Origin: Bacteroidota bacterium
Lineage (GTDB): Bacteria; Bacteroidota; Ignavibacteria; Kapaibacteriales; UBA961
Assembly: GCA_020852855.1 (NCBI GenBank)
Contig: JADZAA010000041.1
Location: forward strand, 1 to 40,908
Length of the DNA stretch: 40,908 bases
Reading direction: 5' to 3'
In this document: positions 1-40,908 of the stretch, piece by piece
How the letters are laid out: every line of letters starts with the position of its first letter
Numbering within the stretch: the stretch's first letter is position 1
Made by a program: the position numbers and the translations under genes
The notes under the pieces: model-generated
Database searches by the model: none
What the model was told of the DNA's origin: nothing
The model's input: only the letters and a program-made list of their open reading frames with translations

Positions 1-2
1 AC

Positions 3-116
3 GGGAAAATACAATCGGTAATATCTAAAGCAAGAGGATTTTTAAATTTCGAGCGATTTAGAATTAACGCCCTATTCTACTTCGGAAAACTTAACTTTGC
101 TCCATTAAAATTTTAG
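3..116 (+). pseudogene. 3' end of a probable ISL3-type transposase (truncated by window edge)
   Basis: An open frame enters from the left edge and ends at TAG 114-116, giving 37 residues. The segment has a KARGF (residues 9-13) followed by an NF-x-x-F pattern and FYFGKLNF (residues 25-32). From memory of the family, ISL3 transposases end in a similar 'KARGY...IYLIAGKL' segment, so I read this as the C-terminus of such a transposase. The rest lies outside the window, so I cannot say whether the element is intact or a remnant. No convincing terminal inverted repeat was recognised after the stop, although TTTTAGTAA occurs twice (111-119 and 136-144). The call rests on a short segment and could be wrong. 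Confidence 0.4.
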
Positions 117-322
117 TAATGCCAAAAAAAAAATATTTTAGTAAAAAGCGTACTTCTTTGTAACGAAAGTTAATGTACCGGGATTTTTGTAAATGTCAGC
201 GCTACAAAACAAACGATGCGGGAACTAAAAAAGCTAAATTAAACCTGTGTCGGCCGCTTATGTTCAAAGGATAAAAAATTGGCGGTCTATTTTTTTTCTA
301 ATTTTTTATGAGGCGTTCAGCC
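117..322. other. AT-rich intergenic stretch
   Basis: There is no gene here. It holds a poly-A tract near 125-134 and the upstream region of the lipoprotein gene. A weak promoter-like pair (TTG 158-160, 21-nt spacer, GATTTTTG 182-189) deviates from the Bacteroidota -7 consensus at the first base and is not called as a promoter. Confidence 0.4.
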
Positions 323-991
323 ATGAAAAACTTAATGATGGCAATATTTGCTGTTGCCGCAATCGGATTAGCGTCATGCTCAAATTCAGACGCTCCTTTA
401 TCTTCTACTGCTACGGTCGGCGACGAGGTATCTTCAATCGTAGTTTCTACTACGCCGCCGTTCGACTGGTACGATGCCGTTACTCCTTATGATGCGGTAG
501 CTTGTGTAACTGATGACACGCCTAATTCCGCGTCGGCGGCCAATTTTCGGAATTTTCCGACTCATAAGAAAAATTTGAGTGTGCTTATTCGTTGCTTGCA
601 ACTGACCGATGACCAAAAAACGCAAGTAGGCGACTTTTTGAAAGCCTATCGCGACTGTATGAAAACAACCGGTTCTGCTTTCTTTGATGCTATAAAAGGC
701 ATACGCGAACAGCATAGAACGGCTGTAAAAGAAATACGCGATGCAGTAAAAGCCGGCACAATGACAAAAGACGAAGCCCGTACGCAGTTGCGCGAACTTG
801 AGAAAACTCTTCGCGCATCACTCGAAGATGCTCGTGCCGAGATGATGACAGCCGCAAAAGCCTGCGAGACAACGCTGCTCGACAATATAAAATCGGTTCT
901 TACGGCCGAGCAAGCAACAAAATTGGAAGAGTGGATAAAGACCGGAAAAGTTCCCTGCGACGATAAGCACGGTGGCAGAACACGCCCGTAA
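323..991 (+). CDS. Spy/CpxP-like periplasmic lipoprotein
   Basis: Start ATG 323 is chosen over ATG 308 because it begins a compact lipoprotein signal: a lysine, a hydrophobic stretch, then a lipobox LASC with the modified Cys at residue 19. After a low-complexity Ser/Thr/Asp linker comes a helical domain rich in Lys, Glu and Arg. This domain has two LTxxQ motifs, LTDDQ near residue 94 and LTAEQ near 193, which are the hallmark of the Spy/CpxP/LTXXQ family of envelope stress sensors and chaperones. The protein is thus probably a membrane-anchored periplasmic protein that could bind metal or misfolded protein; its exact role is inferred. It is a single-gene unit closed by the terminator at 1019-1055. 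The length of 222 aa is somewhat longer than typical Spy because of the N-terminal linker. Confidence 0.72.
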   Translation: MKNLMMAIFAVAAIGLASCSNSDAPLSSTATVGDEVSSIVVSTTPPFDWYDAVTPYDAVACVTDDTPNSASAANFRNFPTHKKNLSVLIRCLQLTDDQKTQVGDFLKAYRDCMKTTGSAFFDAIKGIREQHRTAVKEIRDAVKAGTMTKDEARTQLRELEKTLRASLEDARAEMMTAAKACETTLLDNIKSVLTAEQATKLEEWIKTGKVPCDDKHGGRTRP

Positions 992-1018
992 TCGGAAGCG
1001 TACAAATTCTTGAAATAA

Positions 1019-1055
1019 TAAATCCCCGGCAGAATAAATCGGTCGGGGATTTTTA
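1019..1055 (+). terminator. Rho-independent terminator after the Spy-like gene
   Basis: AAATCCCCG and CGGGGATTT form a 9-bp stem around a 15-nt loop and are followed by a T-rich tail. It lies 28 bp after the lipoprotein stop. With A residues 5' of the stem it may also serve the convergent esterase gene. Confidence 0.85.
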
Positions 1056-1093
1056 ATTAAGGCCTGTTAGGTTAAGCAGGCTTTCAACACGTT

Positions 1094-1825
1094 TTAGAAA
1101 CGCGACTCGAGATAATGCGGAAGCATCAACCGCCACGTAGGCCAATCGTGGCGCATATCATGTCCCCATAAGTCTACTTCGCATGGAATCCCTTTTTTAC
1201 GCAGAATATCGCCCATATCAATCGAAGATTTCGGATGTTCGTAGGGGCCTTGTCCGGTTACGAAATGTAAATGCTGTTTCGAACGAAGCAGATTCAGCCA
1301 ATATTCATCGTTCAGATTAGGCATATAATCCACCGGCGAATTGAAATATACATTTTCGTCATAATACTTATCCGCATACCATTTCAGGTCATAAGTGCCG
1401 CTCATTGCTATAAAACCGTCGAACAAGTCGGGGCGACGCAAAACGGTATTGACAGCGTGAAAAGCCCCGAGCGATGCACCGCTTGTAATGATGGGAACAC
1501 GTCCGCCACAGTCGTTAAAAATAAACGGAACAACTTCTTTGGTTATGTAACCGTTGTATTGCTGATGGCGCATAGCCTTGGCTTTCGGCTTCATTCGGGA
1601 GTTCAGCCAACTTTCGCTGTTGATGCTGTTAATGGAGTAAACTTTACATTTGCCGGTTTCAATGTGGTGCCTGATTGAGTCAATCAAATAGAATCGCTCG
1701 TATTCGAGATAATCCGCAGCTGCGGTGGGAAAAAGAAGCAAAGCAAAGCCATAATGCCCGTAAGCAACGATTTCCATATTCTTGTTCAATCGCGGGCTGT
1801 ACCACTTTTGTATTTCTCTGCGCAT
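1094..1825 (-). CDS. Alpha/beta-hydrolase, putative esterase (COG4947-like)
   Basis: This 243-aa protein has the nucleophile elbow G-A-S-L-G with Ser at about residue 118. A C-terminal WGHDMRHDW segment (His near 222 and 226) can supply the catalytic His. The start of the protein, with a surface-layer 'Y-x-SPRL' type sequence and a GHYG/FP region, resembles the COG4947 esterase group, which hydrolyses short-chain esters; the natural substrate is not known. The ATG at 1825 is preferred to the in-frame start at 1909, because the extra 28 residues look like non-conserved leader translation. There is no signal peptide, so it is probably cytoplasmic. It stands alone, converging on the Spy-like gene. 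Confidence 0.75.
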   Translation of the reverse strand: MRREIQKWYSPRLNKNMEIVAYGHYGFALLLFPTAAADYLEYERFYLIDSIRHHIETGKCKVYSINSINSESWLNSRMKPKAKAMRHQQYNGYITKEVVPFIFNDCGGRVPIITSGASLGAFHAVNTVLRRPDLFDGFIAMSGTYDLKWYADKYYDENVYFNSPVDYMPNLNDEYWLNLLRSKQHLHFVTGQGPYEHPKSSIDMGDILRKKGIPCEVDLWGHDMRHDWPTWRLMLPHYLESRF

Positions 1826-2028
1826 GGCATAACTCTTAAAATTGATTTGGATATTGTATTTTATCTGCGAAAATAAGGATTTTTCACCTTTGCCGCCGTT
1901 GCAAATCATCGCAATGAAATAAAACTTGAAGCATTGAGCGGCTTTGTTGCCTACAACTGCGGAAAATCGGCGAAAAAAGGTATTTTTGAGAGCAATTCTT
2001 GCCGAAATGCAGCATTATAATACAAGTA

Positions 2029-2409
2029 ATGAACACCAATCGCCGTACATCGGCAAACAATACTCGGGAAAAAGGAAAAACTGCCGAAGACCTTGCGGCG
2101 GAGTACCTCGAAAATAAAGGCATGGTCATAGTGCGTCGTAATTTCCATTTCGGGCGCGAAGGCGAAATTGACATTATCGCCCGCGACGGCAACGTATTGG
2201 TGTTCGTAGAGGTGAAATCGCGCCGGACCAATGAGTTCGGAACACCCGAAGATGGCATTACATTTGCCAAACGCAAGTATTTGCGTCGTGCCGCCGAAGG
2301 CTATCTCTATGTGAACAAATTAGGCGATTGCGAATGTCGCTTCGATTTCGTAGGGATAGACTACGCCAAAAATCCGGCGGAACTGCGCCATATTATTAAT
2401 GCTTTCTGA
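2029..2409 (+). CDS. yraN: YraN/UPF0102 family protein, endonuclease-like fold
   Basis: The 126-aa protein shows the family's restriction-endonuclease-like core: G-K-x-A-E-D-x-A near residue 20, GEIDIIARD with the acidic residues in the middle, and a strand ending E-V-K-S-R. Together these match the E/D...ExK arrangement of the UPF0102 family. The family is widely conserved and its members are small basic proteins of uncertain function, with suggested roles in DNA processing. ATG 2029 fits the usual family start (M-N-T then the basic stretch); an upstream TTG at 1999 would add ten unconserved residues. It lies 11 bp before the permease gene and probably leads that operon. Confidence 0.88.
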   Translation: MNTNRRTSANNTREKGKTAEDLAAEYLENKGMVIVRRNFHFGREGEIDIIARDGNVLVFVEVKSRRTNEFGTPEDGITFAKRKYLRRAAEGYLYVNKLGDCECRFDFVGIDYAKNPAELRHIINAF

Positions 2410-2420
2410 CTTTTACACGA

Positions 2421-3527
2421 GTGCTTATGCCGTCATATATCGTAAAGCGCGTATTACTTTTTTTGCCTACTTTGTTTATTATTACGCTGATTTCGTTCTC
2501 CATAAGCCGCCTTGCGCCGGGCGACCCGGCAGAGCTGAAGGCCGGCATGGCGGGCGGCGACGGGGCATCTCGCGGCAGCGGAGGAATAAACGCACAAATC
2601 ATTAAACAAGTTCGCGAGCAATGGCATCTCGATAAGCCTGTTTTTCTTATTACTTTGGTTAGTGACGACGATGCAAAAGCACATACTCCATGGATAAGCC
2701 GACTGACGTTCCGTTGGAATGGCATGGAAAATCAATACTTTATTTGGATGCGGCAGGTTTTCGCCCTCGATTTCGGTATCTCTTTTCGAGATAATCGCCC
2801 CGTGCTGGATAAAATTGTCGAACGTTTACCTATAACGCTTTCAATGAACATTGCTTCGCTGTTAATAGCATATCTGATAGCAGTCCCGCTCGGAATTTAC
2901 TCGGCAACACATACCGGTACATTAACCGACCGTATATCTACTTTTGCTTTGTTCGCATTGTATTCGTTGCCTGTATTTTGGATAGGGCGCATGGCCAATA
3001 ATTTTTTATGTAATGCCGAATACCTGCAAATTTTTCCCGCAAGCGGCGTTACTTCGATGAATTATTCTGCGGATTGGTCTTTAATGGAGAAATTTGCGGA
3101 TTATGCCGAGCATCTGTTCTTGCCTATGGTAATGTACACTTACAGCAGTTTTGCGTTTATTTCGCGCCAAATGCGCAGCGCAATGCTGGAAAATCTGCGT
3201 CAGGATTATGTTCGCACCGCCCGTGCAAAAGGATTGGCTGAGCGTGCCGTGATATTTCGCCATGCTTTTCGCAATTCTTTGATACCGCTTATCACTTTAC
3301 TGGCCGGAGTATTGCCGTCGCTATTCGGAGGAAGCGTGATAATCGAACAGATATTTAACATTCCGGGACTTGGAAAATTGTCGTTCGAATCGTTGCAATT
3401 CCGTGATTATCCGACAATTATGGCAATATTTACTATTTCGGCCGTATTGACTTTGGCAGGCATATTACTGGCCGATATTTTATATTCTGCAGCCGACCCG
3501 CGCATAGGCTATGGTAAGAAATCCTGA
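2421..3527 (+). CDS. ABC transporter permease, DppB/OppB type
   Basis: This 368-aa inner-membrane protein has an N-terminal membrane helix (about 8-30) ending in the RLAPGDPAE signature of peptide/nickel permeases. A large periplasmic loop (about 40-130) follows, then five further helices. The cytoplasmic EAA loop is clear near residue 267 (RTARAKGL...HAFRNSLIPL). The C-terminal stretch GGSVIIEQIFNIPGLG is highly typical of DppB/OppB. In standard systems it pairs with a DppC-type permease, two ATPases and a lipoprotein, none of which is nearby, so its partners must be elsewhere. The substrate (oligopeptides, nickel, others) cannot be told. The first periplasmic loop carries a Gly/Ala/Arg-rich stretch (about 42-58) that looks like a lineage-specific insertion. 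ATG 2421 or 2427 could be the start. Confidence 0.88.
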   Translation: MLMPSYIVKRVLLFLPTLFIITLISFSISRLAPGDPAELKAGMAGGDGASRGSGGINAQIIKQVREQWHLDKPVFLITLVSDDDAKAHTPWISRLTFRWNGMENQYFIWMRQVFALDFGISFRDNRPVLDKIVERLPITLSMNIASLLIAYLIAVPLGIYSATHTGTLTDRISTFALFALYSLPVFWIGRMANNFLCNAEYLQIFPASGVTSMNYSADWSLMEKFADYAEHLFLPMVMYTYSSFAFISRQMRSAMLENLRQDYVRTARAKGLAERAVIFRHAFRNSLIPLITLLAGVLPSLFGGSVIIEQIFNIPGLGKLSFESLQFRDYPTIMAIFTISAVLTLAGILLADILYSAADPRIGYGKKS

Positions 3528-3543
3528 TTCTGAATTACCTTTT

Positions 3544-4188
3544 ATGTCTAATTTCTTTGTTTCTCAACCGCGTCATCGCCAAAAAAACATACTCGAAGCA
3601 TTGATTTTCGCAGCGGAAGAACCGCTTTCATTGCGAGAAATCGTAAGAATTATATCGGAAACGGAAGCAAATTCAGCCGACGATACTTCGGATTTGCCCG
3701 ACTTGGCTATGCTTTCGGAATTGCTCGCCGAGATTAATGACGATTTGGCGGCGGAGGAACGTCCGTTCCGTCTTGCAGAGGCAGCCGGCGGCTGGCAATT
3801 TACCACCTCGAGCGAATACGGCGAATATGTGCATCGTTTGTTGAAGTCAAAGTCGCGCAAAAGACTGTCGCAGGCAGCATTGGAAACCTTGGCCGTAATT
3901 GCCTATAGGCAGCCGGTTTCAAAATCAGATGTAGAGGCTGCACGGGGCGTGAACTCTTCGGAAATCGTGAATGCTCTGCTTGAAAAAGAACTTATTCAGA
4001 TAACGGGACGTGCGGAAACGCCCGGTCGGCCGTTACTTTATTCCACATCGCTGGAATTTCTTAGAGTTTTCGGCTTGAAATCGGTAGGCGATTTGCCGAA
4101 ATTGCGCGAACTTGACGAATTTAATACGTTGCGCGTTGCCGAAGAAATAGCCGAAGACGCAACCGATAATAAGATTAAACAGCCTTGA
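3544..4188 (+). CDS. scpB: Segregation and condensation protein B
   Basis: ScpB forms the kleisin-associated part of the SMC-ScpAB condensin complex. The 214-aa protein begins the domain with LEALIFAAEEPLS, followed by a first winged helix. The second winged helix contains the diagnostic LSQAALETLAVIAYRQPVS and an R-G-V-N-S-S segment, then ends in GRPLLYST...F..FGL, all typical of ScpB. An earlier ATG at 3511 would overlap the permease gene by 17 bp and add eleven residues; ATG 3544 fits the family start better, but this is not decided by a ribosome binding site. It is co-directional with mreC 6 bp downstream. No scpA or smc gene is in the window. Confidence 0.93.
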   Translation: MSNFFVSQPRHRQKNILEALIFAAEEPLSLREIVRIISETEANSADDTSDLPDLAMLSELLAEINDDLAAEERPFRLAEAAGGWQFTTSSEYGEYVHRLLKSKSRKRLSQAALETLAVIAYRQPVSKSDVEAARGVNSSEIVNALLEKELIQITGRAETPGRPLLYSTSLEFLRVFGLKSVGDLPKLRELDEFNTLRVAEEIAEDATDNKIKQP

Positions 4189-4194
4189 GTAATC

Positions 4195-5058
4195 ATGTAT
4201 AGAATTTTCGATTTTATCGTTCGCTTCCGAGAGTATTTTTTACTTAGCGTTCTTGTAATTGCCAGCTTTGTGATGATGAGCTATGGTAATGTAGCGCAAC
4301 TTGGCGGGTTCCGTACAGTTGTTGTCGGCGGAATCGGCTGGCTTCAAAACGTTTTTGCTTGGATACCGAATCCTATTGCATTGAAAAGCGAAAATGCGGC
4401 TTTGCGCGAACTCAATCTGCAACTTTCGGACGAGCGCGCCAAACTGCGCTCTGCAATAATAGAAAACGATAAATTGAGGAAACTTCTCGAACTGAAAAAA
4501 AAGTCGAATTACGCACTGGTAGCAGGCGATATTGTTGGGAAAACCACCGTTGAAACTCGCAATTACGCCACTTTGAATAAGGGGACGACAGACGGAATTG
4601 ACGAAGGAATGCCTGCAATTACCGAAGCCGGACTGGCCGGCGTGGTTGTTGCCGTGTCCGATAATTATTCGCTTATTCGACTGCTGATAAACCGAGACAG
4701 CCGAGTAGCCGGAAAAATTGCGCGTTCGAGAATAGACGGTATTCTCGTTTGGGAGGGAGACGAATATTTATCAATGAAAAATATACCGAAGTCTTATGAT
4801 GTAAAAACGGGCGACGAAGTAGTAACGTCGAATTACAGCAATCGCTATCCTCCGAATATCACTATCGGGCGCGTAAAAGCAATACAAGATGAATCGTCCT
4901 CGATGTTCCGTAAGGTTTTGGTGGAACCTACGGTGCGTTTTTCGACAATAGAGCAACTCTTTGTAGCTAAAGTGGCACCCGACACACAGCGAGTGCGATT
5001 AGAAAAATATATAGAGCCGATAAAGGAAGTTCTGCGAGCCCGGTCCAGAACACGTTAA
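4195..5058 (+). CDS. mreC: Rod shape-determining protein MreC
   Basis: MreC is a bitopic inner-membrane protein of the elongasome, linking MreB filaments to PBP2 in the periplasm. The 287-aa protein has a cytoplasmic start, one membrane helix at about 13-33, and a coiled coil at about 63-100 (ENAALRELNLQLSDERAKL). A beta-rich C-terminal domain follows, with the family pattern N-K-G-T-x-D-G-I-D-E-G-M-P near residue 128 and D-x-V-x-T-S-x-x-S-x-x-Y-P-P near 209. It follows scpB by 6 bp and precedes mreD by 17 bp. mreB is not upstream as it often is, so this part of the mre cluster is separated from it. Confidence 0.95.
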   Translation: MYRIFDFIVRFREYFLLSVLVIASFVMMSYGNVAQLGGFRTVVVGGIGWLQNVFAWIPNPIALKSENAALRELNLQLSDERAKLRSAIIENDKLRKLLELKKKSNYALVAGDIVGKTTVETRNYATLNKGTTDGIDEGMPAITEAGLAGVVVAVSDNYSLIRLLINRDSRVAGKIARSRIDGILVWEGDEYLSMKNIPKSYDVKTGDEVVTSNYSNRYPPNITIGRVKAIQDESSSMFRKVLVEPTVRFSTIEQLFVAKVAPDTQRVRLEKYIEPIKEVLRARSRTR

Positions 5059-5075
5059 TTTCAGCAAAAAGAATC

Positions 5076-5606
5076 ATGCAAAGAGTAGAACAACGTACAA
5101 TTTACGACTCGAACCCGATTATTCGGTATATCTTTTACGGCATGACGTCGTTTTTGCTGGCGATATTGCACATGTCGTTTTTGGATTTGATTTCCGTAGG
5201 CGGCGTTGCACCCGACCTGCTACTGTTATTGACGATATGGATTGCTGTTTCCGAAGGGCGCATGCCGGGAATGACAGTCGGTTTTTTAAGCGGAATATTA
5301 CTCGACGTTATCAGCGATGATGTGCTTGGTACGAACGCTCTTGCAAAAACTATGGCCGGATTTATAGCCGGATATTTTTATTCGGAAAAAAACTCGAAAA
5401 CGCTTCCGGCAAACTATGCTTTTCTCGGTGTTACCGCGCTTTCGTCTTTTCTGCACAATTGCGTATATTTTTTCTTCTACGTTAGGCCAACCGAAATAAA
5501 TTATTTCGAGTTTTTTCTTAAATACGGACTTGCGTCCACGCTTTATACTACTGTAGCCGGAATTTTCCCAATGCTCTTCAAAAGGCAACAGCAGGTGGGA
5601 CGTTAA
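5076..5606 (+). CDS. mreD: Rod shape-determining protein MreD
   Basis: This 176-aa integral membrane protein has about five hydrophobic helices, starting with F-L-L-A-I-L-H-M-S-F-L-D-L-I near residue 27. The core PDLLLLLTIWIAVSEGRMPGM and the following GFLSGILLDVISDD are the usual MreD signature (P-D...G...G...G.DV.S). It works with MreC and RodA/PBP2 in lateral-wall synthesis. Its position right after mreC confirms the assignment. The usual downstream mrdA/rodA genes are absent; a TPR protein follows after 122 bp. Confidence 0.92.
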   Translation: MQRVEQRTIYDSNPIIRYIFYGMTSFLLAILHMSFLDLISVGGVAPDLLLLLTIWIAVSEGRMPGMTVGFLSGILLDVISDDVLGTNALAKTMAGFIAGYFYSEKNSKTLPANYAFLGVTALSSFLHNCVYFFFYVRPTEINYFEFFLKYGLASTLYTTVAGIFPMLFKRQQQVGR

Positions 5607-5728
5607 CGCAGAAAGTTTTGTTGCCGACCGGCTCCGAATTCGACGGCAAAAGTTTTGGCTGAAAAGTGCTGTAGATTTTGGCGGTACCATTTTTTACTTG
5701 CAACGTTTAACCGAGTTTTCTTACGCGA

Positions 5729-7756
5729 ATGTCCCGTTTATTGCATTTTTTTCTTGTTTTTTCGCTACGCCTGCCGCCGCTATTGACGATTGCATTTTGT
5801 ATATCGGCCTTTGTGGCGGCCGAAATGCCCGCAAGAGAAAAAAACTTTGCAAACAGAGGCACCCAACTTCTTCGCTTGGGGCGTTACGACGAAGCCGCCG
5901 CCGTATTGACTGAAGCTTTGAAACGCCGGCCGGATAATACTGCCGCTCTTTTTGACCGTGCTACGGCATATCTTCATTCTAAACTATACGAAAGTGCGTT
6001 TGCCGATTTCTCTACGTTGTGTCGAACTATGCCCGACGACGCTCGCGTTTGGTATAATGCGGGATTAAGTGCGCGATATTTGCAGAAATACCCGCTTGCC
6101 GTTGCTCATTTCGATAAATCGCTCGAATTGCGTTCCGCGCAGCCGGCAGCTCTTATGGAGCGCGGATATTGTCGCTATTTATTGAAAAACTACCTTGATG
6201 CAGAGCGGGATTATGCCGCGGCGGTACGTATTGTTCCGCGAAATGCGGACGCATGGTATTCTCTTTCGCTTGCCCAACATCAGTTACGCAATACGTCGTC
6301 TGCTATGGCGGCTGTTTCCCGTGCATTGCAAATAAATCCGATAAATTCGGCGTATCGCCTGCAACGTGCCTATTTATTGTTGGAATCGGCACCCAAAGCC
6401 ATTGCAAAATATCAATCCGAAATTTGCGATTCCGCCGATACTCGCAAAGTGATTAAATTCAGCATTAAAAGCCTGAATCAAAGAGCCGGCTATTCGCGTG
6501 TGATAGCCGATGCTTCGGCTGTTACGGCAGTACAGTCGGAAAATCGCTCGGCCGGTTTGTTACTTCGCGGCTATTGTTACTATCTGTCGGGAGAATACTC
6601 TCGTGCCATATCCGATTTTACACGTGTAACAGACAAATCGCCGGAGCCGGAGGCTTTTTATTATCGTGCAGTCGTATTTGCGAAAAAAGGGGAAAATGCG
6701 AAAGCCCTTGCCGATATAAACCGAGCGTTGCAACTCCGGCCAAACTCAACAACTTATAGAATACTTCGCGGCTCGATACTTGCGGCAAACGGTAAATATG
6801 GCGAGGCAACAGAGATGTTCTCGGCAATTTTAAGAACAAATTCACAAGATGCAACCGTGCTTTGCAATAGGGCTTCTGCTTATTTGGGAGTAAATAATTA
6901 TTCTGCCGCTCTTCAAGATGTTAATCGAGCAATGGAATTAGATGATGTTTCTGCCGACTTATGGTTGCAATTAGGCGTAACTTTGGCAACCATTGCCGAC
7001 AGCGGCGGCTTGTCGCAATATAGAATACTGCACGATACATTACAAACCACTACCCAAACCGGAGTTGAAATGCAAATTTCCGCATATCAAGGCGTGGATA
7101 CGGCCATTATGCACCGTGCTGTTAATTGCTTCTCACGCTCGATTCAGTTGCGATGTTTCGAGTCGAAAGCATACATTGCACGTGCTTCGAGCCGTTTTCT
7201 TTTGCAAGATTACGAGGGTGCGCTTGCCGACGCATTACGTGCGGTAGATCTTGATGTAAAAAGCCCGGACGCACATATCGAGGCAGGAATGGCATATCTT
7301 GCGCTTCGCAATACAAAATCTATGTTTGGAGAATTTAAGGTTGCGGCACGATTGGCACCCGATAATCGCAGGGCGCGGTATTCCTACGGCTATGCTTTAT
7401 TTGTACGGGCTGATTCAGTATTTCACGCCGAGAACGGGCGCGTTCCGTTGCTTGATTCCATTGCTTCGGCGGCATTTAGAGAGTTCTCGGCTGCCGATGG
7501 GATAGATGCTGCCGACGACACCCGCATAATGCTGGGAATTTCTTGTTTTTTCCTTAGAAAATACAAGCAATCTCTCGAACTTTTTCATGAAAGCGGTGAA
7601 ACGGAGGCAGAACTTTACTATCGCGGTCTTACGCTCGCCGAATACGGCGATGTCGGCGAATCTGTTACGGCTTTGCGCAAGTATCTTGCCGTCGGTTTGC
7701 GCCGCGACTACCGGAACAATGCAACCGCACTTTTGGAATCGCTTATGAAGCAATAG
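5729..7756 (+). CDS. Exported TPR-repeat protein
   Basis: The 675-aa protein starts with a hydrophobic signal-type segment (about 3-31) ending in F-V-A-A-E. It then consists almost wholly of tetratricopeptide repeats: examples are RGTQLLRLGRYDEAAAVLTEAL at the N-terminus, RGYCYYLSGEYSRAISDF near 275 and RASAYLGVNNYSAALQDV near 385. A dozen or so repeats can be traced, with a less regular spacer around 415-455. Such solenoids scaffold protein complexes, here most likely in the periplasm or on the outer membrane. The Ala/Asp periodicity (D-E-A-A, A-L-A-D) is of the TPR-1 type. It follows mreD by 122 bp, so a role in envelope assembly is possible but only inferred. No enzymatic domain is visible. 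Confidence 0.8.
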   Translation: MSRLLHFFLVFSLRLPPLLTIAFCISAFVAAEMPAREKNFANRGTQLLRLGRYDEAAAVLTEALKRRPDNTAALFDRATAYLHSKLYESAFADFSTLCRTMPDDARVWYNAGLSARYLQKYPLAVAHFDKSLELRSAQPAALMERGYCRYLLKNYLDAERDYAAAVRIVPRNADAWYSLSLAQHQLRNTSSAMAAVSRALQINPINSAYRLQRAYLLLESAPKAIAKYQSEICDSADTRKVIKFSIKSLNQRAGYSRVIADASAVTAVQSENRSAGLLLRGYCYYLSGEYSRAISDFTRVTDKSPEPEAFYYRAVVFAKKGENAKALADINRALQLRPNSTTYRILRGSILAANGKYGEATEMFSAILRTNSQDATVLCNRASAYLGVNNYSAALQDVNRAMELDDVSADLWLQLGVTLATIADSGGLSQYRILHDTLQTTTQTGVEMQISAYQGVDTAIMHRAVNCFSRSIQLRCFESKAYIARASSRFLLQDYEGALADALRAVDLDVKSPDAHIEAGMAYLALRNTKSMFGEFKVAARLAPDNRRARYSYGYALFVRADSVFHAENGRVPLLDSIASAAFREFSAADGIDAADDTRIMLGISCFFLRKYKQSLELFHESGETEAELYYRGLTLAEYGDVGESVTALRKYLAVGLRRDYRNNATALLESLMKQ

Positions 7757-7819
7757 AAACGGCAGCTGGTGATGGCACAGCATTGTACACAGCCGTTAAA
7801 ATAGCGCAAAGAAAGTTTG

Positions 7820-9673
7820 TCAGCCGCCTAAAAAAAGCGTAATATGATAAGCGGCGAACGATGCCGAATATGCAAGAACAAAAGTATAGACAAAAGCAAA
7901 GGCCGGCCATTTCCACGAGTTCGTTTCGCGCCGCAGAACGGCTATTGTGGATATGCATTGCAAGGCGAATACATAGAATGCCAACACGGCCAAAGCTGAT
8001 GCAAGAGAAATATTTGCCCCGAGAGCCTCGCGCAACGTAACATCATTTTCGCTAACGTCTGCGGCGTATAATTGTCCCATTACAGCCACAAATACCTCAC
8101 GTGCGGCAAAACTTCCGATAACGCCAACAGTCATTTTCCAATCAAATCCAATAGGTGCAAAAGCCGGTTGCAAGGTATGCCCTATGCGTCCGGCAAACGA
8201 ATATTCGAGTTGCGTCTGTGCAGCTTGAAGCGGTTGCATCTCGGCGGGGATATTCGCTCGCGGAAATTCTGCGAGAACCCAAAGAATTACGGACAGAGTG
8301 AGAATAATAGTTCCGGCATTAATTAGAAATTCGCGAGAGCGTCCCCACGCACTAACGGCTATATTTTTCAGGGAGGGCTTGCGATAGGGCGGAAATTCTA
8401 TAAGAAACGGCGTTTGCGCACCGCGAAACATTGTTTTTTTCAGAAGTAATGCTATTAACAGGCCGACAAGCGTTGCTGCAATGTATAATCCGGCCAATAC
8501 CATTGCCTGAAGCGAAAAAAAGCCGCCTATGTAAATTGGGGCAATAAAAGCAGAAATCAACAAGGCATATACCGGTAAACGTGCCGAACAAGTCATTAGA
8601 GGCGCGATAAGCATCGTAATCATTCTGTCTTTTTCCGAAGGGATAATCCGTGCCGACATAATACCCGGAATTGCACAGGCAAATGAGCCCAAAAGCGGAA
8701 TGAATGAGCGACCTTGCAGTCCGAAAAGCCCCATTGCTCTATCTACAAGGAAAGCGGCACGGGCAAGATAACCGCAATCTTCAAGAATCACGATAAAGAC
8801 ATTAAGAATAAGTATTTGCGGTAAGAATACCAATACAGAACCTACGCCGGCCACAATGCCTTTTGCCAGAAAACTGCGTGCTATCCCGTCGGGAACTACT
8901 GTATTTATACCGTCTTGCGCCAATGAAAACATAGAGTCTATACCGTCCATAAGCGGCGTAGCCCATGTAAAAATTGACTGAAAAAATAAGGCCATGACTG
9001 CAAGAAAAACAGTCGGCCCTGCGATTGGATGCAGGAAAATTTTATCCAAAAACTCTGTACGACGGTCGCGAACGGGCGATGCAACCACATTTGCGGCTAT
9101 ATTGCGCACCGAAGTGTATCGAGCAGGAATATCGGCTTCCGGCTCTGCAAGTTTATTCGGTACGGCAAATTCTTTAATATCGGTAAGTTTTAACCGGACA
9201 TCTTCTATACCGGAGCCTTTATTGCCTACAACCGGAATTACGGGTACGCCCAGTATATGCTCTAATTCGATGTCGTCGAGTGTAGAGCCGCACGCCTTAA
9301 TTTCGTCTATCATCGTAACAACAACTATGGAGGGCAAGCCAAGTTCGGCAAAATATGAAAAAAGAAACAGGCCTTTCTCAATATTTGTTCCGTCTATTAT
9401 GAACGCTATACCGTCCGGCCGAGGAATCGTCTGTTCCATGCCGGAAAGAACGCCTACGGTTAATTGTTCGTCGGGAGATTTTGGGGCAAAACTATAAATT
9501 CCGGGCAAATCTATTGCTTCGGTGTTTGTACCGGTTACGCGCCCTACGGCCGGGGCTACCGTAACGCCGGGGAAGTTGCCGACTTTTTGCCGAAGGCCGG
9601 TAAGTGTATTGAAAATCGTAGTCTTGCCGCAATTTGGAGTACCGACGAAAGCAATGCGAGTAGCGTGTGGCAC
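7820..9673 (-). CDS. feoB: Ferrous iron transport protein B
   Basis: FeoB is the inner-membrane Fe(II) transporter with an N-terminal G protein. At 617 aa it is at the short end for the family. The G domain shows G1 GTPNCGKT (residues 11-18), the switch-I Thr in NFPGVT and G3 DLPG (55-58). At the G4 position the usual N-x-x-D reads T-M-I-D (120-123). The membrane part has the two Gate signatures, LGSFACAIPGIMSAR with its conserved Cys and CSARLPVYALLI, and a final GVIGSFAAREVFV segment. About nine to ten membrane helices are seen. It is transcribed 19 bp after feoA from the promoter at 9952-9982. Because of the G4 change the nucleotide specificity of this copy is of interest. No feoC is present. 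Confidence 0.95.
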   Translation of the reverse strand: MPHATRIAFVGTPNCGKTTIFNTLTGLRQKVGNFPGVTVAPAVGRVTGTNTEAIDLPGIYSFAPKSPDEQLTVGVLSGMEQTIPRPDGIAFIIDGTNIEKGLFLFSYFAELGLPSIVVVTMIDEIKACGSTLDDIELEHILGVPVIPVVGNKGSGIEDVRLKLTDIKEFAVPNKLAEPEADIPARYTSVRNIAANVVASPVRDRRTEFLDKIFLHPIAGPTVFLAVMALFFQSIFTWATPLMDGIDSMFSLAQDGINTVVPDGIARSFLAKGIVAGVGSVLVFLPQILILNVFIVILEDCGYLARAAFLVDRAMGLFGLQGRSFIPLLGSFACAIPGIMSARIIPSEKDRMITMLIAPLMTCSARLPVYALLISAFIAPIYIGGFFSLQAMVLAGLYIAATLVGLLIALLLKKTMFRGAQTPFLIEFPPYRKPSLKNIAVSAWGRSREFLINAGTIILTLSVILWVLAEFPRANIPAEMQPLQAAQTQLEYSFAGRIGHTLQPAFAPIGFDWKMTVGVIGSFAAREVFVAVMGQLYAADVSENDVTLREALGANISLASALAVLAFYVFALQCISTIAVLRRETNSWKWPAFAFVYTFVLAYSASFAAYHITLFLGG

Positions 9674-9692
9674 GGCGATATATTAACGGTGA

Positions 9693-9917
9693 TTAAACGG
9701 GGAGAATGTAGATGCCGTCGCCCTCGGCGGGGCGTAATGCCAATCGCAAATGTCCGTATGCAATTTCTATAGGCCCGCTGAACGGCGCACGGCGGACGAG
9801 AGTAATCCGAGTCCCGGGCGTAAGCCCCAGCTCCATAAGACGCTCGGAAAAAACAGTATTGGAGCGATAACGTTCTATGAGTGCGTTCTTGCCTACGGCA
9901 AGTTCGTTAATATTCAT
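9693..9917 (-). CDS. feoA: Ferrous iron transport protein A (SH3-like)
   Basis: This 74-aa cytosolic protein has the FeoA SH3-like pattern: L-x-x-G near residue 7, R-L-M-E-L-G-L-T-P-G-T at 26-36, then strands ending in G-H-L-R-L-A-L-R. FeoA is thought to interact with FeoB and affect its activity. It is the first gene of the feoAB operon; the ATG at 9917 lies about 28 nt after the predicted transcription start. No Fur box was recognised in the 139 bp upstream. Confidence 0.95.
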   Translation of the reverse strand: MNINELAVGKNALIERYRSNTVFSERLMELGLTPGTRITLVRRAPFSGPIEIAYGHLRLALRPAEGDGIYILPV

Positions 9918-9951
9918 TGAAATTTACGAGGGTTTCTATTCTTATTTATAC

Positions 9952-9982
9952 CAAATCTACATAAAAATAAATATACCGCCAA
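9952..9982 (-). promoter_or_regulatory. Bacteroidota-type promoter of feoAB
   Basis: On the minus strand the -33 box TTG (9980-9982) and the -7 box TAGATTTG (9952-9959) are separated by 20 nt, fitting TTG-N17-23-TAnnTTTG, the consensus of the Bacteroidota primary sigma factor. Transcription would start near 9945, giving a short leader before feoA. Confidence 0.72.
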
Positions 9983-10056
9983 AATAATGGGTTATTTAAG
10001 CGGCATGGCGGCTGATTAAAAAGAAAATTGAAAGAGTAAAACCTAACGGCGGGCTG

Positions 10057-10130
10057 CGGCCTCGAGAGGACTCGAACCTCCGACACCAAGTTTAGGAAAC
10101 TTGTGTTCTATCCTGCTGAACTACGAGGCC
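10057..10130 (-). tRNA. tRNA-Arg (anticodon CCU)
   Basis: A full cloverleaf folds on the minus strand. The acceptor stem GGCCTCG/CGAGGCC is perfect. The D arm is GTTC...GAAC. The anticodon stem is CAAGT/ACTTG around the loop TTCCTAA, so the anticodon is CCT (plus-strand 10094-10096), which reads AGG. The T arm is GGAGG-TTCGAGT-CCTCT. The discriminator base is G. The 3' CCA is not encoded, so it must be added by CCA transferase. Confidence 0.97.
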
Positions 10131-10191
10131 GTTGCCGAAAAATACAGTAATGATTTGCAGTAATATATTGCAGTTAAGGTGCTTAGGATTT

Positions 10192-10650
10192 TCAGTTAAT
10201 AGTTTCGTTGCCTTCGAGCATCAGTCTAAAGCCTGCGCCGCGTGTATGTTCTACATTAAACATAAGTGTTGCAACCATATTTTTCAGGTCTTTTGCCCCT
10301 ACTTTTCTCATACCGCTTAGAAGAGTACGCTCAATAATTTCTTCTATATGCTGATTGCCGATTATGCCGAGTTCCTGCATTTGCATCAGCTCGCCTAATG
10401 CTTGGCGGCTGAAAAGCTCGCGTTCGGCTTCGTGGAACACTCGGAACGATGCGGGCGTTGCACATTCGTGCAGTGGAAGCAACTCTTTTGTAAACTCGAC
10501 TTTGTCCACCAGCCAGCTGAATGCGGCCGATATTTCGGCACTAGTATAGCCGCGGCGTTGCAATTCATTCAAATCAATGGCATTTATTGAATTGCGCTTA
10601 CGAAATTCCGCAATGACCAGCATTATGATTTCTATAATTCGTTCATACAT
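10192..10650 (-). CDS. smg: Smg/DUF494 family protein
   Basis: The 152-aa acidic cytosolic protein matches the Smg/DUF494 layout: an N-terminal M-Y-E-R-I-I-E-I-I helix and a G-Y-x-x-x-E-I-x-x-A-x-x-W-L motif at about 34-47. A middle segment FRVFHEAERELFSRQALGEL follows, and a C-terminal DLKNMVATLMFNV that aligns with the DLKWVILMVLFN of E. coli Smg. The molecular function of this family is not established; in proteobacteria the gene lies near dprA/topA. Here it follows ybeY by 12 bp in the same direction and so is probably co-transcribed with it. Confidence 0.82.
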   Translation of the reverse strand: MYERIIEIIMLVIAEFRKRNSINAIDLNELQRRGYTSAEISAAFSWLVDKVEFTKELLPLHECATPASFRVFHEAERELFSRQALGELMQMQELGIIGNQHIEEIIERTLLSGMRKVGAKDLKNMVATLMFNVEHTRGAGFRLMLEGNETIN

Positions 10651-10662
10651 AACCGCATCGCC

Positions 10663-11085
10663 TTAAATTTGTGGCTGAACGTTAATATAGCGCGTTTCGA
10701 GCAAACTCATCTGTACCCGTTTTTCGGGTGTATCATCGTCGTATCCGGCAAGGTGCAAAACGCCATGCACCGTCAGTCGCATCAATTCGTCCGTTAGCGT
10801 AACACCGTAATCTTTTGCCTGCCGCACCGCTACGCCCGCGCCTATGTATATCTCGCCTTCGATAGGTGCGGACTCAAGCGCAAACGTTATTACATCGGTC
10901 GGATAATCATGCGATAAATAACGCTCGTTAAGTTCATGTATCTCTGTGTCGTTCAATATAATTACTCTGATTGTTGCGTCGGTTGCCAACTCTGCGGCAG
11001 ATGCCCGCAACATAGCTTCTGTAATGCGTTTGCGCGGAATGCGCAATAAATAAGACTCGTTGTAAATATAGATTTGAGTAGGCAC
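10663..11085 (-). CDS. ybeY: Endoribonuclease YbeY (rRNA maturation)
   Basis: YbeY is a metal-dependent RNase involved in 16S rRNA 3' maturation and ribosome quality control. The 140-aa protein has the family's N-x-x-Y-L-x-H-D-Y-P-T-D-V-I-T-F-A near residue 53 and G-E-I-Y-I-G. The zinc motif reads HGVLHLAGYDDD: the first two His are present, while the third, normally in GYDH, is an Asp. I recall Bacteroidota YbeY proteins having GY-x-D at this site, so this is a lineage feature rather than a broken gene. It is 12 bp upstream of smg in the same direction and 47 bp after the unknown protein. Confidence 0.9.
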   Translation of the reverse strand: MPTQIYIYNESYLLRIPRKRITEAMLRASAAELATDATIRVIILNDTEIHELNERYLSHDYPTDVITFALESAPIEGEIYIGAGVAVRQAKDYGVTLTDELMRLTVHGVLHLAGYDDDTPEKRVQMSLLETRYINVQPQI

Positions 11086-11132
11086 TTATTGCAAAGGACG
11101 TAACGGTTGGAATTGTAGTTTAGGGATGTGTG

Positions 11133-11570
11133 TTACAGCACTGCCTCGGCCAACGATAACTGCATAGCAGACATAAGTATCGCGGGGTCAAGTTCCGTCA
11201 AATCCATAGAAAGCGTTTTGCGGCGAATCGGGGCAAACATAGAGCATACGCATTGTCGTCCCACGACCATTCCCGACAGAAAATCGCCCATCGCACTTAC
11301 GAATATTACTTCGTCCGGCTCGAAAAGCACGTAGCCGGAACAGCTGTGCAACTCAAAATAACCGTGTATAGTCTGCACCACTACTAACGAGCCTGTTCCG
11401 TTCGGCCCGAACGAAATGTTATTATGCAATGAAACAACTTGCGCTTGTCTGGTTTGCGGATTGGACAATTTCCACGTCCATGCGTTGCCGTCGTTGCCAG
11501 AAGCATTGCCAAGCACCGAAGAAATTTTTTCGATATCGGAGGCGGTAAATGTAAAATCCGTCATAGTCAT
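11133..11570 (-). CDS. Protein of unknown function
   Basis: I do not recognise this cytosolic protein of about 145 aa. It has an N-terminal helix-like stretch (F-T-A-S-D-I-E-K-I), then alternating hydrophobic strands (V-V-S-L-H-N-N-I-S-F, G-S-L-V-V-V-Q-T-I-H-G-Y-F-E-L, G-Y-V-L-F-E-P-D-E-V-I-F-V-S-A-M). It ends in an amphipathic helix rich in Ala, Leu and Met. The layout suggests a small mixed alpha/beta sensor or adaptor fold; no signal peptide or membrane helix is seen. ATG 11570 or 11564 is preferred over the longer start at 11606, but without a clear ribosome binding site. It lies between the RsbW-like ATPase (204 bp upstream) and ybeY in the same direction, which hints at a regulatory link. 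Confidence 0.6.
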   Translation of the reverse strand: MTMTDFTFTASDIEKISSVLGNASGNDGNAWTWKLSNPQTRQAQVVSLHNNISFGPNGTGSLVVVQTIHGYFELHSCSGYVLFEPDEVIFVSAMGDFLSGMVVGRQCVCSMFAPIRRKTLSMDLTELDPAILMSAMQLSLAEAVL

Positions 11571-11773
11571 TCGGAAGCGTTTCGCGTAAAATGATATATC
11601 TTGCAAAATACCGTTTATATTTCTATTTCGCCGATATTTTCAGCTGTATCGGGCAAAAATACGATAACGCGGCAATTCCGGGAAGATTTTTTTGCCATAC
11701 GTTAAATCAAAGCCTATTACCGTTCGGGTTTATCCGGGCAACCGTGTAGTATTATAATCGCGATTATTTTTCA

Positions 11774-12208
11774 TTAAAAACGCATAACCACGCCGGAACG
11801 GCCCGGTGCCGCAAAAAACTCTATACTTTTGGCTAATGCACGCATCAGAAAAACACCGCGCCCGCCTTCGCGCAATATATTTTCGGGAGCAGTCGGGTCG
11901 GCTATTTCTTCGGGCGTAAAACCGTCGCCCTCGTCCGTTACGCTGATTGTTACGCCGGTCATAGAAAAAAACACGGATAACTCTATCATTTTATTCGGAT
12001 TACAACCGTTGCCATGAATAATGGCATTGTTTACGGCTTCGGTAGAAGCTATCATAATATTGTAAAACAGAACTTCGTCCAGCTCTTTGGATTCGGGCAG
12101 ACTGTTGAAGAACGGCTCGACACGCAGAATATTATTGCGCTCGCTTGGCATGCGCAAAATATAAGCACCTTCGGTCGAAGCGTCTTGGGCAAATAACGCT
12201 TGTGCCAT
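11774..12208 (-). CDS. RsbW/SpoIIAB-like ATP-binding anti-sigma factor
   Basis: This is a stand-alone GHKL ATPase domain of 144 aa. The N box reads EAVNNAIIHGN (about residue 57), the G1 box DEGDGF (about 97), and the G2 box GGRGVFLM (about 120). This HATPase_c_2 arrangement is that of RsbW/SpoIIAB serine kinases, which bind a sigma factor or phosphorylate an anti-sigma antagonist (STAS) protein. No sigma factor or STAS gene is adjacent, so the partner is unknown. ATG 12208 sits 14 bp after the barrel-protein stop. The longer start at 12244 would overlap that gene and add twelve residues unlike the family. Confidence 0.82.
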   Translation of the reverse strand: MAQALFAQDASTEGAYILRMPSERNNILRVEPFFNSLPESKELDEVLFYNIMIASTEAVNNAIIHGNGCNPNKMIELSVFFSMTGVTISVTDEGDGFTPEEIADPTAPENILREGGRGVFLMRALAKSIEFFAAPGRSGVVMRF

Positions 12209-12221
12209 ATATTGCAACTGA

Positions 12222-14198
12222 TTACAATGGTGCGCGCAGCACAAAAAAAAGGTTGGGCAGATTTCTCAACAGAACTTTATTAACAAACTGCCATTCGTAC
12301 CAGCCGTTTAGCGATAGCCGCGAGCCGCCTTTAAAGCTAATGTCTATTATTGTTTCGGGTCCATAAAATTGTTGCACCGCAGAGCCGTATGGGGCAGAAA
12401 AGGTGCCGACTACGGTTGCTTGTTGCGAAAGTGCGTAGTATCGCATACCCAAGCCGAGAGATATATTTGGCGACGGACGCGTAAAAATAAGAATTTTCGC
12501 GAATTGTTCGTAATTGACGTTCAGCGGCGTTTCGCTGAAATTTGCCCAATCAAGCTGCCCCGTCAAGAAATATCGTGCAAATATACGCGCCTCGGCGTGT
12601 ATATCGTTACCAAGATATGCAATTGCAGAATCGCGAAGGCTCATTTGCCTAAAACTGAAACTTCGCGATCCGCCTACGCTTTCAAAATCATAGACGGTGT
12701 AATTTGCAAGAAGCTCGAACTGAGGGCGAGTTTCAAATATTTGTGTAATTAATTCAGTTTTGGTGAAAAATTTAAGTATCTGATTCTGATTGTTTAATGC
12801 ACTTCGCTTAGAGTTAATGAAAACCGTGTGAAGAGTTTGGGCAGATATTCCTGCGCCGGCGGTGAGAGTGTTAGCGAAGCGACGATTTAATTCAAGAGAA
12901 AAGTTTAGCAGTAATTCGTCGCGGTCGTCATAGTTGAGTTCGCTCGGCGTATCGTATCGAAATATTGCGGCTGCGGCGGCAAAGCGTAATTCGTCGTATT
13001 GTGAAACTTTCCACTTTGCTTGTCCGAACAAACGTGTGCGTACAGATGAGTTATCTCTTTGAAATTCGGATTGCTTGAGCGATGTTTCATCGGCGGCCGA
13101 AATGTCGAATACGGGAATGACGGCATTGGCTTCGTCGCGTATGGCAAACGCCGCCCCGCTGTAAATTTGCAATGCAGGCAGTACAAGCCTGATAGCGGCG
13201 GAAGCGTTGAGGCTGAACTCCGACACGCCGCGCTTTACGGCAGTCAGCGGCATTCCCGCAACAGGAGAAAAAAAACTACGGTCAATGGTTGCGCCCGAAA
13301 GTTGGATTTGTGCTTCCGCAAATAGAACGTCACCTATCGTCGGTTGCAAAATATCGCCGGTTATTTCCGTGCGAGTTTCGTCTCGGCTTTCCACGCCGAG
13401 TGCGCCTGCCGCTACGGGCAAAAAATAATTACGCCCCAACCGACGATAACGTGCCGAAAAATGTGCCGTGCCGCCGTTATCGGATATGCGCTCGGCCGCG
13501 GCCGAAAAATCAAGGTCAGAATTAGCCCGGCCGTCGTCGAGATTTGTATAAGCCGAATGGAATTGGAAATTGCCTGTAAATTCTCCTAATTCTGCCTGCC
13601 TGAAATCGGCGTTCACCTCGAAAATGCCGCCGGTTGCCGCTCTGCCGAGTTGCTCGGTCTTTTCAATTCCGGCAAATATATCGGCCGTTATATTTCTTGC
13701 TGGGTGCCATTTGGCGCCCAGCGAACCGGTTGCCTGCGATAAACTCGACAATCCTATGTCGCGACTGTCCTTTGAAAGCAACCAGAAGCCGCGCACGGCA
13801 AATCGGAACGAAGTGTCGCGGAAAGGTGCGGAATATTCGGCGGTAAGCCGCTCGTCGTCGCGAAAAGCCGCATTAGCCGAACGTATAGCCGTGCCGCGAT
13901 AATTCTGTTTCAAGGACAAAAGCCCGAAGGGAAGAGTAATTTCTGCATTGGCAAAGCCCGTAAAAATATAAGTATTGGCAATTTTTTCCGTACCTATGCG
14001 AATAGTGTGGGGCATTTCCGGGGAATCGGCAATCGTAACGGTGAACTGCCCGTATAACGGAAAAGTGTGCAATAGCGACAGAGCTGTTAAAATCACCCCG
14101 AAAATAAAAGCATTATTCGTTGCTTGCGCGGAAACGCAACGGAATATCGAGCGTTTGTCGCTTGTATTCGATAACTTTGTGTATAATTTCATCGGCAT
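12222..14198 (-). CDS. Outer-membrane beta-barrel protein of unknown function
   Basis: The protein of up to 658 aa has a signal-type segment (about 30-50) ending in F-P-L-Y-G-Q. The rest is a long run of alternating-residue strands with many aromatic ends (for example F-R-F-A-V-R-G-F-W, A-H-F-S-A-R-Y-R-R-L, A-R-I-F-A-R-Y-F-L-T-G-Q-L-D-W). This is typical of an outer-membrane barrel of about 20 or more strands. No plug domain or TonB box is recognised. The annotated start overlaps the FlbD-like gene by 86 bp in another frame. A start further in, at the GTG inside the hydrophobic stretch, would avoid this but would leave a very short signal without a basic N-terminus. The start is therefore uncertain. 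It is followed 13 bp later by the RsbW-like gene. Confidence 0.7.
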   Translation of the reverse strand: MPMKLYTKLSNTSDKRSIFRCVSAQATNNAFIFGVILTALSLLHTFPLYGQFTVTIADSPEMPHTIRIGTEKIANTYIFTGFANAEITLPFGLLSLKQNYRGTAIRSANAAFRDDERLTAEYSAPFRDTSFRFAVRGFWLLSKDSRDIGLSSLSQATGSLGAKWHPARNITADIFAGIEKTEQLGRAATGGIFEVNADFRQAELGEFTGNFQFHSAYTNLDDGRANSDLDFSAAAERISDNGGTAHFSARYRRLGRNYFLPVAAGALGVESRDETRTEITGDILQPTIGDVLFAEAQIQLSGATIDRSFFSPVAGMPLTAVKRGVSEFSLNASAAIRLVLPALQIYSGAAFAIRDEANAVIPVFDISAADETSLKQSEFQRDNSSVRTRLFGQAKWKVSQYDELRFAAAAAIFRYDTPSELNYDDRDELLLNFSLELNRRFANTLTAGAGISAQTLHTVFINSKRSALNNQNQILKFFTKTELITQIFETRPQFELLANYTVYDFESVGGSRSFSFRQMSLRDSAIAYLGNDIHAEARIFARYFLTGQLDWANFSETPLNVNYEQFAKILIFTRPSPNISLGLGMRYYALSQQATVVGTFSAPYGSAVQQFYGPETIIDISFKGGSRLSLNGWYEWQFVNKVLLRNLPNLFFVLRAPL

Positions 14199-14325
14199 TT
14201 TCGCGGACGACTACTTTGCGCCCGCTGCGAAGGGTAAGGGTAGAGTCGTGAAATGTTTCCACCGTTTCTATTTCTTCGGCATTCACCGTTAACGGTTCGC
14301 CGTTGATACGTGTCAGAGTTATCAT
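14113..14325 (-). CDS. FlbD-like small protein
   Basis: The 70-aa protein matches the FlbD family pattern along its length. It starts with M-I-T-L-T-R-I-N-G-E, has E-E-I-E-T-V-E at about 17-23, then L-R-S-G-R-K-V-V-V-R-E, and ends with D-E-I-I-H-K-V-I-E-Y-K-R. FlbD proteins are small cytosolic proteins usually encoded within flagellar clusters, and their function is not well defined. No flagellar gene is in this window. ATG 14325 gives the exact family start; the longer frame to 14349 does not. The 3' end overlaps the start of the barrel gene, which suggests translational coupling. The start codon abuts that of the divergent gene at 14324 (CATG). Confidence 0.8.
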   Translation of the reverse strand: MITLTRINGEPLTVNAEEIETVETFHDSTLTLRSGRKVVVRENADEIIHKVIEYKRQTLDIPLRFRASNE

Positions 14326-14989
14326 GGCGGATATAATGCTTAAATACATAAAATATCGTATCGCCGAAAAACGGCATCTATGCTTTTCTTACGGCACTAT
14401 TTGCAAAATTACGATTTCGATAAGATTTTCCTTGTTGTTTATCGCATTGCTTGTGCCTCATTTCGTTGTCTGCGCACAAATTTCCTCAAATTTTACAATA
14501 CTCGATTCGCTGACGCGCATTGCAGCCGAGCGTATATGTGCCGTTGCCGGAAATAATACAACCATAACCGTAAAAGAGCACAATGCGGCTTGGCTGTTGC
14601 GCACACGCCTTGCGGAATCTTGTACGAACTTCCGACTTTCTCAGTCCGATACAGCATCTTGCGTTGTCGGTTTTACGATGTTCGGCATACAATACGAGCG
14701 TTTGCCGGACGCTACCGACTCGTTGCGCCGCACTTGCAAAGTTGCCGTTGCCGGAACATATATTCGCACCGACGGCATTTCGGCTTCATTATCCTCCAAT
14801 ATGTATTCTTACCGAGATACAATAGGCGCGAGCGATGTAGCTACGGCAGAATTCGGCGGTTACGACTTTACACGTGCCGCAGTTCCGCCTGCGCCGAGCA
14901 GCCTTTTTTACGATATTATCGAGCCGTTCACCATAATTACAACTGCCGCTTTAACAGTTCTTCTGCTCTTTTCGGTGCGTTCGCAATGA
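14324..14989 (+). CDS. Secreted or membrane-anchored protein of unknown function
   Basis: I do not recognise this protein of about 221 aa. It has an N-terminal hydrophobic segment (S-L-L-F-I-A-L-L-V-P-H-F-V-V-C-A-Q) consistent with a cleaved signal. A middle domain with several Cys and Thr residues follows (ICAVAGNNTTITVKEHNAAWLL, then repeated Cys at about 110-150). A C-terminal membrane helix (F-T-I-I-T-T-A-A-L-T-V-L-L-L-F-S-V) ends in R-S-Q. This is a single-pass or tail-anchored envelope protein. The start is uncertain: ATG 14324 or 14336 leaves a long basic N-terminus before the hydrophobic part. It diverges from the FlbD-like gene and is followed by the palindromic intergenic region. 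Confidence 0.55.
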   Translation: MADIMLKYIKYRIAEKRHLCFSYGTICKITISIRFSLLFIALLVPHFVVCAQISSNFTILDSLTRIAAERICAVAGNNTTITVKEHNAAWLLRTRLAESCTNFRLSQSDTASCVVGFTMFGIQYERLPDATDSLRRTCKVAVAGTYIRTDGISASLSSNMYSYRDTIGASDVATAEFGGYDFTRAAVPPAPSSLFYDIIEPFTIITTAALTVLLLFSVRSQ

Positions 14990-14995
14990 GCAAAA

Positions 14996-15157
14996 CGTTG
15001 CTTATTTCTATCAAAAATTGATAAAATCCGTAAAAAGCAACGACTATTTTGCGGTATCGGCTTAAAATTACGTACTTATACGTATAGGAACAGAACGATG
15101 CGTTGCGTAATTTTAGCCTAAGTTTCCTTGTACCGCCATCATAATAGCTTAATTAAG
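14996..15157. other. Palindrome-rich intergenic region before the TPR-OmpA gene
   Basis: The stretch has several nested inverted repeats. CGTTGCTT (14996-15003) pairs with AAGCAACG (15035-15042), enclosing ATCAA-AAA-TTGAT. GGCTTAAAATTACG (15059-15072) pairs with CGTAATTTTAGCC (15106-15118) with one bulged base. GCGGTA (15051-15056) pairs with TACCGC (15131-15136) outside it. The palindromes TATACGTATA (15077-15086) and CTTAATTAAG (15148-15157) add to this. None is followed by a good T-run. It may be a structured leader, a small RNA, or a protein-binding site. Confidence 0.45.
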
Positions 15158-15192
15158 GCGGATTTTTGATACAACACCGATTTAATTACGCA

Positions 15193-16317
15193 ATGTATCG
15201 CAGTATTATTTGGAAGATAATAGTTGCAGGTGCAATTATTATTCCAGGGCTTGCCGCATCAGCCGAAGACGATGCCCTTGCTCGTGCTATTTCTTTATAT
15301 GACCATAAGCGTTATGAGCAGGCGTTAAAGATACTCGATTCGCTTGTTGCCATAAATCCGGACGATGTGGAAATAATCAATAATCGCGGTCTGAACAGAT
15401 TCGTGCTTGGCGACCATGCGGGTGCGCTTGCCGACTACGCCAAGGTGATTTCGATAAATCCGCGCCATGCAAAGGCAATCAACAATCGCGGATACGTGAA
15501 ATTTTCGGAAGGAAATACCGAGGCTGCGATAAGCGACTACGAAACAGCGTTGTCTATAAATCCTGAATTGGCTAAGGCGTATAATAATCGGGGAGTTGCT
15601 AAAATTTCTCTGCGCGATACACTTGGTGCAATACGCGACTACGACAAAGCATTGTCGCTCGATGCAAAACTTGCCGAGGCGTTTCTGAATCGTGGAACGG
15701 CATATTATTTTCAGGGGAATATCATTTTTGCGCAACGTGATTACAATAGTGCTATTATGATTGACGGTGATTATGCCGAGGCATATTTCGGGCGAGGATT
15801 GACGGAATATGCGACTGGAGATAAAATCGGGGCCTGCAGCGATTGGAATACGTCGTTTGCTTTGGGTTATTCCAAAGAATACGAAACAATCAATCGCATT
15901 TGCCTGCCGGATAATGCCGAGGATAATCCGGAACTGAATCCGGCTGATTTTAATTGGGTGTCGCGTTTGCGAATACTTACCGAGTCCGGTCTTTGGGAGA
16001 TTAAGCCGACTTATATGGAGGTTATCGGAAAAGTGGCGAAATTGATGAAAGCTTATTCAATGCTGAAAATCGAAATACAAGGCCATGCGGACTCAATCAA
16101 TCGCAGTAACGACAAGAACTTAAATAAAAAACTTTCGCAAAAGCGCGCAGAGGCGGTGCGTGATATTCTCATTGCTTCGGGCATATCGCCTAAACGCCTG
16201 TCTGCTATTGGTTACGGCGAATCGCGCCCTGTGGAACCGAACCGCACCGAAGAAGGCCGTGAGCAGAACCGCCGTATTGAATTTGTAATTGAGAAAAGCT
16301 ATATCGGTAGCCGATAA
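15193..16317 (+). CDS. TPR and OmpA-domain envelope protein
   Basis: The 374-aa protein has a signal peptide (about 1-22, ending L-A-A-S-A-E). About six TPR units follow with the N-N-R-G pattern (VEIINNRGLNRFVLGDHAGAL, AKAINNRGYVKFSEGN, and so on, about 25-225). The C-terminal OmpA-like domain runs from about 255 to 370. It binds peptidoglycan; its motifs I-E-I-Q-G-H-A-D-S, L-S-Q-K-R-A-E-A-V-R and N-R-R-I-E-F-V-I are all seen. The protein thus probably sits at the outer membrane or peptidoglycan, with the TPR part holding partner proteins, as in PorE/SprE-type or Pal-like proteins. An assignment to a T9SS PorE role is possible but not shown. ATG 15193 is chosen because it begins the signal. 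Confidence 0.85.
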   Translation: MYRSIIWKIIVAGAIIIPGLAASAEDDALARAISLYDHKRYEQALKILDSLVAINPDDVEIINNRGLNRFVLGDHAGALADYAKVISINPRHAKAINNRGYVKFSEGNTEAAISDYETALSINPELAKAYNNRGVAKISLRDTLGAIRDYDKALSLDAKLAEAFLNRGTAYYFQGNIIFAQRDYNSAIMIDGDYAEAYFGRGLTEYATGDKIGACSDWNTSFALGYSKEYETINRICLPDNAEDNPELNPADFNWVSRLRILTESGLWEIKPTYMEVIGKVAKLMKAYSMLKIEIQGHADSINRSNDKNLNKKLSQKRAEAVRDILIASGISPKRLSAIGYGESRPVEPNRTEEGREQNRRIEFVIEKSYIGSR

Positions 16318-16341
16318 AACTGCCATACGCAAAAAATATCG

Positions 16342-16349
16342 TAATTTTG
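16342..16349 (+). promoter_or_regulatory. Possible -7 element before purF
   Basis: TAATTTTG fits the Bacteroidota -7 consensus TAnnTTTG and ends 36 bp before the purF start. No TTG is found at the right spacing upstream, so this is weak evidence for a promoter. Confidence 0.3.
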
Positions 16350-16385
16350 AGGTGAAATTCTTAGAACTTCTCTCCGAATCTACGC

Positions 16386-17924
16386 ATGGATAACGGCGTT
16401 TCCTCTTCCGCGTCGCAAACAACTTCCCCGTCTTCTCCGTTAGAACTCGATAAACCGCAGTGTAATTGCGGGGTTGTAGGCGCGTACAATCATCGGCAGG
16501 CAGCAGCCATGACCTATTACGCACTACATTCCTTGCAACATCGCGGGCAGGAAGCGGCCGGCATAGTTGCACGGCGATACAATTACGAGCGACAGAAATT
16601 CTATTACTATACCCACAAAGACGAAGGGCTTGTACTCGATGTTTTCGACGAAAAGGTTCTTACGGAAAAACTCGAGGGAAATGCCGCCGTCGGGCATAAT
16701 CGCTATTCGACTACCGGAAGTGCGTCGGCGGCAAATATTCAGCCTTTTTTCACTACGTATCGTTCCGGTGGAATCGCGCTTGCACACAACGGCAATCTAA
16801 CCAATACGGTTGCATTGCGAAAATATCTGCAATACGAAGGATCGATATTTCAAACAACAACAGATAGTGAAATATTCCTTCATTTAATAGCCCGCAGCAA
16901 AAAAGACTCGCAAACAGAGCAGATTCGCGATGCATTGCAAACTGCAAAAGGTGCGTATTCGCTCGTTATACTTACGGATAACGCTCTCTATGCCGCCCGC
17001 GACCCTCACGGCTTCCGTCCACTTTGCATCGGACGCAAGAAAAACGACGATGGCAGCTACGCCTATTTTGTAGTTTCCGAAACTTGTGCACTCGATATTA
17101 TCAGTGCTGAATATGTGCGGGACGTGCGGCATAACGAGATAGTGATAATAGACGATGAAGTAGTGAAAACCGGCGAAATAAAATCGTTCAATATAGAAGA
17201 TACAACACCGGAAGCGCGACACTGCATCTTTGAATATATTTATTTTTCGCGCCCTGACAGCAAGATTTTCGGGTATAACGTAGACAGAGCGCGTAGAAAA
17301 CTCGGTAAGAACCTTGCCGGGGAAAGTCCCGTACCGCCCGGCACAAGCGGCGCGGTTACGGTAATAGCTGTTCCCGACAGCGGCAATACAGCCACTCTCG
17401 GATTTGCAAGGGTTAATCATAAACACGGGTTTAATACTAAATTTGAAATAGGATTGATTCGCAGCCACTACGTCGGCCGTACATTTATCGCACCCGGGCA
17501 AGATAAACGCGAATTTAAGGTGAAAACCAAGTTCAATATTGTGCGTGGTGTTCTCGAAGGGCGTAAAATAGTGGTAGTCGACGACTCGATTGTGCGCGGC
17601 ACTACTTCGCGCTCACTTATCAAACTTATACGCGAAGCGCAGCCCGAAGAAGTGCATTTGCGCATTACTTCGCCGCCGGTAAAATATCCATGCAAATACG
17701 GCATGGACTTCCCAAGTCGCGAAGAGCTGATAGCCAATCATTATCCCGACGAACAAGGAATTGGCGACGAACTCGGTGTGGATTCGTTGTGCTATCTGTC
17801 TTTTCAGGGACTTATGAACTCCGTGCCTTCCGGCGACGGAATAGGATATTGTACGGCTTGTTTTACGGGACATTATCCTGTGGAAGTAGATGTTGCATCA
17901 GGCAAATTGGCAACCGAAGAGTAA
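16386..17924 (+). CDS. purF: Amidophosphoribosyltransferase (glutamine PRPP amidotransferase)
   Basis: PurF makes 5-phosphoribosylamine from PRPP and glutamine, the first committed purine step. In the 512-aa protein the catalytic Cys is residue 28 in C-G-V-V-G, after a 27-residue propeptide that is cleaved in this class. The glutaminase domain shows LQHRGQEAAGI (about 58-68) and GHNRYSTTG. The PRPP loop is VVVDDSIVRGTTS (about 397-409). Cys residues in CIFEYIYFSRPDS, in YPCKYGMDFP and in the final YCTACF fit the [4Fe-4S] form known from B. subtilis PurF. It stands alone rather than in a pur operon and converges on the permease gene. Confidence 0.97.
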   Translation: MDNGVSSSASQTTSPSSPLELDKPQCNCGVVGAYNHRQAAAMTYYALHSLQHRGQEAAGIVARRYNYERQKFYYYTHKDEGLVLDVFDEKVLTEKLEGNAAVGHNRYSTTGSASAANIQPFFTTYRSGGIALAHNGNLTNTVALRKYLQYEGSIFQTTTDSEIFLHLIARSKKDSQTEQIRDALQTAKGAYSLVILTDNALYAARDPHGFRPLCIGRKKNDDGSYAYFVVSETCALDIISAEYVRDVRHNEIVIIDDEVVKTGEIKSFNIEDTTPEARHCIFEYIYFSRPDSKIFGYNVDRARRKLGKNLAGESPVPPGTSGAVTVIAVPDSGNTATLGFARVNHKHGFNTKFEIGLIRSHYVGRTFIAPGQDKREFKVKTKFNIVRGVLEGRKIVVVDDSIVRGTTSRSLIKLIREAQPEEVHLRITSPPVKYPCKYGMDFPSREELIANHYPDEQGIGDELGVDSLCYLSFQGLMNSVPSGDGIGYCTACFTGHYPVEVDVASGKLATEE

Positions 17925-17944
17925 TAGGGTGTCTGCTTTTCTGA

Positions 17945-17963
17945 ACAAAAGCCGCGAAAGCGG
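17945..17963 (-). terminator. Probable terminator of the amino-acid permease gene
   Basis: On the minus strand CCGC-TTTC-GCGG forms a short stem-loop, followed by CTTTTGTT. It lies about 10 bp after the permease stop and could end that transcript. The stem is only 4 bp. Confidence 0.45.
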
Positions 17964-17973
17964 GTTGCCCACA

Positions 17974-19338
17974 CTATTTTCGTAAAGTATTTCCGTTTTC
18001 GTTTGAGGGCTTTCGTACAAATACAAAGTAATAAACGAGCGAGCCAAGTGCCATCATGCCTATGCCCGCGAATGAAATATATCCGGTCGAGTAAAACAGC
18101 CACAGCCACATTGCTATTGCCATAACTACTGGAATAGGATACAGAATCATTCTGTAAGGCAAGCGAAAATCGGGATTACGCCGCAAGAATATAACGCCTA
18201 CAGCACCGCCTATGAATTGAATAATAATGCGCATCGCAAGAATCGCACTGATAACCCAAGATAATTTATTTCCTAAACTGAAAATAAAACCAAGCCCGCC
18301 CAAAGTCAAAAGCGATACATGGGGAAAATGTTTGACGGGGTGCAATTTGGCAAAAACATTGAAATACATTCCGTCCTTTGCAGCTGCATAAGGTATGCGC
18401 GAATATCCTACCGCTACTGCAAATAGAGAAGAAAAGGCAATGGCAAGTATAAGCGCGGTTGCGATAAGTGCGGATTCTCGTCCGTAGATCCTCTCGATAA
18501 ATAAACTTATCACAAAATCGGACTTCATGGCTTCCCGCCATGGCAATACGCTTAGAACGCTGAAATTCATGGCAATATAGAGAATTGCAATGCCGATTAT
18601 AGAAATGAAAATCGAGCGTGGGATATTGCGTTCGGGATAGCGGATTTCGCCTCCTAAATGGCATACATTGTAATAACCCAAATAAGAATAGACCGTTTTG
18701 ACGGTAGCCTGCCCTAAAATTGCGGCATAAGCCCAAGATAATTGAGGCATCGTAAAATCTTGCAAAGCAAATTCGATTGAACCGTGCGCAAATCCGCTCC
18801 AAATTATCCAGCCCATAGTTCCTAATACGCATACCCACAGAGCTACAGATATTTTGCCTATACCGCTTATGTTGCGATATAGCAAGGCAATGACAAGAAT
18901 GACTACGCCGCCGGCAACAGCCCGCGTTTGCAAGTCTGTCAAAGGTGCCAGATACTTAAAGTAATTTGCAAAGCCTATCGCGCCCGATGCTATAACTAAC
19001 GGCGCCTGGAACGTAGTTTGCCATATAAATAGAAACGAAAAGAATTTTCCCAAACCTTTCCGCCCGAAGCACTCGCGCAGAAACACATAACTTCCGCCGG
19101 CCGCAGGCATTGCCGCGCCAAGTTCTGCCCATATAAAGCCATCTGTAATTGCCAATAATGCACCCGCAACCCATGCCCATAGCGCACCGGGCCCGTTCAT
19201 CAACTGAATAACAAGGGAAATAACCACAAAAGGCCCAATTCCCACCATATCTATCATGTTCAGGGCTGTAGCCTGCGTCAGACCAATCTTACGGTCAAGC
19301 TGTACTGCGTTGCGGCCGTCGGTTTCTTGTTGCAGCAT
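17974..19338 (-). CDS. APC-superfamily amino-acid permease
   Basis: This 454-aa protein has twelve hydrophobic helices. The N-terminal family signature L-T-Q-A-T-A-L-N-M-I-D-M-V-G-I-G-P-F is the unwound helix 1 of APC permeases. Further signs are AELGAAMPAAGGSYVFLRE in helix 2 to loop 2-3 and GGEIRYPERNIPRS near residue 230. A YSRIPYAAAKDGMYF segment follows near 318. These fit the amino-acid/polyamine/organocation (LAT or ApcT type) permeases. The substrate is not predictable from sequence. It is a single gene convergent with purF, with a possible promoter at 19420-19449. Confidence 0.88.
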   Translation of the reverse strand: MLQQETDGRNAVQLDRKIGLTQATALNMIDMVGIGPFVVISLVIQLMNGPGALWAWVAGALLAITDGFIWAELGAAMPAAGGSYVFLRECFGRKGLGKFFSFLFIWQTTFQAPLVIASGAIGFANYFKYLAPLTDLQTRAVAGGVVILVIALLYRNISGIGKISVALWVCVLGTMGWIIWSGFAHGSIEFALQDFTMPQLSWAYAAILGQATVKTVYSYLGYYNVCHLGGEIRYPERNIPRSIFISIIGIAILYIAMNFSVLSVLPWREAMKSDFVISLFIERIYGRESALIATALILAIAFSSLFAVAVGYSRIPYAAAKDGMYFNVFAKLHPVKHFPHVSLLTLGGLGFIFSLGNKLSWVISAILAMRIIIQFIGGAVGVIFLRRNPDFRLPYRMILYPIPVVMAIAMWLWLFYSTGYISFAGIGMMALGSLVYYFVFVRKPSNENGNTLRK

Positions 19339-19419
19339 TATAGAAAATTATACGGAATTTTTTACGATTACTGTTTATCGAGGCGTATCGGTCTATACGA
19401 AAATTAGTTCAGAACTTGA

Positions 19420-19449
19420 CAAATGTAAAAAAACGGGATGAAATATCAT
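19420..19449 (-). promoter_or_regulatory. Probable promoter of the permease gene
   Basis: The minus-strand TACATTTG (19420-19427) is a full match to the -7 consensus. At a spacing of 19 nt lies ATG (19447-19449), which matches the TTG -33 box in two of three bases. Transcription would start about 75 bp before the permease ATG. Confidence 0.5.
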
Positions 19450-19759
19450 CTTTGTGCACCGCTCGACATTGTACATTTGAGGCCGTTTTATCTGTTACAT
19501 TTATACCCTGTCGACAAAAATACGCGCTTGAATCAAAATGTGCCGAAATATAGCGGTTCCGGTGCAACAGGATGCTGCCAATTTTGACTTTGCCGACCAA
19601 CGAGAAAGGCCTTGTTCCTGTTTCGGATACGAATTTCATAAGAAAAAAATACATTGTATTGTAACCAATATCAGTCGGAAGGATTGTTAAAGTTAAGTTG
19701 CCGGCGACACATTGCGCTTCGCTTTGAAATATTCGGCTCTTTACATTTTTTCAACCATC
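19450..19759. other. Intergenic region between divergent permease and secreted-protein genes
   Basis: There is no convincing gene in this stretch; a minus-strand frame of 81 codons (19409-19654) has no recognisable features. It contains a plus-strand TACATTTG (19472-19479) with TTG at 19452-19454 (17-nt spacer), which could drive the secreted-protein gene with a leader of about 290 nt. A small palindrome AATACA-T-TGTATT lies near 19650-19662. Confidence 0.35.
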
Positions 19760-19764
19760 AGGAG
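19760..19764 (+). promoter_or_regulatory. Shine-Dalgarno site fixing the start of the secreted protein
   Basis: AGGAG lies 7 bp before ATG 19772. This decides that start over the ATG at 19712 and gives a normal signal peptide. Confidence 0.7.
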
Positions 19765-19771
19765 TTATGCG

Positions 19772-22540
19772 ATGACTTCCTTTTATTTATCACTCCGGCG
19801 CAAATTTTGGCCGGCTTTTCTCATTATCATATTCGGTGCTTCGGCGGCTATGGCCGGCGTTCCCGGCAAACCTTTGGAATTTGCCGCTTCGATGATATCA
19901 AATAGCCCGCCAACCGTAAAACTAACTTGGAAAGCGAATAATGACGGATACGAGGCTCTCGGTTATCGCGTGTACGCCGCTGAGGGACAAACAGAAGATT
20001 TGTCCAAATTCAGAATGATATTGGAAACAAAGGAAAAAAACGCGACTTTTTCGGATAGAAGAGGTATTTGGACGTTCTTTGTCCGCGCATACAACTCCGA
20101 CGGCGAAAGCGAACGCACGCCGATAAAGGTTGTCAACTTCGAAAAAGAACAGCCGAGAATGAAGTTTTTGACATCGCCAAAGACAACGGCAGGCATAAAT
20201 CAGGTGTATGTGTATGAGGCGCAAGCGCAATATGGCGACAGCCACGAGAATATCCGCTATAAAATTATTACCGGCCCCGACAGCATATCAATCGGCGGGG
20301 AAACCGGACGGCTCGTATGGTGGACAGCAGGCAGCCCGGGCAAATATTTGGTTGTCATACGTGCATATCTCGAATCTAATCCCGATATTTACGTAGACCA
20401 GGAATGGAAAATAATCATAGGCGAGGAAGATGCTCTGCGCTTTACCACAACGCCGCCGCGCGAAGGCAAAATAGGAGAAAAATGGGTGTATGAGGCACGT
20501 GCAAAATACTTTACAGAGCCTAATTCCATCATAAATTACTCTATTGTAGAAGGCCCCGACGGCATGGAAATTGACACTCGAACCGGCCGAATTACATGGA
20601 CTCCGCAAAGGGACGGCATTTTTACTGTCGTTATACGTGCTCGCGTGGACGGCAAGCCGGATATGAAAGTCGACCAAAAATTTGAGATAATAATCGGCAA
20701 TGCGGCCGGAATAAGATTTGCAACCCAGCCGAACAGCAAGACCTGCATTGACAAAGAATATGTTTATATGCCGATAGTTGTTAATGCCAACAAAGAAACT
20801 ATCAAAGAGAATATCGTCTTTTCTTTGTTGCAACCTCCGCACGGCATGACCATAAACGAAAAAACGGGGTCTATCCGCTGGACACCAAGCACGGAAGGCA
20901 AATACTACGTTATATTGATGGCTGTGGTAACGTCAAAAGGTACAAGTGCCACGATTAAACAACAATGGATAGTGGACGTTCAGTCGGCGGGTTGCGAAGA
21001 CAGACCGAGAACGTGTGCCGTAATTATGGGTAAAATTTCCGATAAAGACGGAAATCTTATTCAAAGAGGGTGGGCAGCTGCCGTTCGTACCGACAAAGGC
21101 GACGGACTTTATAAAGGTGAGATAAACAACGGAAAATATGCCATTCATGTTTCCGAAGGAACATTTGCCGTGAATGTAGGCGGCGAGGATATTGTTCCCC
21201 AATGGTATCAAGATGCTGAAACAATCAAAAACGCGATGAGAATACCGGTAAAATGCTATGACACCATAGTTGCCGACATTACGGTTCAACGTCACGAACC
21301 TCCGAAAGTTTATACGGTTTCCGGCAAAGTTACGAATGTGGGCGGACAAGGCATTCCGGCGATGGTTAGTTTTATCGTGAGAGAGAAAAACGGTGTGTAC
21401 AACAAAGAAAAGTCCATGCAATTCATGGCACAAACCGACAGAGAGGGAGCATATTCGATAAAACTGCCGGGTAATTTTGTTTATGTTGCCTCTGCCGCTT
21501 CTGTTTCGGATAAATATATCAGAATATTTTTCGATAATACGCCTAATCCGCAAGAGGCCGCTTTAATTAAACTTGAAGCAAATCGCGAGATAAATTTTGT
21601 TCTGCCTGAAAGGCCGACATTCAACAACGGATTCTCCGGCCGGCTTACCAATCAAGACGGTGGTGTGGTTATAGGCAAGGCGATAGCAATTCGCATTGCG
21701 CAACCGGGCGTTTCCTATCGGTCAGAATATCTCAGTGCGGCAACCGAAACCGATAATGACGGTAACTTTATACTGACAAATCTTTTGCCGGGTAAATACG
21801 TTCTTTTGGGTGTGCCGGCAACGCGCGATTGGGCACCGGGATTCTATCGCGAACATGCCTTGGCGGTTATGAATTGGAAAGAAGCATCGAAAATTGAAGT
21901 AGGCGAAACTATGCTGTCGCAAACTTTCATCGTACAACTACACAAAGTCGGCGGCAAACGCGGTGCCGGACGTATTCATGGAATTGTACGATCCGGTAAG
22001 GGCGCGATAAAAGGCGATAATGCACAAGGCGCCGAACCGCTTGCCGGTGCTTTGATTGTGGCTTATGACGAAAATGAGCTTATCTCCGATTATGCTTTCA
22101 GTGCGGACGACGGGTCTTATGATTTGGTGGAAACAGGTGCGGGAACATTTACCGTCGCACTTGGCAAACCTAATTACGAAGGTGCAACATTTACAACCGC
22201 CATTGATTATTCTTTGAATCCGGTATCCGATGGGAACGACATGACGCTGACACCTGCGTCGCCGGCCGGAGTTTATGAAAATGCGGCTATGTTCGGTGCC
22301 GTAATTTATCCTAATCCAGCAAGCGGTGTGGCGGCATTACGCTTCGACGGCATGGCCGGAAATTGCACGATTAGCATTGTGAATGCGGTGGGAGCAATAC
22401 TGCAATCATTTGCAGTACCTACGGTTGCAGGTGAAAATAATTTCGCGCTGGATTTGGGTAATATCGAGTCCGGTGTTTATTTTGTCCGCGTTTCTAACGG
22501 AACGGCTGTTTTCGCCATGCCGATAACGATTGCACGATAA
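19772..22540 (+). CDS. T9SS-exported multidomain protein (FN3, He_PIG and CarboxypepD-reg repeats)
   Basis: The 922-aa protein has a signal peptide (about 9-29, ending A-A-M-A-G). Then comes a fibronectin-III-like domain (about 30-120) and three homologous Ig-like putative-Ig (He_PIG) domains. These are marked by the repeated pattern 'G-x-I-x-W-T-P-x-x-x-G-x-Y-x-V-V-I-R-A' (about 130-420). At least three carboxypeptidase-regulatory-like repeats follow (for example VSGKVTNVGGQGIPA, FSGRLTNQDGG, IHGIVRSGKGA). The last 75 residues are a type A T9SS sorting domain: VIYPNPASG, then I-S-I-V-N-A-V-G, and G-V-Y-F-V-R-V-S-N-G. The T9SS would export it across the outer membrane and the CTD would be cleaved or anchored. 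It is probably a surface adhesin or structural protein; no enzymatic domain is seen. A terminator follows. Confidence 0.87.
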   Translation: MTSFYLSLRRKFWPAFLIIIFGASAAMAGVPGKPLEFAASMISNSPPTVKLTWKANNDGYEALGYRVYAAEGQTEDLSKFRMILETKEKNATFSDRRGIWTFFVRAYNSDGESERTPIKVVNFEKEQPRMKFLTSPKTTAGINQVYVYEAQAQYGDSHENIRYKIITGPDSISIGGETGRLVWWTAGSPGKYLVVIRAYLESNPDIYVDQEWKIIIGEEDALRFTTTPPREGKIGEKWVYEARAKYFTEPNSIINYSIVEGPDGMEIDTRTGRITWTPQRDGIFTVVIRARVDGKPDMKVDQKFEIIIGNAAGIRFATQPNSKTCIDKEYVYMPIVVNANKETIKENIVFSLLQPPHGMTINEKTGSIRWTPSTEGKYYVILMAVVTSKGTSATIKQQWIVDVQSAGCEDRPRTCAVIMGKISDKDGNLIQRGWAAAVRTDKGDGLYKGEINNGKYAIHVSEGTFAVNVGGEDIVPQWYQDAETIKNAMRIPVKCYDTIVADITVQRHEPPKVYTVSGKVTNVGGQGIPAMVSFIVREKNGVYNKEKSMQFMAQTDREGAYSIKLPGNFVYVASAASVSDKYIRIFFDNTPNPQEAALIKLEANREINFVLPERPTFNNGFSGRLTNQDGGVVIGKAIAIRIAQPGVSYRSEYLSAATETDNDGNFILTNLLPGKYVLLGVPATRDWAPGFYREHALAVMNWKEASKIEVGETMLSQTFIVQLHKVGGKRGAGRIHGIVRSGKGAIKGDNAQGAEPLAGALIVAYDENELISDYAFSADDGSYDLVETGAGTFTVALGKPNYEGATFTTAIDYSLNPVSDGNDMTLTPASPAGVYENAAMFGAVIYPNPASGVAALRFDGMAGNCTISIVNAVGAILQSFAVPTVAGENNFALDLGNIESGVYFVRVSNGTAVFAMPITIAR

Positions 22541-22580
22541 TCGTTACCGTGTAATTATAGTCGCCGTTTAGACGGCAAGC

Positions 22581-22620
22581 CGCCCGCCAATATAAATATT
22601 TTGGCGGGCGTTTATTTTTT
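22581..22620 (+). terminator. Strong terminator after the T9SS protein
   Basis: CGCCCGCCAA and TTGGCGGGCG form a perfect 10-bp stem around a 10-nt AT loop, followed by TTTATTTTTT. Confidence 0.93.
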
Positions 22621-22656
22621 AATTCTGCGTTTGTATTTTTGCGACAATAGGTAGCC

Positions 22657-23148
22657 TTGGCAACTATTGGCACAGTCTTGATTTTTACGAAAAACGTCTT
22701 GATAATACGGTTATTTCTTGTAGCTTTTGCAACGAGTATCGTGCTTGCATTATGGTCGTGCAATTCGGTGCATATTCCCATCTCTGTTCCTTGCATAGTC
22801 TTACCGCAGGAATTCAGCCGTATTATCGGCGATTCTTTGCAGGCGCACGGCTATTCAGCGGATTCGGCAGGCATTGGATATGTGCGTTCTTATCGCTGGT
22901 TCAATGACGGCACAAGCGTTCGCAAGGTAATGGTAGTGCTTAACTGCGATACTTCGGCAAAACGCGCCGATATGACTGTTGTTACCACTATTCTTTTTCG
23001 CGGCTCGGAAACTACGGTCAATTATACGGAAATTACGGGTTTTCCGGCCGCATTCCGCAGAGATTTTTATCCTTTGCTCGCTTCGTTGCGTGCGTATTGC
23101 TCCGCAACGCTTCCGGTGAAAAAAAAACGCAAACGCACTATGCATTAG
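22657..23148 (+). CDS. Small lipoprotein-like protein of unknown function
   Basis: I do not recognise this protein (163 aa from TTG 22657; about 149 aa from TTG 22699). A hydrophobic stretch ends in L-A-L-W-S-C, which is a possible but atypical lipobox. After it come mixed strands ([14 protein letters not shown] and [11 protein letters not shown]) and a basic tail P-V-K-K-K-R-K-R. No ATG start is available, so the true start is unclear. It precedes fbaB by 59 bp in the same direction. It may share that transcript, but nothing ties its function to aldolase. Confidence 0.5.
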
Positions 23149-23207
23149 TCCTGATTTCAAGTATTTTTGCAGAGAATTGTTTCAATAATTTATTGGTTGA
23201 GGCACTA

Positions 23208-24272
23208 ATGATTGACCGCATTGTTCAGAATTTGGGCGATAAAGCCGATTATTTGCTGAATCATGTCAGCAAAACCATCAACAAAAGCGATATTGCACTG
23301 CCGTCGCCTAATACGGTAAATGATATATTTGCCCATTCCGACCGCAATAACCGCGTATTAAGGAATTTGCAATGGATATTAAATTCGGGGCGGCTTGCCG
23401 GAACGGGCTATGTTTCTATTTTACCGGTTGACCAAGGTATAGAACATTCCGCAGGAGCAAGTTTTGCCAAAAATCCGGCTTATTTCGACCCCGAAAATAT
23501 TGTAAAATTGGCTGCTGAGGGAGGTTGCAATGCCGTTGCATCTACTTATGGAGTATTAGGGCTTACAGCACGCAAATATGCTCACAAAATACCGTTTGTA
23601 GTTAAGATAAATCACAATGAATTATTGACTTATCCGAATAAATTTGACCAGATTCTGTTTGGGACCATACGTGAAGCCTATGATATGGGCGCAGCAGCCG
23701 TAGGTGCAACAATTTACTTCGGTTCTGCCGAAAGCGGCAGGCAAATCGTGGAAGTTTCGCAGGCATTTGCACAAGCGCATGATCTTGGTATGGCCACCAT
23801 ACTTTGGTGCTATATTCGCAATTCGGCGTTCAAAGCAGATAAAGATTATCATGTTTCGGCCGATTTAACCGGACAGGCTAATCATATAGGTGTAACCATC
23901 GAAGCCGACATCATCAAGCAAAAATTGCCCGAAAATAATGGCGGTTACGCAGCTCTTAATATGGGCGGCTCATCTTACGGAAAATTTGACAAGCGTATTT
24001 ATACCGAACTTTCGTCCGACCACCCGATAGACCTTTGCCGCTATCAAGTGGCAAATTGCTATATGGGAAAAATCGGCCTGATAAATTCCGGCGGCGCATC
24101 GGGTGCGAACGACTTTGCAGAAGCTACGGCTACGGCTGCCATAAACAAACGTGCCGGCGGCATGGGGCTTATTTCCGGCCGAAAAGCGTTCCAACGCCCG
24201 ATGAAGGAAGGCGTTGAGTTGCTTAATACTATTCAAGACGTTTATCTGTGCAACGACGTAACGATAGCTTGA
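23208..24272 (+). CDS. fbaB: Class I fructose-bisphosphate aldolase (DhnA/FbaB type)
   Basis: This glycolytic and gluconeogenic enzyme cleaves fructose-1,6-bisphosphate to glyceraldehyde-3-phosphate and DHAP using a Schiff-base lysine. The 354-aa protein follows E. coli FbaB closely. Matching segments include [16 protein letters not shown], a middle run [12 protein letters not shown] and [14 protein letters not shown]. The active-site strand ADIIKQK and [11 protein letters not shown] follow, and it ends [18 protein letters not shown] 23208 is chosen over the longer frame from 23097 because the similarity begins there and TTGAGG (23197-23202) is a plausible ribosome binding site. A terminator follows before guaB. 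Together with gap and tpiA in this window it covers the triose part of glycolysis. Confidence 0.96.
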
Positions 24273-24302
24273 AAGCATCGGAAACAGAACGATTCTACAT
24301 TC

Positions 24303-24338
24303 AAAAGCCGCCAACTCGCGCACAATGGCGGCTTTTTC
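24303..24338 (+). terminator. Terminator between fbaB and guaB
   Basis: AAAGCCGCCA (24304-24313) and TGGCGGCTTT (24326-24335) form a 10-bp stem with a 12-nt loop, and the T-run continues after it. Confidence 0.92.
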
Positions 24339-24443
24339 ATTTATTGACAATTTAATGCCTGCTTGTAGGTTCATAAGAACAAGATTTTCGTTCGTAAAAC
24401 AATACGGCGTTTCTCTTTTGCGTCTTAGGCAAAATTTTTTTGA

Positions 24444-25934
<1,491 letters not shown>

Positions 25935-25968
25935 GCTCCGAAAATTATATAGAAAGCAAATAGGAAAA

Positions 25969-27084
25969 ATGAAAAAAATGTCTCAAATTCCGACAGCGGA
26001 AAAAGTTGCCGAATCGCGGTTTACGGCTATACGCAGTGAATTTCACGCTAATAAAATTGACGCACTTTACGTTAATCATTTGCCTTCGATACGATACCTT
26101 ACAGGATTTTCCGGCTCTAATGCCACTTTGATTATTGGCATGGAAAAAGCGTGGTTTTTTACCGATGACCGCTATACCGAGCAGATTAAAACCGAATTAT
26201 TCGGCGTAAAAGGTCTAAGTGCTCACATAGAACGCGACCCGATTGGCTTTCTTCGCAACAATAATTCATTTGCCGATATTCGCTCGCTTGGCTTTGACCC
26301 TTCGCGCCTGACGGTTGCCGCGCTTGCTTCATTGCGCAAAAATCTTCGCGGAATATCAATGAAGCGTATTTCCGGCATAGTAGAAAAGCAAACCATTAAG
26401 AAAGCACCGCATGAGGCTGCGCTGATACGAAAAGCAGCCGAAATTCAATATCTTGTTTTTCAGGAAATTCTACCGCTGATAAAACCCGGAGTAAGGGAAT
26501 GTGACCTTGCGGCCGAAATAGCCTATCGCGGGCGCAGACTTGGCGCGGAGAAGGAAGCATTCGATATTATTGCCATTGCAGGCGAACATAGTGCTTGGGT
26601 GCATGGGCGGGCGGGGGAACGTACTGTAAATCTCGGAGATATGATAACTTTAGATTTCGGATTTTATTATCAAGGGTTTGCCTCCGACATTACGCGAACG
26701 GTTGCTTGCGGTAATCCAAGCGATGAAGCACGAAAAATTTATAACATTGTAAAGCAAGCGCACGACGAGTCGCTTGCCGCCGCAAAAGCCGGAATAGTTG
26801 CGGCCGAACTTGACGGCATAGCACGCAAAATAATAGCCGAGGCCGGATATGGCGACTACTTCCAACATTCGCTGGGGCATGGGCTCGGTATAGAAGTCCA
26901 TGAACAACCCGCTATCTCATTTCGCAATACAAAGAGTGTAATTCCCGAAGGAGCAGTAATTACTATCGAACCCGGGATTTATTTACCCGGTAAATTCGGC
27001 ATTCGTATTGAAGACGATGCTTGGATTTCCGCCGACGGTTGCGAAATTCTTTCTTACGGCTCAACTGAATTGATTGTGTTGTAA
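25969..27084 (+). CDS. Xaa-Pro aminopeptidase (M24 family)
   Basis: The 371-aa protein has an N-terminal creatinase-like domain (about 15-140, with Y-V-N-H-L-P-S-I-R-Y-L-T-G-F-S-G-S-N-A) and a C-terminal pita-bread metallopeptidase domain. The five metal ligands are seen in order. Asp is in L-D-F-G (near 228) and in A-S-D-I-T-R-T-V (near 239). His is in HSLGHGLGIEVHE. Glu is in I-E-P-G-I-Y, and the final Glu is in G-I-R-I-E-D. The enzyme removes N-terminal residues before proline. No signal peptide, so cytosolic. It probably shares a transcript with guaB. It could be named PepP or PepQ, and I leave the symbol empty. Confidence 0.92.
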   Translation: MKKMSQIPTAEKVAESRFTAIRSEFHANKIDALYVNHLPSIRYLTGFSGSNATLIIGMEKAWFFTDDRYTEQIKTELFGVKGLSAHIERDPIGFLRNNNSFADIRSLGFDPSRLTVAALASLRKNLRGISMKRISGIVEKQTIKKAPHEAALIRKAAEIQYLVFQEILPLIKPGVRECDLAAEIAYRGRRLGAEKEAFDIIAIAGEHSAWVHGRAGERTVNLGDMITLDFGFYYQGFASDITRTVACGNPSDEARKIYNIVKQAHDESLAAAKAGIVAAELDGIARKIIAEAGYGDYFQHSLGHGLGIEVHEQPAISFRNTKSVIPEGAVITIEPGIYLPGKFGIRIEDDAWISADGCEILSYGSTELIVL

Positions 27085-27125
27085 AAGTCAATAAAATCAA
27101 CTGCAAATCTAAGATTAGTATTGAT

Positions 27126-30100
27126 TTATTTCCGTATTACGCTTAACCTGCGTACAGAGCCGTCGGGCGTGGAAACAGTTGCTATGTATGCACCGGCCGC
27201 CATGTTGCTAAGCTCTATAATCTGCGAAAAAGTGCCGGCAGGCGATTCTATCTGCAATGTTTTCACGGCTCTGCCGGCTGCATCGGCAATAGAAATTAAA
27301 ACTGTGCCGGCAATAGAAACATGGCCGGACAGACGAACATCGCCGTCGGCCGGATTAGGCGAAAATTCCCAGTTGCGTACGTTTTGCTCGGTAACGCCTA
27401 CCGCTGTAATAGTAATATCGCCCGAGAATGCGGTACAGCCGTTATCATCGGTGATTTTTACCTTGAAAACGGAGCCTGCGTCATTTTGCGTAAGAACGAT
27501 TATTTGCTTGGTTGCGCCGTTTATAGGCGTGCCGTTTTTGTACCATTGATAAGAACGCGCGCCGATAGTGCCTAGAGTGTCGCGATACTTATACAAATGG
27601 ACTTTTACGACCGGTGGAAATGCTTTGAGCTCCAAAGGCGCACTAACGGAAGAGCAACCTTCCGAGTTACTTACGGTTACGACATACATTCCCGGTGTTT
27701 TTACGGTTATGCGGCGTGTAGTGTCGCCGGTTGACCAATGATATTGGGCAAATCCAAGCCCGGCATCGAGAGTTATTGAGTCGTCGGGACATATACCGAA
27801 AGGTTTATTTGCCGTTATTGTGGGAGTTCGCATTTGGCTGACCGTAACGATAACAGGTTCCGAGCCGCCTTTACAACCGTTTGCATCGGCTACCACTACC
27901 TGATAAGAGCCGCTTTTCTTTACGACGATTTTTTGCGATGTTCCGCCGTCAGACCAAGAATATGAGGGATAATTGCCGTTCGCCTGTAGAATTACGCTGT
28001 CGCCTTCGCAAAAATCTGTTTTTCCGAAAATGCTAACACTTACTTGTACGGCACCACAATTCGAAAGGTCGGTTTCCCACATTCCGCGTCCGAAAGTTCC
28101 TGCGCGAAGTTTTTTGCCGGCTTTATAAATATCCAACCAATTAACGATAACATTGGGCAATCCGTCTCCATATTGAACCCACGCTTTTGAGTTTGTATCG
28201 CGGGTGAATACGCCCAAATCCGTTCCTGCATACAATCTGTCGGGCGAATCCGGCTGATAAATAATGCAATTTGTCGGAATAGCCGGAAGTCCGTAAGAAA
28301 TATCTTTGAATGTTTTGCCGCCGTCGGAAGTTTCAAACGCTTTTTGCTGTGAATATCCGGAATAAACAATCCAGAATTTTTCAGGATTGTTCGGATGAAA
28401 AGCAACGTGTTTAATTGCCGAGCCGGACGGTGAAGTCATTTTTTCCCAAGATATTCCGCCGTCCTCTGTTTTGTAAATGCGCGAAGCATTACCGGCTATT
28501 ATTATATCGGGATTTGACGGTGCTGTTGCAATATAGCTCAAGGTTGCGCCGCCGCCGGGTAAATCGCCGAGTTTTGACCATTGCAAACCGCCGTTAGTAG
28601 TTTTCCACACGTTTTGATAGCCGGCAAATAGAATTTTAGGATTTGTAGGGTGAAAAATATATGGCGTAACCCAACTGCCGTTTTCAGCTGTAATATTCTC
28701 GTTTATTGTGCCGGAAAAATTTTGCCCGCCGTCTACCGAGCGTTTAATTGCGCCGTTTTGGAACGATACGAACATATTAAGCGGATTTAAGTAGTCAATT
28801 AAGCAATTCATTCCGTCACCGCCGTTTACTTCGCTCCATTTATCGGCCGAAAGTAAGCTTGTACCGTTATCTTGTGCGCCGCCGAGAATAGTTCCGGCAT
28901 CTTGTTGTGAACCGGAAATTCGATAGAATTGCATTATTCCCATGCCGTTGCTTAAATTCACCCAAGTTTTTTGATTTACCGACTTAAATACGCCTCCGTC
29001 GGTTGCGGCATACATTTCATCGTCGTTGTAGCCGGCCGTTATTCCGTGAATATCGGCATGAACATAAGGAGTGCCGGCCTGCCCGAACCAATGCGAGGCT
29101 ATAGTCCAAGTTGAGCCGCCGTTTGTGGATTTCCATATATTTATTCCGCCTACATATACGGTATTTGACTTGTTGTTCGAGGCGGCTACGCATAGGTCAT
29201 ACCAGCCCTGCTGATTATCGGTATCGAAGCCGTTCAGGTCGCGCCCTATAATATTGGGTGCGGTTGCAGTAAGTTGCCAGGTTTCCCCGCTGTTGGTAGA
29301 GCGGTAAAATCCACCGAAATCCCATGAACCTCTACGAGCTGTAACAATGTATATGTACTCAGGATTGGCATAAGTAACAGCTATCGCCATGCGCCCTATG
29401 TTTTCCGGAATGGACGCGGCCAAAGATTTCCATGTTTCGCCACCGTCGGTAGAGCGATAAACTATGTTGCCGCCGCATGAATACATAATGTTCGGCTCCT
29501 CCGGTTTGTACTCCATATCGCGGTACGCACCGGCTGCTTTTTGCGTCCAAGTCGTTCCACCGTCGGTTGTCTTGAATATACCGTTGTCCGTTGCCGCCAT
29601 AAGAGTATTGGCAATTTCGGGATGATGCAACAGGCGGTAAATTCTTCGTTGAGCCGTAGTGTTGTATTGCAATCCGGTGGACTGCCATGTTTCGCCGCCG
29701 TCAACAGATTTTAGCACGCCGGCACTGTAAGCAATAGGCTGGTCGTATCCGCCCGGCCCGTCGCCGTCGCCGGTAGCAAGGTATACTATATTCGGGTTAG
29801 CCGGTACTAATGCTATATCGGTAACGCCGAGAGTTGGTAATCTGTCGGTTGTGTTACGCCAAGTCTTGCCTGCATCGGTTGATTTCCACGCACCGCCGCC
29901 GGCAGTTGCCGCCCACATAAGATTGGGAAAATCGGGCAGAATAGTGACATTATTTACACGCCCTGCACCGCCTGTTCCGCTTGCAGGTATGACTATTGGG
30001 CCTATTTCATGCCATTTTTGTTCGGCAGTTATTCCAAGATTCGATTCCGCTTTGCGCTTTCGGGCTTCGAGTTTTCGGCTTTCGCGCAAAAGTATATCGG

Positions 30101-30371
30101 GTTGCGGTAATTCGCCGCTTGGATAAAGACGGTCTTCCCAGAACCATTCCCAACGCTTATATTGATTGTATCCGCCCTCGATTTCGCCATTTTCACGTTT
30201 TTCGGCCGACTCAATCTTGCCGCGCCAATACTCCGAGGCCGCGCGCTGTATTTCGTAAAAATCGGGTTGCTTCTGTTTACTGTAGTTTGTTTGCGCAAAA
30301 GAGCAAAAGACACTTGCCGCAAATGTAACGGCTACGGCTGTTATCGGCAACAAAGAAAAACTGTTTTTCAT
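27126..30371 (-). CDS. T9SS-exported sortilin/BNR-type beta-propeller protein
   Basis: The 1081-aa protein has a signal peptide (1-27, F-C-S-F-A-Q) and a long beta-propeller part (about 85-770). Asp-box and VPS10-type repeats recur: STDAGKTW, SVDGGETW, TTDGGTTW, STDGGETW, TEDGGISW and others. Two Ig/PKD-like domains with Cys and S-W-S-D-G-G or H-W-S-T-G-D motifs follow (about 780-945), then one more Ig-like domain. The last 75 residues form a type A T9SS sorting domain with FSPNPADG and G-A-Y-I-A-T-V-S. Such proteins are common cell-surface or secreted proteins in T9SS bacteria. Whether this one binds ligands or cleaves glycans cannot be told; no sialidase active-site set was confirmed. It is a lone minus-strand gene converging on the aminopeptidase. 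Confidence 0.88.
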   Translation of the reverse strand: MKNSFSLLPITAVAVTFAASVFCSFAQTNYSKQKQPDFYEIQRAASEYWRGKIESAEKRENGEIEGGYNQYKRWEWFWEDRLYPSGELPQPDILLRESRKLEARKRKAESNLGITAEQKWHEIGPIVIPASGTGGAGRVNNVTILPDFPNLMWAATAGGGAWKSTDAGKTWRNTTDRLPTLGVTDIALVPANPNIVYLATGDGDGPGGYDQPIAYSAGVLKSVDGGETWQSTGLQYNTTAQRRIYRLLHHPEIANTLMAATDNGIFKTTDGGTTWTQKAAGAYRDMEYKPEEPNIMYSCGGNIVYRSTDGGETWKSLAASIPENIGRMAIAVTYANPEYIYIVTARRGSWDFGGFYRSTNSGETWQLTATAPNIIGRDLNGFDTDNQQGWYDLCVAASNNKSNTVYVGGINIWKSTNGGSTWTIASHWFGQAGTPYVHADIHGITAGYNDDEMYAATDGGVFKSVNQKTWVNLSNGMGIMQFYRISGSQQDAGTILGGAQDNGTSLLSADKWSEVNGGDGMNCLIDYLNPLNMFVSFQNGAIKRSVDGGQNFSGTINENITAENGSWVTPYIFHPTNPKILFAGYQNVWKTTNGGLQWSKLGDLPGGGATLSYIATAPSNPDIIIAGNASRIYKTEDGGISWEKMTSPSGSAIKHVAFHPNNPEKFWIVYSGYSQQKAFETSDGGKTFKDISYGLPAIPTNCIIYQPDSPDRLYAGTDLGVFTRDTNSKAWVQYGDGLPNVIVNWLDIYKAGKKLRAGTFGRGMWETDLSNCGAVQVSVSIFGKTDFCEGDSVILQANGNYPSYSWSDGGTSQKIVVKKSGSYQVVVADANGCKGGSEPVIVTVSQMRTPTITANKPFGICPDDSITLDAGLGFAQYHWSTGDTTRRITVKTPGMYVVTVSNSEGCSSVSAPLELKAFPPVVKVHLYKYRDTLGTIGARSYQWYKNGTPINGATKQIIVLTQNDAGSVFKVKITDDNGCTAFSGDITITAVGVTEQNVRNWEFSPNPADGDVRLSGHVSIAGTVLISIADAAGRAVKTLQIESPAGTFSQIIELSNMAAGAYIATVSTPDGSVRRLSVIRK

Positions 30372-30435
30372 AAGGTGGTCTGTTTGTAAATTTAATCAAA
30401 TCAACGGATAATCGTAGATTTTTCACCTTGTTATG

Positions 30436-32406
30436 TCATATTCTGATAGGCAGAACTACAACCGGTATACCTTCAAAATAAAGGCGGCGTTGTACCGCAA
30501 AAACCGTAAAGTTATGTAGCCAGCGTGTAAGAATTGATTCTTTCGGAAAAACAACTTGCCCGCCGAAGAAGATAGAATGAGGATATTTTTGTACGATTTG
30601 CGGTGCAATTTTGCCGACAACTTCAACTACATCTGTGCCGAAATCGCAAAAAGCCTCTGCACTGTATCCGTTGTTGTGCATAAAGTTAACGTATTTTGCA
30701 GATTCTTTCTCGGTAAATTGTCTGAGCGAATCCACCTCTTCGGCACCCTTAAAGTTGCCTGCATCAAGAATACCTACCTGTACAAATACGAAATTCTTGA
30801 AAGTTCCATCGAAAGTTCGCATTACGGTAAAAAGCGTATGCAACCCAAGCCCGCTGAAACTGTTAACGAGAAATACGGCTGTCTTGGCTTTTGTGTCGGG
30901 TTGCGGAGGATTCTCGGATTTTTCGGTCAGCGAAGCGTCTACGGCCGTAAGCACAAGGTCATCTAAGCGTCGCAACATTTTTCCGGTATAAATGTAATGC
31001 CGTTTGAACAGAATGACCAATGAAACCAATCCGCCCGTAAGCAGTATCGTAACCCAGCCGCCTTCGGTGAATTTGATTATTACCACCGATGCCAAAATGA
31101 ACGAAGTAAGAAAAAGACCAATGCCGTTTATGGTGATTTTACGCTTCCACTGCGGAAACGACGAGCGCACTTGCAACCAATGCCGCACCATTCCTAATTG
31201 AGAAAGGCTGAAAGTAATGAATACATTTATCGAGTACATTACCACTAATACACGGATATTACCGCCGGTTAAAAGCAGTATAGCGGCAGCTACAGCACCG
31301 ATTATCAAAACGCCGTTCTGTGTTACAAGGCGGTCGCTCAACGTTGCAAATCGCGTGGGGAACCAACGGTCAACAGCCATATTGGATAGTATTTGCGGCC
31401 CGCCGAGAAATCCGGTTTGTGCCGCCACAAACAGCAGGACTGCTTCGGAAGTCAAAATTACAGTAACGAAAATATATGCTGTCGAGCTATCGAGTCCGGA
31501 GAAAAGTTTCTCGAACAATATTGCATTAAGTGTTTTGCCTTCTGCGTGTTGCACGTGCATAAGCGAATATGAAACCATCAGACCGACAGCCATAAATGCA
31601 AGCGACCACGACATATAGCGCATAGTCTTTTTGCCGGTTTGTACGCGCGGTTCTCGCAGTATCGGCAGTGCATTGCTGACAGCTTCTATGCCCGTGTAGG
31701 TTCCCGCACCCATACTGTAGGCGCGAAGAATAAGCACAAAAGCACCAAATCCTCCAAGTGCAGAAGTTGCTTTTGAAATATCCATTCCCGTTTTTGTGGC
31801 AACGGCCGGAAGATCGGCTAAATGAGAGCCTAAAATATAGACGATTACACCAAAATGCACAATGACAAACAGTAGAAAAACAGGCAACAGAACCGTAACG
31901 GACTCCTTAACACCGCGCAAATTCAGCAATATCAATACAGCGATTCCGACAGTTGCGGACACTAATTTATAACTAATCCATTCCGGCGGAAGAAAACTGA
32001 ATATGGCATCAATACCGCTTGTAACAGATAATGTAATCGTAAGAATATAGTCAATAATCAGGGCGCAGCCCGACACCATACCTATATTGGGCGATAGCAA
32101 TTTGCTTGCTACCAGATAACCGCCTCCGCCTGCCGGAAACAGTTCGATAATTTGCGAATAACTCGCGCTTACGATGAAAATTGTAATTGCAGTACCGAGT
32201 GCAACGAACATCATTAGGAACGGATATTCGTGCAAAGCGCGGAATGCTTCCTCCGGTCCGTAGCACGACGACGACAACCCGTCTGCGCCCAGTCCAATCC
32301 ACGCAAAAAATGCCGCAAGCGTCAGCTGATGAAAAACAGACTTATCGGTTACATTGCGTCCTTTCCCGATAACGATGTTTTTTAGAGATTGAAAAAAGTT
32401 TACCAT
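30436..32406 (-). CDS. KimA-like APC potassium importer
   Basis: The protein of about 656 aa resembles B. subtilis KimA (YdaO). Shared segments include L-x-x-D-x-L-S-S-x-x-Y-G-x-E near residue 40, SYSQIIELFPAGGGGYLVA at about 83-101 and LIIDYILTITLSVTSGIDAI. GTYTGIEAVSNALPIL and AAQTGFLGGPQIL-N-M-A follow. The membrane part has twelve helices, and a cytosolic C-terminal part of about 180 residues follows, as in KimA. KimA imports potassium with protons and is inhibited by c-di-AMP; whether that holds here is inferred. ATG 32406 (MVNFF) is preferred over 32415. It is read after the DUF2279 gene (75 bp) but has its own possible -7 element. Confidence 0.82.
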   Translation of the reverse strand: MVNFFQSLKNIVIGKGRNVTDKSVFHQLTLAAFFAWIGLGADGLSSSCYGPEEAFRALHEYPFLMMFVALGTAITIFIVSASYSQIIELFPAGGGGYLVASKLLSPNIGMVSGCALIIDYILTITLSVTSGIDAIFSFLPPEWISYKLVSATVGIAVLILLNLRGVKESVTVLLPVFLLFVIVHFGVIVYILGSHLADLPAVATKTGMDISKATSALGGFGAFVLILRAYSMGAGTYTGIEAVSNALPILREPRVQTGKKTMRYMSWSLAFMAVGLMVSYSLMHVQHAEGKTLNAILFEKLFSGLDSSTAYIFVTVILTSEAVLLFVAAQTGFLGGPQILSNMAVDRWFPTRFATLSDRLVTQNGVLIIGAVAAAILLLTGGNIRVLVVMYSINVFITFSLSQLGMVRHWLQVRSSFPQWKRKITINGIGLFLTSFILASVVIIKFTEGGWVTILLTGGLVSLVILFKRHYIYTGKMLRRLDDLVLTAVDASLTEKSENPPQPDTKAKTAVFLVNSFSGLGLHTLFTVMRTFDGTFKNFVFVQVGILDAGNFKGAEEVDSLRQFTEKESAKYVNFMHNNGYSAEAFCDFGTDVVEVVGKIAPQIVQKYPHSIFFGGQVVFPKESILTRWLHNFTVFAVQRRLYFEGIPVVVLPIRI

Positions 32407-32446
32407 TAGAGGCAAATTAAAGTGAGCGAACGTGAATATTTACTTG

Positions 32447-32454
32447 CAAACGTA
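32447..32454 (-). promoter_or_regulatory. Possible -7 element before the KimA-like gene
   Basis: TACGTTTG on the minus strand fits TAnnTTTG and lies 40 bp before the start. No TTG is present at the normal spacing, so support is weak. Confidence 0.3.
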
Positions 32455-32481
32455 AGAAAATCGTGCGGAATAAGCGGCTGT

Positions 32482-33729
32482 TTAGAACTTAAAACTTGTT
32501 CCGAACGAAATTACGAACGGATACAGCATTCTTAATTTTGTTACGTCGCCAAATTCTATGGCCGGTGCTGGAAATTTGAAGTAGTTAAGCGATTGCTTCA
32601 GCCAATTGAGGAAATTGTAACTATCGGGCAGAAGCTCTGCAAGGTTATAGTCTAATGCAATGGAAAAGCGCGGTTCACCCTTAAATTCTCCGGTAATTTC
32701 ATCGTAGCGTAAATTCCGAACCGCATAACCGACTGCAAGATTGAGCCAGCGCGGCCATTTCCATGAATCGGGCGTTAAATTGTGCATATTTGCCGAAAGC
32801 CACATAGTCCAACTGCTGTAATCGTCAATAAACATCATTGCTTCCTTGCGCGGCTTTTCATCGTACCAACGGGCGGGAAAATACGTTGCTTTCGGTGTGA
32901 AATTCTGTAAAAACGGAATATAATGCTGAGACATATAATAAATAAACCCGGCTGCATCTGCATAAAAATCTGACGGTGAAAAGCCCCAGTTTTTTCCGAA
33001 GCCGTCCATTATTTCCACATAAGTCTGATAAAGCAAACCCATAACTCCACCAAGAATATACGCTGTATTGTAACTGAATCCCGCACCTACCAATACTTCG
33101 GTTGAACCGTATCCGGCGAAGTAAGCCCCAAAAAAATGACCGAATTTATCGGCGAAATAATCTTGATTTATATCCTCAAAAAAGCGAAATTCTCTTTTGT
33201 CGTTCCACAGCGTATTCATCTGGTATATATGGAGACTTGCAAGTATACCGAAATAAGAAGCTCCTACGGCTGCGGCAGCCCAAGGCTTGATTTTATTTAC
33301 TCGCTTCGGAAGCGAATTGTCAATGGTGTAGCGTTGTGTGCCTGCAATTGTGTATTCAGATAGCGGGATATAAATTGAAGAATCTATATTGACTGAATCA
33401 ATTGCAGATTGTTTAGTATATCGATTATCAATATATTGAAAATTCTGTAATGTGTTTTTTGCAGCAGAGATAGCCTCGTTTTTATTTTCTATTGCATTGT
33501 CTTCGATTATACAATCGCTTGTAATTATTTGTTCTGAATTGCAATAGTCAAAATCATGCTCGAAATTGATACTGTCTTTAGATATTAGATTTTCCGAAAT
33601 TGTATCGTTAATCTGCTCGCCTTCTGATATTGGAATACCCGCGATGGCTTCACCGGCAAGAAGTTTTACATTACCTAAAAGACACGCTGAAATCAGCACG
33701 AGAACACGGAGTATAGAACCTGCTTTCAA
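32482..33729 (-). CDS. DUF2279 envelope protein
   Basis: The protein of about 415 aa has a signal-type N-terminus (L-V-L-I-S-A-C-L-L-G-N-V-K-L-L-A-G-E). A Ser/Asn/Asp/Ile-rich linker of about 100 residues follows. The conserved domain (about 145-290) has F-A-D-K-F-G-H-F-F-G-A-Y-F-A and S-P-S-D-F-Y-A-D-A-A-G, which are typical of DUF2279. The function of that family is unknown. The longest frame begins at GTG 33774, but that codon lies within the 3' arm of the gap terminator, so the TTG at 33729 (M-K-A-G-S-I-L-R) is preferred; this start is inferred. The C-terminal half has alternating strands ending in aromatic residues (L-N-L-A-V-G-Y-A-V and S-F-G-T-S-F-K-F), suggesting a membrane-associated beta structure. 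Confidence 0.75.
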   Translation of the reverse strand: MKAGSILRVLVLISACLLGNVKLLAGEAIAGIPISEGEQINDTISENLISKDSINFEHDFDYCNSEQIITSDCIIEDNAIENKNEAISAAKNTLQNFQYIDNRYTKQSAIDSVNIDSSIYIPLSEYTIAGTQRYTIDNSLPKRVNKIKPWAAAAVGASYFGILASLHIYQMNTLWNDKREFRFFEDINQDYFADKFGHFFGAYFAGYGSTEVLVGAGFSYNTAYILGGVMGLLYQTYVEIMDGFGKNWGFSPSDFYADAAGFIYYMSQHYIPFLQNFTPKATYFPARWYDEKPRKEAMMFIDDYSSWTMWLSANMHNLTPDSWKWPRWLNLAVGYAVRNLRYDEITGEFKGEPRFSIALDYNLAELLPDSYNFLNWLKQSLNYFKFPAPAIEFGDVTKLRMLYPFVISFGTSFKF

Positions 33730-33751
33730 AGTTAAATTACTTTTTAGTTTA

Positions 33752-33796
33752 TACAAAAAAAGAACGGACTGCACTCAATTTTGTAAATGCAGTCCG
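33752..33796 (-). terminator. Terminator after gap
   Basis: On the minus strand CGGACTGCA (33788-33796) pairs perfectly with TGCAGTCCG (33765-33773), followed by TTCTTTTTTTGT. It lies 29 bp past the gap stop and overlaps the GTG-start extension of the next gene. Confidence 0.88.
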
Positions 33797-33824
33797 CTTT
33801 GACTTCAATTATTATTCATCTGTT

Positions 33825-34871
<1,047 letters not shown>

Positions 34872-34995
34872 TCACGTGCAAAAATACCAAAGTTTACGCG
34901 ATTGCATTTCTGCACCGAACACAGCCGGGTATTATCCCGAAAAATAGAGGATAAATTTTTGCCGAGTAGAACAATAAGACGTACTTATTGCCCGA

Positions 34996-35688
34996 TTATT
35001 CGTCAATTTCGCTTAAAAGGCTTTGCATTATGGCTACACCGGCACTCGTTCCCAAACGTTCCGCGCCGGCATCAAGTAAAGCAATGGCGAATTTTGCATC
35101 TCTGATGCCGCCAGATGCTTTTACGCGAACTTTGACGGGAGAGTGTTTTCGCAACAGTAATATGTCTTCTACCGTTGCGCCGCCACCGGAAAATCCAGTA
35201 GAAGTTTTGATGAAATCCGCACCCGAACGGGCTACTGCCTCGCAAGCGTATATCTTTTCCGATTCGTTAAGCAAAGAGGTTTCAATAATTACCTTTACGA
35301 GTACGCCTTCGGAATGTGCAATCTTGCAAATGGCAGCTATCTCGTCTGTTGCACGACTGTCGCCCGATTTCAACAGCGGAATATTGGCTGCCAAGTCCAA
35401 TTCTGTAGCACCTGCCGCCATACATTGAATTGCCTCATATATTTTTACGTCGGGCAATGTTGCGCCAAGCGGAAAACCTATTACAGTTCCCGTTGCTGTG
35501 CAGCTTCCGGCTAAATGCCGCGCCGCCAATGATACGAATGAAGGATTAACGCAAACCGATGCAAAACCATGTTTTATGGCTTCATTGCACAAAATTTCAA
35601 TGTCGGAATGTGTAGTTTGAGGTTTTAGTGCCGTGTGGTCTATTGCACATGCAATGCGTTCTATTGTTTCTTTAAGTTGTGTATTCAT
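34996..35688 (-). CDS. deoC: Deoxyribose-phosphate aldolase
   Basis: DeoC splits 2-deoxyribose-5-phosphate into acetaldehyde and glyceraldehyde-3-phosphate in deoxynucleoside breakdown. The 230-aa protein has the N-terminal I-D-H-T-A-L-K-P signature and V-C-V-N-P-S-F-V. The Schiff-base lysine is in ADFIKTSTGF, and the second conserved lysine is in V-K-A-S-G-G-I-R-D. ATG 35688 is chosen because the family begins there; a longer frame to 35889 reads over the divergent kdsA gene. The gene faces away from kdsA and runs towards gap. Confidence 0.95.
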   Translation of the reverse strand: MNTQLKETIERIACAIDHTALKPQTTHSDIEILCNEAIKHGFASVCVNPSFVSLAARHLAGSCTATGTVIGFPLGATLPDVKIYEAIQCMAAGATELDLAANIPLLKSGDSRATDEIAAICKIAHSEGVLVKVIIETSLLNESEKIYACEAVARSGADFIKTSTGFSGGGATVEDILLLRKHSPVKVRVKASGGIRDAKFAIALLDAGAERLGTSAGVAIMQSLLSEIDE

Positions 35689-35799
35689 ATTTGTAGAATA
35701 ATCTGGACGATAGTTTCTGCAAATTACGGCTTGGATTTTCAAAACAACAAAATTTTCTATACTTTTGGCATTGCTTGTTGTATCAAACATAAAAACCCG

Positions 35800-36567
35800 A
35801 TGATTCTTATAGCCGGCCCGTGCGTTGTCGAATCGTTCGACTTGCTTTGTGAAGTTGCGGAGACTATACTGCCTCTTGCACAAAAGCATAATTTCCGTTT
35901 TGTGTTCAAATCTTCCTATAAAAAGGCAAATCGAACAGATGTTTCATCATTTACCGGTATTGGCGATGAGATAGCTCTTGATTTTATCAATAGAATCGGG
36001 CGTGAATACAATGTACCTGTTTTAACCGATATTCATTCGGTGGAGGAGGTCGCCGTTGCCGCGCCTTATGTTGATATTTTGCAGATACCGGCTTTTCTTT
36101 GCCGACAAACGGAGCTTTTGCAAGCGGCCGGGTGCTCAGGCAAAACGGTGAATATCAAAAAGGGGCAATTTTTGTCACCACAAGATATGGCCGCCGCGGC
36201 CGCAAAGGTTACGGCAACGGGTAATTCTTCCGTGTGGCTGACAGAGCGTGGTACTTTTTTTGGTTATCGTGACCTTGTTGTAGATTTTCGGTCTCTGGGT
36301 ATAATGCGTCAAACAGGTTTTCCGGTGATTTACGATACAACACATTCCGTTCAACAGCCCGGATCCGCTGCCGGAAAATCCGGCGGTTTGCCTCAATTTA
36401 TCAGACCATTGGCACGTGCAGCAGTAGCTTATGGAATAGACGGACTGTTCATTGAAACGCATCCGAATCCACCCGATGCGAAAAGCGATGCCGCTACTCA
36501 ATATCCTTTGCAAGGAATGGCGGAACTTTTAGAAGAACTTGCTGCTATAAAAAGCGTCGTGCATTGA
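35800..36567 (+). CDS. kdsA: 3-deoxy-8-phosphooctulonate synthase (KDO-8-P synthase)
   Basis: KdsA condenses arabinose-5-phosphate with PEP to make KDO-8-P for LPS. In the 255-aa protein the segment I-A-G-P-C-V-V-E-S carries a Cys at the position that in metal-dependent enzymes binds the metal (the metal-independent ones have Asn). FKSSYKKANRTD, VPVLTDIHS and DILQIPAFLCRQTELL follow. NIKKGQFLSP, ERGTFFGYRDLVVDFR and D-T-T-H-S-V-Q-Q-P-G follow, and it ends IETHPNPPDAKSD. All are family signatures. ATG 35800 matches the family start. The 71-bp repeat array starts directly after its stop codon (36568). Confidence 0.96.
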   Translation: MILIAGPCVVESFDLLCEVAETILPLAQKHNFRFVFKSSYKKANRTDVSSFTGIGDEIALDFINRIGREYNVPVLTDIHSVEEVAVAAPYVDILQIPAFLCRQTELLQAAGCSGKTVNIKKGQFLSPQDMAAAAAKVTATGNSSVWLTERGTFFGYRDLVVDFRSLGIMRQTGFPVIYDTTHSVQQPGSAAGKSGGLPQFIRPLARAAVAYGIDGLFIETHPNPPDAKSDAATQYPLQGMAELLEELAAIKSVVH

Positions 36568-36865
36568 GCGGCACACGGATAACGTAGGAATGAATCCGTT
36601 AAAATCCGTACAATCCGTGTCATCGGCGTGCTTTTGTTGCGGCACGCGGATAACGCAGATAGGACGGATAATCACGGGAATAAATCCGTGTCATCGGCGT
36701 GCTTTTGTTGCGGCACACGGATAACGCAGATAGGACGGATAATCACGGGAATAAATCCGTGTCATCGGCGTGCTTTTGTTGCGGCACACGGATAACGCAG
36801 GAATGAATCCGTTAAAATCCGTACAATCCGTGTCATCGGCGTGCTTTTGTTGCGGCACACGGATA
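36568..36865. repeat. Tandem array of four 71-bp palindromic repeats, A-B-B-A, plus partial fifth
   Basis: Units lie at 36568-36638, 36639-36709, 36710-36780 and 36781-36851, each exactly 71 bp, with a partial fifth from 36852. All share the ends GCGGCACACGGATAACG and GTGTCATCGGCGTGCTTTTG. Units 1 and 4 share one core (AATGAATCCGTTAAAATC and so on) and units 2 and 3 another (GATAGGACGGATAATCACGG). Each has the inverted pair ACACGGAT/ATCCGTGT (one A-to-G change in unit 2). The array fills nearly the whole kdsA to GxxExxY gap of 323 bp and the repeats do not recur elsewhere in this window. Confidence 0.95.
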
Positions 36866-36890
36866 AACTCATAAAACAACAGAGGATAAT

Positions 36891-37289
36891 ATGGAATTAT
36901 TGCACAAAAATATAACCGACATTGTCATCAAAGCATTTTATCAAGTATATAATGAACTTGGTTTCGGCTTCTTGGAGCGAGTGTATCAAAATGCTATGTA
37001 CTATGAACTGCAATCGCAAGGTTTGCTTTGCGAAGCCGAAAAACCAATAAAAGTCTATTACAAAAATTTGACAGTAGGAGATTATCGGGCAGATATTATT
37101 CTGGAAAATAAAATTATTATTGAACTGAAAGCTGCCCAGTCATTAGTATATGAACACGAGTTGCAACTTATCAATTATTTGAAAGCAACAGACATTGAAG
37201 TAGGCCTGCTACTGAATTTTGGAGAAAAGCCGGAGTTTAAACGTAAAATATTTACGAATGAAAATAAAAATAGAAATGAGAGGATTTAG
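36891..37289 (+). CDS. GxxExxY protein, PD-(D/E)XK nuclease fold
   Basis: The 132-aa protein carries the naming motif G-F-L-E-R-V-Y (near residue 25), followed by a nuclease-like core. That core has D-Y-R-A-D-I-I-L-E-N-K-I-I-I-E-L-K-A, which contains the D...E-x-K of the PD-(D/E)XK fold (Asp near 66, E-L-K near 79-81). Members of this family (TIGR04256/PDDEXK_3) are often found next to short repeats; their biological role is not established. The start ATG 36891 follows AGAGGA 6 bp upstream. Base composition appears lower in G+C than the neighbours, which may indicate transfer. It sits between kdsA and lptC, where such a gene would not be expected. Confidence 0.88.
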   Translation: MELLHKNITDIVIKAFYQVYNELGFGFLERVYQNAMYYELQSQGLLCEAEKPIKVYYKNLTVGDYRADIILENKIIIELKAAQSLVYEHELQLINYLKATDIEVGLLLNFGEKPEFKRKIFTNENKNRNERI

Positions 37290-37391
37290 AATCAAACACG
37301 CCGAAATTATAGAGCAGTATGCATTCGCAAAGGCGTATTAACCGCAGTATTCGGATGCGGCCGTAATTTTTATTTTAAGTACAAAGTAAAT

Positions 37392-37940
37392 ATGAGTACA
37401 GCAATAATAAACAGCCGATATTTAATATTTCTCGTTCTGGTGACTGCTTTTGTAGGTTGCAAAAATGAAGCAGGCGATAAAAAGAGCGTTGCCGTTGAGG
37501 TTGATATTCCCATTCATACTATTTGGGATTTTTCCATGACATTGATGGATTCCTCCCGAATTAAGGCTACTATAAGCTCAGCACGTGCCATAGTGAATGA
37601 AAAGGGACAAGAAACTACACTTGACAGTGCAGTAAAAGTTGAATTTATGAGTGTATACTCGCGCAGGGTTGGAATGCTTACGTCCGATAGTGCCAAAATA
37701 GACGACCGTACACGTAATATGTTCGCTTACGGAAATGTTAAAGTTGTTTCCGACAGTACAAACGTTATACTTACTACACCGATGTTAATGTGGAATAACG
37801 GAAAACAATTACTTTTCACAACCGAGAAAGTGCATATCGTTACTCCTACGGAAATTATTGACGGCATAGGATTTGAGTCTGACCAATACCTGAAAAACTA
37901 TAAAATATTCCGCGTCAGCGGCATTAAACATCTTCAATAA
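37392..37940 (+). CDS. lptC: LptC-like LPS export lipoprotein
   Basis: The 182-aa protein has a lipoprotein-type signal (L-V-L-V-T-A-F-V-G-C; Cys near residue 23). A LptC-like beta-jellyroll follows, with F-S-M-T-L-M-D-S-S-R-I-K-A and G-Q-E-T-T-L. It continues with M-L-T-S-D-S-A-K-I-D-D-R-T-R-N-M-F-A-Y-G-N-V and I-D-G-I-G-F-E-S-D. In the LPS export system LptC bridges LptBFG to LptA. The family's usual position after kdsA/kdsC agrees, but here a GxxExxY gene and repeats intervene. lptA, lptB and kdsC are not in the window. tpiA follows 12 bp later. Confidence 0.82.
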   Translation: MSTAIINSRYLIFLVLVTAFVGCKNEAGDKKSVAVEVDIPIHTIWDFSMTLMDSSRIKATISSARAIVNEKGQETTLDSAVKVEFMSVYSRRVGMLTSDSAKIDDRTRNMFAYGNVKVVSDSTNVILTTPMLMWNNGKQLLFTTEKVHIVTPTEIIDGIGFESDQYLKNYKIFRVSGIKHLQ

Positions 37941-37952
37941 TCAAAAAAAACT

Positions 37953-38711
37953 ATGAGCCGAACATTTTTAGTCGCCGGTAATTGGAAAATGAATACTTTA
38001 CCCGAAGAAGCCGAATCGCTTGTTCGAGGGGTAATTTCCGTTGCGGAAGCCGCAAACGTAAACGTTGCAATTATTCCGCCTTTTGTTTATTTATTCGATG
38101 CAGTACGTTCTGTACAAGGCAGTTCCGTTGCAGTCGGCGCACAAAACTGCCATTACGAGAAAAAAGGAGCATTTACGGGCGAAATATCAGCCGAAATGCT
38201 CGCTGCAGCAGGCTGTCGTTATACGCTTGCCGGACATTCCGAGCGCAGGCTGTATTTTGGCGAAAGCGACGAAATTGTTGTCAAAAAAACCTTGGCAATA
38301 CTCGATGCGGGAATGACTGTAATTGCTTGTGTGGGCGAAACTCTGAACGAAAGGCAAGCGGGAAATGCACTTAAAGTTGTTGAGCGACAAGTTGATGCGA
38401 TTGTATCGAAAATAGACAAAGATGCATTTGCAAATGTTGCGATAGCCTACGAGCCTGTTTGGGCTATAGGAACAGGATTGGCTGCTACTCCCGAGCAAGC
38501 GCAAGAAGTTCATAAATTTATACGCACTATACTTACGACAGCCGCACCCGATACACATATTCCGATTCTGTACGGAGGTAGCGTAACAGATGCTAACGCA
38601 ACCGAACTGTTTGCACAGCCGGATATTGACGGTGCATTAGTGGGTGGGGCATCGCTGAAAGCCGACGTATTCGGACGTATTATAGCTGCGGCGGATAAAG
38701 CGTCGTCGTAA
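37953..38711 (+). CDS. tpiA: Triose-phosphate isomerase
   Basis: TpiA interconverts DHAP and glyceraldehyde-3-phosphate. The 252-aa protein has all active-site signatures: A-G-N-W-K-M-N (about 8-14, catalytic Lys), A-G-H-S-E-R-R with the His near 95, and A-Y-E-P-V-W-A-I-G-T-G with the Glu near 169. L-Y-G-G-S-V-T near the end closes the phosphate site. It follows lptC by 12 bp and may be co-transcribed. It converges on the FNR gene. Confidence 0.97.
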   Translation: MSRTFLVAGNWKMNTLPEEAESLVRGVISVAEAANVNVAIIPPFVYLFDAVRSVQGSSVAVGAQNCHYEKKGAFTGEISAEMLAAAGCRYTLAGHSERRLYFGESDEIVVKKTLAILDAGMTVIACVGETLNERQAGNALKVVERQVDAIVSKIDKDAFANVAIAYEPVWAIGTGLAATPEQAQEVHKFIRTILTTAAPDTHIPILYGGSVTDANATELFAQPDIDGALVGGASLKADVFGRIIAAADKASS

Positions 38712-38736
38712 AATAGTAATTAATGCGATTAAAACG

Positions 38737-39798
38737 CTATTGGTCGTAATCAACCAGCACATCGTCGGTAAGAGGATGTGACTGGCAAGTAAGTATATAA
38801 CCTTCGTCAAGTTCTTCGTCTGTAAGTGCTTCACGATTATCCATTTGCACTTTGCCGTTTATTAGCTTTGCGCGACATGTGCAACAGGCCGCTATTTGGC
38901 AGGCATAAGGTGGGTCTAGATTTTGGTCAATGGCTGCTTCGAGAATTGTTGCGCCCGTCGCAACACTTATATTGTATTCTCTGCCGTAAAGCCGCACGTT
39001 GATATTGCGTTCTTTTGGCGGCGCGGGCGGTGCTTCCGACGCATCGTGTTGTGCCAAGAATTGTTCGCGGTGAATTTGCGAGCCGGGCACATTTTCGGCG
39101 GCCAATACATCTTCGACAAGCTGCATCATTCCGGTAGGGCCGCATATAAAATAATGTGCCGCACGAATTTCGTCCGGAATATGTTCGGCGAGCAAAGTGC
39201 GAACTTGAGCGGGCGTAATTTGTCCGGTAATTGCGGAAATATTGTTGCTCGGCTCGCTTAGAGAATGTAAAACGCGCAAGCGTCCGCCCGATGTTGCCGA
39301 CAAATGATTCAGGTCTTTGTCGTATATTATACTACGGTCATCGCGATTTGCATAAAACAATATCATTCGACTTTCAGGTTCGCGTAAAAGTGCAGTTTTA
39401 ATAATAGAAAATAGAGGTGTGATACCGCTTCCGCCGCCGAATAGAATAAACAGACGCGAATTGTCGGAAGAGAAATCAACGGTAAAATTACCCAAAGGCG
39501 GCAGAAGATAAATGGTATTACCCGGTTGCACGTTTTCGGCTAAATAGCTTGAAACAAAGCCGTATTCTGTTTTTTTAACGGTAATGAACAGCGATTCGTC
39601 TACTGCCGGACTACTGCCGAGCGAGTATGCACGATTAAAAGTTTTTCCGTCTATCGTTAAGCGCAATGTTACGTATTGTCCGGCCTTGTACCGAAAAACA
39701 TCGCGAAGCTCTGCCGGAATATCAAAGAAAATTGAAACGGCGTTTTCTGTTTCGGATTTTACGCTTTTTACGTCAATCGGGTAGAATTGCGAGGGCAT
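38737..39798 (-). CDS. FNR-type flavin reductase with C-terminal [2Fe-2S] ferredoxin (PaaE-like)
   Basis: The 353-aa protein has three parts: an FAD-binding barrel (R-A-Y-S-L-G-S-S-P near 56), an NAD(P)-binding part with GGGSGITP (near 120), and a C-terminal plant-type ferredoxin. In the ferredoxin, C-Q-I-A-A-C-C-T-C supplies three cluster Cys (C-x4-C-x2-C) and L-T-C-Q the fourth. The layout is that of PaaE, Hcr and related reductases that pass electrons from NAD(P)H to an oxygenase or other acceptor. No paaABCD genes are in the window, so a phenylacetate role is unsupported. It has its own Bacteroidota-type promoter and diverges from the heme-barrel-like gene. Confidence 0.9.
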   Translation of the reverse strand: MPSQFYPIDVKSVKSETENAVSIFFDIPAELRDVFRYKAGQYVTLRLTIDGKTFNRAYSLGSSPAVDESLFITVKKTEYGFVSSYLAENVQPGNTIYLLPPLGNFTVDFSSDNSRLFILFGGGSGITPLFSIIKTALLREPESRMILFYANRDDRSIIYDKDLNHLSATSGGRLRVLHSLSEPSNNISAITGQITPAQVRTLLAEHIPDEIRAAHYFICGPTGMMQLVEDVLAAENVPGSQIHREQFLAQHDASEAPPAPPKERNINVRLYGREYNISVATGATILEAAIDQNLDPPYACQIAACCTCRAKLINGKVQMDNREALTDEELDEGYILTCQSHPLTDDVLVDYDQ

Positions 39799-39914
39799 AT
39801 CGAATTGAATGAGTTATACTTTTTGCTCGACAAAGACGGCTTATTCGCCGAAGTATTGAATAATCGCCTATGTTTTTGCATCGTATCCTGAAATTCACTG
39901 CAACAAATGCGGCG

Positions 39915-39944
39915 CAAAGGTAGCAGTATGTAAATAGTTGTCAA
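39915..39944 (-). promoter_or_regulatory. Bacteroidota-type promoter of the FNR-like gene
   Basis: TTG (39942-39944), a 19-nt spacer, and TACCTTTG (39915-39922) on the minus strand are a full consensus match. Transcription would start near 39908, with a leader of about 110 nt before the ATG at 39798. Confidence 0.8.
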
Positions 39945-40023
39945 ATAATTAAATTCAAAATAAATCGTCTTGAAAAAATATTTTTACGAATTTGAACCAT
40001 GTTGCAAACGGGTTCTGCAATAT

Positions 40024-40059
40024 GGCTCAAATCATATTAAAGTGTAGTTTTTTTGAGCC
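40024..40059 (+). promoter_or_regulatory. Leader hairpin before the heme-barrel-like gene
   Basis: GGCTCAA (40024-40030) and TTGAGCC (40053-40059) can form a 7-bp stem around a 22-nt AT-rich loop, ending 8 bp before the Shine-Dalgarno site. A smaller GAACC/GGTTC stem is just upstream (39994-40015 area). A regulatory role is only suggested. Confidence 0.4.
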
Positions 40060-40067
40060 CGATTTTT

Positions 40068-40073
40068 AAGGAG
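40068..40073 (+). promoter_or_regulatory. Shine-Dalgarno site of the heme-barrel-like gene
   Basis: AAGGAG, 6 bp before ATG 40080, decides that start over the TTG at 40053. Confidence 0.75.
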
Positions 40074-40079
40074 AAAATT

Positions 40080-40688
40080 ATGTCCGGCGAAATTTTGGGG
40101 CCGCAGGCTCTTGGTCCGTTAACGCCGCTTGTAGGCGAATGGGAGGGAAACGCGGGCGTTGATGTTTCTTATCACAATAATGATGACGAAACAAGCAAAA
40201 CAAGCTATTTTGAAAAGGCATGGTTCAAGCCTATACCCACGCAACAAAACGGCAAGCAATTTCTGGAAGGTTTAGCATATAAATCAATCGCTTGGCGGCA
40301 CGGCGAAGAAGCAATGAATCCGTTCCATGACGAATCGGTTTTTTTGCTTTGGGATAAAACAAGGGGAATGGTCATTCGTACGGTGGTTTTTGGACGCGGA
40401 ATTGCTATACAAGCAGGAGCGCAAGCCGGTCCGCGAGACAAAGAAATTCGTTTTAAGGCAACACAAGGCGATGCTTCTTTCGGAATTTTGCAAAACCCGT
40501 ATCTTATGGAAAGAGCTGAAATGACGAATTTCGAGAGCGTGTTCAAATTTAATGATGACGGCACTTTTACCCATTCTTCGGATATTACGATGAAATTGGC
40601 GGCATTGGACGGGCTGGAAATGCATCATACCGACATCAACACTTTGCACAAAGTAAAAAGCTATCATCCGGGCGTTGAATTTGCATAG
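40080..40688 (+). CDS. FABP/nitrobindin-like beta-barrel protein (putative heme-binding)
   Basis: The 202-aa protein begins with L-G-P-L-T-P-L-V-G-E-W-E-G, the usual start of the DUF1794/THAP4-like heme-binding barrel family. Alternating strands follow (Y-F-E-K-A-W-F, S-V-F-L-L-W-D, M-V-I-R-T-V-V-F-G-R) and end in H-H-T-D-I-N-T-L-H-K-V, which has possible axial His ligands (near 183-184 and 191). Known nitrobindins bind heme and react with NO, but heme binding here is inferred. No signal peptide, so cytosolic. The gene diverges from the FNR-like reductase and ends at a terminator. Confidence 0.65.
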   Translation: MSGEILGPQALGPLTPLVGEWEGNAGVDVSYHNNDDETSKTSYFEKAWFKPIPTQQNGKQFLEGLAYKSIAWRHGEEAMNPFHDESVFLLWDKTRGMVIRTVVFGRGIAIQAGAQAGPRDKEIRFKATQGDASFGILQNPYLMERAEMTNFESVFKFNDDGTFTHSSDITMKLAALDGLEMHHTDINTLHKVKSYHPGVEFA

Positions 40689-40721
40689 TTTATTTCATTT
40701 GAAAAATAAATTCGGCAATTG

Positions 40722-40750
40722 GCCGCCAAAAATACCAGGCGGCTTTTTTA
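40722..40750 (+). terminator. Terminator after the heme-barrel-like gene
   Basis: GCCGCC (40722-40727) pairs with GGCGGC (40738-40743) around a 10-nt loop and is followed by TTTTTTATTT. Confidence 0.88.
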
Positions 40751-40841
40751 TTTATATTTGCAGAGTAAATATAAATGTATGATTTACATAGTTACCGTTA
40801 AATATTCACACAAAACAGGGTTGCATTTACTTAAAAAAACT

Positions 40842-40908
40842 ATGGCAAAAGTACTAGTAATAAAAGGTTACACCTCAGAGCAGATTAAAGCCGAGTTCAG
40901 CGAGTGTG
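40842..40908 (+). CDS. 5' end of an unidentified CDS (cut by window edge)
   Basis: An open frame starts at ATG 40842 and runs out of the window after 22 codons; it begins M-A-K-V-L-V-I-K-G-Y-T. This is too short to identify. A -7-like TATATTTG (40753-40760) lies about 80 bp upstream but next to the terminator. No strong ribosome binding site is seen. Confidence 0.45.
   Translation, partial: MAKVLVIKGYTSEQIKAEFSEC

Follow-up and report, generated by a model that had tools for sequence, protein, structure and literature searches.

Clade-specific word hairpins beside GxxExxY nuclease-fold genes suggest a two-part selfish DNA element

Why do four hairpin repeats of identical length stand directly before a small nuclease-fold gene, in an otherwise ordinary run of kdsA, lptC and tpiA? 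We addressed this question for a 40,908-nt stretch of a Bacteroidota genome of the order Kapaibacteriales (GCA_020852855.1; hereafter the window). A first-pass annotation had placed four exact 71-bp units, in A-B-B-A order, ahead of a GxxExxY gene of the PD-(D/E)XK fold. The features of the locus are as follows.

35779..36567, + strand: kdsA (context; NF003543/TIGR01362 above cut-off)
36568..37391, + strand: whole insertion (array, gene and 102 bp) between kdsA and lptC, 824 bp
36568..36638, + strand: hairpin unit A1, left words 1-2, right words 4-1; starts at the first base after the kdsA stop codon
36639..36709, + strand: hairpin unit B1, left words 1-4, right words 2-1
36710..36780, + strand: hairpin unit B2, 1/71 bases different from B1
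36781..36851, + strand: hairpin unit A2, 1/71 bases different from A1
36852..36866, + strand: start only of a fifth left arm, 15 bp (GCGGCACACGGATAA), in array register and preceding the GxxExxY gene
36891..37289, + strand: GxxExxY gene, 132 aa, PD-(D/E)XK nuclease fold (profile matches, AlphaFold2 model)
37392..37940, + strand: lptC (context; profile matches)

The four units start at 36568, 36639, 36710 and 36781 and form the sole tandem array that TRF finds in the window, and profile matches confirm tpiA as they do kdsA and lptC, so that both the array and its surroundings are as first described. The A-B-B-A order is also right: the copies of each type differ at a single base, and A and B agree in the initial 20 and final 27 bases and have different 24-bp cores. 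The inverted pair ACACGGAT/ATCCGTGT, which had been assigned to every unit, is exact in three of the four, B1 instead reading ACGCGGAT. Beyond the window gene, no right arm matching the fifth left arm was found (inverted-repeat score 17, equal to background), and an Rfam search returned no match. A genome-wide search located the 71-mer nowhere else in the window's genome, so these are not common repeats lacking a link to GxxExxY genes. Hairpins of the same word grammar are likewise limited there to the array, apart from one chance-like match.

The two unit types can be related to a single parent. Summing the common prefix (20 bp), the two cores (24 bp each) and the common suffix (27 bp) gives 95 bp, and the full unit at another GxxExxY locus, L097, measures 96 bp. 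Judging from the sequence, A and B look like opposite 24-bp arm deletions of one 95-bp hairpin, which would explain why they have equal lengths and two different cores. The order A-B-B-A could then have come from duplication of B between two A copies, and the mirror arrangement proposed earlier becomes unneeded. Reading A as an inverted B core was set aside as weak (score 13 against a null 95% point of 12).

Comparison with relatives places the array and gene between neighbours that usually touch: in most order-level relatives the start of lptC is only a few bases away from the kdsA stop, often with a 4-nt overlap, and for this reason we interpret the 824-bp stretch as an insertion. Among nearer, same-family relatives, several have abutting kdsA and lptC and others have a different gene downstream. 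GxxExxY presence among relatives is patchy (18/61). The window gene has a GC content of 0.33, the window as a whole one of 0.455, and the nearest proteins detected, at 68-71% identity, come from Bacteroidota and a Methylococcaceae genome. The earlier description of the repeats and gene lacked this insertion between normally abutting genes, as well as the arms that lie on both sides of such genes elsewhere.

The annotation of the gene itself holds. The protein matches TIGR04256 over its full length (E 1.9e-39, 134.6 bits against a cut-off of 35, positions 2-114 of 116) and PF13366 (E 1e-40, 139.2 bits against a Pfam cut-off of 22), and its AlphaFold2 model (pLDDT 92) has the PD-(D/E)XK fold. 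Structure comparison gave a best Z of 8.9, with Cas4 SSO0001 and restriction-endonuclease-like folds nearest among many ties. The motif residues G26xxE29xxY32, D68, E78xK80 and Q92xxxY96 are invariant in the two alignments inspected, and superfamily membership follows from the predicted fold together with the catalytic residues D68, E78, K80, Q92 and Y96. DNA cleavage would fit this fold and these motifs, which fall short of proof. GxxExxY genes occur in 148 of 296 sampled genomes of this phylum, and those within one genome are mostly distinct rather than repeated copies. Plasmid or phage carriage was considered and rejected, with six plasmid records all below 60% identity, no phage match and two loci on viral contigs.

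To ask how general the arrangement is, we scored 130 GxxExxY loci by aligning each upstream flank to the reverse complement of the downstream flank, with 513 neighbour genes and mismatched loci as controls. Strong arms (score of at least 40) flank 37.7% of the 130 loci; in the controls the proportion is 1.2% for neighbour genes and 2.3% for mismatched loci (p about 6e-40). By autocorrelation, these arms are runs of ~8-bp words at 9-11 bp spacing, as at L018, which reads TTTTTTGACACGGATTGAAGAGGATTTCACAGATTACACGGATT, gene, AATCCGTGTAATCCGTGAAATCCTCTTTAATCCGTGTCAAAAAA; loci from Nitrospinia, Deltaproteobacteria and Methylococcaceae have the same architecture. Elements that carry a gene are located in operons, at the 3′ ends of genes, and in 40 of 45 loci the left arm edge is no more than about 40 bp from the upstream stop codon. 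Tandem hairpin arrays also adjoin other GxxExxY genes, for example at L097 (96 bp x 7.8 before the gene, 90 bp x 5.1 after it).

The wording of the arms follows the protein. Protein identity correlates with arm similarity (rho 0.53; permutation maximum 0.09), the words being ACrCnGAT in the window's (FLE) clade and CrCnRAG in the GLLE (LLE) clade. The window-clade arm consensus is roughly ATrGAACrCnGATGACrCnGATTnnACnGATTTTCrCnGATT, and its four words recur in the window's long left arm (GGCACACGGATAACGCAGATAGGACGGATAATCACGG). At least four ACrCnGAT-type words are present in 79% of FLE-clade flanks versus 8% of control windows, and CrCnRAG words in 85% of LLE-clade flanks versus 7.5%; because the word definitions were derived from these arms, the test lies in the cross-clade contrast rather than in raw enrichment. 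In that contrast the other clade's words stay at background in each clade's flanks, a double dissociation of word density. Furthermore, within multi-gene genomes all 25 of 25 distinct testable loci match their own clade's words. This includes the window's genome, whose second GxxExxY gene (L005, G000:C66) has ACAAAG-type words and its own downstream array (75-bp x 3.8). Flank similarity at 50-70% protein identity would probably not be expected of neutral DNA. The suggested link between gene and repeat thus extends far beyond this locus: in 79-85% of cases a GxxExxY gene is surrounded by cognate words, compared with about 8% of control windows. The refuting conditions set out with the first-pass annotation did not overturn this link.

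Hairpins that follow the same word grammar are also found without a gene, both in tandem and dispersed. Multi-copy dispersal is clear in a Prevotellaceae bin (G389), likely in a Planctomycetaceae bin (G382, the genome of L139), slight in G378 and absent in the window's genome. In G389, about 30 gene-less hairpins are spread across the assembly; by hand tally, 26 of the 27 outside called ORFs are about 45 bp or less from the 3′ end of a gene, and divergent gene pairs flank none of the 27. Covariation of the arms at the two degenerate word positions (65/76 with 45.7 expected; 56/76 with 40.3 expected) exceeds 2000 shuffles, and the hairpins' resemblance to the arms of the genome's own GxxExxY gene is good but not best (ranks 3 and 5 of 91). 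The G382 family has the common core GATATTCGCAAGATCAGAAAATA, with hairpins also on both sides of its GxxExxY gene.

A HlyD-permease junction in genus g11 captures turnover. It measures 28 bp and is empty in G051, and each of four relatives carries a different GxxExxY element there, from which we conclude that the junction's content changes between related species. The upstream proteins of G020 and G046 share 99% identity over 200 residues, whereas their GxxExxY proteins share 63% identity and the arms differ. At the same junction in G028 (L245), the insertion has replaced the C-terminal residues of the HlyD-like protein upstream. The one empty-junction comparison gave no clear target-site duplication, its flanks having diverged.

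Together, these findings suggest a two-part selfish DNA element, composed of the PD-(D/E)XK nuclease GxxExxY and of short-word hairpins that the nuclease recognises, a reading to which we assign a probability of roughly 0.6. The best reading is of a pair like REPIN-RAYT in which the enzyme is a PD-(D/E)XK nuclease, with cleavage and movement supplied by inference. GxxExxY would bind its cognate words, as duplex or extruded hairpin, and cut at them; repair or recombination would then place copies of the hairpins at new gene ends, in some cases with the gene enclosed by two arms. The window would show a local and partly decayed case, with array and gene inserted at the kdsA-lptC junction, a tandem increase in hairpin number, and a loss from each 71-bp type of 24 bp in one arm of the 95-bp parent. 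Of these steps, movement by GxxExxY itself is the chief conjecture. Counting against the reading, no right arm lies beyond the window gene, the GxxExxY genes of one genome are mostly not copies of each other, the G389 hairpins match the arms of their own gene well but not best, multi-copy dispersal is clear in one genome, and no target-site duplication was identified at the empty junction compared. The earlier idea that the protein recognises the palindrome, perhaps as a minimal repeat-spreading element, fits the match between clade and word and the dispersed hairpins, though binding is so far conjecture.

Another transposase, or host recombination, might instead move the hairpins, with the GxxExxY gene merely benefiting. 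Such passenger status would suit genes that do not form multicopy families and a fold that is not that of a classic transposase, but we consider it unlikely, since word type tracks the GxxExxY clade at all 25 testable loci, Y1 transposase genes of the same genomes have unrelated flanks, and G382 and G378 possess hairpins with no Y1_Tnp found. An HUH transposase was specifically rejected as the hairpin partner, as its flanks differ.

The arms might also act in RNA, like those of a 23S rRNA intervening sequence, pairing around the ORF in the operon transcript so that RNase III excises the element and the host is spared. Several features agree with this: elements lie between operon genes, the upstream gene is co-directional in 45 of 53 elements (baseline 74%), and four-helix-bundle genes of the intervening-sequence family located outside rRNA also sit between inverted tandem-word arms. 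Arm mismatches, however, have no G-U bias (154 wobble-type and 157 A-C-type), a small extra set even leaning the opposite way (25:57). Folded as lone RNAs, the window units are barely above shuffles, only B1 reaching z about -2, and RNA excision does not account for clade-specific wording. We therefore hold an RNA-level element to be improbable, and the wobble test equally weakens the proposal of RNA hairpins in the kdsA-lptC transcript. Because this test counters selection for sense-strand RNA pairing, recognition or copying at the DNA level is left.

Local regulation, with the repeats as operators or terminators controlling the GxxExxY gene, has little probability in our view. Every window unit does end in TTTTGTT with a terminator-like score (four matches), but arms lie on both sides of many genes, in arrays and dispersed without a gene, and T-runs after the right arm are rare elsewhere (6/70), which makes a terminator role specific to the window copy. 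Within 36616-36850, each unit has a + strand terminator-like stem followed by CTTTTGTT, and this might affect kdsA-lptC read-through. Finally, a host-serving repair or defence system with incidental repeats, to which a weak Cas4 resemblance might point (PADLOC E 8.6e-4; Z 8.9 at 4.7 Å rmsd), is very improbable given the patchy presence among relatives, the junction turnover, the low GC of the gene and the clade-specific repeats.

The readable clade-to-word code predicts, directly and in a form open to test, the substrate of a nuclease family that is uncharacterised so far. It would also account for a large part of the imperfect intergenic repeat of CACGGAT-, CGCAAAG- and CACAGAG-type in these genomes. 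More tentatively, at somewhat short of even odds, such elements may constitute a separate multi-phylum class of miniature mobile DNA, in which every clade of the ~130-aa PD-(D/E)XK nuclease has an 8-bp word grammar of its own that it reads, and spreads word-hairpins to the 3′ ends of genes, with four-helix-bundle elements using a parallel architecture. No paper describing the GxxExxY-hairpin pairing was found in the literature searched, and the two papers there that name GxxExxY do so in passages unrelated to repeats.

How does this pair compare with known systems? With Cas4 and RecB-like PD-(D/E)XK nucleases, GxxExxY shares the fold core and the motif order GxxxE, D, ExK, QxxxY, though it is shorter. 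Like MITEs and insertion sequences, GxxExxY elements have terminal inverted repeats and gene-less short derivatives; unlike them, they lack a classic transposase, their arms are degenerate word arrays, and no target-site duplication was identified at the one empty junction, with its diverged flanks.

For 23S rRNA intervening sequences with an S23/four-helix-bundle ORF, origin and function have been called unclear (PMC4990558). They resemble GxxExxY elements in having a small ORF between inverted repeats and in being insertions tolerated inside a transcript. The window element differs in lying between kdsA and lptC and in its unrelated PD-(D/E)XK fold, and GxxExxY arms differ in having no RNA-pairing signature by the wobble test. 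As a separate observation, TIGR02436 four-helix-bundle genes of the intervening-sequence type (L149-L178) lie between inverted tandem-word arms (AGTATTG, AGTGATTAG, GTTAAAC), with scores of at least 36 in 10 of 26; relative to the upstream stop codon, the left edges fall between -25 and +51 bp. The four-helix-bundle parallel bears on the origin of the 23S rRNA intervening sequences.

The closest working analogue is REPIN-RAYT, in which the enzyme genes are single-copy and mutually distinct within a genome, each adjoined by its own repeats, which pair up in inverted orientation as hairpins and are present in extragenic space without the gene as well (Bertels and Rainey 2011, PMC3116915). A Y1 transposase gene amid GGTGCAGCGCACC-type palindromes in G389 (L295) apparently belongs to an independent REP-like family. 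GxxExxY hairpins are usually in few copies and often tandem, in contrast to REPIN-RAYT. The GxxExxY pair is not a REPIN-RAYT member, because both enzyme and repeat grammar differ: a PD-(D/E)XK nuclease (PF13366) replaces the HUH tyrosine transposase, and runs of 8-bp words replace GTAG/CGTC-tagged REPs. What the two have in common is their organisation, with distinct enzyme genes in a genome, each accompanied by its own hairpins, and further hairpins that stand without a gene, the dispersal of these being clear in G389, likely in G382 and slight in G378.
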